Shown here: piece by piece, positions 1 to 53,590 of the stretch
How positions within the stretch are numbered: the stretch's first letter is position 1
How the letters are laid out: each line of letters begins with the position of its first letter
Assembly: GCA_021818285.1 (NCBI GenBank)
Contig: JAKAEO010000004.1
Coordinates: 1-53,590 of the forward strand
Source of the DNA: Myxococcales bacterium
GTDB taxonomy: Bacteria; Myxococcota; Myxococcia; Myxococcales; Anaeromyxobacteraceae
Direction: 5' to 3'
DNA: 53,590 nucleotides
Made by a program: the position numbers and the translations under genes
The notes under the pieces: generated by a model
What the model was told of the DNA's origin: nothing
The model's database searches: none
What the model saw: only the letters and a program-made list of their open reading frames with translations

Positions 1-1097
<1,097 letters not shown>

Positions 1098-1119
1098 GGT
1101 CTCTCCCTTTCCCGGTGCC

Positions 1120-2349
1120 CTAGAAGATCTCGCCGAGCCACTTCTGCATGCGGTTGCGGACCTTCCGGTAGACGTTCTCCTCGCGGATCTTGAAGTAGGG
1201 GCTGCCGTCGTGCTGCCGCGCCCCGTAGATCACCAGCCCCACCGCGGTGGCGAACATCGGGCTCTTCACCACGTCCACCAGCCCGCCGATGCCGCGCGGC
1301 ATCCCGCGCCGCACCGGCATGCCCACCACCTCCTCGGCCATCTCCGGCATGCCGGCGAGCAGCGTGGAGCCGCCGGTGATCACCACCCCGGAGGCCAGCA
1401 GCTCCTCCATGCCGCAGCGCTGGATCTCGTGCTGCACCAGCATGAAGATCTCCTCCACCCGCGGCTCGACGATCTCCGCCAGGATCTGGCGCGACAGCAC
1501 CCGGGGGGCGCCGCCGCCGACGCTGGGCACCTCGATGGTCTCGGTCTTGTCCACCATCGAGGCCAGGGCGCAGCCGTAGGCCTTCTTGATGCGCTCGGCC
1601 TCGTGGGTGGGGGTGCGCAGCCCCACGGCGATGTCGTTGGTGAGGTGGTTGCCGCCCAGCGCCAGCACCGCGGTGTGGGTGATGGCGCCGTTGTGGAAGA
1701 TGGCGATGTCGGTGGTGCCGCCGCCGATGTCCACCAGGCAGACGCCCAGCTCCTTCTCGTCCTCGGAGAGCACCGCCAGCGAGGAGGCCAGCGGCTGGAG
1801 CACGATGTCGGCCACGTTCAGCCCGGTGCGCTGGGCGCACTTCACGATGTTCTGGGCGCTGGAGACGGCGCCGGTGACGATCAGGGCCTTGGCCTCGAGC
1901 CGCACCCCGCTCATCCCCACCGGCTCCTTCACGCCGTCCTGGTCGTCGACGATGAACTCCTGGGGCAGGACGTGGATCACCTCGCGGTCGAGCGGGATGG
2001 CCACGGCCTTGGCCTGGTCCACCACCCGGTCGACGTCGGCCTGGCGCACCTCCTTGTCCTTCACCGCCACCACCCCGTGGGAGGGGAAGGCCTTGATGTG
2101 GCCGCCGGCGATGCCGGTGTACACGGTGGAGATCTCGCAGCCGGCCATGTGCTCGGCCTCCTCGATCCCCCGCTTGATGCTGGCCACGGTGGCGTCGATG
2201 TTGACCACCACCCCCTTGCGCAGCCCCTTGGACGGGTGCGAGCCGATCCCGATGATGTCGATCCCCTCGTCGGTCACCTCGCCGACGATGGCGCAGATCT
2301 TGGTCGTGCCGATGTCCAGTCCGACGAGGATGTCTCCGCTCTTCGCCAT
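1120..2349 (-). CDS. ftsA: Cell division protein FtsA
   Basis: FtsA is an actin-like ATPase that ties FtsZ filaments to the inner membrane and recruits later divisome proteins. The 409-residue length is normal. The phosphate-1 motif [17 protein letters not shown] is at about 8-24, the phosphate-2 motif [13 protein letters not shown] is near 206, and the adenosine motif [13 protein letters not shown] lies further on. The extreme C-terminus ([12 protein letters not shown]) looks like the amphipathic membrane-targeting helix. The ATG at 2349 has a strong ribosome-binding site (GGAGGTGGTGAC). The gene sits 43 nt after ftsQ and 22 nt before ftsZ, the standard ftsQAZ order. Confidence 0.98.
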
Positions 2350-2392
2350 GTCACCACCTCCGGGCGAGTTGGCGCAGTCGCGCTTCGCCCAC

Positions 2393-3244
2393 CTAGAGCC
2401 CTCTCGGGCTCGCTCCCACCAGTCGCGCGCCGGACAGCCCGCTCGGCCGGACGGTCACCCAGGACGGGTGGGCCCGGTTGTCGAGCAGGATGGCGTCGGC
2501 GCGCTTCCCGTCGGCGCGGAGCGCCGCCAGGACCGCCTTCAGCCGTTCCAGCTTGGGCGCCGTGTCACCGGTGCCCAGCCGCACTTGAAGCCCCTCCTCG
2601 CCGGCGTAGACGGTGACGCCGTCCACGCCGTCGAGGTGGATCTCGGAGAGGGGCAGCGCCCGGTCGAGGCCGGCGGCCGCCCAGGCGCCGGCGAGCTGGA
2701 GGGCGCCGCCGAGCAGCGCCTCCACGTCGGCGCGCCGCTGCACGTAGTCGTCGCGGCTGAACCCGGTGACCAGCGGCAGGTCCAGCCCGTCGCCGGGCAG
2801 GGCCCGCTTGAAGACCCGGGCCTCGCGGTCCACCAGGTAGAGGCCGCCCAGGTCCACCAGCGCCGCCGCCTCGCGCTCGGTCACCCGGACCTCCAGGGCC
2901 GGGGGCCAGCGGCGCCGGACCTCGACCCGCTCCACCCAGGGCTCCCGGGCCATCGCCCGCTCCACCGCCTCGACGTCGGCGAGGAGCAGGTTGTCGCCGC
3001 GCTTCACCGGCGAGCGCTCCAGCAGCTCGTCGGCGGCGGCCGAGGAGAGGCCGGAGAAGCGGATCTCCCGGATGCGCATCGCCTCGCCGGTGGTGAGCCA
3101 GCGCCAGCCGGCCCAGCCGGAGGCCGCCAGCGCGGCGAGCAGCGCCAGCGCGACGGCGCGGCGGCCGACCGCGCGCGCGGTCCGCGCGGCCGAGGCCGCC
3201 TGCTGTGCGCGATCGACGCGCCTCCGGTTCCGACCCCGTCCCAC
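2393..3244 (-). CDS. ftsQ: Cell division protein FtsQ (POTRA domain)
   Basis: FtsQ is a bitopic inner-membrane divisome protein linking cytoplasmic and periplasmic division proteins. The 283-residue product has an Arg-rich cytoplasmic N-terminus, one membrane helix (about 29-50, AVALALLAALAASGWAGW), then a POTRA domain beginning MRIREIRFSGLSSAAADELL, followed by the FtsQ beta domain. The start is GTG at 3244. The gene is cut off from the upstream dcw genes by a block of plus-strand genes, so ftsQAZ must use a promoter in 3245-3447 or read-through from elsewhere. I could not pick a convincing minus-strand promoter there. Confidence 0.93.
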   Translation of the reverse strand: MGRGRNRRRVDRAQQAASAARTARAVGRRAVALALLAALAASGWAGWRWLTTGEAMRIREIRFSGLSSAAADELLERSPVKRGDNLLLADVEAVERAMAREPWVERVEVRRRWPPALEVRVTEREAAALVDLGGLYLVDREARVFKRALPGDGLDLPLVTGFSRDDYVQRRADVEALLGGALQLAGAWAAAGLDRALPLSEIHLDGVDGVTVYAGEEGLQVRLGTGDTAPKLERLKAVLAALRADGKRADAILLDNRAHPSWVTVRPSGLSGARLVGASPRGL

Positions 3245-3382
3245 GCACCGCCCCCAGCACCCCGCCCGCCCACGCCCGCTAGCAGGCGCTATCGCCCGGC
3301 TGTCGAGGATGCCCCATCGATCGGCGAAGGCAAGTTTTCGATGCCACGGCGCTTTCCGGTGCCGGGGGGGCGATATCGGAAG

Positions 3383-3411
3383 TTGACCCGGCCGGGACCT
3401 GCATCGATGAT
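3383..3411 (+). promoter_or_regulatory. Candidate sigma-70 promoter for the cytochrome cassette
   Basis: TTGACC at 3383-3388 is followed, after 17 bp, by GATGAT at 3406-3411. That matches the -35 box at 5 of 6 and the -10 box at 4 of 6 positions. It points toward the trihaem cytochrome gene whose ATG is at 3448. The surrounding 203-bp gap also separates the divergent ftsQ start. Assigned by eye only. Confidence 0.45.
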
Positions 3412-3447
3412 GGTCCGCCGAAACCCCAGCATCGAGAGGTCACACGC

Positions 3448-3774
3448 ATGGAGTGGAGGCACCTGTTCGTCGTGGCGGTCGGAGCCGGCATCCTCGGGGT
3501 GGCGGGAGGGGTGGGGGCGGCGGGGAGGAGCCTGGCGCCGATCCCGCAGGAGCAGGCGGTCTCCACCCACGGACCGTTCGAGATGGGCGACTGCGGCACC
3601 TGCCACGTGGGCAGGGCCCCGAGCCCGGGCAAGCTGCTCAAGCCTGCGAGCGAGCTGTGCCTCGACTGCCACGAGGAATTCGCGGCCCAGGTGGCGAAGC
3701 ACCCCCGGGTGAAGGGGAACTGCACCATGTGCCACTCGCCGCACAACGCGCGGAAGAAGAAGCTGCTGCTGTGA
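3448..3774 (+). CDS. Small trihaem c-type cytochrome (doubled CXXCH family)
   Basis: This is a 108-residue exported electron-transfer protein. An N-terminal hydrophobic stretch (about 6-26) is a signal peptide or anchor. Three haem-binding motifs follow: CGTCH at 49-53, CLDCH at 71-75 and CTMCH at 92-96, ending in a Lys-rich tail. Its whole mature part resembles the first module of the ten-haem cytochrome encoded just downstream (shared pattern GDCxxCH, LCxxCHEEF, CxxCHxPHN, KKLL). The two are probably a duplication. An AGAGG ribosome-binding site precedes the ATG. It is the first gene of a four-gene plus-strand block inside the dcw cluster. The redox partner cannot be told from sequence. Confidence 0.9.
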   Translation: MEWRHLFVVAVGAGILGVAGGVGAAGRSLAPIPQEQAVSTHGPFEMGDCGTCHVGRAPSPGKLLKPASELCLDCHEEFAAQVAKHPRVKGNCTMCHSPHNARKKKLLL

Positions 3775-3922
3775 GTGGACGGGGGCGCCTCTCCGACACC
3801 GCCACAAACCGCCGGGTGACCCCCATCAAGGCGCGAGGGGGCCTCCTTGTCCTAGATCCGCACGAACCCACCGCATTTCGATTGCGGTTCCCCGACAGGG
3901 GATTCCCCTGGGAGCACGCCCG

Positions 3923-5005
3923 ATGGCTTCGCGATCCTTCCGACTGGTGACCGTGCTGGCAGCGCTCGCGACGGCGCCGGGCGCCCTCGCCGCGCCGGCC
4001 AAGGGCCCGCGCGCCTCCACCAAGCACAGCTTCAAGGTGAACCTGGCGCCGCTGCCGCCGAGCGAGAAGGCGGCCTGGAGCCACGCGCCCTACGAGGCCG
4101 GCGACTGCAGCATCTGCCACGTGAACGCCGACCCCAAGAAGCCGGGGCCGGTGGCCAAGGCCGGCAACGACCTCTGCTACTCCTGCCACGAGGAGTTCCA
4201 GGAGGTGATGGCCCGCAAGTACAAGCACCCGCCGGCCACCGAGAGCTGCCTGAACTGCCACAACCCGCACAACTCGAAGGAGAAGAAGCTGCTGGTCGCG
4301 GAGCTGGGCACGCTCTGCAAGGACTGCCACCGGCAGATCAAGGACCTGGCCGAGAAGTCCAAGGTGAAGCACGGGGCGCTGGACCAGGGCGAGAAGTGCG
4401 CCAACTGCCACAACCCCCACGGCGCCAACATCGAGAAGCTGCTCATCCAGCTGCCCTTCGACCTGTGCGTGAACTGCCACTCGGTCGACAACATGAAGGA
4501 CCACAACGGCGTCACCCTGACCAACTTCAAGAAGTGGCTGCAGGAGAACAAGGTGTGGCACGCGCCGGTGGCGGCCAAGGACTGCTCCGCCTGCCACCGC
4601 ACCCACGGCGGCGAGAACTTCCGGCTGCTGGTGGCCGAGTACCCGGCCAAGTTCTACGCGCCCTACGACCCGAAGAACTACGCGCTGTGCTACGGCTGCC
4701 ACAACGAGAAGGTGGTGTCGGTGCCGGAGACCAAGACCCTCACCAACTTCCGCGACGGCACCCGGAACCTGCACTACGTGCACGTGAACAAGCCGGACCG
4801 CGGCCGCACCTGCCGCGCCTGCCACGAGGTGCACGCCTCCAAGCAGCCGCACCACATCCGCGACGGCGTGCCCTACGGCCCCAAGGGCTGGATCCTGAAG
4901 ATCAACTACACCAAGACGCCGACCGGCGGGCAGTGCGCCAAGACCTGTCACGAGACCAAGTCCTACGTGAACCGTCCCGCCGCCGGCGGGCCGGCCAAGC
5001 GCTAG
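3923..5005 (+). CDS. Multihaem c-type cytochrome with nine CXXCH and one CX3CH site
   Basis: This is a 360-residue exported cytochrome with a signal peptide ending near AAPAKG (about residue 24). Haem motifs are at 62-66 (CSICH), 85-89, 109-113, 132-136, 159-163, 182-186, 221-225, 256-260 and 297-301 (CRACH). A tenth CAKTCH at 338-343 has three spacer residues. The motifs come in pairs with a CxxCHxPH...LL pattern, typical of the doubled-CXXCH cytochrome families used in periplasmic or outer-surface electron transfer. The ATG at 3923 follows GGGAG at good spacing, and the gene lies 148 bp after the trihaem gene. Number of haems is read from motifs; localisation beyond export is not shown. Confidence 0.9.
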   Translation: MASRSFRLVTVLAALATAPGALAAPAKGPRASTKHSFKVNLAPLPPSEKAAWSHAPYEAGDCSICHVNADPKKPGPVAKAGNDLCYSCHEEFQEVMARKYKHPPATESCLNCHNPHNSKEKKLLVAELGTLCKDCHRQIKDLAEKSKVKHGALDQGEKCANCHNPHGANIEKLLIQLPFDLCVNCHSVDNMKDHNGVTLTNFKKWLQENKVWHAPVAAKDCSACHRTHGGENFRLLVAEYPAKFYAPYDPKNYALCYGCHNEKVVSVPETKTLTNFRDGTRNLHYVHVNKPDRGRTCRACHEVHASKQPHHIRDGVPYGPKGWILKINYTKTPTGGQCAKTCHETKSYVNRPAAGGPAKR

Positions 5006-5024
5006 GCGGTCGAGGGAGCCGCAC

Positions 5025-5858
5025 GTGAAGAGACGCCTCCTGCTCTGGGCCCTGGGGGGGGCTCTCTCCGGGGTCATCTGGCCCCTGGCCGGGTTCGCCT
5101 TCGCCAACGTGGAGGTGGGGCAGGTCCTCCAGAACGAGGACATGCCCACCCTCGGCGGCGGCCACGCGCCCTTCCTCTCCCGCAAGGCGCTCGCCAACGT
5201 CTTCATCTTCTTCCGGCCCAACCAGGACCACTCCCTGGCGACCCTGAAGGCCATGGCCCTCTGCGAGAAGGAGTTCGCGCAGAAGCCGGTGCGCTGGGTG
5301 GCGGTGGTCTCCGACTCGGCCGAGAAGGCGGCGGTGCAGGCCACCGTCGCCGAGGCCGGGATCCAGATGCCGGTGCTGGTGGACGAGGGCGACCACCTCT
5401 ACGGCAAGCTCGGCGTGCGGCTCCACCCGGTGGTGGGCATCGCCGACGACAAGTTCCAGCTCGTCGCCTACGTGCCCTTCCACGAGATCAACTACTGCGA
5501 CATGGTCCGGGTACGGATCCGCAAGGCGCTCCACGAGGTGGACCAGGCGGCGGTGGATCGCGTCGACAACCCGCCCAAGGCGCTGATGCCCGACGACATC
5601 CCGGGCGCGGTCGCCAAGCGCCACGTGAAGCTCGGCGAGCTGCTGCTGAGGAGCCGGAGATGGGACAAGGCGGCCGAGAACGCCCGCTTCGCCATCGAGA
5701 AGCTGCCCGCCTACGCCCCGGCCCACGCGCTCCTCGGCAACGCCCTCGCCGGCCAGGGCCGCTGCGCCGAGGCGGGCAAGTCGTTCGAGACGGCGCTGCG
5801 GCTCGATCCCGCCAACCAGGCGGCGGCCGCGGGCCGGAAGGGCTGCGCCGGGAAGTGA
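5025..5858 (+). CDS. Exported redoxin-like protein with C-terminal TPR, lacking CXXC
   Basis: The 277-residue protein has a signal peptide (about 1-27), a thioredoxin-fold AhpC/TlpA-like domain (about 30-170) and a tetratricopeptide-type helical region (about 195-275). Where TlpA-like proteins carry CxxC after a WATWC-type strand, this one reads IFFRPNQDHS (61-70), so the usual dithiol site is absent. Four cysteines remain (80, 158, 247, 274). The next gene encodes a paralogue with cysteines at matching places. The gene starts 19 nt after the ten-haem cytochrome, so the two are probably co-transcribed. A role in cytochrome maturation, thiol sensing or scaffolding is possible but not shown. 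Confidence 0.82.
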   Translation: MKRRLLLWALGGALSGVIWPLAGFAFANVEVGQVLQNEDMPTLGGGHAPFLSRKALANVFIFFRPNQDHSLATLKAMALCEKEFAQKPVRWVAVVSDSAEKAAVQATVAEAGIQMPVLVDEGDHLYGKLGVRLHPVVGIADDKFQLVAYVPFHEINYCDMVRVRIRKALHEVDQAAVDRVDNPPKALMPDDIPGAVAKRHVKLGELLLRSRRWDKAAENARFAIEKLPAYAPAHALLGNALAGQGRCAEAGKSFETALRLDPANQAAAAGRKGCAGK

Positions 5859-5899
5859 GCTGCGGCGGCCACCGGGCCGCCCGCCGGGGGGAGGGGAAC

Positions 5900-6658
5900 G
5901 TGCGCATCGCTTCGCTGGGGCTGGCCGCGCTCGCGGCCGGGCTGCTCGCCGCGCCTGCCGCGGCGGCGGCCCACGTGGAGGCCGGCCGGCAGCTGGAGCA
6001 GCTGGAGCTGCCGGCGCTCGGGGGCGGGCGGCTCCCCCTCCTCGGCAAGGGCGCCCTCGACGTCCTGGTCTTCTTCCGGCCGGGGAACGAGCGCTCCGCC
6101 GACACCCTGGAGCGGCTGGCCGAGTGCGAGCCGGCGCTGGCCGCGAAGCAGGTGCGGGTGGTCGGGGTGGTCTCCTCCTCCGCGCCGGCCGGCGAGGTGC
6201 GGGCGGCGGTCGACCGGGCCGGGCTCCGGGCGCCGGTGCTGGTGGACGAGGGGGACGCGCTCTACGGCCGCCTCGAGCTGCGCCAGCACCCGGTGGTGGT
6301 GGTGGTGGACCGCCGGCACCGGGTGGCGGCGGTCGAGCCCTACCAGCGGCTGCGCTACTGCGAGATCGTGAAGGCGCGCATCGCCTTCCTGCTCGGCGAG
6401 ATCGGCCAGGCGGAGCTGGACCGGGTCCTGGCGCCGCCCAAGGCCGAGTTCCCGACGGCGGTGGCCGGCGGCGGCGCCGGGCGCTACGTGAAGCTCGGGG
6501 AGCGGGAGCTGGCGAAGGGCAACTGCGCCCTGGCGGTGAAGGCCTTCGACCACGCGCTGGCCATCGACCCCCGGCACCCGGGGGCGCTGGCCGGCAAGGC
6601 GCGGTGCGCCGGCGGGGCGGCCGCGCCGGCGAAGCCCGGGGCGCCCGCTACCCCTTGA
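5900..6658 (+). CDS. Second exported redoxin-TPR paralogue, lacking CXXC
   Basis: The 252-residue product resembles the preceding gene's product along its length: signal peptide (1-24), redoxin-like domain with VLVFFRPGNERS in place of the CXXC loop (about 55-66), then a shorter TPR region. Cysteines at 76, 154, 209 and 236 align with those of the neighbour. GTG at 5900 is chosen because a GGGGGAGGGG ribosome-binding site precedes it and the signal peptide follows directly. The stop codon at 6656-6658 overlaps the 3' end of the convergent ddl gene by 11 bp. Exact function is unknown. Confidence 0.8.
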   Translation: MRIASLGLAALAAGLLAAPAAAAAHVEAGRQLEQLELPALGGGRLPLLGKGALDVLVFFRPGNERSADTLERLAECEPALAAKQVRVVGVVSSSAPAGEVRAAVDRAGLRAPVLVDEGDALYGRLELRQHPVVVVVDRRHRVAAVEPYQRLRYCEIVKARIAFLLGEIGQAELDRVLAPPKAEFPTAVAGGGAGRYVKLGERELAKGNCALAVKAFDHALAIDPRHPGALAGKARCAGGAAAPAKPGAPATP

Positions 6659-7571
6659 GGGCGGCGCCCTCCAGCAGCCGCTCGCAGAGGTCGGGGAAGG
6701 GGATGGCGTTCCCCGCGGCGATCTTCGGCACCAGGCTGGTGGCCGTCATCCCCGGGAGCGTGTTCACCTCCAGGATGTACGGCGTCCCCCCGGCGAGGAT
6801 GAAGTCCACCCGGGCCACGCCGGCGCAGCCCAGCGCCGCGTAGGCCGCCTCGGCGGCGCGCGAGGCGGCGGCGGCCTCGCCGGCCGGGATGCGGGGCGGG
6901 TAGTGGTAGGCCGTCATCCCCGGCGTGTACTTGGCGACGTAGTCGTAGAACTCGCGGGTCGGGACGATCTCGATGGCGCCCAGCGCCACCCCGTCGAGCA
7001 CCGCGACGTTCACCTCGGTGCCCTTCACGTAGCGCTCGACGATGACGCCGCCCTTGTAGCGCGCCGCGTCCTCGCAGGCGGCGGCGAGCTGGGCCGGGTC
7101 CCGGGCGATGGCCACCCCCACCGAGGAGCCCTCGCCGCCCGGCTTCACCACCGCCGGCAGGCCGAAGGGCAGGTCGCCGGGCCCGATGCGCCCGGCGCGC
7201 GCCGCCGGGAAGGCGCGGTAGTCGATCACCGCGAGCCCGTGCTCCCGGAAGAGCAGCTTGGACATCACCTTGTCCATGCCCAGCGCCGAGGCCAGCACCC
7301 CCGACCCGGTGTAGGGGATGGCCATCGCCTCCAGCAGCCCCTGGATGGCGCCGTCCTCGCCCCAGCGGCCGTGCAGGGCGTTGAAGGCCACCTGCGCCCC
7401 CATGGCCCGCAGCCGCGTCGCCACCTCCAGGTCCACGTCGAGCAGGACCGCGTCGTACCCCCGGGCGCGCAGCGCCTCGGCGCAGGCCTGGCCGGTGTGG
7501 AGCGAGACCTCGCGCTCGCTGGAGCGCCCCCCGTAGAGCACCGCCACCTTGGCGTTCTTCCACTTCCCCAT
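6648..7571 (-). CDS. ddl: D-alanine--D-alanine ligase
   Basis: Ddl is a cytoplasmic ATP-grasp enzyme joining two D-Ala to give the dipeptide that MurF adds to the peptidoglycan precursor. The 307 residues begin MGKWKNAKVAVLYGGRSSER, the DdlB-type N-terminus. They contain the ATP-grasp stretch VVKPGGEGSSVGVAIA and the C-terminal metal/substrate motif EVNTLPGMT. An open frame continues upstream to 7820, but ATG 7571 has a clear GGTGGAGG ribosome-binding site and matches the family start. It is the last dcw gene before the cluster is interrupted. Its 3' end overlaps the convergent redoxin gene by 11 bp. Confidence 0.96.
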   Translation of the reverse strand: MGKWKNAKVAVLYGGRSSEREVSLHTGQACAEALRARGYDAVLLDVDLEVATRLRAMGAQVAFNALHGRWGEDGAIQGLLEAMAIPYTGSGVLASALGMDKVMSKLLFREHGLAVIDYRAFPAARAGRIGPGDLPFGLPAVVKPGGEGSSVGVAIARDPAQLAAACEDAARYKGGVIVERYVKGTEVNVAVLDGVALGAIEIVPTREFYDYVAKYTPGMTAYHYPPRIPAGEAAAASRAAEAAYAALGCAGVARVDFILAGGTPYILEVNTLPGMTATSLVPKIAAGNAIPFPDLCERLLEGAALKG

Positions 7572-7586
7572 GGTCGCCTCCACCTT

Positions 7587-7648
7587 CCCGGCGGGGAGGA
7601 GCCCCCGCCCCGCGCGCAGCCGCGCCCGGCGGGGGGAGAGCCCCCGCC
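7587..7648 (-). repeat. Tandem pair of hairpin-forming repeats between murB and ddl
   Basis: Two near-identical units lie at 7625-7648 and 7587-7609. Each can fold into a GC stem: GGCGGGGG with a GAGAG loop (plus-strand reading) in the first, and GGCGGGG with a 6-nt loop in the second. They fill most of the 77-bp gap between the murB stop and the ddl start. This is one of the few real gaps in the otherwise overlapping operon. They could act as pause, processing or attenuation structures. Confidence 0.6.
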
Positions 7649-8566
7649 TTACCAGATCCCCTCGTCCTCCGCGAACGCACCCGCCAGCCGCACCTCCGGC
7701 TCCAGCAGGATCCCGAAGCGCTCCCGCACCCGCGCCCGCGCCAGGCGGACGAGCGCGAGCACGTCGCGGGCGGTGGCACCGCCCCGGTTCACCACGAAGT
7801 TGGCGTGGAGGTCGGACCACATCGCGCCGCCGATGCGGTGGCCCTTGAGCCCCGCCGCCTCGACGAGCCGCCCGGCGTGATCGCCGGGGGGATTGCGGAA
7901 GGTGGAGCCGAAGCTGGGCTCGGAGAGCGGCTGGGTGGCGCGCCGCCTCTCGAGGTCCGCCCGCATCGCCTCGCGGGCCGCCTCCAGGTCGCCGGGGCGG
8001 AGCGCCACCTCGATGCGGGTGCAGATCCCCAGCTCCGGGAGCCGGCTGCGGCGGTAGCCGAAGCCCAGCGCCGCGGCCTCGACCCAGCCCAGGCCGTCCG
8101 CGGTGGCCACCTCGGCGCGGGTGAGCACGTCCTTCATCTCGCCGGCGCGGGTGCCGGCGTTCATGGCGGCGAGGCCGCCCAGCGTGCCCGGGATGCCGGC
8201 CGCGAACTCGGCGCCGGTGAGGCCGGCCGCGTGGGCCCGGGCCAGCAGCCGCGCCGCCGGCGCCCCGGCCGGGAGCACCAGCCGGCCCTCCCCGCCGCCC
8301 TCCTCGCCGAGGTCGGGCGGGAGGCGGACCACCACGCCGCGCACGCCGCGGTCGGCGACCAGGAGGTTCGCGCCGCCGCCCAGGGCCAGCCAGGGCACGC
8401 CCAGCCGGCGGCAGGCGGCGAGCAGCTCCACCAGGTCGCCGGCGTCGGCCGGACGGACCAGCAGGTCGGCGGGCCCGCCGACGCGGATGGAGGTGCGGGG
8501 CGCGAGCGGCGCGTCGCGCCAGGCCTCGCCGCGCACCCGGCGCGCGATCTCGTCCCGCCAGGTCAC
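7649..8566 (-). CDS. murB: UDP-N-acetylenolpyruvoylglucosamine reductase MurB
   Basis: MurB is a FAD enzyme that reduces UDP-GlcNAc-enolpyruvate with NADPH to UDP-MurNAc. The 305-residue product has the FAD_binding_4 segment ([37 protein letters not shown]) and the MurB C-terminal domain with [19 protein letters not shown]. In that stretch the Ser of GST is the expected proton donor. The conserved EPEVRLAG lies near the end. GTG 8566 is chosen because it overlaps the murC stop in GTGA. A longer open frame runs to 8716 but its extra N-terminus is antisense-like low-complexity sequence. Confidence 0.95.
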
Positions 8567-9942
8567 GCGTGGAGCAGCCGGAGCAGCTCGGGCCCGACCT
8601 GGGTGACGTCGCCGGCCCCGAGGGTGAGGACGAGGTCGCCGGGCTGGACCCGCTCCCGCGCCGCCGCGGCCAGCCGCGAGCGCTCCCCCACGAAGGCGAC
8701 GTCGCGGTGGCCGCATGCCCGGATGGCCTCGGCCAGGTCGGCGCCGCCGCAGCCGGGGATGGGCTCCTCGCCGGCGGGGTAGGTGCTCCCCACCAGCAGC
8801 ACGTCGGCGTCGTTGAAGGCGGTGGTGAACTCGGCGAAGAGGTCGCGGGTCCGGGTGTAGCGGTGGGGCTGGAAGACGCAGACCACCCGGCGCCCGAAGG
8901 CCTCGCGCGCGCCGCGCAGCGTGGCCCGCACCTCGGCCGGGTGGTGGCCGTAGTCGTCGACCACCGTCACCCCGGCCGCCTCGCCGCGGACGGTGAAGCG
9001 GCGCTGCACGCCGGCGAAGGCGGCCAGCCCCTCCCGCGCCGTCTCGGTGGGGATGCCCAGCTCGTCGGAGAGGGCCAGCACCGCCAGGGCGTTCAGGGCG
9101 TTGTGCCGCCCCACCATGCCGGTCTCGAAGCGGCCCAGCGGCTCGCCGCGCCGGAAGGCGTCGAAGGAGACCCGGTGGCCGCGGGAGGCCACGTTCGCGG
9201 CCCGGTAGTCGGCCTGGGGCGCCTCGCCGTAGGTGACGAAGCGCTTCTCCACCTCGGGCAGGAGCGACTGGACCACCGGGTGGTCCAGGCAGAGCACCGC
9301 CAGGCCGTAGAAGGGCACGCGGTTCACGAAGTCCACGAAGCCCCGCCGCAGCGCCTCGGGGGTCTTCCAGTGGTCGAGGTGCTCCGGGTCGATGTTGGTG
9401 ACCACCGCCAGGGTGGGGGTGAAGTGCAGGAAGGAGCCGTCCGACTCGTCGGCCTCCACCACCATGTACTCGCCCTTGCCCAGCTTGGCGTTGGAGCCGA
9501 AGGCGTTCACCTTGCCGCCCACCACCGCGGTCGGGTCCAGGCCGGCGTAGGCCATGAGGTGGGCCGCCATCGAGGTGGTGGTGGTCTTGCCGTGCGAGCC
9601 GGCGATGGCCACCCCGTGCTTGAGCCGCATCAGCTCGGCCAGCATCTCGGCGCGGGGGATGACCGGGACCTTGCGGGCGCGGGCCGCGACCACCTCGGGG
9701 TTGTCCCGGCGCACCGCCGAGGAGATCACCACCACGTCGGCCTCCTCGACGTTGGCCGCCCGGTGCCCCTCGACGATGCGCCCGCCCAGCCCGGCCAGCC
9801 GGCGGGTGATCTCGCTGGCCTTGAGGTCCGAGCCGGAGACGGCGTAGCCCAGGTTCAGCAGCACCTCGGCGATGCCGCTCATGCCGATGCCGCCGACGCC
9901 GACGAAGTGGATGCGGGGGCGCCGCGAGAGGAAGAGGGTCAT
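8563..9942 (-). CDS. murC: UDP-N-acetylmuramate--L-alanine ligase MurC
   Basis: MurC is a cytoplasmic ATP-dependent ligase adding L-Ala to UDP-MurNAc. The 459 residues start [20 protein letters not shown], the MurC Rossmann N-terminus. They carry the ATP loop [11 protein letters not shown] and the conserved [12 protein letters not shown], with [10 protein letters not shown] in the C-terminal domain. The ATG at 9942 overlaps the murG stop (ATGA), and the stop overlaps the murB start. The open frame extends upstream to 10830, but that part is out-of-frame murG sequence. Confidence 0.97.
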
Positions 9943-11099
9943 GGGCTCCTCGGGCCGCCCGCCGGCGGCCGGACAGGGGCGGCGGCGGCGCCGCGGTCGC
10001 GCCCGGCGCGCGAGCCCCAGCGCCGCTCCACCAGCTGGGTGCAGACGTCGGTGATCTCGCTGGCCGCCTGCGGGCTCCCCAGCCGCCCCGCCGCCCGGGC
10101 CATGGCCTCGCGCCGCTCCGGGTCGGTGAGGATGGCGCGGATCTCCGCCGCCAGGACCTCGCCGGTGAGGTCGCGCTCCTCGATCATCACCGCCGCCCCC
10201 GCCTCCACCAGGCTCTCGGCGTTCTTCACCTGGTGGTTGTCGGCCGCGGCCGGGAAGGGGACGAGGATCGACGGCTTCCGGCAGACGGTGAGCTCGGCCA
10301 GGGTGGTGGCGCCGGCCCGGCACACCACCAGGTCGGCGGCGGCGTAGGCGGCGCTCATGTCGGTGATGAAGGCGCGGACGTCGGGCTCGAAGCCGACGGC
10401 GCGGGTGGCCCGCTCCACCGCCTCCCGGTCGCTGACGCCTGTCTGGTGGGTGATGCGCAGCCGGTCGCGGAGGTCGGCGAGGTGCGGGAGCGCCTCCACC
10501 ACCCGCATGTTGAGGGCGTGGGCCCCCTGGGAGCCGCCGAAGACCAGCAGCCGCGGCCGGTCGTGGGCCACCGAGGGGTGCATGTAGTTCTCGAGCAGCT
10601 GGCGGCGGATGGGGTTGCCGAGCTGGTGCACCTGGGCCCGCCCGAAGTACCGCCCGGCCTGCGGGAAGGCGGTGAAGGCCGCCTGGACGAAGCGCCCGAG
10701 CAGCCGGTTGGTGAGGCCGGGGAGGGCGTTCTGCTCCTGCAGCGCGGTGGGGACGCGCAGCAGCCAGGCCGCCAGCACCACCGGGCCCGAGGCGTAGCCC
10801 CCGACGCCCACCACCACGTCGGGCCGCCACTTCCGCAGGATGCGCAGCGACTGGAGGAAGGCGCGCGGGAGCACCAGCAGGCCGGTGAGCAGCGCCGCCA
10901 GCCCCTTGCCCTTCAGCCCCTGGACGCGGATGAGCTCGATGGGGAAGCCGGCCGCCGGCACCACCTCCGCCTCCAGCCCGCGGGCGGTGCCGGCGAAGAC
11001 CACGTCGTTCTGCGGGTGGCGCCCCACCACCTCCTCGGCCAGGGCGATGCCCGGGAAGACGTGGCCCCCGGTGCCGCCGCCGGCGACCAGCATCCTCAT
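9939..11099 (-). CDS. murG: UDP-GlcNAc:lipid I N-acetylglucosaminyltransferase MurG
   Basis: MurG is a membrane-associated GT-B glycosyltransferase that converts lipid I to lipid II at the inner leaflet. In the 386-residue product the N-terminal loop [18 protein letters not shown] is at about 7-24, the [17 protein letters not shown] stretch follows, and the hinge and second fold carry [12 protein letters not shown]. The C-terminal domain holds the UDP-binding [11 protein letters not shown] segment. The ATG at 11099 overlaps the ftsW stop; the Met two codons later is a weaker alternative. The C-terminal 25 residues are Ala/Pro/Gly-rich and probably disordered. Confidence 0.97.
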
Positions 11100-12289
11100 C
11101 GGGCGCCCTCCGGCGCCAGGCCGCGGCCCACCCGCACCGCCTGGGTGCCGCGGGAGAGGAAGCCGCCGCGCCCGCCGGAGACGGCGAGCAGCAGGCCGGT
11201 GGCGCCGAGCAGGGTCATGAGCGAGCTGCCGCCGTAGGAGACGAAGGGCAGGGTCAGCCCCTTGGTGGGCAGCAGCACGAAGACCACCGCCAGGTTGATG
11301 AGCGCCTGGGCGCTCACCAGCACGGTGATGCCCACCGCCGCGTAGCAGCCGAAGGCGTCGGGCGCCCGCCAGGCGGCGCGCAGCCCGCGCCAGGCGATCA
11401 CCGCGTAGAGCAGCAGCAGCAGGCCGATCCCCAGGAGCCCGAGCTCCTCGGCCACCACCGCGCCGATGAAGTCGGTGTGGGCCGCCGGCAGGTAGAAGAG
11501 CTTCGCCTTCCCCTGCCCCAGCCCCTGGCCCAGCCAGCCGCCGTTGCCGATGCCCAGCAGCGACTCGACCATCTGCCAGCCCAGCCCCTCCCGGTGCTGG
11601 AACGGGTCGAGGAAGGCCTGGATGCGCTGCATGCGGTAGGGGGTGCCGGTGATCGCCTTCCAGGCGACCGGCAGCGCCAGCAGCCCGGCCGCCAGCAGGT
11701 AGCCGAGCTTGGCGCCGGCGGCGAAGAGCAGGGCGAAGAGCAGCAGCCCCAGCACCACGGCGGTGCCGAAGTCACGCTGCAGCAGGCAGAGGGCCATGAG
11801 CAGCGCGGTCACCAGCAGGTGGGGCAGGAAGCCGATGGAGAAGAGCTTCACCTTGTCCTGCTTGCGGGCCAGCGAGCGCGCCAGGTAGAGCACCAGCGCC
11901 ACCTTGGCCAGCTCGGCGGGCTGGAACCCGACCACCCCGAGGTTGATCCAGCGGCGCGCCCCGCCGGCCATGCGGCCGACGCCCGGCACCAGCACCAGCA
12001 CCATGGTGAGGAAGGTGAGGCCCAGGACCGGGTAGGCGAGCTTCTCGGCGCCCCGGGCGCCGAGCCGCAGCGCCAGCACCAGCAGCCCCATCCCGATGCC
12101 GGCCGCCACCAGCTGGCGCTTCAGGAAGTAGAACTGGTCGTGGAGCTCGGTGCCGGCCTTCACGGCGCTGGCCGAGTAGACCATCACCAGGCCGAGGGCG
12201 GTGAGGAGCAGGACGGCGAGGAGGAGCAGCGGGTCGAGCCCCCAGCCCGCCCGCGCCGGAGGGGCGCCGCTCGCCGCCGGGCGGGCCAT
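11096..12289 (-). CDS. ftsW: Lipid II polymerase FtsW (SEDS family)
   Basis: FtsW is the divisome SEDS glycosyltransferase that works with FtsI to make septal peptidoglycan. The 397-residue product has about ten membrane segments. It shows the SEDS features [20 protein letters not shown] and the C-terminal [19 protein letters not shown] 12289 lies one base into the murD stop (TGATG overlap) and starts [11 protein letters not shown]. The long frame reaching back to 12673 is murD sequence in another frame. Its position between murD and murG is standard. Confidence 0.96.
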
Positions 12290-13671
12290 CAGCGCAGCTC
12301 CACGGCGAGACGCCGGAAGGCGTCGCCGCGCTCCTCGTAGCTGCGGAACTGGTCGTAGCTGGCGCAGGCCGGCGAGAGCAGCACCACGTCGCCGGGCGCC
12401 GCGGCCGCGGCCGCCTGGACCACCGCCGCCGCCAGGGTGCCGGCCCGCTCGGTGGGGACGAGGTCGGCGAGGTCGCGCTCCACCGCCGGGGCGTCCTCGC
12501 CCACCGTGAAGAGGGCCTTCACCCGCCCGGCGAAGAGGGGGCGCAGCGGCGTGTAGGGGGCCCCCTTGCCGCGCCCGCCCATGATCAGCAGCACGTGGGG
12601 ACGGCCGGCCGGGAAGGCGGCCAGCCCCACCTGCGTCGAGTCCACGTTGGTGGCCTTGGAGTCGTTCACCCACTCCACCCCGCCGTGCTCCCGCACCAGC
12701 TCCAGGCGGTGGGGGAGGCCGGGGAAGGTGTCGAGCCCGGCCTGGATCTCCGCCGCCGGCACCCCCAGGCGCCGGGCGCAGAGGACGGCGGCCATGGCGT
12801 TCTCGCGGTTGTGCCGCCCCCGCAGCGAACGCGCCGACACCCGGTAGCGCTCGGCGGCGCCCGAGGAGGAGGTGACCACGATCTCGCAGGGCCCGTCGCC
12901 GCCGGAGACGTCGCGGGCGGCGCGGGGCGCCGGCGGGCCGAAGCCGAAGCTCCAGGCCTCGCCCGGCGACGACGCGGCCATGGCGACGGTGCGCGGGTCG
13001 CGGGCGTTCGCCACCGCCAGGTCGCCCGGCCGCTGGTTCGCGAAGAGCCGGGCCTTGGCGGCGGCGTAGGCCTCCAGGTCCCGGTAGCGGTCCAGGTGGT
13101 CGGGGGTGACGTTGAGGCAGGCCGCCACGGTGGCGTGCAGATCCTCGATGCCCTCGAGCTGGAAGGAGGACAGCTCCAGCACCACCGCCTCGGCGGCGCG
13201 CCCGGAGAGCAGCAGCTCGGAGAGGGGCGTGCCCAGGTTCCCGCCCACGAAGGTCCGGCGGTGGCGCCGCAGCAGCGAGCCGGCGAGGGCGGTGGTGGTG
13301 CTCTTCCCGTTGGTGCCGGTGATCCCCACCAGCGGGAGCTCGGGGAGCAGCCGCCAGGCCAGCTCCACCTCGGCCACCACCGGCACCCCCTGCCGCCGGG
13401 CCTCGCCGATCTCCGGCAGCGCGAGCGGGACGCCCGGCGAGACCACCACCAGGTCGGCGCGGGTGAAGTCGGCGGCGTCGTGGCCGCCCAGCGCCAGCTC
13501 GACGCCGGCCTCCTCCAGCCCGGCGAGCGGGCCCAGCTCGGTCGCCACCCGCCGGTCGGTGGCCCGGACCCGGGCGCCGCGCGAGGCGGCCAGCCGGGCG
13601 GCGGCGACGCCGCTGCGCGCCAGGCCCACCACCAGGACGTTGCGGCCGCGGAGCTCGAGGGGGGTGGGCAC
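12289..13671 (-). CDS. murD: UDP-N-acetylmuramoyl-L-alanine--D-glutamate ligase MurD
   Basis: MurD adds D-Glu to UDP-MurNAc-L-Ala in the cytoplasm. The 460 residues begin with GTG and VPTPLELRGRNVLVVGLARS, the UDP-binding domain. The ATP loop GTNGKSTTTALAG and the EWVNDSKATNVDSTQVGL segment of the C-terminal substrate region are present. GTG 13671 lies five bases after the mraY stop, with GAGG inside the mraY 3' end as ribosome-binding site. The long upstream open frame to 15297 is out-of-frame mraY and murF. Confidence 0.95.
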   Translation of the reverse strand: MPTPLELRGRNVLVVGLARSGVAAARLAASRGARVRATDRRVATELGPLAGLEEAGVELALGGHDAADFTRADLVVVSPGVPLALPEIGEARRQGVPVVAEVELAWRLLPELPLVGITGTNGKSTTTALAGSLLRRHRRTFVGGNLGTPLSELLLSGRAAEAVVLELSSFQLEGIEDLHATVAACLNVTPDHLDRYRDLEAYAAAKARLFANQRPGDLAVANARDPRTVAMAASSPGEAWSFGFGPPAPRAARDVSGGDGPCEIVVTSSSGAAERYRVSARSLRGRHNRENAMAAVLCARRLGVPAAEIQAGLDTFPGLPHRLELVREHGGVEWVNDSKATNVDSTQVGLAAFPAGRPHVLLIMGGRGKGAPYTPLRPLFAGRVKALFTVGEDAPAVERDLADLVPTERAGTLAAAVVQAAAAAAPGDVVLLSPACASYDQFRSYEERGDAFRRLAVELR

Positions 13672-13676
13672 GGGCG

Positions 13677-14819
13677 CTACCTCAGCTTGAGCGAGGCCAG
13701 CGCCACCAGCGCCAGCATCACCGAGAGGATCCAGAAGCGGACGATGATCTTGGGCTCGGCCCAGCCCTTCAGCTCGAAGTGGTGGTGGATGGGGGCCATG
13801 CGGAAGACGCGCTTCCCGGTGGTCTTGAAGCTGGCGACCTGGACGATGACGCTCACCGTCTCCACCAGGAAGACGCCGTGGAGGATGGCGCTCGCCACCT
13901 CGTTCTTGGTCAGCACCGCCAGCGTGCCCAGGCCGCCGCCCAGGGCCAGCGAGCCGACGTCGCCCATGAAGACCGACGCCGGGTAGGTGTTGTACCAGAG
14001 GAAGGCGATGCCGGCCCCCACCAGCGCGGCGCAGTACACCCCCAGCTCGGCGGCGCCGGGGATCTGGGGGATGCGCAGGTAGCTGGCCAGGGAGAAGCCG
14101 GCGATGGTGGTCCCGGCCACGTAGGAGAGCACCAGGAAGGTGAAGCCGGAGACGATGGCCGGGCCGATGGCCAGGCCGTCGAGCCCGTCGGTGAGGTTCA
14201 CGGCGTGGCTGGTGCCCAGCACCACCAGCAGCATGAAGGGCAGGTAGAGCCAGCCCAGCGACGGCTCGAAGATGCGGGTGGAGACGAAGGGCAGCGAGAG
14301 GTGCAGGTCGAGGTAGCTGCCGACGAAGAGGAAGGGGAAGCGCGGCTCCATCCGGAAGGAGAGGTCGGTGAGGAGCAGGTAGTAGACCGCCAGCACCACC
14401 AGGAGCTGCCAGAGCAGCTTGCGGCGGCCGGGCAGCCCCTTGGAGTCGCGCTTCGAGATCTTGAGCCAGTCGTCCCAGAAGCCGATGGCGCCGAAGAGCA
14501 GGGTGACGAGCAGGACCGCCCACACCAGGCGGTTCGACAGGTCGGCGAAGAGCAGGGTGGCCACCGACAGGCTGAAGAGGACCAGCATCCCGCCCATCGA
14601 CGGGGTGCCCGCCTTCTTCTTGTGGTTCTCCGGGGTGTCCTCGCGGACGTTGGAGGAGCCGTACTGGGCCAGCCGCAGCCGCTCGATGAAGAGCGGCCCG
14701 AGGAGCAGCCCCAGCAGCAGGGCGGTGAAGCCGGCGGCGATGATGCGGAAGGAGGGGTAGCGCAGGACGTTGAACGGCCCGAAGCGCCCCGCCAGCGGGT
14801 AGAGGAGGTGGTAGAGCAT
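13677..14819 (-). CDS. mraY: Phospho-N-acetylmuramoyl-pentapeptide transferase MraY
   Basis: MraY is an inner-membrane enzyme transferring phospho-MurNAc-pentapeptide to undecaprenyl phosphate, giving lipid I. The 380-residue protein has about ten membrane helices. Family signatures are NLTDGLDGLAIG (catalytic aspartates), VFMGDVGSLALGG and the near-C-terminal MAPIHHHFELKGWAEPKI. The ATG at 14819 directly abuts the murF stop with no intervening base, so the two are surely translationally linked. Confidence 0.98.
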   Translation of the reverse strand: MLYHLLYPLAGRFGPFNVLRYPSFRIIAAGFTALLLGLLLGPLFIERLRLAQYGSSNVREDTPENHKKKAGTPSMGGMLVLFSLSVATLLFADLSNRLVWAVLLVTLLFGAIGFWDDWLKISKRDSKGLPGRRKLLWQLLVVLAVYYLLLTDLSFRMEPRFPFLFVGSYLDLHLSLPFVSTRIFEPSLGWLYLPFMLLVVLGTSHAVNLTDGLDGLAIGPAIVSGFTFLVLSYVAGTTIAGFSLASYLRIPQIPGAAELGVYCAALVGAGIAFLWYNTYPASVFMGDVGSLALGGGLGTLAVLTKNEVASAILHGVFLVETVSVIVQVASFKTTGKRVFRMAPIHHHFELKGWAEPKIIVRFWILSVMLALVALASLKLR

Positions 14820-16217
14820 CTAGGCGAGCGCCTCCACGAGCCGTTCCAGCTTCATCCCCCGGCTTCCCTTCACCAGCAGCACGTCGCCCGGGCCGAGCCG
14901 CGCCTTCACCCAGGCGGCCAGCGCCGCGACGTCCTCGCCCTGGTGCACGTCGGCGGCGGCCAGGCCGGCGGCCCGGGCCCCCTCGGCGGTGGCGGCCGAG
15001 CGCGGCCCGAAGGCGCCCAGCGCCCGCACCACCCCGGCGGCCTCCGCGCCCAGCGCCCGGTGGGCCTCGGCCTCGGCCGGCCCCAGCTCCAGCATGTCGC
15101 CCAGCACCGCCAGCGGCCGCCCGCCGCCGCGCGCCGCCAGCTCGCGCAGCGTCGCCAGGGCCGCCGACATCGAGGCGGGGTTGGCGTTGTAGCAGTCGTC
15201 CACCAGGGTGGCGCCGCCGGGGAGCGCGGCGATCCGCAGCCGGCGCCCGACCGGACGCGCCTCCTCCAGCCCGCGCACGATCTCCCGGTCGTCGCAACCC
15301 AGCGCCACCGCGGCGGCGGCGGCGGCGGCGGCGTTGGCCCGGTTGTGCAGCCCGACCAGGCCGAGCCGGACCGTCAGCTCCCGCTGGCCGACGCCCAGCA
15401 GGAACCGCAGCCCGCCGGGGCCGTGCTCCAGCACCTCCAGCGCCACCACGTCGCCGCGGCGCCCCCGGCCCACCGCGAAGGTGATGAGCCGCCGCCCCGA
15501 GGCCTGGGCGCGCCGGAGCATCCGGGGGTCGTCGGCGTTGGCCACGGCGATCCCCCCGGACGGCAGCGCCTGGTACAGCTCCGCCTTGGCGTCGGCCACC
15601 GCCTCGACGGTGCCGAAGTGGGCCAGGTGGGCCGGGCCGGCGTTGGTGACCAGGCCGATCTGCGGCTCGGCGACGGCGGCGAGCCGGGCGATCTCCCCGG
15701 CGTGGTTCATGCCCATCTCCACCACCCCGGCCCAGTGGCCGGCCTCGAGCCCGAGGAGGGTGCGCGGCACCCCCACCTCGTTGTTCAGGTTGCCCGCGGT
15801 GACCAGCGCCGGGCCGCGGGCGCGCAGGATGGCGCCGAGCATCTCCCGGGTGGTGGTCTTGCCGTTGGAGCCGGTCACGCCGACCAGCGGGACGTGGAAG
15901 CGGGTGCGGTGCAGGTGGGCCAGGGCGCCGAGCGCCGCCAGCGTGTCCGCGACCGCGAGCAGCGGGAGGGGCGGGGCGCCGGCGGCCGCCCCGGCCCAGG
16001 CGGCGGAGACCACGGCGCAGCGGGCCCCGGCGGCGGCGGCGGCGCCGACGAAGTCGTGGGCGTCGAAGCGCTCGCCCCGCAGGGCCACGAAGGCGCAGCC
16101 GGCGGGGAGGTCGCGGGTGTCGGTGGCGACGCCGGCCACCCCGGCGGGCGGCGGGCCGATCCAGCGCCCGCCGGTGGCGCGGGCCAGCTCCTCGGCGGTG
16201 AAGCGGGGCGGGGTCAT
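14820..16217 (-). CDS. murF: UDP-MurNAc-tripeptide--D-alanyl-D-alanine ligase MurF
   Basis: MurF adds the D-Ala-D-Ala dipeptide made by Ddl, completing the pentapeptide precursor. The 465 residues include the ATP loop VTGSNGKTTTREMLGA, the EMGMNHAGEIARLAAV stretch and DDCYNANPASMSAAL, all typical of MurF. The ATG at 16217 overlaps the murE stop (ATGA). A run of eight alanines in the middle domain is encoded by a short CGG repeat on the plus strand (15311-15331). Confidence 0.97.
   Translation of the reverse strand: MTPPRFTAEELARATGGRWIGPPPAGVAGVATDTRDLPAGCAFVALRGERFDAHDFVGAAAAAGARCAVVSAAWAGAAAGAPPLPLLAVADTLAALGALAHLHRTRFHVPLVGVTGSNGKTTTREMLGAILRARGPALVTAGNLNNEVGVPRTLLGLEAGHWAGVVEMGMNHAGEIARLAAVAEPQIGLVTNAGPAHLAHFGTVEAVADAKAELYQALPSGGIAVANADDPRMLRRAQASGRRLITFAVGRGRRGDVVALEVLEHGPGGLRFLLGVGQRELTVRLGLVGLHNRANAAAAAAAAVALGCDDREIVRGLEEARPVGRRLRIAALPGGATLVDDCYNANPASMSAALATLRELAARGGGRPLAVLGDMLELGPAEAEAHRALGAEAAGVVRALGAFGPRSAATAEGARAAGLAAADVHQGEDVAALAAWVKARLGPGDVLLVKGSRGMKLERLVEALA
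15311..15331. repeat. (CGG)7 trinucleotide repeat inside murF
   Basis: Seven perfect CGG units on the plus strand encode part of a poly-alanine run in the central domain of MurF. The repeat keeps the frame, so slippage by whole units would only change the number of alanines. Confidence 0.7.
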
Positions 16218-17710
16218 GGGATGCCGAGCGCCCGGCGGGCCTCCTCGCGGTCGTCGAAGTGGCGCCGCTCCGCGCCGACGATCTGGGAGTCCTCGTGCCC
16301 CTTGCCGGCGATGAGCACCGCGTCGCCGGGGCGGGCGGCCGAGAGGGCGAGGGCGATGGCCGCGCGCCGGTCCGGCTCGACCGCGTAGCCGCTCCCCCCG
16401 GCGCGGGCCTCGGCGGTGGAGAGGCGCCGCGCGCCGGCCCGCTCCAGCCCGGGCAGCACCGCCGCGATGATGGCGGCCGGATCCTCGGTGCGGGGGTTGT
16501 CGCTGGTCACCACCGCCAGGTCGGCGGCCGCGGCGGCCTCGCCCATGAGCGGCCGCTTGCCGCGGTCCCGGTCGCCGCCGCAGCCGAAGACCAGGAGCAG
16601 CCGCCGCGGCGAGAGGGCGCGGAGCGCGGCCAGCACCCGGCGCAGGGCGTCGTCGGTGTGGGCGTAGTCCACGAAGGCGGTGACCCCGCCGGCCTCCAGG
16701 CGCTCCAGCCGTCCCGGGGCGCCCCGGCTCGCCGAGAGGGCCCGCTCCACCGCCCCGGGCGCGGCGCCCAGGGCCAGGGCCAGCCCGGCGGCGCAGAGCA
16801 GGTTCTCCACGTTGTGGGCCCCCACCAGCGGCGACCGCACCGCGACCGGACCGGCCGGGGTGCGGAGCACCGCGGCGATGCCGGAGAGCCCGATCCGCGG
16901 CTCCTCGGCGCGCAGCTCCCGGCCGTCCCGCACCCCGTAGCGCCAGGAGGTGACCCGCCCCTCGCGCTCCAGCTCCCCGGCGAGCCGGGCGCCGAACGGG
17001 TCGTCGCCGTTGACCACCGCCACCCCTCCCGCCACCAGGCCCTCCTGGAAGAGGCTCCGCTTGGCGAGGAAGTAGCTCTCCAGATCTCCGTGGTAGTCGA
17101 GGTGGTCGCGGGTGAGGTTGGTGAAGGCGGCCGCCCGGAAGGGCAGGCCGGCCACCCGCTGCTGCGCCAGCGCGTGGGAGGAGACCTCCAGCACGGCCGC
17201 CCGGGCGCCGGCCCGCACCATCTCGGCCAGGGTCGCCTGGAGGACCACCGGGTCGGGGGTGGTGTGGGGCGCGGGCCGCTCGGCGCCGGGCCAGCGGTAG
17301 AGCACGGTGCCGAGGAGGCCGGTCGGGACGCCGGCCTCCCGCAGGCAGGCCTCCACCAGCCAGGCCACGGTGGTCTTGCCGTTGGTGCCGGTGATCCCGG
17401 CCAGCCGCAGCGCCTCGCCGGGCCGCCCGTGGAAGCGGGCGGCGGCGAGCGACAGCGCCCGCGCGGCGCTGTCGACGAGCACCAGCCGGGCCGGCGCGCA
17501 GGGGACCTCCCGCTCCGCCACCACCGCCACCGCGCCGGCGCGGGCGGCGCCCGCGGCGTGGTCGTGGCCGTCCACGCGGGTGCCGCGCACCGCGAAGAAG
17601 ATCGCCCCGTCCTTCACCTGTCGTGAATCAGCCGTCACCAGCGAGACCTCGGGATCGCCGCCCGGCCCGCCTTGCGCGACAGCCGCCTCGATGACCTCGG
17701 AGAGCCGCAT
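16214..17710 (-). CDS. murE: UDP-MurNAc-L-Ala-D-Glu--meso-diaminopimelate ligase MurE
   Basis: MurE adds the third stem-peptide residue. The 498-residue protein has the N-terminal UDP-binding domain (MRLSEVIEAAV; VTADSRQVKDGAIFFAVRG), the ATP loop GITGTNGKTTVAWLVEA and the motif SDNPRTEDP. DNPR is the residue set that selects meso-diaminopimelate rather than lysine, so the wall is of Gram-negative type. ATG 17710 is chosen because it matches the family N-terminus; the open frame continuing to 19690 is antisense to ftsI. Unlike its neighbours it is preceded by a 179-bp gap without a clear ribosome-binding site. Confidence 0.96.
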   Translation of the reverse strand: MRLSEVIEAAVAQGGPGGDPEVSLVTADSRQVKDGAIFFAVRGTRVDGHDHAAGAARAGAVAVVAEREVPCAPARLVLVDSAARALSLAAARFHGRPGEALRLAGITGTNGKTTVAWLVEACLREAGVPTGLLGTVLYRWPGAERPAPHTTPDPVVLQATLAEMVRAGARAAVLEVSSHALAQQRVAGLPFRAAAFTNLTRDHLDYHGDLESYFLAKRSLFQEGLVAGGVAVVNGDDPFGARLAGELEREGRVTSWRYGVRDGRELRAEEPRIGLSGIAAVLRTPAGPVAVRSPLVGAHNVENLLCAAGLALALGAAPGAVERALSASRGAPGRLERLEAGGVTAFVDYAHTDDALRRVLAALRALSPRRLLLVFGCGGDRDRGKRPLMGEAAAAADLAVVTSDNPRTEDPAAIIAAVLPGLERAGARRLSTAEARAGGSGYAVEPDRRAAIALALSAARPGDAVLIAGKGHEDSQIVGAERRHFDDREEARRALGIP

Positions 17711-17733
17711 CGATATCGCCGGACAGGATACCC

Positions 17734-17750
17734 ATGCAAGCGGTCTTCCG
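17734..17750 (-). promoter_or_regulatory. Possible sigma-54-type element upstream of murE
   Basis: On the minus strand GG (17749-17748) and GC (17737-17736) are separated by 10 bp, and the -12 half reads TTGCAT. The -24 half (CGGAAG) is only partly like TGGCAC. If real, transcription would begin about 14 bp before the murE ATG. The rest of the murE-ftsI gap (17711-17889) is GC-rich with no other clear signal. Confidence 0.25.
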
Positions 17751-17889
17751 CCCCTTTTTGTCCCGGCGGACGGCCACTTGGCGGGAGGCGTGGCGCCCCG
17801 GCCACGTCCGGCGTGTGGGGCCGGCCGCAGGGCCCGCGAGCCGGTCCCCGCGCCGGCGACGGGCCGCCGGCCGGCGGGCGCGCAGCCGC

Positions 17890-19866
17890 TCAGCCCCGCG
17901 GGCGGAGCAGGAGCCGCACCCGGGTCCCCGGCTCGACCACCGTGCCCGGGGCCGGGGACTGGTTGGCCACCAGGCCGGTCCCGGCCGTCTCCCCGAGCAG
18001 CTCGGCCGCCTCGAGCACCTTGAGGGCCGAGCGCGCCGGGAGCCCCTCCAGCACCGGGACGGCCACCCCGCCGGCGCCCGGGCGGGCGGTGCGCAGCGCC
18101 TCCTCCACGGTGGGGCGCGGCGGCTCGGGGGCCGCGGCCACCCGCTCGACCGGGCCCGGCGCCGCCGGCCCGGAGGGCGGCACGCCCAGCTCCCGCATCG
18201 CCTGCTCGGCGACCTCCTTGAAGACCGGGGCGGCCACCTCGCCGCCGTAGATCTCGCCCCTGGGCTCGTCCACGAAGACCCCGATGACCACCCGGGGATT
18301 CCCCGCCGGGGCGAAGCCCACGAAGGAGCTGAAGCGCTTGTCGGCCGAGTAGCTCCCCGAGACCGGGTCGGCCTTCTGCGCGGTGCCGGTCTTGCCGGCG
18401 GCGCGCCAGCCGTCGAGCCGGGCCCGCTTGCCGGTGCCGTCGGGGTCGGTGAGGGTGCCCTCCATCCAGCGGGCCACCTGGGCGGCCGCCGCCGGGCTGG
18501 CGGCGCGGCGCACCACCTCCGGCGCGGCCTCGTGGAGGACGCCGCGGACCGGGTCCACCACCCGCCGCACCAGCTGGGGCCGGAGCAGCGTCCCGCCGTT
18601 GGCGATGGCGGCGGCGGCGGTGGTGATCTGCAGGGGGCTGGCGGTGACGCCCTGGCCGAAGCTCATGGTTGCCAGCGAGATGTCGGCCCGCGGGAAGGGG
18701 ACCTGGCCGCGCGGCTCGGACGGCAGCCCGGTCCCGGTCCGCTCGCCGAAGCCGAAGGCCCGCAGCGTCCGCTGCAGCCGCTCCCGGCCCAGCCGCTGCC
18801 CGATCTTGGCGGCGCAGATGTTGCTCGAGGCGGCGATCACCTTCCCCGGGCCGACCCAGCCGATGGGGTGGGAGTCGTGGATGACGTGGGTGCCCAGCCG
18901 CCAGCTGCCGTTCTCGCAGAAGAGGGGCTCGCCGGGCCTGAGGACCCCGGCGTCCAGGGCGCCGGCGAAGGTGAACATCTTGAAGGTCGAGCCGGGCTCG
19001 TAGGTGTCGAGCACCGCCCGGTCGCGCATGGCGTCGCCGCGCCGCGGGCTGTTGGGGTTGAAGACCGGGGCGTTGGCCAGCGCCAGCACCTCGCCGGTGC
19101 GCGGGTCCAGGGCCACCAGCATCCCGGCGGCGGCCCGGGACTGGGCCACCGCCCGCCCCAGGGCCCGCTCGGCGACCCGCTGCAGCCCCTGGTCGATGGT
19201 CAGCTCGACCCGGGCCCCCTCCGGCGGCCGCTCGGGCGCGTCGCGGAGCAGCATCACCCCGCGGGCGTCGCGCAGCGACGGGACCCGCAGCGCCTCGCCG
19301 GAGAGGGCGTCCTCGTAGAGCCGCTCCACCCCCTCCAGCCCGTCGTCGTCGTCGCCGACGAAGCCCACCAGCTGCGCCGCCAGCTCCCGCCGCGGGTAGT
19401 AGCGCCGCGACTCCTTGGCGTAGCCGATCCCGGGGAGCTTCAGGGCGTGGACCGCCGTCGACTCGTCGGGGGAGAGCCGCCGCTTCACCCAGGCGAACCG
19501 GCCGCCCCGGGCCAGCTTGCGCTCCAGCCCCCGCGCCTCGATCGACAGGGCCCGCGCCAGGCGGGCCACCGCGGCGCGCCGACCCCGCTCCGGGAACTCC
19601 CGGGGGTCGACGAAGACCGAGTCGGCCTCGACGTCCTGCGCCAGCACCACGCCGTTGCGATCGGTGATGGCGCCGCGGCGCGGCTTCCACTCGACCTCGC
19701 GCAGGTACTGGTCGCGCGCCATCGCGCCCAGCTTCTCCGACTGCATCACCTGGAGGTGGACGGCGCGCGCCCCCACCGCCAAGAAGGCGCCGGCCAGCAG
19801 CAGGGCGACCACGCCGATGCGGACGGCGATCCAGCGCGCGGCCCTGGCCTCGCCCCCGGGCCGCAC
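17890..19866 (-). CDS. ftsI: Septal peptidoglycan transpeptidase FtsI/PBP3 with a PASTA domain
   Basis: FtsI is a class B penicillin-binding protein cross-linking septal peptidoglycan with FtsW. The 658 residues show a short cytoplasmic part and one membrane helix (about 16-36), then the PBP dimerisation domain and the transpeptidase domain. The three active-site motifs are STFK (in EPGSTFKMFTFAGALD), SSN (in IAASSNICAAKIG) and KTG (AAGKTGTAQK). The final 60 residues form one PASTA-like domain, with PVLEGLPARSALKVLEAAEL followed by PAPGTVVEPGTRVRLLL. The GTG at 19866 follows the ftsL stop by 3 nt. Confidence 0.96.
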   Translation of the reverse strand: MRPGGEARAARWIAVRIGVVALLLAGAFLAVGARAVHLQVMQSEKLGAMARDQYLREVEWKPRRGAITDRNGVVLAQDVEADSVFVDPREFPERGRRAAVARLARALSIEARGLERKLARGGRFAWVKRRLSPDESTAVHALKLPGIGYAKESRRYYPRRELAAQLVGFVGDDDDGLEGVERLYEDALSGEALRVPSLRDARGVMLLRDAPERPPEGARVELTIDQGLQRVAERALGRAVAQSRAAAGMLVALDPRTGEVLALANAPVFNPNSPRRGDAMRDRAVLDTYEPGSTFKMFTFAGALDAGVLRPGEPLFCENGSWRLGTHVIHDSHPIGWVGPGKVIAASSNICAAKIGQRLGRERLQRTLRAFGFGERTGTGLPSEPRGQVPFPRADISLATMSFGQGVTASPLQITTAAAAIANGGTLLRPQLVRRVVDPVRGVLHEAAPEVVRRAASPAAAAQVARWMEGTLTDPDGTGKRARLDGWRAAGKTGTAQKADPVSGSYSADKRFSSFVGFAPAGNPRVVIGVFVDEPRGEIYGGEVAAPVFKEVAEQAMRELGVPPSGPAAPGPVERVAAAPEPPRPTVEEALRTARPGAGGVAVPVLEGLPARSALKVLEAAELLGETAGTGLVANQSPAPGTVVEPGTRVRLLLRPRG

Positions 19867-19869
19867 CGC

Positions 19870-20271
19870 TCAGCGCCCCACCGCCGCGGTGAGCGCCACC
19901 TGCACGCGTGAAGCTGGCTCCGCCGGGCCGGTGCGGGCGCTGCCCGCGCCCACCACCGCCCCGCCCGACCCGCCGCCGCCCGTCCCCACCGCCACCACCG
20001 CGCCCGGCGCCGGCGGAGCCATTCCCAGCCGCGTCCGGGCGTACTGCTCCAGCCGCCCGGGCGCGCGCAACGTCGTCACCTCCAGCTCGAGCCGCTCCCG
20101 CTCGGCCACCAGCCGCCGGTGCTCCGACTCCAGGCGCGCCAGCTGGTACCCCGCCACCACCACCCGGGTGCGGGTCCAGACGTGGAAGATGCCCGCGCCG
20201 GCCAGCGCCGCCGCCGCCAGCCCCAGGGCCAGCAGCCGCCGCGGCGGGAAGGGGAAGCGCGAGGCCCTCAT
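19870..20271 (-). CDS. ftsL: Cell division protein FtsL
   Basis: FtsL is a small bitopic divisome protein that, with FtsB and FtsQ, activates FtsWI. The 133-residue product starts [12 protein letters not shown], has one membrane helix (about 14-33, [16 protein letters not shown]) and a heptad-like coiled coil ([20 protein letters not shown]). It ends with a Gly/Ala-rich tail. Identification rests on size, topology and position between rsmH and ftsI, because FtsL sequences are poorly conserved. The ATG at 20271 overlaps the rsmH stop (ATGA). Confidence 0.88.
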
Positions 20272-21200
20272 CGCAGCCGCTCCACGGCGCGGAGCCTGGC
20301 GCTCCGGGCCCGGGGGTTCGCCGCGACCTCGGCGTCGCCCGCCACCACCGCCTTGCGCGTCACCGCGGCGAAGGCGGCCCGGGCGCCGCAGGCGCACACC
20401 GGGAGGTCGGGCGGGCAGGTGCAGGCCCGGGTCAGGTCCCGGAAGCGCTCCTTCACCATCCGGTCCTCCAGCGAGTGGAAGCTGATGGCGGCGGCCCGGC
20501 CGCCCACCTTCACCAGCGCCGGCAGGCTCTCCAGCCAGGCGGCCAGCGAGCCCAGCTCGTCGTTCACCGCGATGCGCAGCGCCTGGAAGGTGCGCGTCGC
20601 CGGGTGGATGCGGTGGGGCCAGGCGCGCCGCGGGATGGCGCCCGAGACGATCTCGGCGAGCCGCGCGGTGTCGAGCCGCTCGCCGGCGTCGACGGCCCGC
20701 TTCACCGCCCGGGCGATGGGCCGGGCGAAGGGCTCCTCGCCGTACCGGCGGAGGATGCGGGCCAGCTCCCGCTCGTCCACCCGGGCCAGCAGCTCGCCCA
20801 GGGTCTCGCCCTCCTGCGACATCCGCATGTCGAGCGGCCCGGGCCGGGAGAAGGAGAAGCCGCGGTCCGCCTCGTCGAGCTGCGGGGAGGAGACGCCCAG
20901 GTCGGCCACGGCGCCGTCCACCTCGCCGATGCCCAGCGCGTCGAGGGCGCCGCGGGCGTCGCGGAAGTCGGACCGCACCGCCCGGAAGGCCTCGCCGAAG
21001 CGGGCCAGCCGGGCCCGGGCCGCCGCCAGGGCGCGCGGGTCGCGGTCGACGCCGATCACCCGCGCCCCCGCTTCCAGGAAGGCCTCTGCGTGGCCGCCGC
21101 CGCCCAGCGTGCAGTCGAGCAGCAGCCGCCCCGGCGCGGGGCGCAGGATCTCGACCAGCTCGGCGGTGAGGACGGACGCATGGTGGAACCCGTCGGTCAC
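20268..21200 (-). CDS. rsmH: 16S rRNA (cytosine-1402-N4)-methyltransferase RsmH (MraW)
   Basis: RsmH methylates N4 of C1402 in 16S rRNA using S-adenosylmethionine. The 310-residue protein begins [17 protein letters not shown]. It carries the SAM loop [17 protein letters not shown] and [13 protein letters not shown], the [16 protein letters not shown] motif, and the C-terminal [17 protein letters not shown] 21200 overlaps the stop of the upstream STAS gene (GTGA). It sits in its normal dcw position just before ftsL. Confidence 0.97.
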
Positions 21201-21499
21201 GCGGCCCGCACGGCCTCCTCGACGTCGTCGTACAGCTCCAGCCGGCCCCCGGCGCCGCCGGCGTGGACCAGGTCGCGCACGTAGCGGCTGGCCCCGGCGG
21301 CGCGGAGCCCGGGGATGGCGGCGAGCAGCGCCGCGCCGGCGTAGTGGAGGTGGGTGACCCCCTTCAGGTCGATGACCACCATGCGACCCTCGGCGCGGGC
21401 CCGCGCCGCCACCGCGGCCATGGCGGTCAGCTCGGCGCGGGAGAGGTCGCCCTCGCCCCGGAGGATGGTCACGTGGTCCTGCCGCCGAGCCTCGAACAT
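21197..21499 (-). CDS. Small STAS-domain protein without the phosphorylatable serine
   Basis: The 100-residue product looks like one STAS domain, the fold of SpoIIAA-type anti-sigma-factor antagonists. The core [19 protein letters not shown] (41-59) matches the usual strand-loop-helix, with Asp44 kept. The canonical DSSG, where the first Ser is phosphorylated, reads HYAG (52-55). It could therefore bind a partner but probably is not switched by an anti-sigma kinase. The ATG follows an AGGGGAGG ribosome-binding site 13 nt after mraZ, and its stop overlaps the rsmH start. It is thus embedded in the dcw operon, where mraZ and rsmH are usually adjacent. Function unknown. Confidence 0.8.
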
Positions 21500-21512
21500 C
21501 GCCCGCCTCCCC

Positions 21513-21944
21513 TCACGCCTTGAAGAAGTCCACCGGCCCGGCCTCGTCGGCCTGGGCCGTCTCCTGCTCGTAGGCCGCCTGGTCGAAGAGGTGGATGGTC
21601 CGTCCCATCCCCACCCAGACCACGTCCTTGGCGAGGCCGGCCCACTCCCGCAGCGCCGGCGGCACCAGCAGCCGCCCGTGGACGTCGAGGTCCACCTCCT
21701 GGGCGGTGGAGTAGAAGCGGAGGATGTCGCGCTGGGCCCGCAGGTCGAGCGGGCTCGAGGCCATCACCTTCTCCGACAGCTCCTTCCACACCGAGATGGG
21801 CAGGACCTGGACCGAGCGCCAGTGCGGGTAGCGGATGAGCACCACCTTCGCCTCGCCGGCGGCGGCGAGCTGCTCGCGCAGCCGGGCCGGGAGGCTGGTG
21901 CGCCCCTTGGCGTCGATCGTGTGCTGGTAGGTCCCGAAGAACAC
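21513..21944 (-). CDS. mraZ: Transcriptional regulator MraZ
   Basis: MraZ is a ring-forming SpoVT/AbrB-like DNA-binding protein that represses the dcw operon and its own gene in well-studied bacteria. The 143-residue protein has the two half-domains with the hallmark DXXXR motifs: DAKGR near 12-16 and DVHGR near 87-91. The start is GTG 21944 (VFFGTYQHTIDAKGR). It is the first gene of the cluster, and the bases immediately upstream carry the repeats expected for its operator. Confidence 0.96.
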   Translation of the reverse strand: MFFGTYQHTIDAKGRTSLPARLREQLAAAGEAKVVLIRYPHWRSVQVLPISVWKELSEKVMASSPLDLRAQRDILRFYSTAQEVDLDVHGRLLVPPALREWAGLAKDVVWVGMGRTIHLFDQAAYEQETAQADEAGPVDFFKA

Positions 21945-21954
21945 GTCTTGCCCG

Positions 21955-21994
21955 ATTCTGCCGCTTTGATCCGCGGTGATCCACTTTCTCCCAC
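21955..21994 (-). promoter_or_regulatory. MraZ operator (10-bp-spaced GTGGG-like repeats)
   Basis: Read on the minus strand, four contiguous 10-bp units begin GTGGG (21994), GTGGA (21984), GCGGA (21974) and GCGGC (21964). A weaker CGGGC follows at 21954. E. coli MraZ binds GTGGG repeats separated by 5 bp, i.e. with the same 10-bp period, between promoter and mraZ. Here the ladder lies between the predicted start of transcription and the mraZ GTG, so bound MraZ would block the cluster. Confidence 0.75.
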
Positions 21995-22004
21995 CGCTCG
22001 CGAC

Positions 22005-22033
22005 GATCTACGGAGATCCGCCGGGGAAGTCAA
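22005..22033 (-). promoter_or_regulatory. Candidate promoter of the dcw cluster (Pmra)
   Basis: On the minus strand TTGACT (22033-22028) is followed after 17 bp by TAGATC (22010-22005). Transcription would start near 21998, immediately before the MraZ repeats. The -35 box is close to consensus; the -10 box is weaker. Confidence 0.55.
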
Positions 22034-22163
22034 CAAGCCCCCGATGTCACATGAGATTTGGCTGATGATCCGTTCAGGATCGGCGCGCGGAACCGGCGGC
22101 GACTGCTGGTGGTAGGTGCTGGCCCACACGCAGCGGGTGGTGGATAGTGGCCGCGGAGGAACC

Positions 22164-22985
22164 ATGGCCAGCCTGAGCGGGAAGACGCTGTTCATCACCG
22201 GCGCGAGCCGGGGCATCGGCCTCGCCATCGGCCTGCGGGCCGCGCGCGACGGCGCCAACGTGGTGGTGGCGGCGAAGAGCAGCGTGCCGAACCCCAAGCT
22301 GCCCGGGACCATCCACACCGCCGCCGCCGAGATCGAGCGGGCCGGCGGGAGGGCGCTGGCGGTCCCGTGCGACATCCGCGACGAGGCGCAGGTCCGGGCG
22401 GCGGTGGCGGCGGCGGCGGAGCGCTTCGGCGGGATCGACGTGCTGGTGAACAACGCCTCGGCCATCCACCTGTCCGGGACCCTCGAGACGCCCATGAAGC
22501 GCTACGACCTCATGCACCAGGTCAACGCGCGCGGGACCTTCCTCTGCACCCAGGCCTGCCTCCCCTGGCTGCTGCGGGCGCCCAACCCGCACGTGCTCAT
22601 GCTCTCGCCGCCGCTCTCGATGCAGCCCCGCTGGTTCGCGCCCCACGTGGCCTACACCATGGCCAAGTACGGCATGAGCCTGTGCGTGCTGGGGATGAGC
22701 GAGGAGCTCCGCGACCGCGGCGTGGCGGTGAACGCCCTCTGGCCGCGCACCGTGATCGCCACCGCGGCGCTGAACCTGCTCGGCGGCGACGAGACCGCCC
22801 GTCACGGGCGCACCCCGGAGGTGGTCGCCGACGCCGCCCACGCCATCCTCACCCGTCCGGCCCGCTCCTGCACCGGGAACTTCTTCATCGACGAGGCGGT
22901 GCTGCGGGGCGAGGGCGTGACCGACCTCGGCCGTTACGCCGTGGAGCCGGGGCAGGAGCTGCTCCCCGACTTCTTCGTCGAATAG
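22164..22985 (+). CDS. Short-chain dehydrogenase/reductase, HSDL2-like
   Basis: This is a 273-residue cytoplasmic NAD(P)-dependent SDR oxidoreductase. The cofactor loop TGASRGIGLAIGLRAARDGA is near the N-terminus and NNASA follows near 95. The catalytic Tyr/Lys pair is in YTMAK. The stretch VVVAAKSSVPNPKLPGTIHT after the loop is characteristic of the HSDL2-type SDR group, whose substrate is poorly defined (probably lipid-related). ATG 22164 has a perfect GGAGGA ribosome-binding site; an upstream in-frame start at 22116 does not. It is divergent from mraZ. The next gene starts 94 bp downstream. Confidence 0.88.
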   Translation: MASLSGKTLFITGASRGIGLAIGLRAARDGANVVVAAKSSVPNPKLPGTIHTAAAEIERAGGRALAVPCDIRDEAQVRAAVAAAAERFGGIDVLVNNASAIHLSGTLETPMKRYDLMHQVNARGTFLCTQACLPWLLRAPNPHVLMLSPPLSMQPRWFAPHVAYTMAKYGMSLCVLGMSEELRDRGVAVNALWPRTVIATAALNLLGGDETARHGRTPEVVADAAHAILTRPARSCTGNFFIDEAVLRGEGVTDLGRYAVEPGQELLPDFFVE

Positions 22986-23079
22986 GCGCGGGCCTCCCGC
23001 CGTCCGGGCTTGACGCGGAGGGGCCCTTCTGGGCCTCATTCCCCCACCGCAGCCGCACCCAAAGGGAGAGAGAGGACAC

Positions 23080-24240
23080 ATGATCCGTGCATTCCGCATC
23101 GCCATCGCCGGGGCGCTCGCCGCCGCGGCGCTGCCGGCGCTGGCCGCGCCGGTGAAGATCGGCATCATCAACTCGGTCACCGGCCCCGAGGCCCCCATCG
23201 GCGAGAACCTCACCAACGGCTACAAGCTGGCCGAGGAGGACCTCAAGGCCAAGGGCATCGACCTGCAGCTGGTGTGGGAGGACGACACCGGCAAGCCGCA
23301 GATCTCGATGAGCGCCATGGAGAAGCTGGCCACCCGCGACAACGTCATCGGCGTGGTCGGCCCCTACACCTCCTCGACCGCCAACGCCGACGCCAAGCTG
23401 GCCGAGAAGTACAAGGTCCCGATCATGGTGCCGGCGGCCTCCAAGGAGGAGATCACCCGCCAGAACTACAAGTACGTGTACCGCTTCTCGGCGACCACCG
23501 ACGACTACGCCGGGGTCCTCTTCGACATCGCCACCCACCTCGGCAAGCCGAAGAGCATCGCCATCCTGAACGAGAACACCGACTTCGGCGTCTCGGCCGC
23601 CAAGAGCGCCCGCGGCATCGCGGCCAAGAAGGGCATCAAGGTGGTCTTCGAGGAGGCCTACTCCAAGGGCTCCCCGGACTACCGCTCCACGCTCACCAAG
23701 GTGAAGGAGGCCAACCCCGACCTGGTGTTCATGGTCTCGTACGTGGCCGACGCCATCCTGCTGATGCGGCAGTCGCGCGAGCTGGGCCTCACCCCGATGG
23801 CCTTCCTCGGTGCCGGCGCCGGCTTCTCGGTGGTGCAGTTCGCCAAGGAGAAGGAGATCAGCAACTACGTGCTCTCCCAGACCCAGTGGACCCCGGACGC
23901 GCCGTGGCCCGGGTCGCGGGCCTGGGCGGACCGGTACATCAAGCAGTTCGGCAAGCCGCCGACCTACCACGCCGCCTGCGCCTACGAGTCGCTGATGATC
24001 GTCGGTCAGACCGCGGCCGCCGCCGGCGGGAGCCGCGAGAAGCTGCGCGAGGGGCTGCGCAACGGCACCTGGACCGGCCTCATGGGCAAGGTCCGGTTCA
24101 AGGACTTCGACGGCTACCAGAACCAGCGCGAGGCGCAGCTGCTGGTCGAGCAGGTCCAGAACGGCAAGCACGAGACGGTCTGGCCGGCGAACCTGGCGGT
24201 GAAGAAGGCCATCTGGCCCTTCCCCGGCTGGGGCAAGTAG
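23080..24240 (+). CDS. Periplasmic branched-chain amino acid-type ABC substrate-binding protein
   Basis: This is a 386-residue LivK/leucine-binding-type protein (type I periplasmic binding fold). A signal peptide (1-22, cleaved near ALAAP) is followed by VKIGIINSVTGPEAPIGENL, the first strand and ligand-loop region. The N-terminal lobe includes VIGVVGPYTSSTANADAKL and the second lobe includes AILNENTDFGVSAA. A GAGAGG ribosome-binding site precedes the ATG. No permease or ATPase genes lie nearby, so it is an orphan receptor whose ligand cannot be told. A strong GC hairpin follows the gene. Confidence 0.9.
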   Translation: MIRAFRIAIAGALAAAALPALAAPVKIGIINSVTGPEAPIGENLTNGYKLAEEDLKAKGIDLQLVWEDDTGKPQISMSAMEKLATRDNVIGVVGPYTSSTANADAKLAEKYKVPIMVPAASKEEITRQNYKYVYRFSATTDDYAGVLFDIATHLGKPKSIAILNENTDFGVSAAKSARGIAAKKGIKVVFEEAYSKGSPDYRSTLTKVKEANPDLVFMVSYVADAILLMRQSRELGLTPMAFLGAGAGFSVVQFAKEKEISNYVLSQTQWTPDAPWPGSRAWADRYIKQFGKPPTYHAACAYESLMIVGQTAAAAGGSREKLREGLRNGTWTGLMGKVRFKDFDGYQNQREAQLLVEQVQNGKHETVWPANLAVKKAIWPFPGWGK

Positions 24241-24250
24241 GAAGGCACGG

Positions 24251-24274
24251 GCGCCCCGCCGCGCGGCGGGGCGC
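24251..24274. terminator. Perfect 24-nt GC hairpin between convergent genes
   Basis: A 10-bp stem GCGCCCCGCC with a 4-nt GCGC loop is wholly self-complementary. It starts 11 bp after the binding-protein stop and faces the convergent trpB2 gene. There is no U-tract, so it may be a bidirectional, weak intrinsic terminator or RNA-stabilising structure. Confidence 0.55.
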
Positions 24275-24377
24275 CGCCGCCGTCAGCGGGCGCCGCGGCC
24301 TCCCCGGGCCGCGGCGCTCGTCGCTCCGGGATGGTCCCCGGGCGGCGCGCGCCCGCGCCCCGCGCCGGGGCGGTCGC

Positions 24378-25736
24378 CTAGAGGGCGACCTGCGGGAGGT
24401 GCTTCAGCGACTCCTGCACCTTGGCGGCCGGGTACTCGAAGTCCTCCAGCCGGCCGGCGAAGTAGTCGTCGTAGGCGGCCATGTCCACGTGGCCGTGGCC
24501 CGAGAGGTTGAAGAGGATGGTGCGCGGCTTGCCCTCGGCCTTGGCCTGCAGCGCCTCGTCCACCGCGGCGCGGATGGCGTGGGAGGACTCGGGGGCGGGG
24601 ATGATGCCCTCGGTGCCGGCGAACTGGACCGCGGCCTCGAAGCAGGCGAGCTGCCCGACCGCCTTCGCCTCGATCACCTTGTGGTGGGCGAGCAGCGACA
24701 CCAGCGGCGCGGCGCCGTGATAGCGCAGGCCGCCGGCGTGGATGCCGGGCGGCATGAAGTCGTGGCCCAGGGTGTACATCTTGGCGATGGGGGCCATCTG
24801 GGCGGTGTCGCCGTAGTCGAAGGCGTAGACGCCCTTGGTCAGGGTGGGGCAGCTGGTCGGCTCGACCGCCATGATGCGCACCGCCTTGCCCGCCGCCTTG
24901 TCGGCGACGAAGGGGAAGGCGATGCCGGCGAAGTTGGAGCCGCCGCCGTGGCAGCCGATGACCACGTCGGGGTAGTCGCCGGCGATCTTCAGCTGCTCCC
25001 GGGCCTCGAGGCCGATCACCGTCTGGTGGAGGCAGACGTGGTTCAGCACGCTGCCGAGGGCGTAGCGGGTGTCCTCGTGGGTGGCGGCGTCCTCCACCGC
25101 CTCGGAGATGGCGATGCCCAGCGAGCCCTGGCTGGCCGGGTCCCGGGCGAGGATCGAGCGTCCGGCGTTGGTCTGGTCGGAGGGGGAGGCCAGCACCTTC
25201 GCGCCCCAGAGCTGCATCATCGACTTCCGGTAGGGCTTCTGGCCGAAGGAGACCCTCACCATGTAGACGGTGCACTCCAGGCCGAACATCTTGCAGGCCA
25301 GGGCGATGGAGCTGCCCCACTGCCCGGCGCCGGTCTCGGTGGCGATGCGCCTGGTCCCGGCGATCTTGTTGTAGTAGGCCTGCGGCACCGCGGTGTTGGG
25401 CTTGTGCGAGCCGGCCGGCGAGACCCCCTCGTACTTGTAGTAGATCTTCGCCGGCGTCCCCAGCGCGCGCTCCAGGCGGCGGGCGCGGTAGAGCGGCGAC
25501 GGGCGCCAGAGCCGGTAGATCTCCCGGACCTCGTCCGGGATCTTGATCCAGCGCTCCGCCGACATCTCCTGCTCCAGCAGCCCGGGCGGGAAGAGGGGCA
25601 GCATGTCCTGCGGCGTCACCGGCTTCTTCGTGCCCGGGTGCAGCACCGGCGAGGGCGGGGCCGGCAGGTCGGAGACGACGTTGTACCAGTGGGTGGGGAT
25701 CTGGCTCTCGGGGAGGAGGATCTTGGTCTCGTCCAT
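24378..25736 (-). CDS. Tryptophan synthase beta-like enzyme, TrpB2 type
   Basis: The 452-residue PLP enzyme condenses serine with indole (or a related acceptor) to make tryptophan. The TrpB2 group is longer than TrpB1 and works without tight binding to TrpA. The N-terminal extension [16 protein letters not shown], the PLP-lysine region [18 protein letters not shown], and [16 protein letters not shown] (phosphate loop) are visible, with [12 protein letters not shown] near the end. No trpA or other trp gene is in the window. ATG 25736 fits the TrpB2 start, and the open frame above it is out-of-frame GMC oxidoreductase. It is 113 bp downstream of the GMC gene and may share its transcript. Confidence 0.92.
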
Positions 25737-25849
25737 GGGGCCTCGGGCGGCGGGAGGAAGGGGAGAAGGGCGTGGGGCGAAGGGCGATCCGAACCCGATC
25801 GGCGGGGCGGCGTCAAGCGGGCGACGCCGGAAACGGGCCGGCCGCGCGC

Positions 25850-27415
25850 TCAGCGGATCTGCGGCGCGATCTGGCCCGCCGCCCAGCGCGCCAGGCCGAA
25901 GATGGTGAGCTGCGGGTTCACGCCCAGCGAGGTCGGGAAGACCGAGCCGTCGACCACCCAGATGTTGTCCATCCCGTGCATCTTCAGGCGCGAGTCCACC
26001 ACCGACCGGTCGGGATCCCGCCCCATGGCGCAGCCGCCCATGGCGTGGGCGCTGAAGAGCTCGACCCGCAGCCTCTCCCAGGGCGCGCGGTCGAGCCGGG
26101 CGACGTCGGCCTCGCCGCGCATCTCCACCGTCTCCTCGTGGGAGGAGAAGGCCGCCTCGGCCCCGGCCGCCAGGTGGATGCGGGCCATGGCCTTGCTCCC
26201 CTCCCGCAGCGCCTCCCACACCGCGTCGCCGACCTCGTAGGCGACCCGCACCCGGCCGTCGCCGTCCACCGTGACCTCCCCGCCCCGCTCCTCGGGGAGG
26301 AAGCCGTCGATGGTGAGCGCGATCAGCGCCGACAGGTTGGGGAGGCGGGAGGCCAGCTCCTCGTGCGCCTCCCCGAAGCCGCCCAGCGACATGCCCGCCA
26401 GCATGGGGTGGAGCGGCGCGGTCTCCACGAAGAAGCCCACCTTGCCCGGCCCGCGGTCGGCGAACTGGTGGCAGGTGACCGACTGCGGGGCCCCGGACCA
26501 GGGCTCGATGGCCTTGCGGTAGAGCCCGGTCACGGCGGTGACCGGGTGGAGGAAGGTCCGCTTGCCGACGCGGCCGGAGATGTCGAGCCGGGAGCGGAGC
26601 AGCAGGGCCGGGGTGTTGATGGCGCCCCCCGCCAGCACCACCGCGCGGGGCCGCACCACCAGCTTGCGGCCGGTGGGCCGCCCGGTGGCCGGGTCCAGCA
26701 CCTCGGCGTGGATCGCCACCCCGCGCCGATCCTTGTACTCGAGCCGCGTCGCCCGGGCGTCGGCGTAGACCCGCGCGCCGCGGAGCACGGCGTCGGGGAG
26801 GTAGCTCTGGTCCATCGAGGTGCGCGCGCCGATGGGGCAGCCCATGCCGCAGTAGCCGAGGTTGGCGCAGCCCTGCACGTTGCGGCGGGTCCGGGCGCGC
26901 TGCCAGCCCAGCGCGCCGGCGCCGTCCCAGAGCGCCTGGTTGTTGGCGTTCACCTCGTCGGCCGGCTGCTCGTGGATCGAGAGCCGCTCCTCGACGGCGG
27001 CGAAGTGCGGGGCCAGGACCTCCGGCGTCAGCCCCTCGACGCCGTGGACCCGCGCCCAGTGGGCCAGCACGCGGTCGGGGGTGCGGAAGCTGGTGGTCCA
27101 GTTCACGGTGGTGGAGCCGCCCACCGCGCGCCCCTGGAGGATGGCGATGGCCAGGTCCGCCGTGGCGCGCTGGCCGCGCTCCTGGTAGAGGCGCGGGTAG
27201 GCGTCCTCCTCCCGGAGGGTGGAATCCGAGGGCCGGTGCCAGGGCCCCTCCTCCAGCACCACCACCTGCGCCCCCAGCTCCGCGAGCCGCGCCGCGGCGA
27301 CGGCGCCGCCGGCGCCCGATCCCACCACGCACACGTCGGGGCGCTCCTCGACGTCGCGGCGCACCTCGGCGCCGGTGAGGATCCGGCCGGACCCGGCGGG
27401 CGCCTCAATCGCCAC
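25850..27415 (-). CDS. GMC-family FAD oxidoreductase
   Basis: The 521-residue product is a glucose-methanol-choline-type dehydrogenase that oxidises an alcohol or sugar. The FAD loop [20 protein letters not shown] is at about 31-50. The GMC N-terminal signature lies in [19 protein letters not shown]. The C-terminal domain carries the active-site His in [10 protein letters not shown] and the conserved NPQLTIF. No signal peptide is present. The GTG start at 27415 overlaps the 3' end of the upstream Tat-signal subunit gene by 11 bp, suggesting a two-subunit enzyme exported together. The substrate is unknown. Confidence 0.9.
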
Positions 27416-28118
27416 TGGCGGCTCCGGTGCCGGGGCCGGCGGCGGCGGGGAGGGCCGGCTCGATTCCCACCGGCGCGGGGCGGAAGCGGCGCGGGCGCGG
27501 CGGGGGTGGCTCCTCCCGGACCGCCGGCGCGGGCGGCCGGGGCGCGGCCAGCTCGGCCCCGACCGGCGGCCCCGGGTAGCCGACCGCCTTCCAGGTGGCG
27601 GGCGAGCCGTAGTAGGCGGCGGCGACCAGCCGCTTCAGCGCCTTGAAGCCGGTCCGGCGGACCGCGATGCGGCTGTTCATCCAGCCGCGCAGCCGGCGGT
27701 CCTGGGCCGCCCCGTCACAGTCGGTGAACAGGCGCGGGGAGAGGTCGAAGAGGCCGCCGAACCCGCTCTCGAAGAGCGTCACCAGCCGGCGCAGCTCCAC
27801 CCGCGTGGCCGGGTGGGCCATGGCGGCGACGGCGTCCACCCGGGCCGGGAGGTCGACGTCGGCGGGGCGCGGGAAGCCCGGGTGGTCGGGGATGACGCGG
27901 TCGGCGACGGCGAGCAGGACGGTGAGCTGGGCGGCGTCGAAGACCTGGAGCCGGCGCAGGCCGGGCCGGACCCGCGTCTTTCGCGTCGCCAGCCAGGCGC
28001 TCCCGCCGCCGGCGGCGAGCAGCGCGGCGCCGAGCAGCCCCTTCTTCAGGAAGCCGCGCCGCCCCTCCTTCTCGCCGGGCAGCAGGACGCGCACCGGGCG
28101 CCGACGCCTGCGGAACAT
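27405..28118 (-). CDS. Tat-signal small subunit, gluconate 2-dehydrogenase subunit 3-like
   Basis: The 237-residue protein starts with a twin-arginine signal: GRRGFLKKGLLGAALLAAGG at about 19-38. The mature part (FDAAQLTVLLAVADRVIPDH...) resembles the gluconate 2-dehydrogenase subunit 3 family, small partners of GMC flavoproteins. The last 60 residues are a Pro/Ala/Arg-rich tail, probably disordered. The stop lies inside the start region of the GMC gene. By analogy it may carry the folded flavoprotein through the Tat pore. The cytochrome subunit typical of such enzymes is not encoded next to it. Confidence 0.8.
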   Translation of the reverse strand: MFRRRRRPVRVLLPGEKEGRRGFLKKGLLGAALLAAGGGSAWLATRKTRVRPGLRRLQVFDAAQLTVLLAVADRVIPDHPGFPRPADVDLPARVDAVAAMAHPATRVELRRLVTLFESGFGGLFDLSPRLFTDCDGAAQDRRLRGWMNSRIAVRRTGFKALKRLVAAAYYGSPATWKAVGYPGPPVGAELAAPRPPAPAVREEPPPPRPRRFRPAPVGIEPALPAAAGPGTGAASGD

Positions 28119-28467
28119 GAGGACCGGTAACGTACCGCAAACATGGTGCGCTGTCGCGCGAACGGCCCGTCCGGAGTGGCCCGGATCCCGGCCCGGGGCC
28201 GGAAAGCTGGCCGCGCGCGGCCGGTGCTCCGGAGTGGCCGGATGTCGGATGGCGCGCCCGCCCGGGACCCCCGGGCCTCACCGGGGTGCCGGCCGGGTGT
28301 CCGGCGACCCCGCCGCGGGGGGCGGACCCTGCGGCGCCGTGCGCATGGCCTGAAGGTTGCGAGGAAACGCATTCGCGAAGATGCTTGCAGGGAGTCCAGG
28401 CTTCGTCGGCGCCTCGCCACCCTCGGCGGGGAGTGCCTCCTGGCATGAGTACCGGAGGAGCGTGGGG
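28119..28467. other. 349-bp intergenic region between divergent genes
   Basis: No gene is supported here. It holds an imperfect direct repeat, TCCGGAGTGGC(C)CGGAT, at 28170-28186 and 28228-28243. A 14-bp perfect palindrome GGCCGCGCGCGGCC lies at 28209-28222, and a small inverted repeat GGTA-ACG-TACC at 28126-28136 is just upstream of the Tat-subunit start. These are plausible operators for the divergent GMC and PilZ transcripts. No clear sigma-70 promoter was recognised. Confidence 0.5.
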
Positions 28468-29247
28468 ATGGTGGAGGAGAGGCGAAAGCACGCCCGGTAC
28501 CCGCTGGTGCTGGCGGTGACCTGGCCGGACCAGCAGCCCGGCCGCGATCACACCGAGGACCTGTCGGCCGGCGGCCTCTTCATCCGCACCGACCGGAAGC
28601 TCGCGACCGGCGAGCGGGTGCCGCTGGAGCTCTCCTTCCCCGGCCTGCTGGAGCGCCTGCGCCTGACGGTGAAGGTGATCCGGTCGCGCGACGCCGGGCC
28701 CGACGGCCCCCGCGGCGTCGGCGTGGCGGTGGCCGGCGCGCCGGAGGAGGCGGCCCGGCTGGAGGTCCTGGCCCGCGCCGCCGCCAACGCCGGCCAGGGC
28801 GGCCGCCCCTACCGCGTGCTGCTGGTCGAGGACAACGCCCTGGTGGCCACGATGTACGCCTCGGCCCTGAAGCGGCTCTCCTCGAAGGAGGGCATGTCGG
28901 GGATGCAGGTGGAGATCGCCGGCGACGGCGGGCGGGCGCTGGCGCGGCTGCGCGCCCCGCCGCCGGTGGACCTGGTCATCACCGACGTCTACATGCCGGT
29001 GATGGACGGCCTCAAGCTGCTGGAGAGCATCCGCGAGGACGCCCGGCTGGCGGCGCTGCCGGTGATCGTCATCTCCTCGGGGACCGCCGACGAGGACCAG
29101 CGGGCGGCGCGCCTCGGGGCCCAGTTCTTCCTGCGCAAGCCGGTGAAGTACCAGGACATCGTGGCCACGGTGCGCACCCTGCTCGCCGCCGGGGCCGGCG
29201 ACGGCCTGCGCGCGGCCCTGGGCGGGCCCGGCGCGGCCGGAGGTTGA
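28468..29247 (+). CDS. PilZ domain-receiver domain fusion protein
   Basis: This is a 259-residue cytoplasmic signalling protein. The N-terminal PilZ domain (about 1-100) has the cyclic-di-GMP motifs RRKHAR (RxxxR) and EDLSAGG (DxSxxG). The C-terminal receiver domain (about 112-240) has acidic residues in VLLVEDNALVATMY, the phospho-acceptor Asp in VITDVYMPVMDG and the conserved Lys in FLRKPVKY. It therefore could combine c-di-GMP and phosphorelay input; no output domain is present. ATG 28468 is preceded by GGAGGAG at good spacing; an earlier in-frame ATG at 28357 has none. The cognate kinase is not in the window. Confidence 0.9.
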   Translation: MVEERRKHARYPLVLAVTWPDQQPGRDHTEDLSAGGLFIRTDRKLATGERVPLELSFPGLLERLRLTVKVIRSRDAGPDGPRGVGVAVAGAPEEAARLEVLARAAANAGQGGRPYRVLLVEDNALVATMYASALKRLSSKEGMSGMQVEIAGDGGRALARLRAPPPVDLVITDVYMPVMDGLKLLESIREDARLAALPVIVISSGTADEDQRAARLGAQFFLRKPVKYQDIVATVRTLLAAGAGDGLRAALGGPGAAGG

Positions 29248-29475
29248 CGGGGGGCGGGCGGCGTCCGCGGCGCTCGGTTCCCCCCGGTCCGAGCTCGCGG
29301 CGCCGCTCGTCCCTCGGCCACTCCCGGCCACGCCGATGGCGCTCGCCGCTCCCCGCCCGATGCGGTAGGCTCGCCGCCATCTCGTCCAGCCCGCAGCGGT
29401 GCGCCGGCGGCCGCCGGGGCGGAAGGCCCCTCCGGATCGCGGGCGCGAGCGCGCCGCCCCGGCGACGGAGGAACC

Positions 29476-30258
29476 ATGGCCGACGTCACCGTCGAGGATC
29501 GCGGCCTCGTCCGCGTGGTCACCGTCGACCACCCGCAGAAGCGCAACGCCCTGGACTACGGGAGCCTGCGCCGCATCGAGGAGGCCTGCGCCGCCGTGCC
29601 CCGCGACGGGGTCCGCTGCCTGGTCTTCCGCGGGGCCGGCGACAAGGCCTTCTGCTCCGGCTTCGACATCGAGGCCATCCCCACCGGGCCGCAGGAGGGC
29701 GACCGTCCCGACCTGGCGGTGGAGCGGACCATGGAGGCGGTGGAGGCCGTTCCCTGCCCGACCATCGCCTTCCTCAACGGCTCGGCCTTCGGCGCCGGCG
29801 GCGAGCTGGCGGTCTCGTGCGACCTGCGGGTGGCGCGCGAGGGCATCTCCCTGGGCATGCCTCCCGCGAAGCTCGGGGTGGTCTACCCCATCGGCGGCCT
29901 GCGCCGGTTCCTCTCGCTCCTCGGGCCGGCGCGCGCCAAGGAGCTGTTCTTCACCGGCCGCCCGGTGGAGGCGGAGCGCGCGCTCCGGATCGGCCTGGTG
30001 GACCGGCTGCTCCCGGCGGCGGACGCCGAGCGCGCCGCGCTGGAGCTGGCCGAGGAGATCGCCCAGAACGCGCCCCTGGCGGTGCAGGGCATGAAGCGGA
30101 TCCTGCGGCTGCTGGAGGCGGCGCACGAGCGCGCCTTCACGCCCGGGGAGCGCGCCGAGGTGGACCGCACCCGGCGGATCGCCTTCGAGAGCCGCGACAC
30201 CGCCGAGGGGCGGGCCGCCTTCCTGGAGAAGCGCACGCCCCGCTTCCGCGGCGAGTAG
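29476..30258 (+). CDS. Enoyl-CoA hydratase/isomerase family protein (crotonase fold)
   Basis: This 260-residue crotonase-family enzyme acts on acyl-CoA thioesters. The oxyanion-hole region is in DKAFCSGFDIEAI and in LNGSAFGAGGELAVSCDL, which also holds the first catalytic Glu. At the second catalytic position, where hydratases have PE, it reads PPAKLGVVYP, so the second Glu is not seen. It may therefore be an isomerase, decarboxylase or atypical hydratase. The ATG has a GGAGGAACC ribosome-binding site. The 228-bp gap upstream holds a possible -10 box (TAGGCT, 29365-29370) but no other feature. It is convergent with the kinase gene. Confidence 0.88.
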   Translation: MADVTVEDRGLVRVVTVDHPQKRNALDYGSLRRIEEACAAVPRDGVRCLVFRGAGDKAFCSGFDIEAIPTGPQEGDRPDLAVERTMEAVEAVPCPTIAFLNGSAFGAGGELAVSCDLRVAREGISLGMPPAKLGVVYPIGGLRRFLSLLGPARAKELFFTGRPVEAERALRIGLVDRLLPAADAERAALELAEEIAQNAPLAVQGMKRILRLLEAAHERAFTPGERAEVDRTRRIAFESRDTAEGRAAFLEKRTPRFRGE

Positions 30259-30282
30259 CCGGGGCGGGGCGGGCGCGGCGGC

Positions 30283-32004
30283 TCAGTCGCGCGCCGGGCG
30301 CGCCGGTGGCGGGGGGCGGGCCGGGGGCAGGACGCGGCGGAAGGAGCGGCCGTCGGTCTCCGGCAGGACCACGAACTGGTCGATCTCCCGGCCCGGGTAG
30401 GTGAGGTCGACGCGGTGGCGCTCCCCCAGCTCCACGTCGGGGACCGTGAGCGGCGTGCGGCCCACCTCCTTGCCGTCGAAGCGGACCTCGGCGCCGGAGG
30501 GCTCCGACTCCAGCCGCACCGTCCCGAAGGCGGAGGGGAGCGTGGCGTGGAAGCGGGCCTGGGGATCCCAGAGATCCGGCGTGACGGTGTGGGTCGCGGT
30601 GCGCCGCCCCTTCGCCGACACCACCACCTGGTGGGGGGCGTGCAGCGAGAGCCCCTCGATCACCGCCGGGGTGACCGGCGCCGGCACGCCGTCCACCGTC
30701 ACCCGGGCGCCGGGCGGATCGGAGGTGACCACCAGGATCCCGGTGCGCAGCCACAGCGCCGTCCCCAGGAAGGAGCCGGCGATCACCACGCCGGCCAGGC
30801 CGCCCACCAGCAGGGCGCGGCCGGGCGGCAGGCCGACGTAGACCGGGCGCAGGTCGCGGCGCGAGGTGGTGCGGTGGCGCACCGGTTGCGGCGTCAGCTC
30901 CGGCGCCGGGTCGCCGGGCAGCGGCCCGGGCGCGCTCGGCGTCTCCGGTTCGCCGCGCTCCTCCGCCTCCCGGGCGGCCACGTGGGAGAGCACCTTCATC
31001 ACCAGCGCGTCGTGGGCGCGCGCCGCCCGTTGCCGGGCGATGCGCTCGGCGTAGACCTGCTGCATCTGCTGGCCGATGAGGTCCTGGATGGCGGAGTGCG
31101 GGGTGGGGAAGAGCACGTCCACCAGGGCGTCGGCGAAGGCCCGGGCGCTGGGGTAGCGCTTCTCCGGGTCGTAGGCCAGCGCCCGCTGGACGATGGCGTC
31201 GATCTCCCGCGGCAGCCGGTCGTCGTAGGCGGTGGGCGGCACCACCTTGGCGCGCCGCGACTCGATCAGGGTCTCGACGTCGGTGGCCCGCGGGAAGGGC
31301 TTCTGCTTGGTGAGCAGCTCGTAGAGGATGATCCCGGCGGCGAAGATGTCCACCCGGTGGTCCCAGGCCTTCTCCAGCGAGGCCTGCTCGGGCGCCACGT
31401 ACCCGAGCTTCCCCATCAGCATCCCCTCCTTGTAGTTGGAGAGGCCGGTGGCGGCGCGGGCGATGCCGAAGTCGAGGAGCTTGAGCTCCCCCTCGTAGGA
31501 GACCAGGGCGTTGTCGGGGGAGACGTCGCAGTGGACGATCTTCAGCGGCCCGCCCTCGGCGTCGGTCTTGCGGTGCGCGTAGTCGAGCCCCTGGAGGAGC
31601 TGCAGCACCAGGAACATCGCCTGCTCGGGCGAGAGCTGGGCGCCGGCGCGGCCGAAGGCGCCCATCATGTCCTTCAGCGAGACGCCGTGCACCTGCTCCA
31701 TGGCGATGTAGTAGGTGCCCTCCACCGCCCCGCACTCGTAGATCTGGGCGATGTTGTTGTGGGTGAGCTGGACGGTGAGCCGGGCCTCGTTCACCAGCAT
31801 GCGGATGAAGCCCTGGTCCTGGGAGCGCGCCGGGAGGATGCGCTTGATCACCAGCTCCTTCTCGAAGCCGCCGGCGCCCGCCATCTTGGAGCGGTAGATC
31901 TCGGCCATCCCGCCGACCGCCAGCCGCTGGAGCAGGAAGTACCGCCCGAAGACCTGGGGCCGGAACTCGGCGCTCTTGGCGCGATCGCGGGCGGCCTCGG
32001 ACAC
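30283..32004 (-). CDS. Membrane Hanks-type Ser/Thr protein kinase with PEGA repeats
   Basis: The 573-residue protein has a cytoplasmic kinase domain (about 20-290) with Gly loop LAVGGMAEIYRSK, Lys54 in VIKRI, HCDVSPDN (158-165) and DFG (178-180). HCD replaces the usual HRD, a change common among bacterial kinases without strong activation-loop control. After a basic linker one membrane helix (ALLVGGLAGVVIAGSFLG) leads to two PEGA-like repeats, VVTSDPPGARVTVDG and LESEPSGAEVRFDG, probably periplasmic. The start GTG 32004 fits the end of the upstream lipoprotein gene, 11 nt away. Substrates are unknown. Confidence 0.88.
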   Translation of the reverse strand: MSEAARDRAKSAEFRPQVFGRYFLLQRLAVGGMAEIYRSKMAGAGGFEKELVIKRILPARSQDQGFIRMLVNEARLTVQLTHNNIAQIYECGAVEGTYYIAMEQVHGVSLKDMMGAFGRAGAQLSPEQAMFLVLQLLQGLDYAHRKTDAEGGPLKIVHCDVSPDNALVSYEGELKLLDFGIARAATGLSNYKEGMLMGKLGYVAPEQASLEKAWDHRVDIFAAGIILYELLTKQKPFPRATDVETLIESRRAKVVPPTAYDDRLPREIDAIVQRALAYDPEKRYPSARAFADALVDVLFPTPHSAIQDLIGQQMQQVYAERIARQRAARAHDALVMKVLSHVAAREAEERGEPETPSAPGPLPGDPAPELTPQPVRHRTTSRRDLRPVYVGLPPGRALLVGGLAGVVIAGSFLGTALWLRTGILVVTSDPPGARVTVDGVPAPVTPAVIEGLSLHAPHQVVVSAKGRRTATHTVTPDLWDPQARFHATLPSAFGTVRLESEPSGAEVRFDGKEVGRTPLTVPDVELGERHRVDLTYPGREIDQFVVLPETDGRSFRRVLPPARPPPPARPARD

Positions 32005-32015
32005 GGCCGCCGATG

Positions 32016-33707
32016 TTATCCCGCCCGTCCGGACCCGTCGAATCCGGTGGCCGGGCCGGAGCCGGCGGGCGCCGCCGGGACCGGGACGCGCAGCCCGGCC
32101 CGCTCGCCGCGGGCCCGGCAGGCGTCCACCAGCGCGGCGGCGTCGAGCCGCGCGAAGCCGAAGGCCCGCGAGAGCTCCCCGGGGGAGAGCCGGGAGCCCT
32201 GGGCCCAGGCGGCGCGCAGCGCGGTGCCGGCCTGCTCCGAGCGCCACCAGGAGGGGCCTCCGAGGCGCGCCAGCCAGGCCTCGGCCTGGGCCGCCAGCAG
32301 GGCGGCGTCGAGGGCGTCGGCGGAGCGCAGCAGCGGGTCGGCGTCGGCCGTCCAGAGCGCCGCCTCGGCGGCCTCCACCGGGTGCAGGAAGGCACGGGCG
32401 GCGACGGCGCGGGCCAGTCCCTCGGCCCCGGCCGTGTCGGCGGGGCGCCCGGCCTCGTAGAGCAGGCGGGCCGCCGCGTCGCGGACCTGGTGGAGGCGGC
32501 GGGCCGCGGCCGCCAGGACCACCGGCTCCAGGTTGTCCGGGGAGAGGCCGGTCTTCTCGGCGAGCCAGGCCGGATCGCCGGCCAGCTCCTCGAAGAGCGC
32601 GCCCCAGGCGTCTGCGGTGACCGGGCCGAGGCGGCGGAACTCCAGCTCCGGGGCGGTGATCGCCGAGAAGTAGGCCGCGCTCCCCAGGACCCGCAGCAGC
32701 GCCCGCGCCTCGGCCACGCCGCCGGCCGGCGCCGCCGACACCCGGACGCCGGCCGGGACCTCCACCGGCAGGAGCAGCGGGCGCGGCTCCTTGCCCGGCC
32801 GGGCCGCGAGGTCGAGGATCACGCCGGGCCTCGAGGCCAGGTCCACCCCCAGCCCCCGCAGCGTGTCGAGGGCCCGCGGGGCGGCGGCCGCGGCCGGGAA
32901 GGCGCGCGGCTCCTGCGCCAGCGCGAAGAGGCGCGGCAGGTCGCGGGCCCGCAGCCGGGCGAGCGGCAGGTTCAGCTCGCGCCGGGCCAGCCCCTCCATC
33001 AGCGCGCGGTAGGGGGCCTCGGTGGCGGCGAGCACCGCCTCGGCCCGGGCCGCGAGCGCGGCCAGGGGCTCGCCCCGCCAGGCGGCCGCCAGCTCCCGGG
33101 CGCTCGCCGCGCCCAGCTTGCGGGCGGCGGCGTCGAGGGCGCGCCGCTGCTCCTCGGCGAGCGGCCGCAGCCGCGCCTCGGCCCGGGCCGCCACCTCCTC
33201 GATGCGGGCCCGGCGGCCGGCGTCGTCCTCGGCGGCGAGCAGCGCGGGCAGCTTGCGCAGGGGCAGCTCGCGTCCTTCCCAGGTCACCGTGGCCTGGGCG
33301 CGGGCCGCGGCCAGCCGGTCGGCGCTGGCGGCGCTCTCCCGGGTGAGCCGCTCCCCCGCCAGGAAGGCCTCGAGGAGCGAGAGCGCCCGGCTCTCGGCGC
33401 CCGTGGCCCGGCCGCGCGCCTCCCGCACCGCGGCGAGCGCGCCCGGGTCGTGCAGGAGCTCGCGCCCGGAGAGCGCCCGGGAGGGGTCGCCGGGCTCGCC
33501 GGTGATCCAGGCGTGCCAGAGTATCTCCCCCTGCGCCGAGAGCAGCGCCTCCACCTCGGCGCGGATCGGCGCCACCGGATCGGGAGGCGGGGCGGGCGCC
33601 GGCGGCGCCGGCGGCGGGGCCGGGGCCGGTGCGGGGGGGTCGACGTGGGCGCAGGCCGCGCCGAGGGCCAGGGCGATGACGGGCAGGAGGCGTCGCAAGC
33701 GCGCCAT
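32016..33707 (-). CDS. Lipoprotein resembling an inactivated M3-type metallopeptidase
   Basis: The 563-residue product has a lipoprotein signal (LGAAC, Cys19) followed by a Pro/Ala-rich linker to about residue 45 and a long mostly helical domain. From memory of M3-like peptidases, the stretch around 300-375 (PGKEPRPLLLPVEVPAGV, then AYFSAI, then LEFRRLGPVTADAW) follows the zinc-site region. Where HEAGH is expected it reads RVLGS (339-343), and the third-ligand Glu is replaced by Ala/Asp near 365. It would be a pseudo-enzyme. ATG 33707 is chosen for the signal peptide. The downstream kinase gene begins 11 nt after it. Confidence 0.6.
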   Translation of the reverse strand: MARLRRLLPVIALALGAACAHVDPPAPAPAPPPAPPAPAPPPDPVAPIRAEVEALLSAQGEILWHAWITGEPGDPSRALSGRELLHDPGALAAVREARGRATGAESRALSLLEAFLAGERLTRESAASADRLAAARAQATVTWEGRELPLRKLPALLAAEDDAGRRARIEEVAARAEARLRPLAEEQRRALDAAARKLGAASARELAAAWRGEPLAALAARAEAVLAATEAPYRALMEGLARRELNLPLARLRARDLPRLFALAQEPRAFPAAAAAPRALDTLRGLGVDLASRPGVILDLAARPGKEPRPLLLPVEVPAGVRVSAAPAGGVAEARALLRVLGSAAYFSAITAPELEFRRLGPVTADAWGALFEELAGDPAWLAEKTGLSPDNLEPVVLAAAARRLHQVRDAAARLLYEAGRPADTAGAEGLARAVAARAFLHPVEAAEAALWTADADPLLRSADALDAALLAAQAEAWLARLGGPSWWRSEQAGTALRAAWAQGSRLSPGELSRAFGFARLDAAALVDACRARGERAGLRVPVPAAPAGSGPATGFDGSGRAG

Positions 33708-33734
33708 GGTAGCCCAGGACGGCCCCGGGGCGGG

Positions 33735-33740
33735 TATCCT
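33735..33740 (+). promoter_or_regulatory. Possible -10 box for a near-leaderless epmA transcript
   Basis: TATCCT ends 7 nt before the epmA ATG at 33748, so transcription would begin at or next to the start codon. No ribosome-binding site is seen. The divergent lipoprotein gene starts only 40 bp away. Confidence 0.35.
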
Positions 33741-33747
33741 GCCGCGC

Positions 33748-34746
33748 ATGGATCCTCGCGAGGCGGCCCGGGCGCGGGCCCGGCTCTCCCGGGCGGTGCG
33801 CGACTTCCTCGGCGCGCGCGGCTACGAGGAGGTGGAGACGCCGTGCCTGGTCCCGGCGCCGGGGATGGAGCCGCACATCGCCGCCTTCGAGGCCCCCTTC
33901 GTGCCCGAGGGCGGCGGCGCGCCGCGGCCGCTCTGGCTCCACACCAGCCCCGAGTACGCCATGAAGCGGCTGCTGGCGCGGGGCGTCCCGCGCCCGTTCC
34001 AGCTGGCCCGGGTCTTCCGCAACGGGGAGGTGTCGCCGCAGCACAACCCCGAGTTCACGATGCTGGAGTTCTACCGGGCCGGCGGCGACTACCGCGCGGT
34101 GATGGAGGACCTGGAGGCGCTGCTCGGCGCCTGCGCCACCGCCCTCCTCGGCGGCTTCGCGGCGCCGGGCCGGGCGCTCTCCCTCGAGCCGCCCTTCGCG
34201 CGCCTCACCGTCGCCGAGGCCTTCCGGGAGCGGGCCGGGATCGACCTCGCCGCCTGCGGCGGGGAGGCCGGACGGCTGCGCCGGGCGGCCGAGGCGGCCG
34301 GGCTCGACCCGGGCCGGCCGGGCGACTCCTTCGACGACCTCTTCTTCCGCGTCTTCCTCGACCGCGTCGAGCCGGGGCTGGGCGCGTCGCGGCCGGTGTA
34401 CCTGGTGGACTGGCCGGCCCCCATGGCCGCGCTGGCCCGGCTGAAGCCGGGCGATCCGCGCTGGGCCGAGCGCTTCGAGCTGTACGCCGGCGGGCTGGAG
34501 CTGGCGAACGGCTTCTCCGAGCTCACCGACGCCGCCGAGCAGCGGCGGCGCCTGGAGGAGGAGCGGGCGCTGCGCCGCCGGCTGGGGCGGCCCGCCTACC
34601 CCGTCGACGAGCGCTTCCTGGAGGAACTGGGCCGCATGCCGGCGGCGGGCGGCGTGGCGGTGGGACTCGACCGGGTCCTGATGCTGCTCACCGGCGCGGC
34701 GGCCATCGACGAGGTGCTGCTCTTCCCGGCGCGGGAGTTCCTCTAG
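33748..34746 (+). CDS. epmA: EF-P lysine lysyltransferase-like class II synthetase (EpmA/GenX)
   Basis: EpmA is a truncated lysyl-tRNA-synthetase paralogue that attaches beta-lysine to elongation factor P. The 332 residues contain only the class II catalytic core and no anticodon-binding domain. Motif 1 region is RGYEEVETPCLVPAPGMEPH, motif 2 is FRNGEVSPQHNPEFTMLEFY and motif 3 is GGVAVGLDRVLML. The length fits EpmA rather than LysS (about 500). Neither efp nor epmB lies in the window. The ATG follows a TATCCT box by 7 nt. Confidence 0.9.
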   Translation: MDPREAARARARLSRAVRDFLGARGYEEVETPCLVPAPGMEPHIAAFEAPFVPEGGGAPRPLWLHTSPEYAMKRLLARGVPRPFQLARVFRNGEVSPQHNPEFTMLEFYRAGGDYRAVMEDLEALLGACATALLGGFAAPGRALSLEPPFARLTVAEAFRERAGIDLAACGGEAGRLRRAAEAAGLDPGRPGDSFDDLFFRVFLDRVEPGLGASRPVYLVDWPAPMAALARLKPGDPRWAERFELYAGGLELANGFSELTDAAEQRRRLEEERALRRRLGRPAYPVDERFLEELGRMPAAGGVAVGLDRVLMLLTGAAAIDEVLLFPAREFL

Positions 34747-34767
34747 GCCTCGCGGCGGGCGGCGCGC

Positions 34768-35289
34768 TCACGCCGGTGTGGGCCGGGAGAGGCGGCGCGG
34801 CAGCCGGGTCCCGTCGGGCGGCGCCGGGGCGGCCCAGGGGTCGGGCGCCGGCTCCAGCCAGCCGCGCAGCTCCAGGGCGGCGCGGGCCTCGGCCGCGACC
34901 GCCGCGGACCCGGCCGCGCGGTCCACGACCGCGGCGTGCAGCGAGCGCAGCCGGGCCTCGACGTCGGGCGGCGGCCGCTCGCAGGCCACCAGGATCGACA
35001 GCTCGTGCTCGCCGCCCTCGGCGCGGACCAGGCGGACCAGCGAGAGCCCGTCCAGCCCCGGCAGCGCCAGGGCCGTGACCAGCAGGTCGAGGGTGAGGAT
35101 CTCCTCCGTGAGCAGCCGGAGGGCGGCGCCGCCGTCGGCCGCGACCAGCACCTCGGCGCCCAGCTCCCCGAGATCGTGCGCCAGGAGGTAGCGCACGACC
35201 GGATCGGCCTCGACGAGGAGGATGCGGGGACGCGCGCCGCGCGATGGTGCCACCAGGTGCCGCTCCAGACTCCCCGCGATCCGGAGCAC
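34768..35289 (-). CDS. Degenerate receiver-domain protein
   Basis: The 173-residue product is a single receiver-like domain (RILLVEADPVVRYLLAHDL at about 22-40) plus a Pro-rich tail. The phospho-acceptor Asp position reads Ala73 (DLLVTALALPGLDG), and the usual Lys near strand 5 is not seen (LVACERPPPD). It is probably not phosphorylated. The start is uncertain. GTG 35289 gives the longest form, but GTG 35253 has a better-placed GGAG and would start directly before the domain. It lies 81 bp after the rlmI-like gene on the same strand. Confidence 0.72.
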   Translation of the reverse strand: MLRIAGSLERHLVAPSRGARPRILLVEADPVVRYLLAHDLGELGAEVLVAADGGAALRLLTEEILTLDLLVTALALPGLDGLSLVRLVRAEGGEHELSILVACERPPPDVEARLRSLHAAVVDRAAGSAAVAAEARAALELRGWLEPAPDPWAAPAPPDGTRLPRRLSRPTPA

Positions 35290-35370
35290 ACCACGGCCGC
35301 GACGAACTGCCCAGTCACCCGAAACCGGTACGTCCCCGGGTGACGCCGCACCTGGTCGCCGCGCGGCCTC

Positions 35371-36534
35371 CTACGGCAGCCGCACCACGAAGCACTTGAG
35401 ATACCGCGTCTCCGGGACCCCGAGCAGCACCGGGTGGTCGCGCGCCGCCCCGCGCCGCTCCAGCACCTGCGCCGGCCGGCCCGCGTCGCGCGCCGCCTCG
35501 TGGATGATCTCCTCGAGCATGGCCTCGGGCACGTGGTAGCTGCAGGAGGCCGACACCAGGATCCCGCCGGGCTTCAGGATCTGCATGGCGCGCAGGTTGA
35601 TCTCCTTGTAGCCGCGCCGCGCCGCCGGCACCGAGGCCTTGTTCTTCGCGAAGGCCGGCGGGTCCAGCACCACCAGGTCCCAGGAGGGCGGCTTCTCGGC
35701 CTCGTCCCGCAGGAGGTCGAAGGCATTCCCCTCCACCACCTCGATGCGGGCGCCGTTCAGCGCCGCGTTCTCGCGCGCCTGGCGCGCCGCCGGGGCCTGC
35801 ATCTCCACGGCGGTGACCTCGTCCGCCCGCGCCGCGAGCTGCAGCGCGAAGGCCCCGGCGTAGGTGAAGCAGTCGAGGCACCGTCCGCGGGCGTACTCGC
35901 CGGCGCGCAGCCGGTTCTCCCGCTGGTCGAGGAAGGCGCCGGTCTTCTGCCCGGCGAGCAGGTCGAGCCGCATCCGCGCCGCCCCCTCGCGGTACTCGAG
36001 CGGCCCGGGGTCGGCGCCGCGCAGGATCCCCTTGCGCTGGTCGAGCCCCTCCAGCTCCCGCACCCGGGCGTCGTTTCGCTCCACCACGCAGGAGAGCCCC
36101 AGCGACCGGACCAGCAGGTCGGCGAGCATCTCCTTGCGCCGGTCGGTGGCGGGGATGGGGGTCTGGATCACCGCCGCCGGCCCGTACCGGTCCACCACCA
36201 GCCCGGGCAGGAGGTCCGCCTCGCCGTGGACCAGCCGCACCGCCGGCTCGTCGCCGAAGGCCCGCCGCCGCAGCTCGGCGGCCGAGGCCAGCCGGGCCGC
36301 GAAGAACGCCTCGTCGACCGGCTCCTCGTCCCGGGTCACCACCCGGAGGGCGATCTGCGAGCGCTCCGACCAGAAGGCCTTGGCCAGGAACCGCCGGCGG
36401 CCGTCGGCCACCGCCACCACGTCGCCGGCCCGGGCGCCGGGCGGGGGCTTCTCCACGTCGGATCGGTAGATCCAGGGGTGGCCCGCGGCCAGCCGGTCGG
36501 CGCCGCGCCGGGTGATGGTGGCGGCCGGTTCCAT
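35371..36534 (-). CDS. Class I SAM-dependent rRNA methyltransferase, RlmI/RlmK family
   Basis: The 387-residue protein is of the RlmI type, which makes m5C in 23S rRNA. The N-terminal PUA-like domain (about 1-75) is followed by an RNase-H-like/EEHEE segment and then the methyltransferase domain. That domain carries CLDCFTYAGAFALQLAARA (SAM loop), LVVLDPPAFAKNK (motif IV) and the catalytic Cys region VSASCSYHVPE (motif VI). It starts 3 nt after the metallo-beta-lactamase-fold gene stop, so the two are co-transcribed. Confidence 0.9.
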   Translation of the reverse strand: MEPAATITRRGADRLAAGHPWIYRSDVEKPPPGARAGDVVAVADGRRRFLAKAFWSERSQIALRVVTRDEEPVDEAFFAARLASAAELRRRAFGDEPAVRLVHGEADLLPGLVVDRYGPAAVIQTPIPATDRRKEMLADLLVRSLGLSCVVERNDARVRELEGLDQRKGILRGADPGPLEYREGAARMRLDLLAGQKTGAFLDQRENRLRAGEYARGRCLDCFTYAGAFALQLAARADEVTAVEMQAPAARQARENAALNGARIEVVEGNAFDLLRDEAEKPPSWDLVVLDPPAFAKNKASVPAARRGYKEINLRAMQILKPGGILVSASCSYHVPEAMLEEIIHEAARDAGRPAQVLERRGAARDHPVLLGVPETRYLKCFVVRLP

Positions 36535-36537
36535 GGG

Positions 36538-37392
36538 CTAGAGCGGGACGGCCTCGCGGAAGGCCGGCTCGCCGTCGCGCTCGGCCAGCTTGCAGGCGGC
36601 GACGGCCGGGTCGTGGCCCAGGAAGAGGATGGCGTCGTCCTCGAGCGCCTCGGCGAGCAGCACCTTCTTCTCCTCCACGCTGGTGAGCGGCCGCAGGTCC
36701 CGGGCCGACACCCAGGCGGCCCGCAGGTGGGCCGCGGTGGGGATGAGGTCGCCGCAGTGGGTGAGGTGGGTCCCGCCGCCGCGGATCCGCGGGAGCTGCT
36801 GGGCGGTGGTGTGCCCGTCGGAGACGATGATCTCGAAGCCGGGGAAGAGCTCGACCTCGCCGTCCACCAGGTGGAGCTGGCTGGAGCGGGCCAGCGGCTC
36901 GAAGGCCGCCGGCCGGAACTCCTCCCGGTCCAGCTCGCTGGGGGCGTGGGCCCACTGCCAGGCGCGCCGCTGGACGTGGACGGTGGCGTGGGGGAAGGCG
37001 AGGTGGGGCCGGCCGTCGGGACCGGCGCGGACCGTGCCGCCGGCGTGGTCGGCGTGGAGGTGGGTGAGCACCACGTCGGTGATGTCGGAGCGGGAGAGGC
37101 CGTGGAGCGCGAGCGCCGCGTCGAGCCCGCCGGCCGGGCGCCGCAGGGCCCAGCCGGCCCCCGGCGGGCCGTCGAGCGCCTCGCCCACGCCGTCGTCCAC
37201 CAGGATGCGCCGGCCCGACTCGTCGTCGAGGCAGAGCAGGCAGCGGATGGCGAGCCGCACGCCGTTGTCCGCGTCGGGCGGCGCCTCGCCGGCCCAGCGC
37301 CGGCGCGGGACGGCGCCGAACAGCGTCCCGCCGTCCCGCGCGAAGGTGCCGTCCTCGACGGCGGCCAGCCGGTAGCGCCCGAGCCGCAGCAT
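36538..37392 (-). CDS. Metallo-beta-lactamase-fold hydrolase
   Basis: The 284-residue product is an MBL-fold metal-dependent hydrolase, probably cytoplasmic as no signal peptide is seen. The zinc motif THLHADHAGG lies near 110-119, SDGHTTAQQLPRI supplies the next His, and THCGDLIPTAAH supplies the bridging Asp. A late LFLGHDPAV provides the last His. It resembles lactonase/glyoxalase-type members; the substrate is unknown. It lies 15 nt after the PH-like gene and 3 nt before the RlmI-like gene in one operon. Confidence 0.88.
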   Translation of the reverse strand: MLRLGRYRLAAVEDGTFARDGGTLFGAVPRRRWAGEAPPDADNGVRLAIRCLLCLDDESGRRILVDDGVGEALDGPPGAGWALRRPAGGLDAALALHGLSRSDITDVVLTHLHADHAGGTVRAGPDGRPHLAFPHATVHVQRRAWQWAHAPSELDREEFRPAAFEPLARSSQLHLVDGEVELFPGFEIIVSDGHTTAQQLPRIRGGGTHLTHCGDLIPTAAHLRAAWVSARDLRPLTSVEEKKVLLAEALEDDAILFLGHDPAVAACKLAERDGEPAFREAVPL

Positions 37393-37407
37393 GGAGCGAC
37401 AGTAGCA

Positions 37408-37926
37408 TCACGCCCGCCCGCCGCGCAGCGTCCGGACGGCGTCGACGAACGCCTCGGCCGGCGAGGGGGAGATCACCACCCGGCCGCCGTCGGTCTCCAG
37501 CAGCACCAGCTCCTGGCCGCGGGTGCAGTACATGCGGAAGGCGCCCAGCTGGCGGCTCCAGTAGAAGCCGACGTGGCCGAACAGCCCGCTGCACCCGAAG
37601 GTGCGCAGCGTGCCGCGGAGCGCTTCCGGCGGGAGCAGCTGCACCGTCCGGATCGCCGCCATGGGGATGACCACCGGCAGGGCGCGCCGCTCCACGCGGA
37701 CGGCGCCCGGCGCCACGGTGACGGCCCGGGGCGAGAGCAGCCAGGTCCCGGCCGCCAGCCCCGCGGCCAGCAGCGGGAAGGCGTGCAGGAACGGGACCGC
37801 CCGCGAGTCGCCGGCGTGCAGCCAGGGCAGGAGCGCCAGCGCCGTGCCGGCGACCAGGAGCAGGAGCAGCACCAGGGAGGTGCTGGCCTTCAGGGACCGG
37901 TCCCAGGGGCAGGCGAAGCGCAGCAT
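37408..37926 (-). CDS. Small membrane protein with bacterial PH-like domain
   Basis: The 172-residue protein has two membrane helices near the N-terminus (about 15-35 and 45-65). A beta-rich segment follows (VTVAPGAVRVERRALPVVIP, then QELVLLETDGGRVVISPSP) that resembles bacterial PH-domain membrane proteins. ATG 37926 is chosen because it places the hydrophobic segments near the N-terminus; the frame continues to 38037 without a better start. It is first in the operon with the MBL-fold and RlmI-like genes. Function unknown. Confidence 0.65.
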   Translation of the reverse strand: MLRFACPWDRSLKASTSLVLLLLLVAGTALALLPWLHAGDSRAVPFLHAFPLLAAGLAAGTWLLSPRAVTVAPGAVRVERRALPVVIPMAAIRTVQLLPPEALRGTLRTFGCSGLFGHVGFYWSRQLGAFRMYCTRGQELVLLETDGGRVVISPSPAEAFVDAVRTLRGGRA

Positions 37927-38093
37927 CGGCGGGATCCTAGCCCCCGGGGCCGGCCCGCGGACCGGATCCCCGCCGCAGCGGCTAAACGCCCCATGGCAGC
38001 CCGAGAGGGAGCTTCCCCGCCCGCCGGGCGTGCGCACCTTGTGTGCGGAAGCTCGACGGACGGGTTGCCGCGGGGGCGGAAGGGGACTGGGCG

Positions 38094-38423
38094 GTGCCGA
38101 CGCTTCGCGTGACCCAGGACGTCACGGCCGTCCGCCGGTGGGTGGTCTCCCGGGGCGGCTGGCCCTGCCGGCGGCTCGACGGTGGCCTGGCGGTCGGCTT
38201 CCGGGCCGACATCTGCCGGGGCGTGCAGATCGGCTGGGACGAGTTCGAGGTGAACTTCTGCACCGGCCGCCTCGCCCTGGCCTTCGACGAGGCGCCCGCC
38301 GGCATCCGCTGCTTCATCGGCCGCTTGCCGGAGGCGCGGCGATTTGCCGCCGACCCGGCCAGCCGGAACGAGCTCGCCCACTTCCAGGTCCCAGCCGCCC
38401 CGGCCAGCGTCTTCTGGCGCTAG
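38094..38423 (+). CDS. Hypothetical small protein
   Basis: I do not recognise this 109-residue product. It has no signal peptide or membrane segment and contains three cysteines (in GWPCRRL, ADICRG and NFCTG, with a fourth in IRCFIG) and several Trp residues, which suggests a small folded domain. GTG 38094 is preceded by GGAAGGGGA; an upstream in-frame GTG at 38043 has no ribosome-binding site. It is divergent from the PH-like gene with a 167-bp gap and is followed by another small gene. Confidence 0.6.
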   Translation: MPTLRVTQDVTAVRRWVVSRGGWPCRRLDGGLAVGFRADICRGVQIGWDEFEVNFCTGRLALAFDEAPAGIRCFIGRLPEARRFAADPASRNELAHFQVPAAPASVFWR

Positions 38424-38548
38424 GTGGCGGCCGCCGCGGCACCCGCCTTGGCGGGAGGCCGCGCCCCTCGCGCGCACCCCCGGTTCCGGGTTATGACCAC
38501 GTCATCCCCTCGAACGCGGGCCCCTCACCGGCCCGGAAAGGGCACGCC

Positions 38549-38752
38549 ATGTCCCCTCGCAACCCCGGGGCGCTGAAGCGCCAGAAGGAGCTGGCCCGGC
38601 TGGAGAAGCAGCGGGAGAAGCAGGCCGAGCGCGCGCAGCGCCGCAAGGAGAAGAAGGAGCGCCAGCCCGGCGAGGCCGACGTCGACCCCGACATCGCCGG
38701 GATCGTGCCGGGCCCGCAGCCCCTGCCGGACGAGGAGCCGCCTCCGGCCTAG
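38549..38752 (+). CDS. Small highly charged protein, hypothetical
   Basis: The 67-residue product is dominated by Lys, Arg, Glu and Gln (residues 8-42, KRQKELARLEKQREKQAERA and on), predicted as one long charged helix. An acidic Pro-rich tail (PQPLPDEEPPPA) follows. A GGAAAGGG ribosome-binding site precedes the ATG. Its composition suggests a nucleic-acid- or ribosome-associated protein, but no function can be assigned. Its stop TAG shares the palindrome CTAG (38749-38752) with the stop of the convergent gene. Confidence 0.68.
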   Translation: MSPRNPGALKRQKELARLEKQREKQAERAQRRKEKKERQPGEADVDPDIAGIVPGPQPLPDEEPPPA

Positions 38753-39909
38753 CGCGCCGCCGCCAGCGCCTGCTCCAGGTCGGCGACGAGGTCCTCGGCG
38801 CTCTCGATCCCGCACGACACGCGGATGAAGCCGTCGGCGATGCCGAGCCGCTGGCGCGTCTCGCGGGGCACGCTGGCGTGGGTCATGATCGCGGGGTGCT
38901 CGATGAGGCTCTCGACGCCCCCGAGCGACTCCGCGCAGGCGAAGATCCGGACCGCCCGGAGGAAGGCGCGGGCCGCCGGCAGGCCGCCGCGCAGGACGAA
39001 GTGGAGCATGCCGCCGAAGCCCCCCATCTGCCGCCGGGCCAGCTCGTGCTGCGGGTGGGAGGGGAGGCCGGGATAGCCGACCCGCTCCACCTGCGGGTGG
39101 CCCTCCAGGAAGCGGGCGACCCGGAGGGCGTTCGCGGCGTGGCGCTCCATCCGGACGTGCAGGGTCTTGAGCCCCCGCAGCACCAGGAAGGCGTCCATGG
39201 GCCCGGGCACCGCCCCGACCGCGTTCTGGACGAAGCGCAGCCGCTCGGCCAGCGCGTCCTCCCCGGTGAGCACCGCGCCGCCCACCACGTCGGAGTGGCC
39301 GTTCAGGTACTTGGTGGTGGAGTGGACCACCAGGTCGATCCCGTGCTCCAGCGGCCGCTGGAAGAAGGGCGTGGCGAAGGTGTTGTCCACCGCGGTGCGC
39401 ACCCCGCGGGCGCGGGCCAGCGCGGCCACCGCCGCCAGGTCGACGACGCGGAGCATGGGGTTGGTGGGGCTCTCGATCCAGAGGAGCCGGGTCTCGGGGC
39501 GCAGGGCCCGCTCCAGCGCCGCCAGGTCGGTCATGTCCACGGCGTCGAAGGAGAGGCCGTGGCGCCGGTGGACCTTGTCGAAGATGCGGAAGGTGCCGCC
39601 GTAGAGGTCGTCGCAGTACAGGACGTGGTCGCCGGCCGAGAGGGTGTGCAGCACCGCGTCGGTGGCGGCCAGGCCCGAGGCGAAGGCCAGCCCGTGGCGG
39701 GCCCCCTCCAGCGCCGCCAGGCAGCCCTCCAGCGCGTCGCGGGTGGGGTTCCGGGTGCGGGAGTACTCGAAGCCCTTGTGCACCCCGGGCCCGTCCTGGA
39801 CGTAGGTGGAGGTCAGGTAGACCGGCGTCATGATGGCGCCGGTGGTGGGGTCGGGCCGCTGGCCGGCGTGGATGGCCAGGGTCTCGAAGCGCGGGCGGTC
39901 GCCGGCCAC
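38749..39909 (-). CDS. Cystathionine gamma-lyase/synthase family PLP enzyme
   Basis: The 386-residue Cys/Met-metabolism PLP enzyme carries the PLP lysine in STTKYLNGHSDVVGG and the N-terminal SRTRNPTRDALEGCLAALEG. Next to a cystathionine beta-synthase it most likely cleaves cystathionine to cysteine, 2-oxobutyrate and ammonia (gamma-lyase), completing reverse transsulfuration. Gamma-synthase activity cannot be excluded by sequence. GTG 39909 lies 2 nt after the CBS stop. The 3' end shares a CTAG with the convergent small gene. Confidence 0.9.
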   Translation of the reverse strand: MAGDRPRFETLAIHAGQRPDPTTGAIMTPVYLTSTYVQDGPGVHKGFEYSRTRNPTRDALEGCLAALEGARHGLAFASGLAATDAVLHTLSAGDHVLYCDDLYGGTFRIFDKVHRRHGLSFDAVDMTDLAALERALRPETRLLWIESPTNPMLRVVDLAAVAALARARGVRTAVDNTFATPFFQRPLEHGIDLVVHSTTKYLNGHSDVVGGAVLTGEDALAERLRFVQNAVGAVPGPMDAFLVLRGLKTLHVRMERHAANALRVARFLEGHPQVERVGYPGLPSHPQHELARRQMGGFGGMLHFVLRGGLPAARAFLRAVRIFACAESLGGVESLIEHPAIMTHASVPRETRQRLGIADGFIRVSCGIESAEDLVADLEQALAAAR

Positions 39910-39911
39910 GG

Positions 39912-41291
39912 TCAGCCCAGCCGCGCGCCGAGGAAGTCGATGAGGTCGATCTTGGTGACCACCCCGGTCACCTTGTCGCCCTCCCGGACCACCGCCACGT
40001 TGTCGTCGTTGAAGATGTCGCGCAGCCGCGCGATCGGGGTGTCGAGCGAGACCACGCCCTGGAGCGGCTGGACCAGCGGCTCCACCACCTCCGAAAGCCG
40101 GTGCTTGCCCTCGATGAGGAACTGGAGGAGGTCGTACTCGTGGATCATGCCGACCGCGCGCCCGTCGGCGTCCACCACCGGCATCTGCGAGACGTCGTGA
40201 TCCTTGAGGAGCTTCACCACCGTCTCGACCTTGTCGGTGCGCCTCACGCTGAGCACCTTGCCGCGCCGGCCGCCGAGCACGTCTCCCACGGTGGCCTGGC
40301 CCATGCGCTCGGCCCCGTCGAGCGGGAAGCCGTTGTCGCGCATCCACTCGTCGGAGAAGAACTTGGAGACGTAGGAGCGGCCGCCGTCGGGGAGCGGCAC
40401 CACCACCGTCTTGCCCGGCCCCAGCTCCCGCGCCAGCTCGGCGGCGACGTGCACCGCGGCGCCGGAGCTGCCCCCGGCGAAGATCCCCTCCTCGCGGGCC
40501 AGCCGGCGGGCCATGGCGAAGGACTGGCGATCGTCCACCTGGCGGACGTCGTCCAGCACCTGGAGGTCCATGGCGCCGCACATCATGTCCTCGCCGATGC
40601 CCTCGACCTTGTAGACCCGGGGCGTGACCAGCTTCCCGGTCTTGAACATCGCGTGGTAGACGGAGCCGATCGGGTCCACGCCCACGTTGAGGATGCGGGG
40701 GTTGCGCTCCTTGAAGAGGCGGCCGCAGCCGCTCATGGTGCCGCCGGTGCCCAGGCCGGCCACGAAGGCGTCGAAGGCGCCGCCGGTCTGCTCCCAGATC
40801 TCCGGGCCGGTGAGCTGGTGGTGGGCCTCGACGTTGTCCAGCGAGTGGTACTGGTTCACGTAGAAGCTGTGGGGCGTCTCGGCGGCGATGCGCTTGGCCA
40901 CCGAGTAGTAGGAGTCGGGGGAGTCGGCCGGGACGTTGGTGGGGGTGACGATCACCTGGGCGCCGAAGGCCTTCAGGGCGTCCTGCTTCTCCTTGGACAT
41001 CTTGTCCGGCATGGTGAAGACGCAGCGGTAGCCCTTCACCGCCGCGGCCATGGCCAGCGCCACCCCGGTGTTGCCGCTGGTGTTCTCGACGATGGTGCCG
41101 CCCTTGCGCAGCAGCCCCGCCCGCTCGGCCTTCTCCAGGATGAAGACCGCCATCCGGTCCTTGATGGAGCCGCCCGGGTTCAGGTACTCGAGCTTGACCA
41201 GCACCGCGGCGTCGCCGGGGCCGACGACCTTCCGCAGCTTCACCAGCGGCGTGCGGCCGATCGCCGAAAGGACGTTCTCGTGGTAGGCCAT
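39912..41291 (-). CDS. Cystathionine beta-synthase with C-terminal CBS domains
   Basis: CBS condenses serine (or O-acetylserine) with homocysteine to cystathionine. The 459 residues have a fold type II PLP domain: the PLP Lys is in EYLNPGGSIKDRMAVFI, the phosphate loop is ENTSGNTGVALAMAAA and GLGTGGTMSGCGR follows. Two CBS motifs span about 335-459 and include DHDVSQMPVVDADGRAVGMI. These resemble the regulatory domains of eukaryotic-type CBS. There is no haem-binding N-terminal extension. ATG 41291 has GGAG upstream. It is followed directly by the gamma-lyase gene. Confidence 0.92.
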   Translation of the reverse strand: MAYHENVLSAIGRTPLVKLRKVVGPGDAAVLVKLEYLNPGGSIKDRMAVFILEKAERAGLLRKGGTIVENTSGNTGVALAMAAAVKGYRCVFTMPDKMSKEKQDALKAFGAQVIVTPTNVPADSPDSYYSVAKRIAAETPHSFYVNQYHSLDNVEAHHQLTGPEIWEQTGGAFDAFVAGLGTGGTMSGCGRLFKERNPRILNVGVDPIGSVYHAMFKTGKLVTPRVYKVEGIGEDMMCGAMDLQVLDDVRQVDDRQSFAMARRLAREEGIFAGGSSGAAVHVAAELARELGPGKTVVVPLPDGGRSYVSKFFSDEWMRDNGFPLDGAERMGQATVGDVLGGRRGKVLSVRRTDKVETVVKLLKDHDVSQMPVVDADGRAVGMIHEYDLLQFLIEGKHRLSEVVEPLVQPLQGVVSLDTPIARLRDIFNDDNVAVVREGDKVTGVVTKIDLIDFLGARLG

Positions 41292-41383
41292 GCGCGACGC
41301 TCCGGAGCGGCTCGGGACGGGAGTTTCGCGCTTATAGGCGCCGGCCCGCGGGGGTGTCAACGCGGGCGGCGGAGGAGGACGGC

Positions 41384-42457
41384 GTGAGCGCAGGCGCGGC
41401 GGGGAGGGGAGGCCGGAGCACCGAGGAGCGGGTGCGCGGGGCGGTGTCACGGGCCACCGGCCGGGACGCTTCCGGGCTCCCGGTGCGGCGGCTCGCCGGT
41501 CACGCCTCGATGCGCAGCTACTGGCGCGCCGGGGACCCGCCGCGCTCGCTGGTGGTGATGGTCATGCCCCCCGACGCCCGGCCCGAGGAGGTCACCCGGG
41601 GCGGGCCGCCGGAGGTCGATCCCTTCGCCGACGTGCAGGCCTTCCTGCGCGAGGTGGGGGTGCGGGTGCCGGAGATCCTCGCCTTCCACCGGGACGACCC
41701 GGAGGGCGGGCTCGTGGTCCTCGAGGACCTGGGGGACGAGATGCTGGAGACCCGGCTGCTGGCCGGCGATCCCCCCGAGCCGCTCTACGCCCGGGCGGTG
41801 GACCAGCTGGCGCGGCTGCGCGCCCGCTCGGAGGGCACCGCCCCCCGGTGCGTCGCCTTCGCCCGCCGCTTCGACCGCGAGCTGTACCGCTGGGAGCTGG
41901 ACCACTTCCGCGAGTGGCTGCTGGAGGCCTGGAAGGGGGCGCGCCTCTCGCCGGCGGAGCGCGAGGTGGTGGACCGCGAGTTCGACCGCATCGCCCGGAG
42001 CCTGGAGGCGGAGCCGCCGGGCTTCACCCACCGCGACTACCAGTCGCGGAACATCATGGTGCTCCCCTCGGGCGAGCAGGCGGTCATCGACTTCCAGGAC
42101 GCGCTGCTCGGCCCCCGGCAGTACGACCTGGTGGCGCTGCTGCGCGACAGCTACGTCGAGCTGCCGGACGACCTGGTCGAGCGGATGCTGCGCCGCTGGC
42201 TCGACGCCTTCGCCGCCGCCGGCGGGCCGCGGCTGGCCTACGGCCCCTTCCGCGAGGGCTTCGACCTGCTCACCGTGCAGCGCAAGCTCAAGGACGCCGG
42301 CCGCTTCGTCTTCATCGACCGCGTCCGGGGCAACCCCGGCTTCCTGCGCTCCATCCCGGCCTCGCTGCGCTACGTGCGGGAGGCCCTGGCCCGCCGTCCC
42401 GACCTCGCCGCCCTCCAGGAGATCCTGGGCCGGCACGTGCCGGAGCTGGCGCGCTAG
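41384..42457 (+). CDS. Aminoglycoside-phosphotransferase-fold sugar kinase, AmgK-like
   Basis: The 357-residue APH-fold kinase has the catalytic loop FTHRDYQSRN (Asp218, Asn223) and the metal Asp in VIDFQDALLGPRQYDLVALL. These stretches match AmgK, the anomeric MurNAc/GlcNAc kinase of the peptidoglycan recycling route in pseudomonads. A GGAGGAGG ribosome-binding site favours GTG 41384 over the in-frame GTG 41354. It is divergent from the CBS gene (92-bp gap). A candidate partner nucleotidyltransferase lies 8 kb downstream. Substrate assignment is inference. Confidence 0.8.
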   Translation: MSAGAAGRGGRSTEERVRGAVSRATGRDASGLPVRRLAGHASMRSYWRAGDPPRSLVVMVMPPDARPEEVTRGGPPEVDPFADVQAFLREVGVRVPEILAFHRDDPEGGLVVLEDLGDEMLETRLLAGDPPEPLYARAVDQLARLRARSEGTAPRCVAFARRFDRELYRWELDHFREWLLEAWKGARLSPAEREVVDREFDRIARSLEAEPPGFTHRDYQSRNIMVLPSGEQAVIDFQDALLGPRQYDLVALLRDSYVELPDDLVERMLRRWLDAFAAAGGPRLAYGPFREGFDLLTVQRKLKDAGRFVFIDRVRGNPGFLRSIPASLRYVREALARRPDLAALQEILGRHVPELAR

Positions 42458-42463
42458 GGCCGT

Positions 42464-42480
42464 CCCCCGGCCGCCGGGGG
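42464..42480. terminator. GC hairpin between convergent AmgK-like and actP genes
   Basis: CCCCCGG and CCGGGGG form a 7-bp stem around a 3-nt loop, 6 bp after the kinase stop. A second self-complementary stretch (GCCGGC at 42482-42487 and 42494-42499) follows. No U-tract is present. Confidence 0.45.
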
Positions 42481-42520
42481 AGCCGGCCGCGGCGCCGGCC
42501 GCCGCCCGGATCCCCGCGGC

Positions 42521-44101
42521 CTACTCGGCCCCGACGCCCAGGTAGGTGCGGAGCTTCTCCTCCTCGAACGCCTCCTGGGCCTTCGGCTCGTCGGTGAGCA
42601 GCGACACCAGGATGCCGACGGCGAAGGCCGCGGTCATGGAGACGATGGCCGGGTTCTTCAGCGGGATGATGCCGTGGGGCTTCCCGGCGGCGTCGAGGTG
42701 GCCGAGCACCTCCCCCCAGACGGTGGGAGAGAGGAAGATCATCACCACCGAGAGCACCGCGCCGGTGACGATGGACCAGACCGCGCCCAGGGTGGTGAAG
42801 CGGCGCCACACCACCGACAGGAGCAGCGCCGGGAAGTTGGCGCTGGCGGCGATGGAGAAGGCCAGCCCCACCATGAAGGCCACGTTCTGGCCCTCGAAGG
42901 CGATGCCCAGCAGCACCGCGGCGATGCCGAAGACCACGGTGGCGGCCCGGGCCGCCCGCACCTGCTCCTCCTCGGTGGCGCGGCCGCCCCGGAGGACGCT
43001 CACGTAGATGTCGTGGGAGTAGGCCGAGGCGCCGGCCAGGGTCAGCCCGGCCACCACCGCCAGGATGGTGGCGAAGGCCACCGCGGCGATGAAGCCGAGG
43101 AAGGCCGGCCCGGCCAGCAGCTCGGCCACCAGCGGCGCCGCCATGTTGCCGCTCCGGTCCACGCCGGTGATGACGTCCTTGCCCACCAGCGCCGCCGCGC
43201 CGAAGCCGACGATCGGGATGATCAGGTAGAAGTAGCCGATGAGGCCGGTGGCGTAGAGCACCGACTTGCGCGCCGCCTTGGCGTCGGGGACGGTGTAGAA
43301 GCGCATGAGGATGTGTGGCAGCCCCAGCAGGCCGAACATCAGCGCCAGCCCCAGCGAGATGGCCTCGACCGGGCTCGACACCAGCCCGCCCGGCTGCAGC
43401 ATCGCCTGGCCGTACCGCTGCGACACCGCGGCGTAGAGGTTGGTGGCGTCGAAGCCGAAGCGGAACAGCACCAGCAGGGTGAGGATGGTGACGCCGATGA
43501 GCAGCAGCACCGCCTTGATGATCTGCACCCAGGTGGTCGCCAGCATGCCGCCGAAGAGCACGTAGGCCAGCATCACCACGCCCACGATGAGCTCGGCGTA
43601 CTTGTAGGGGATGCCGAACATGAGGTGGACCAGGGAGCCGGAGCCCACCATCTGGGCGATGGTGTAGAAGAGCACCGTGGCGATGCCGCCGACGGCGGCG
43701 GCGATGCGCACCGGCGTCTGGCGCAGGCGGAAGGCGACCACGTCGGCGAAGGTGAACTTGCCCAGGTTGCGCAGCGGCTCGGCCACCAGGAACATCAGCG
43801 CCGGCCAGCCGGCCAGCCAGCCGGCGGCGTAGATCATCCCGTCGTAGCCCTGCAGCGCCACCATCCCGGCGATGCCCAGGAAGGAGGCGGCGCTCATGTA
43901 GTCGCCGGCCAGCGCCAGGCCGTTCTGGCCCGCCGAGACCGAGCGGCCGGCGGCGTAGTACTCGCTGGAGGTCCGGGTCTTGCGGGCGGCGAAGTAGGTG
44001 ATGACCAGCGTCAGGGCGACGATGGCGAAGAAGAAGCCGACCGAGGCGACGGTGGGCTTGCCGAGCGAGGTCAGCGCACCGGCGGCGAGGACGGGAACCA
44101 T
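42521..44101 (-). CDS. actP: Acetate/cation symporter, ActP family (SSS)
   Basis: The 526-residue sodium:solute symporter-family protein has about 13 membrane segments. It begins with a helix containing ASVGFFFAIVALTLVITYFA and the motif TSSEYYAAGRSVSAGQNGLALAGDYMSAASFLG, which is the ActP/SSS substrate-site stretch. It imports acetate and similar short acids. The gene lies 25 nt after a DUF485 gene, the same pair as yjcH-actP of E. coli, but acetyl-CoA synthetase is not in the window. Confidence 0.92.
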   Translation of the reverse strand: MVPVLAAGALTSLGKPTVASVGFFFAIVALTLVITYFAARKTRTSSEYYAAGRSVSAGQNGLALAGDYMSAASFLGIAGMVALQGYDGMIYAAGWLAGWPALMFLVAEPLRNLGKFTFADVVAFRLRQTPVRIAAAVGGIATVLFYTIAQMVGSGSLVHLMFGIPYKYAELIVGVVMLAYVLFGGMLATTWVQIIKAVLLLIGVTILTLLVLFRFGFDATNLYAAVSQRYGQAMLQPGGLVSSPVEAISLGLALMFGLLGLPHILMRFYTVPDAKAARKSVLYATGLIGYFYLIIPIVGFGAAALVGKDVITGVDRSGNMAAPLVAELLAGPAFLGFIAAVAFATILAVVAGLTLAGASAYSHDIYVSVLRGGRATEEEQVRAARAATVVFGIAAVLLGIAFEGQNVAFMVGLAFSIAASANFPALLLSVVWRRFTTLGAVWSIVTGAVLSVVMIFLSPTVWGEVLGHLDAAGKPHGIIPLKNPAIVSMTAAFAVGILVSLLTDEPKAQEAFEEEKLRTYLGVGAE

Positions 44102-44126
44102 GGGGGACCTCCGGTGGTGCGGTGGG

Positions 44127-44465
44127 CTACTTGCGGAGCAGCCCCTTGAGGCGCTCGACCTCGGGGTCGTACTTCCGGTTGGCCCACCAGACGTAGACGC
44201 CGGTGAGGATCCAGGCGGCCAGGATGGCCGCGATGCCCAGCGGGATGGCCAGCGTCGTCACCGCCCCGACCTTCCGGGAGACCAGCTCGCGGTCGGCGGC
44301 GATGAGCAGGATGAAGCCGTAGTAGCTGAGGAAGAGCAGCGCCAGCATCAGGACGCTCACCGACCAGCGCTTCCGGACCAGCGTGCGGAAGGCCGGCGAC
44401 TCGACGATCTCGTGGGCGTGCTTCCCGGCGGCGGGCCGGTCGGACGGTGCCTGGACGCTCTCCAT
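44127..44465 (-). CDS. DUF485 membrane protein (YjcH-like)
   Basis: The 112-residue inner-membrane protein has two helices (about 34-56 and 65-92). The DUF485 pattern is present: FRTLVRKRWSVSVLMLALLF and VTTLAIPLGIAAILAAWILTGVYVWWAN. The family is nearly always paired with ActP-type symporters, as here, and is thought to assist or form a subunit of the transporter. It is the first gene of the pair. The 230-bp region upstream is shared with the divergent metallophosphoesterase gene. Confidence 0.9.
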   Translation of the reverse strand: MESVQAPSDRPAAGKHAHEIVESPAFRTLVRKRWSVSVLMLALLFLSYYGFILLIAADRELVSRKVGAVTTLAIPLGIAAILAAWILTGVYVWWANRKYDPEVERLKGLLRK

Positions 44466-44579
44466 GCGGTGGCTCCCCGTGGTCGTTGACGCCCCTCATA
44501 GCAAGGCGCGCCGGGCCTGGGAAGCGCGCCGACCCGCGCAGGTCGGTCCCACCTCGGATTGCCCGCGAGTGCGGCACCC

Positions 44580-44595
44580 GGGCGCAATTCTTGCT
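44580..44595 (+). promoter_or_regulatory. Candidate sigma-54 promoter upstream of the metallophosphoesterase gene
   Basis: GGCGC at 44581-44585 and TTGCT at 44591-44595 place GG and GC exactly 10 bp apart. They match TGGCAC-N5-TTGCW at all but two positions. Transcription would start near 44605, about 90 bp before the ATG. The rest of the 44466-44695 gap shows a weak -10-like TACGGT near 44655. Confidence 0.4.
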
Positions 44596-44695
44596 GCAAT
44601 CCATGCGCCGACGGGGCGCGAAAGCGTCGGCTGACCCCGGTCCGGTCCGCCGTGGTACGGTCGGTGCCGCCGCCGGCCGGGCGGCGCGCCCCGCC

Positions 44696-45436
44696 ATGAA
44701 GCTCGCGCTCCTCGCCGACGTGCACGCCAACCTGGAGGCCCTCACCGCGTGCCTGGCGCACGCCGGGGAGCAGGGCGCCGACGCCTACGTCTTCCTCGGC
44801 GACCTGGTCGGCTACGGCGCCGATCCCGGGCCGGTGGTGGACCTGGTGGCCGGCTACCGGGAGCAGGGGGCGGTGGTGGTCCGCGGGAACCACGACCACG
44901 CGGTGGTCTCGCCGTCGGAGACCATGAACCCGGCGGCGGAGCGCGCGGTGGAGTGGACCCGCGACCGGCTCTCCACCGCGCAGCGCGCCTTCCTGGAGGG
45001 GCTGCCGCTGACCGAGCGGCGCGGCGACACCCTCTTCGTCCACGCCAGCGCCGAGGCGCCGGCGCAGTGGATCTACGTGAGCGACCCGACGCGCGCCGCC
45101 CGCAGCCTCTCCGCCGCCGACGCCACCTACGTCTACTCCGGCCACGTCCACGAGCCGGTGCTCTACTACGCCGGCGCCGGGGGGCGGCCCATGCCCTTCC
45201 ACCCGACGCCGGGCGTACCCATCCCGGTGGCGCCGCACCGCCGCTGGCTGGCCATCGTCGGCTCGGCCGGGCAGCCGCGCGACGGCAACACCGCCGCCTG
45301 CTACGCGCTGGTGGACGACGCCGTCCCCAGCCTCACCTTCTTCCGCGTGCCCTACGACTGGGCGGCGGCCGCGGCCAAGGTCCGGGCCGCCGGCCTGCCG
45401 GAGAGCCTGGCGCGCCGCCTCGCTCACGGGGAGTGA
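44696..45436 (+). CDS. Calcineurin-type metallophosphoesterase (YfcE/diadenosine-phosphatase-like)
   Basis: The 246-residue cytoplasmic protein starts MKLALLADVHANLEAL, with the DxH metal motif. It continues with FLGDLVGYGADPGPVVD (GDxxG), VVRGNHDHAV (GNHD) and YVYSGHVHEPVLYY (GHxH). The full motif set supports an active binuclear metallophosphoesterase. The substrate is unknown; relatives act on phosphodiesters or nucleotides, and some are PPP-like phosphatases. The stop overlaps the kinase-USP start in GTGA, so the phosphatase-fold enzyme and the kinase are co-expressed. Confidence 0.88.
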   Translation: MKLALLADVHANLEALTACLAHAGEQGADAYVFLGDLVGYGADPGPVVDLVAGYREQGAVVVRGNHDHAVVSPSETMNPAAERAVEWTRDRLSTAQRAFLEGLPLTERRGDTLFVHASAEAPAQWIYVSDPTRAARSLSAADATYVYSGHVHEPVLYYAGAGGRPMPFHPTPGVPIPVAPHRRWLAIVGSAGQPRDGNTAACYALVDDAVPSLTFFRVPYDWAAAAAKVRAAGLPESLARRLAHGE

Positions 45437-46836
45437 ACGCCTTGGCCGATCCGCTCGAGCCCGGCAGCGTGGTGGACGGCTTCCGCGTCGAGGAGCGGAT
45501 CCACTCCGGCGGCATGGGGGTGATCTACCGGGTCACCGGCCGCGACGTGCCCTTCCCCATGATCATGAAGGTGCCGCGGCTGGGGCCGGGCGAGCCGGGG
45601 GAGGCGGTGGTCACCTTCGAGGTGGAGAAGATGGTGATGGCGGCGCTGAAGGGGCCGCACGTCCCCCGCTTCGTGGCCGCCGGCGACCTGGCCCGGCAGG
45701 CCTACCTGGTGATGGAGCGGGTCGAGGGGCGCTCGCTCGCCGAGTGGAACGGCCGCGGGCCGGTCCCGGTGGAGGAGGTGGTCCGCGTCGGGGTGGCCCT
45801 GGCCAACGCCCTGCACAGCCTCCACCAGCAGGAGACCATCCACCTCGACCTCAAGCCCTCCAACGTCATCCTCCGGGAGGGCGGCGAGGCGGTGCTCATC
45901 GACTTCGGGCTGGCGCACCACGGCCACTACCCGGACCTCCTCGCCGAGGAGTTCCGCCACCCCATGGGCTCGTCGCCCTACCTCTCGCCGGAGCAGGTGC
46001 TGGGCGTCCGCAACGACCTCCGCAGCGACGTCTTCTCCCTGGGGGTGGTGCTCTACGAGCTGGCCACCGACCGGCTCCCCTTCGGCGCGCCGACCACCCA
46101 GGGCGGGCTGCGCAAGCGGCTGTGGCGCGACCCCGTCCCGCCGCGCGCCCTGGTCCCGTCGCTGCCGGAGTGGCTTCAGGAGGTCGTCCTCCGCTGCCTG
46201 GAGCCCCGGGCCGGCGACCGCTACGCCTCGGCGGCGCAGGTGGCCTTCGATCTCGCCCATCCCGACCAGGTGGTCCCCACCGAGCGGTCGCGGCGCCGGC
46301 GGCGCCAGGGGCTGGGCAAGCGCTTCCTGAAGTGGGTGCGGGCCGCCGGCTACGAGGAGGCGGCCCTGCCGCGCCCCTCGGCCCACCTCTCCGGCGCCCC
46401 CATCGTCCTCGCGGCGGTGGCCACCGCCCACACCAACGAGGCGCGCAACGAGGCGCTGCGGCTGGCGGTGCGGCGGCTGGTGGTGGCCGGCGAGAACACC
46501 CGCCTGGCCTGCGTCACCGTCATCAGGCCGTCGCCGGAGATGGTCGGCGCCGCGCCCGAGCAGGCCGCCACCAGCCAGCGCATCCGGCACCTGGTCCTGC
46601 TGCGCCACTGGGCCGAGGCGCTCCGGTTGCCGCCGGAGCAGATCTCCTTCCACGTGCTGGAGGCGGGCGATCCGGCCGACGCCCTGCTCGAGTACGCCCG
46701 CGCCAACCGCGTGGACCACGTGGTGATCGGCGCGCCTCCGCGCGACGTCACCCTGGGAGGGCTGCTGGGGACGGTGGCGACCAAGGTCGCGCTGGAGGCC
46801 CCCTGCACCGTGACGGTGGTGCGCCAGCAGTCCTGA
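45433..46836 (+). CDS. Ser/Thr protein kinase fused to a universal stress protein domain
   Basis: The 467-residue cytoplasmic protein has a Hanks kinase domain (about 15-275): Gly loop IHSGGMGVIYRV, Lys46 in MIMKVPR, HLDLKPSN (137-144) in place of HRD, DFG at 157-159, and a YLSPEQVLG activation segment. A basic linker (RSRRRRRQGLGKR) leads to a UspA-type domain (about 315-467). This starts PIVLAAVATAHTNEARNEAL and ends with DHVVIGAPPRDV, LLGTVATKV and ALEAPCTVTVVR. GTG 45433 overlaps the previous stop; TTG 45442 is an alternative with better-placed GGGGAG. No membrane helix is present. Confidence 0.88.
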   Translation: MNALADPLEPGSVVDGFRVEERIHSGGMGVIYRVTGRDVPFPMIMKVPRLGPGEPGEAVVTFEVEKMVMAALKGPHVPRFVAAGDLARQAYLVMERVEGRSLAEWNGRGPVPVEEVVRVGVALANALHSLHQQETIHLDLKPSNVILREGGEAVLIDFGLAHHGHYPDLLAEEFRHPMGSSPYLSPEQVLGVRNDLRSDVFSLGVVLYELATDRLPFGAPTTQGGLRKRLWRDPVPPRALVPSLPEWLQEVVLRCLEPRAGDRYASAAQVAFDLAHPDQVVPTERSRRRRRQGLGKRFLKWVRAAGYEEAALPRPSAHLSGAPIVLAAVATAHTNEARNEALRLAVRRLVVAGENTRLACVTVIRPSPEMVGAAPEQAATSQRIRHLVLLRHWAEALRLPPEQISFHVLEAGDPADALLEYARANRVDHVVIGAPPRDVTLGGLLGTVATKVALEAPCTVTVVRQQS

Positions 46837-46857
46837 CCCGCTGCCCCGGAGACGCGA

Positions 46858-46890
46858 GCGCCCCCGTCCGCCGGAGGCGGCAGGGGGCGC
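46858..46890. terminator. Bidirectional hairpin between kinase-USP and a small minus-strand gene
   Basis: An outer 8-bp stem (GCGCCCCC with GGGGGCGC) and an inner 5-bp stem (CCGCC with GGCGG) surround a GGA loop, separated by a 2x2 mismatch. It fills the 73-bp gap between convergent genes. No U-tract on either side. Confidence 0.6.
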
Positions 46891-46909
46891 GGAGGGGATG
46901 CGGGAAGGG

Positions 46910-47095
46910 CTACTTGCGGCCGAGGAACTTCACCATGCCCCAGATGACCACGCCCAGGGCGGCGACGCCGGCGAGCAGGTAGAGCAGGGGCCGGACGCCC
47001 TGCATCTCGCCCAGGCCTTCGGGACCCTCGCCGGCGAGGGCCACGCCCGTGGTGGCCGCCCAGAGGGCCGCGGCGCGCAAAGAGGACTTCATCAT
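46910..47095 (-). CDS. Small exported or membrane protein, hypothetical
   Basis: The 61-residue product has an N-terminal signal-like helix (about 5-21, ending VALAGEG), a short Gly/Glu-rich part, and a second hydrophobic helix (YLLAGVAALGVVIWGMVKFL). It ends in LGRK. ATG 47095 has GGAG six bases upstream; the adjacent ATG 47092 is equally possible. The gene is 124 bp downstream of the MHS transporter on the same strand and may be an accessory of it, but I do not recognise the family. Confidence 0.65.
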   Translation of the reverse strand: MMKSSLRAAALWAATTGVALAGEGPEGLGEMQGVRPLLYLLAGVAALGVVIWGMVKFLGRK

Positions 47096-47147
47096 TTCGG
47101 TCTCCGTGTGAGTGCGGCCGGCCCCGGGGAGAGGGCAGGCCGCTGGT

Positions 47148-47194
47148 GGGGTTCCCAGAGAACGGAACCCCCTGCGCCGGGAGGCGCAGGGGGT
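47148..47194 (-). terminator. Two overlapping, mutually exclusive hairpins after the MHS transporter gene
   Basis: Hairpin B (47167-47194) has a 12-bp stem, ACCCCCTGCGCC with its complement, and a GGGA loop. Hairpin A (47148-47171) has an 8-bp stem, GGGGTTCC with GGAACCCC, and an 8-nt loop. They share the C-run at 47168-47171, so only one can form at a time. They lie between the transporter stop and the start of the small gene. Confidence 0.6.
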
Positions 47195-47219
47195 CCCCAA
47201 CCCGAGGTCCGGGACTGTA

Positions 47220-48884
47220 TCAGTCCTGGTGGGAGATGGAACCCTGCGTGTCGGTCTCGTGCATGAACAGCGTGCCGATGACCGCGGTCATCAGGGCGAC
47301 GATGATCGGGTACCAGAGGCCGTAGTAGATGTCGCCGGTCGCGGCCACGAGGGCGAAGGCGATGGTCGGCAGGAAGCCGCCGAACCAGCCGTTGCCGATG
47401 TGGTACGGCAGCGACATCGAGGTGTACCGGATCCGGGCCGGGAACAGCTCCACCAGCCAGGCGCCGATGGGCGCGTACACCATCGTCACGTAGATGACGA
47501 GGATGACGAGGAGCAGGATCACCATGGGCTGGTTGATCTTCCTCGGGTCGGCCTTGCTCGGGTACATCTTGGTGGCCCCGGCCAGCTGCTTCTCGAAGGC
47601 CGCCTTCTGCGCCTTGAAGTCGGCCGCGGCCAGCTTGGTGCCGTCGAAGCTGGTCAGGACCTGGCCGCCCACCTTCACCTGGGCGATGGCGCCGGCCGCC
47701 GCGGTCTCGTTCTTGTAGGGGATGCGGGCGTTGCCGAGGTAGCCCTTGATGATGTCGCAGGAGGTCTTGAAGGTGGCCTTGCCGACCGGGTCGAACTGGA
47801 AGGTGCACTCGGCGGGATCGGCCACCACCGTCACCGGCTCCGCCTCCTGGGCGGCGAGCAGGTCGGGGTTGGCGTACTTGGTGAGGCCCTTGAAGATCGG
47901 GAAGTAGGTGATGGCGGCCAGGACGCAGCCGACCATGATGATCTTCTTGCGGCCGATCTTGTCGGAGAGCACGCCGAAGACGATGAAGAACGGGGTGCCG
48001 ATGATGAGCGCGAAGGCGACGATCAGGTTCGCCTGCTGGGCGTCCATCTTCAGCGTCTGGAGCAGGAAGAAGAGCTCGTAGAACATGCCCGTGTACCAGA
48101 CCACGCCCTGGCCGGCGACGCCGCCGAAGAGGACGAGGAGCACGATCTTGAGGTTGCCCCAGCGCAGGAAGGACTCGGTGAGGGGCGCCTTCGACTGCTT
48201 GCCCTCCTCCTTCATCTTCTTGAACACCGGCGACTCGGACAGCTTCAGCCGGATCCAGATGGAGACCGCGAGGAGGACGATGGAGAGGATGAAGGGGATG
48301 CGCCAGCCGTAGTCCTCGAAGGCCTTGTTGCCGACGGCGATGCGCACCACCATGATGACGATGAGCGAGAGGAACAGGCCCAGCGTCGCCGTGGTCTGGA
48401 TGAAGCTGGTGAAGTAGCCGCGCTTGCCCGGCGGGGCGTGCTCGGCCACGTAGGTGGCGGCGCCGCCGTACTCACCGCCGAGCGCCAGGCCCTGCAGCAG
48501 GCGCAGGCTGATGAGGATCACCGGGGCGGCGATGCCCAGCGTCGCGTACCCGGGCAGCACGCCCACCACGAAGGTCGCGCCGCCCATCAGCACGATGGTG
48601 ACGAGGAAGGTGTACTTGCGGCCGATGAGGTCGCCGAGGCGCCCGAAGACGAGGGCGCCGAAGGGCCGGACGAAGAAGCCGGCGGCGAAGGCGAGGAGGG
48701 CGAAGATGAACGAGGTGGTCTCGTTCACCGCGACGAAGAAGTGCTTGGAGATGAAGGCGGCCAGCGAGCCGTACAGGTAGAAGTCGTACCACTCGAAGAC
48801 CGTGCCAAGAGAGGAGGCGAAGATCACGAGCCTCTCTTCCTTGGTAATCCCGACGCCGGACTGGGCCGGCTGAGGCGAAGCCAT
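47220..48884 (-). CDS. MFS transporter of the metabolite:H+ symporter (MHS) family
   Basis: The 554-residue inner-membrane protein of the ShiA/ProP-type MHS family has 12 predicted helices. Signatures are SSLGTVFEWYDFYLYGSLA (helix 1), RPFGALVFGRLGDLIGRK (loop 2-3), GLALGGEYGGAATYVAEHAP and SDKIGRKK (loop 8-9). An insertion of about 120 residues (333-452) between helices 9 and 10 should be periplasmic and contains Cys360 and Cys376. The substrate is probably an organic acid or compatible solute. ATG 48884 has GGGAGGA upstream. Confidence 0.9.
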   Translation of the reverse strand: MASPQPAQSGVGITKEERLVIFASSLGTVFEWYDFYLYGSLAAFISKHFFVAVNETTSFIFALLAFAAGFFVRPFGALVFGRLGDLIGRKYTFLVTIVLMGGATFVVGVLPGYATLGIAAPVILISLRLLQGLALGGEYGGAATYVAEHAPPGKRGYFTSFIQTTATLGLFLSLIVIMVVRIAVGNKAFEDYGWRIPFILSIVLLAVSIWIRLKLSESPVFKKMKEEGKQSKAPLTESFLRWGNLKIVLLVLFGGVAGQGVVWYTGMFYELFFLLQTLKMDAQQANLIVAFALIIGTPFFIVFGVLSDKIGRKKIIMVGCVLAAITYFPIFKGLTKYANPDLLAAQEAEPVTVVADPAECTFQFDPVGKATFKTSCDIIKGYLGNARIPYKNETAAAGAIAQVKVGGQVLTSFDGTKLAAADFKAQKAAFEKQLAGATKMYPSKADPRKINQPMVILLLVILVIYVTMVYAPIGAWLVELFPARIRYTSMSLPYHIGNGWFGGFLPTIAFALVAATGDIYYGLWYPIIVALMTAVIGTLFMHETDTQGSISHQD

Positions 48885-48953
48885 GGATGTCCTCCCTGGG
48901 GGGTGATGAAGTACGGCGCGCGGTGCTGACGAGATGGTCACGCCTACCACATG

Positions 48954-48971
48954 CTTGAACGGGCATTCAAG
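48954..48971. promoter_or_regulatory. Inverted repeat upstream of the MHS transporter, possible operator
   Basis: CTTGAA and TTCAAG flank a 6-bp spacer 70 bp before the transporter ATG. On the minus strand TTGAAT within it is followed after 18 bp by TAGGCG, so the repeat may overlap a -35 box. The layout resembles TetR-type operators. The rest of the 48885-49125 gap shows a lower-GC patch near 49080-49140 and nothing else recognised. Confidence 0.4.
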
Positions 48972-49125
48972 ACGCGGCGCAACGTCCGCGCCTCCCCCGC
49001 AGGCGGTGCGCGCATGAAGTGCGTACCGGTTTCGAGCAGCGGAACGGTCGCGCCAGGCCCCCGGCTCCATTGAGCAATATCAAGCGGCCGAATTACTCCT
49101 CGTATTTGGCCTGTTTGGGGGCGTA

Positions 49126-50379
49126 TCAAAGCGGTGGGTCCGATGAGACCCTGTCCGTCGAGTCATGCGACACCAGCCTCTGGCGTCCCACCCCATCCGC
49201 TCGACCGGTGGCGGGCGGATCGGCGTCGCGGCCGGGCTCGCGGAGCAGGATCAGGGCGCCGGCGAGGGCTGCGAGCTCCGCCGCGCCCGCCCAGCCGAAG
49301 AGGGGCGCCACCGCCCCGTAGTGGTCATAGCCCCGCCCCGAGAGCTGGTACCCGAGGGCGTTGCCGCCGCCGAACACCGCCGCGGAGAAGAGCGCCTGGC
49401 CGCTGGCGCGCAGCCGCGCCGGCACCAGGCGCGCCATCGAGCGGACGCTGGCGCCCCAGAAGACGCCGAAGGTGAGGCCGTGGAGCAGCTGCACCGCCAC
49501 CAGCGGCGCGGCGTCGCGCACCGCCACGGAGAGGAGCCAGCGCACCGCGCTGCCGCCGAAGGCCAGGGCGAAGAGGCCGCGCGTCGAGAGGCGCGCCTCG
49601 AGGCGCGGGAAGAGGAGCAGCGCCACGATCTCGGCGCCCACGCCGGCCGAGGAGGCGACGCCGGTGACCCAGGCCGGGAGCCCGAGGTCGTGCACGTGCA
49701 CGCCGAAGAGGACGTGGTAGGGCGCGGTGGCGCCCCAGTGCACCGTGGCCACCGCCAGCAGCGCCAGCAGCGGCCGGCTCCGCAGCAGCCCGAGCGCCTC
49801 GCCGAGCCGCGGCCGCTCCCCGGCGGGGGGCGGGGAGGGCAGCCCGCGGGCCGCCAGGGCGTAGCCGCCGACGCAGGCCACCAGGGTGAGCGGCACCGCC
49901 AGGTCGGCCGGCCGGTCGCCGCGCCGCCAGAGCAGCAGCCCCACCCCGAGCGACAGCGCCACGTAGCCGAGCGACCCGAACAGCCGGATGCGGGCGTAGG
50001 AGAGGCGCGGCTCGTGGCGCACGTACTCCATCGACACCGCGTCCACCAGGGGCACCACCGCGCGGTCGGCCAGGGCCTGTGAGAGCAGGACGGCGCCGAC
50101 CGCCAGCGGGGTGCGGGCCGCCGGCAGGAAGAGGACGCTCGCCAGGACCCACAGGGCGGCGAGCCGGAGCGCGCGGGCCGGCGAGCCGAGCCGGTCGGCC
50201 GCCGACGCCCAGGAGAGCGCCACCGGCGCCGCCAGCAGCGGCCCGAGCATCTGCACCGTCCCGATCGCGCCGCCGCTGAAGCCCAGGCCGCGCAGGTACG
50301 GGGCGAAGTAGGGGAGGTTCGCCCCCACGCTCCCGTAGTAGAGGAAGTAGAAGAGGCGAAGGCGGGCGGCCGGGGACAT
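49126..50379 (-). CDS. MFS transporter
   Basis: The 417-residue inner-membrane protein has 12 predicted helices. It begins MSPAARLRLFYFLYYGSVGA with ANLPYFAPYLRGLGFSGG, the pattern of MFS_1-like/HcaT- and LacY-type permeases. Conserved charged loop residues are found in SWASAADRLGSPARALR and FPRLEARLSTRGL. The last 40 residues are polar and probably cytoplasmic. The substrate is unknown. It starts 31 bp from the divergent nucleotidyltransferase gene. Confidence 0.86.
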   Translation of the reverse strand: MSPAARLRLFYFLYYGSVGANLPYFAPYLRGLGFSGGAIGTVQMLGPLLAAPVALSWASAADRLGSPARALRLAALWVLASVLFLPAARTPLAVGAVLLSQALADRAVVPLVDAVSMEYVRHEPRLSYARIRLFGSLGYVALSLGVGLLLWRRGDRPADLAVPLTLVACVGGYALAARGLPSPPPAGERPRLGEALGLLRSRPLLALLAVATVHWGATAPYHVLFGVHVHDLGLPAWVTGVASSAGVGAEIVALLLFPRLEARLSTRGLFALAFGGSAVRWLLSVAVRDAAPLVAVQLLHGLTFGVFWGASVRSMARLVPARLRASGQALFSAAVFGGGNALGYQLSGRGYDHYGAVAPLFGWAGAAELAALAGALILLREPGRDADPPATGRADGVGRQRLVSHDSTDRVSSDPPL

Positions 50380-50410
50380 CTGCTAACGTCGGTGTATCAC
50401 GGAGGGGTTC

Positions 50411-51451
50411 GTGGGCGACGGGCTGGTCGGCATGGTGCTGTGCGCCGGGCTCGGGACCCGGCTGCGCCCCCTCACCGACCTGCTCCCCAAGCCGGCGGTG
50501 CCGGTCGGGGGCCTGCCGCTGGTGCGCTGGTCGCTGGCGCTCCTGCGCGGCGCCGGGGTGCGGCGGGCGGTGGTCAACGTCCACCACCGGGCGGCCGGGA
50601 TGGAGCGGGCGGCGCGGGCCGCCGCCGCGGCGCTGGGGATGGAGCTGGAGGTGTCGGCCGAGCCGGTGATCGCCGGCACCGGCGGGGCGCTGCGCCAGGC
50701 GCGGCCGCTGCTCCGGGGCGCGGGCGCGATCCTGCTCCTGAACGGCGACGTGCTCTTCGACGCCGACCTCCCGGCGGCGGTCGAGGCCCACCGGCGCTCC
50801 GGCGCCCTGGCCACCCTGCTGCTCGCCCCCATGCCGCCGGGCGCGCCCTACGCGGCGGTGGAGGCCGACGCCGGGCTGGCGGTGCGGCGCATCGCCGGGC
50901 GCCCCGGCCCCGGCGGTCCGGGGCTCGCGCCCTGGCACTTCACCGGCTACCACGTGCTCTCGCCCCGGCTGCTCGACGAGGTGCCGGCCGACCCCTTCGA
51001 CTGCGACGTGAACCGGCACGTCTACCCGCCGCTGCTCGACGGGCGGGTGCGCGGCCACGTCGACCGCGGGGCCTGGAGCGACCTGGGCTCGCCGGCCGGC
51101 TACCTGCGGGCCAACCTCGAGGTGCTGGCCGGCGCGCCGCTCCGGCCCCGCCCCGGGGCCGACCCGCGCGCCGGGCTCTCGCCGCGGCCCGAGCCCGGGG
51201 TCTGGGCCGGCGAGGGGGTGGTGGTCGAGCCCGGCGCGGTGCTGCGCGGGCCGCTGCTCCTCGGCGCCGGCACCCGCGTCGAGGCCGGCGCCGTGGTGGG
51301 GCCGGCGGCGGTGCTCGGCGAGGGCTGCCGCGTCGGCGCCGGGGCCGAGGTGCGCGAGGCGGTGGCCTGGGACGGGACCGCGCTGGCCCCCGGCGAGCGG
51401 CTGGTGGGGGCCATCGCCGCCGGCGCGCTGCGGGTGCCGGCCGGCGGCTGA
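50411..51451 (+). CDS. Sugar-1-phosphate nucleotidyltransferase with left-handed beta-helix tail
   Basis: The 346-residue enzyme activates a sugar phosphate with an NTP. The nucleotidyltransferase loop VLCAGLGTRLRPLTDLLPKP is near the N-terminus, and LLLNGDVLFDADL has the metal Asp. GAWSDLGSPAGYLRANLEVL closes the catalytic domain. The C-terminal 90 residues show hexapeptide-like repeats (EPGAVLRGPLLLGAGTRVEA). MurU, the AmgK partner, lacks this tail, so a GDP-mannose- or dTDP-glucose-type product is also possible. GTG 50411 follows GGAGG. Confidence 0.82.
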   Translation: MGDGLVGMVLCAGLGTRLRPLTDLLPKPAVPVGGLPLVRWSLALLRGAGVRRAVVNVHHRAAGMERAARAAAAALGMELEVSAEPVIAGTGGALRQARPLLRGAGAILLLNGDVLFDADLPAAVEAHRRSGALATLLLAPMPPGAPYAAVEADAGLAVRRIAGRPGPGGPGLAPWHFTGYHVLSPRLLDEVPADPFDCDVNRHVYPPLLDGRVRGHVDRGAWSDLGSPAGYLRANLEVLAGAPLRPRPGADPRAGLSPRPEPGVWAGEGVVVEPGAVLRGPLLLGAGTRVEAGAVVGPAAVLGEGCRVGAGAEVREAVAWDGTALAPGERLVGAIAAGALRVPAGG

Positions 51452-51453
51452 CC

Positions 51454-52413
51454 TCAGGCCGGGTCGCCCGGCGCCCCCGCCGCCACCCGGGCCACCGGGC
51501 CGGCGCGCACCCGCACCGGCCCCTCGGAGGTGAAGAGGTCGCCGTCCACGGTGTAGCGCAGGCGCGGCGCGTCGAGCAGCAGCTCCCTCGCCACGGCGTC
51601 CAGCGCCAGCGGCCGGCGCCAGGGCCGGCCCAGCCAGACGGCCGGCATCCGCAGGGCCAGCTGCAGGGGCGTCCCGGTGATCCCCACGGCGTGGAAGGAG
51701 CCGGGCTGCTCGGCGCAGCGGGCCAGCGGCGCGAAGCCGAAGCCCAGCTCGGGGATGGCCCCGGCCACCACCGCCAGGAAGGCGTCGGCCGGCCACTCGT
51801 CGCCGTCGGAGGCGATGCGCAGCGGCAGCGGGTTCGACAGGCGCCGCGCCAGGGGGCCGCGCCCCACCGCCGATCCGGCGGCGCGCAGCAGCAGGAGCAG
51901 GGCCGTCGCCCAGGAGGGCTCCGGGCCGTCGTACCAGGCCTCGAGGAAGGAGACGGCCAGGCCGGTGCCGAAGAGGAAGCCCACCGAGGCCGGCTGGCCG
52001 CCGGACTCGACCGCGAGCAGGTCCCGCTCGACGGCGGGCGGCTCCCGGCCGGCCCGCCGCCGCTCCAGCAGGCGCCGCAGCAGCCGCTCGGGGCCGCCGC
52101 GCAGGCCGTGGGCGTGGGCCACGGTGTTCATGGCGCCGCCGCGCAGGGGGAGGAGGAGCGGCCACGGGGAGGGGCCCCAGCCCTCCGCGAGGGCGGTGAC
52201 CACCCGGCGGAGCGTGCCGTCGCCGCCGTTCACCGCCAGGACGTCCACGCCGGCCTCGCGGAAGGCGCGGACCGCCGCGGCGAGCGAACCGGGCGTGTCG
52301 GCCGCGAGCAGCCGGCCCTCGTCGCCGAGCAGCCGGGCCAGCCTGCCCGCCGTCCCGGGGTCGCGGAGGTTGCGCCGCGACCGGGGATTGCTCACGATGC
52401 CGATCCCGGCCAT
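51454..52413 (-). CDS. Diacylglycerol kinase/YegS-like lipid kinase family protein
   Basis: The 319-residue DAGK catalytic-domain protein has the N-terminal NPRSRRNL and the signature VNGGDGTLRRVVTAL. LPLRGGAMNTVAHAHGL corresponds to the usual GTxND stretch but with an altered sequence. Relatives phosphorylate diacylglycerol or related lipids. ATG 52413 is chosen because it directly precedes the first strand (MAGIGIVSNP). The frame runs on to 52488 with no better start. The start codon overlaps, in the palindrome CATG, an ATG on the other strand belonging to the trmL-like remnant. It is convergent with the nucleotidyltransferase. Confidence 0.82.
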   Translation of the reverse strand: MAGIGIVSNPRSRRNLRDPGTAGRLARLLGDEGRLLAADTPGSLAAAVRAFREAGVDVLAVNGGDGTLRRVVTALAEGWGPSPWPLLLPLRGGAMNTVAHAHGLRGGPERLLRRLLERRRAGREPPAVERDLLAVESGGQPASVGFLFGTGLAVSFLEAWYDGPEPSWATALLLLLRAAGSAVGRGPLARRLSNPLPLRIASDGDEWPADAFLAVVAGAIPELGFGFAPLARCAEQPGSFHAVGITGTPLQLALRMPAVWLGRPWRRPLALDAVARELLLDAPRLRYTVDGDLFTSEGPVRVRAGPVARVAAGAPGDPA

Positions 52414-52570
52414 GCCCCCGCTCGTTCCCCTGGACCCGCCGCCGCAGGTGTACCACGGCGGGCCGGAGCGGTGCGTCGGCCTCCCCATGGTGCCGGGAAC
52501 GCGCAGCCTCGACCCGGCGGCGGCGGTGGGGGTGGCGGTGTACGAGGCGATCCGCGCCCTCTCGCGCTAG
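52412..52570 (+). pseudogene. Apparent C-terminal remnant of a TrmL/SpoU-type tRNA methyltransferase
   Basis: A 52-codon open frame ends VGLPMVPGTRSLDPAAAVGV followed by AVYEAIRALSR. This matches the C-terminal knot of TrmL (tRNA 2'-O-methyltransferase), whose E. coli version reads IPMVPDSRSMNLSNAVSVVV then YEAWRQLG. The first 90-100 residues of a TrmL are missing; upstream lies the antisense DAGK-like gene. Only the SAM-knot end is left, so it is unlikely to be active. It could instead be a real small protein derived from TrmL. Confidence 0.6.
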
Positions 52571-52573
52571 GAT
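52568..52573 (+). promoter_or_regulatory. Possible -10 box for a near-leaderless DUF4388 transcript
   Basis: TAGGAT ends 9 nt before GTG 52583, with no separate ribosome-binding site. The box overlaps the stop codon of the trmL-like remnant. Confidence 0.3.
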
Positions 52574-52582
52574 GGCGGCCCG

Positions 52583-53590
52583 GTGAAGACCTTCCTGCAG
52601 GAGCCCGGCGATCTGGCCACGGTCCCGCTGGCGGCGGTCCTCATCCAGATCCTGAACGACCGCGCCACCGGCGGGCTCGAGGTCCACCACGACGGCGGCA
52701 CCTCGCGGATCTTCGTCCGCGACGGCATCCCGGTGGGCTCGCAGTCCTTCACCGGCTTCAAGCCCCTCGGCCAGATCCTCCTGGCCCGCGGGCGCATCGA
52801 CGTCGCCACGCTCAACGAGAGCCTGGCGGGCATGGCCGCCACCGGCCGGCCGCAGGGCGAGGTGCTGGTCGAGCTCGGCGCCGTCACCCGCGCCGAGGTG
52901 GACGAGGCGCTCACCGGCCAGCAGGAGGCCTACCTGCTCCGCATCGCCTCGCTGGAGCGCGGGACCTTCCGCTTCGACGGCGGACGGCCGGTGCCGGAGT
53001 GGACCCGCGGCATCCGCATCCGGCCGCTGCGGGCCATCGTCGAGGCGCTGGAGAAGCCGCAGGCGGCGGCGCTGGTGGCCTCGGCGCTGCAGCCGGCGGC
53101 GGGCGGGCCGCTGGCGCTGGCGAAGGGCTACGAGCGGCTGGCCGGCGCCTTCGGCTGGTCGGAGGCCGACTCCCGGCTGGTCCAGCGGCTCTCCACCGTC
53201 ACCACGCTCGACGAGTTCTTCGCGGAGCCGGGGGTGACCCCGGAGCGGGCCCGCGCGGTGCTGGCCGCGCTGCTGCTGCTCGGCCTCGCCGACACCCGCG
53301 CCGCCGGCGCGCCGGCGCTGGACACCGTGCCCGGCATCGTCGTGGACCTCGCCGACCTGGCCGGCGTCGCCGTCGAGGAGGCGCCCGGGCCCGGCCGTGC
53401 CGCGGAACCCGGTCCGGCCGGCCGCGCCGCGGAGCCCGGCTTCCCCTCCACGCGTCGGACGCCGCCCATGGGGAGCTTCTCGACGCCGGTCCCGGCGGCC
53501 GAGCCCGCGCCCCGCCCGCCCACCCCGCGCCCGTCGCGCACCACCCCGCCGCTCGGGACGCCGGCGCCGGCGGTCCGGGAGCCCCCGGCC
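52583..53590 (+). CDS. DUF4388 (PATAN-like) domain protein, 3' end outside window
   Basis: The visible 336 residues begin VKTFLQEPGDLATVPLAAVL. A DUF4388-type domain common in myxobacterial signalling proteins follows (about 1-60, NDRATGGLEVHHDGGTSRIF, VRDGIPVGSQSFTGFKPLGQ). A second segment (LGQILLARGRIDVATLNES) resembles the helical repeat often found after it, then a long helical region and a Pro/Ala-rich stretch. It is probably a cytoplasmic adaptor of gliding, polarity or kinase signalling; no catalytic motif is seen. GTG 52583 is the only sensible start. Confidence 0.8.
   Translation, partial: MKTFLQEPGDLATVPLAAVLIQILNDRATGGLEVHHDGGTSRIFVRDGIPVGSQSFTGFKPLGQILLARGRIDVATLNESLAGMAATGRPQGEVLVELGAVTRAEVDEALTGQQEAYLLRIASLERGTFRFDGGRPVPEWTRGIRIRPLRAIVEALEKPQAAALVASALQPAAGGPLALAKGYERLAGAFGWSEADSRLVQRLSTVTTLDEFFAEPGVTPERARAVLAALLLLGLADTRAAGAPALDTVPGIVVDLADLAGVAVEEAPGPGRAAEPGPAGRAAEPGFPSTRRTPPMGSFSTPVPAAEPAPRPPTPRPSRTTPPLGTPAPAVREPPA

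Follow-up and report, generated by a model that had tools for sequence, protein, structure and literature searches.

A four-gene module encoding two multihaem c-type cytochromes (CytA and CytB) and two exported proteins of thioredoxin-like fold (RdxA and RdxB) lies in reverse orientation between ddl and ftsQ of the dcw cluster, an arrangement found in most of the family to which the analysed DNA belongs. Taken as a whole, the data are probably best explained by an autonomous periplasmic multihaem module that was inserted once, antisense, at a permissive junction and that has no role in division. According to this explanation, the module would have entered the stretch separating the end of ddl from an ftsQ promoter that was already present, either in the family ancestor or early within the family. 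Vertical inheritance would have followed, during which the module would have been lost several times, cut down once to cytB alone and, in one case, apparently reacquired laterally at another locus. Provided that the genes are transcribed and that their products are correctly localised and competent in electron transfer, CytA and CytB would carry electrons in the periplasm. RdxA and RdxB would act as non-catalytic partners, in which a ResA-like fold devoid of CXXC, together with a TPR region, would bind either the cytochrome or its apo-form, in support of assembly or docking and without thiol exchange.

The window analysed (53,590 nucleotides) is one entire contig (C306) of genome G000. The cassette occupies the plus strand, where cytA (3448–3774) encodes an exported c-type cytochrome of 108 amino acids with three CXXCH motifs (3 haem), and cytB (3923–5005) encodes an exported 10-haem c-type cytochrome of 360 amino acids. 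These are followed by rdxA (5025–5858), the product of which (277 amino acids) is exported and combines a ResA-like thioredoxin fold, without the catalytic CXXC, with a C-terminal TPR region, and by rdxB (5900–6658; GTG start), which encodes a shorter exported paralogue (252 amino acids, 44% identical to RdxA). The flanking genes are on the minus strand. The gene for D-Ala-D-Ala ligase, ddl (6648–7571), converges with rdxB such that the two tails overlap by 11 bp, and ftsQ (2393–3244) is divergent from the start of the cassette across an intergenic region of 203 bp. Beyond ftsQ lies ftsA, and beyond ddl lie murB, murC and murG, in order; the identities of ftsA, ftsQ, ddl and murB are backed by Pfam and NCBIfam. 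The order murG-murC-murB-ddl-ftsQ-ftsA on one strand identifies a dcw cluster, the sole break of which is at ddl-ftsQ, and the presence there of two multihaem cytochrome genes and two exported redoxin-TPR genes on the opposite strand, as described in the first-pass annotation, was confirmed. An assembly artefact was ruled out because two single-contig relatives (G003 and G022) show the same arrangement. A recent foreign insertion was also ruled out: GC3 values were 0.94–0.98 for the cassette versus 0.96–1.00 for the dcw genes, and relatives share the cassette. Plasmid carriage was likewise rejected, a plasmid search having returned one weak match for cytB (24.5%) and none for rdxA. No description of the cassette was found in a search of open-access literature, conducted mostly at title and abstract level.

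The haem sites of CytB comprise nine CXXCH motifs and one CX3CH motif (C338-x3-CH), the latter being invariant across 17 relatives. CytA may be a partial duplicate of CytB, since it shares 48% identity with residues 40–126 of that protein, the N-terminal haem region. Both cytochromes can be assigned to Paired_CXXCH_1 (PF09699), with scores of 50.8 bits for CytA and 157.1 bits for CytB against a gathering cut-off of 20.6. CytB could not be assigned to the DmsE/MtrA decahaem group, given scores of 87.8 bits against a cut-off of 192.2 (TIGR03508) and 76 bits against a cut-off of 325 (NF041028). An MtrAB-type conduit was rejected because the MtrB/PioB barrel (PF11854) was detected in 0/24 family genomes. 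A search of the PDB by sequence gave 6r2q chain A as the closest solved relative of CytB; we take this chain to be MtrA of MtrCAB, and the PDB text gives another label. The AlphaFold model of CytB had a pLDDT of 30, and no reading was drawn from it.

To establish the distribution of the cassette, 24 species genomes of the family were searched for cytB, and the hits were then mapped against the dcw genes. cytB was present in 18 genomes and, in 17 of these, was located in the ddl-ftsQ gap, always antisense to the dcw genes. At this site it was accompanied by at least one redoxin gene in 14 genomes (G000, G001, G002, G003, G005, G006, G008, G010, G011, G014, G017, G021, G022 and G023) and stood alone, with neither cytA nor rdx, in three (G004, G016 and G019). 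G015 has an empty ddl-ftsQ gap, and its cytB-rdxA-rdxB genes sit on another contig. cytB was absent from the three genomes of genus g6 (G007, G012 and G018) and from G009, G013 and G020. In four draft genomes, only one flank shares a contig with the insertion, namely the ftsQ side in G001 and G014 and the ddl side in G023 and G016; in G014, a separate contig carries a redoxin gene and then ddl. The gene order cytA-cytB-rdx was observed in nearly all full copies, and G010 lacks a recognisable cytA and has a single redoxin gene. The first-pass annotation had allowed for a chance insertion, to be recognised by absence of the cassette from close relatives together with a lack of shared expression. 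The gene-order comparison it proposed placed cytB between ddl and ftsQ in 17 of the 24 genomes, and the condition of absence from relatives fails.

The association between cytB and rdx extends beyond the family. Among 195 Myxococcota genomes, of which 171 lie outside the family, cytB was found in 24 and rdx in 19, all 19 being within the 24. Outside the family, all four rdx genomes were among the six with cytB (chance probability 4e-7, relatedness ignored), and the two genes were adjacent in 4/4 (loci L051, L114, L117 and L118). These pairs, from families f8, f10, f13 and f31, lie away from dcw. L117 contains a four-gene version headed by a 5-haem protein, between genes that were named by reading as folP-like and ftsH-like. 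At L051 (f8), a 14-haem protein with a match to PF09698 (the Geobacter CxxxxCH...CXXCH family) is found next to the pair, as are a second multihaem protein and a 465-amino acid protein that has no Pfam match and could be a porin or barrel. The multihaem neighbours at this one locus point, weakly, to electron transfer that is possibly extracellular. A candidate porin-cytochrome set (a porin encoded in one locus with multihaem cytochromes of the periplasm and outer surface) was observed only in f8, and the window cassette does not constitute such a set. Five genomes (G004, G016, G019, G117 and G118) have cytB without a full-length rdx, indicating that the partner is not obligatory; in the first three of these, CytB keeps all haem motifs. 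Some members of the rdx family sit away from cytB. A scan of genome contigs with a single protein returned only three true relatives.

The structural model of RdxA (mean pLDDT 86) found its best PDB matches in ResA structures, with TM-scores of up to 0.88 (normalised by target), consistent with a thioredoxin fold of the ResA/CcmG type that is followed by the TPR region. When the site expected for the catalytic CXXC, where the first helix begins after the core strand, was located using this model and an alignment, the motif was absent from 27/27 aligned members. Most have Q-x-x-S at this position and none has two cysteines. The only invariant cysteines are C247 and C274, both in the TPR region. 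RdxA and RdxB also fell below the gathering cut-offs for AhpC-TSA and Redoxin (PF00578 and PF08534), with respective scores of 23.2 (cut-off 26) and 20.6 (cut-off 26.6) for RdxA and of 22.6 and 21.5 for RdxB. Given that the CXXC cysteines are missing from all 27 members, thiol catalysis by these proteins is unlikely. The earlier label of redoxin thus holds for the fold and probably not for the chemistry.

ResA functions in the maturation of cytochrome c. By analogy with ResA/CcmG, which have a thioredoxin fold, and with CcmI/NrfG, in which a TPR binds the apocytochrome, the partner role proposed above can be narrowed, only tentatively, to one in which RdxA and RdxB would be dedicated chaperones for the maturation of CytB, and possibly of its unusual CX3CH haem site. 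The ResA-like fold, the TPR domain, the linkage of rdx to cytB outside the family and the invariance of the CX3CH motif would all agree with such a function. In addition, one report describes binding of the C-terminal region of NrfA by the TPR domains of NrfG/CcmI for haem transfer (PMC12285233), which makes a chaperone role plausible. By contrast, proteins without CXXC would not be expected to reduce thiols, and the CX3CH motif is kept in genomes without rdx, such that rdx would be dispensable for this site if haem is attached there. A docking or structural role is equally compatible with the data. More speculative still is the proposal that RdxA and RdxB define a new class of non-catalytic, TPR-fused ResA-like chaperones that hold one decahaem cytochrome while it is loaded with haem or docked, the sequence of the cytochrome drifting once the chaperones are lost. 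Relative to G011, the ratio of CytB distance to dcw distance was about 3.1 in G004, G016 and G019 versus 0.6–1.9 elsewhere, although altered amino acid composition in these three CytB sequences may inflate the higher value. Faster change of CytB in these genomes is consistent with relaxed constraint after loss of the partners.

The dcw junctions measured in the family span no more than 247 bp, with the exception of ddl-ftsQ, which is 107–124 bp when empty and 1.35–6.1 kb when occupied. The cassette is not the sole occupant of this gap. Unrelated genes, named here by reading of their sequences only, were present in G009 and G013 (multicopper-oxidase-like and others) and in the outgroup G028 (YbaK-like), and others adjoin the cassette in G006 (transposase-like), G010 (response-regulator-like), G011 (HNH-like) and G022 (lipoprotein-like).

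A predicted promoter block for ftsQ was identified on the minus strand of the window at 3287–3334. It consists of TTGCCT (3333–3328), a 16-bp spacer and CATCCT (3311–3306), followed by GGCGATAGCG. Just downstream of the predicted −10 lies the conserved element GGGCGATAGCGCC-GGAAGCG (3277–3297, minus strand), which matches nowhere else in the window when up to three mismatches are allowed. A comparable block, in which −35-like and −10-like hexamers precede GGGCGATAgCGCC-GGAAGCG, was observed in 23/23 family genomes readable at this position, with or without the cassette, and lies 36–82 bp ahead of the ftsQ start; in some g5 genomes the hexamers are harder to recognise. Within G000, the combined pattern has a single occurrence, at 3287–3334. 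The g6 genomes, which have nothing in the gap, show the block right after ddl. Given its presence in cassette-free relatives, the ftsQ promoter very probably existed independently of the cassette, and the earlier suggestion that the insertion forced ftsQAZ to have their own promoter likely reverses cause and effect. The pre-existing predicted promoter probably made ddl-ftsQ a permissive site. In E. coli, the entire dcw cluster is described as a single transcription unit (PMC3265435), so dcw operon structure may differ among bacteria. A possible promoter for the cassette itself, TTGACC-17-GATGAT (3383–3411, plus strand), is also present in the closest relative, G001, where its conservation ends. 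A palindrome, CGATATCG, was noted near cytA in several genera at inconsistent positions.

The history of the insertion was examined using concatenated dcw proteins as the species tree, which gave the topology ((g6,(g1,(g2,g4))),(g5,g3)) with 89% SH-aLRT for the placement of g6. The CytB tree broadly matches it, recovering g2, g4, g1 (plus G015) and g5+g3, with some deeper differences, including g2 as the first branch. As judged from these sequence comparisons, the trees indicate one old insertion with vertical inheritance and several losses, which refutes a random insertion in one genome. CytB of G015 sits inside g1 beside G002 (99/97), and monophyly of g1 without it was rejected (p-AU 0.0075, for a group defined after the tree was inspected). 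This nesting, together with the different locus, suggests that G015 reacquired cytB-rdx laterally. On the simplest reading, the cassette entered dcw in the family ancestor, was later lost from g6 and from G009, G013 and G020, and was reduced in G004, G016 and G019. Given that support for the placement of g6 is only 89%, the cassette may have been gained after the g6 split, and a later gain plus transfer is also possible. Repeated entry of the cassette into the same gap in different genera would accommodate the unrelated genes found there, the absence of the cassette from dcw in g6, which branches with cassette-bearing genera, and the lateral movement seen in G015. However, the common orientation of all copies, their nearly uniform gene order and the mostly congruent CytB and species trees make repeated insertion rather improbable, and favour the single insertion.

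A link between periplasmic electron flow and division or wall synthesis, as raised in the first-pass annotation, was not supported and is unlikely on sequence grounds; selection of the position for co-regulation with ftsQAZ or ddl appears very improbable. Selection for position could, in principle, account for the long retention of the cassette at one site, and the same place is kept in 17/24 species genomes, with a divergent start shared with ftsQ across 203 bp and an overlap of rdxB with ddl. However, a cassette that lies tail to tail with ddl and head to head with ftsQ shares no operon with either, and four other families, as well as G015, have the module at loci outside dcw. Moreover, in the seven family genomes without cytB at dcw, which include g6 and three g3 genomes, the dcw cluster is ordered wherever readable. 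The ftsQ block looks the same in genomes that have the cassette and in those that lack it, and cassette-side sequence is conserved only among close relatives. The dcw location is therefore best read as reflecting a permissive junction. That RdxA and RdxB are active redoxins reducing thiol-disulfides or peroxides, as their name and the ResA-like fold and weak AhpC-TSA/Redoxin matches might imply, can be set aside almost entirely given the Q-x-x-S substitution in most members and the confinement of invariant cysteines to the TPR region.

In summary, the positional puzzle appears to be accounted for in an ordinary way, by an insertion made long ago at a permissive junction that already had a predicted promoter. 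A tightly conserved essential cluster can thus accommodate a respiratory module unrelated to it throughout the history of a family, likely because a promoter for the downstream half was very probably present at the junction already. The part of the finding most worth following is the linked pair defined here, in which a decahaem cytochrome is encoded with a ResA-like/TPR protein that lacks the catalytic cysteines. If this protein is a chaperone, it would be relevant to the assembly of multihaem cytochromes in bacteria.

Several known systems share features with the cassette. CytB resembles the MtrA/DmsE-type decahaem cytochromes of MtrCAB in its approximately ten c-haems, paired CXXCH repeats and periplasmic type, but differs in scoring far under the DmsE cut-off, in the absence of MtrB/PioB from the family and in its CX3CH tenth site. 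The f8 locus is similar to Geobacter-type porin-cytochrome complexes in having a 14-haem PF09698 protein, a second multihaem protein and a possible barrel, whereas the window cassette has no such neighbours. RdxA and RdxB share with ResA/CcmG an exported thioredoxin fold encoded beside c-type cytochromes, but lack CXXC, are fused to TPR and often occur as two or three tandem copies. With the NrfG/CcmI chaperones they share, by analogy only, a TPR domain amid c-type cytochromes, and they differ from these in the additional thioredoxin-like domain.

The element GGGCGATAGCGCC-GGAAGCG, located a short way 3' of the predicted ftsQ -10 (window 3277-3297, reverse strand), is kept across the window's family and is possibly an operator or leader element.

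Where cytB, encoding the exported 10-haem cytochrome, occurs without cytA or the redoxin-TPR genes (loci L053, L054 and L055), it has evolved faster than the adjoining division/cell-wall (dcw) genes; despite this, all ten haem motifs are intact in these solitary copies. The ddl-ftsQ gap of two genomes of g3, a genus within the family, holds different genes in place of the cassette (L057, 3984-8499; L059, 2406-8167), including those for large multicopper-oxidase-like proteins, which lie in opposite orientations. Genome G030, from another family (f8), carries two divergent ftsA homologues, L069 (G030:C128) and L070 (G030:C131), whose products share 54% and 49% identity, respectively, with the window's FtsA; only L069 sits within a dcw cluster.

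An additional redoxin-TPR paralogue was observed in the window's own genome (L109, 46-876; G000:C242), with no adjoining cytochrome genes within the stretch read; the paralogue begins close to a contig end. In G163, a redoxin-TPR family member (L116, 8542-9567) has cbb3-type oxidase genes and FixG/FixI-like genes upstream of it, an arrangement consistent with a role for this protein in cytochrome or oxidase biogenesis.
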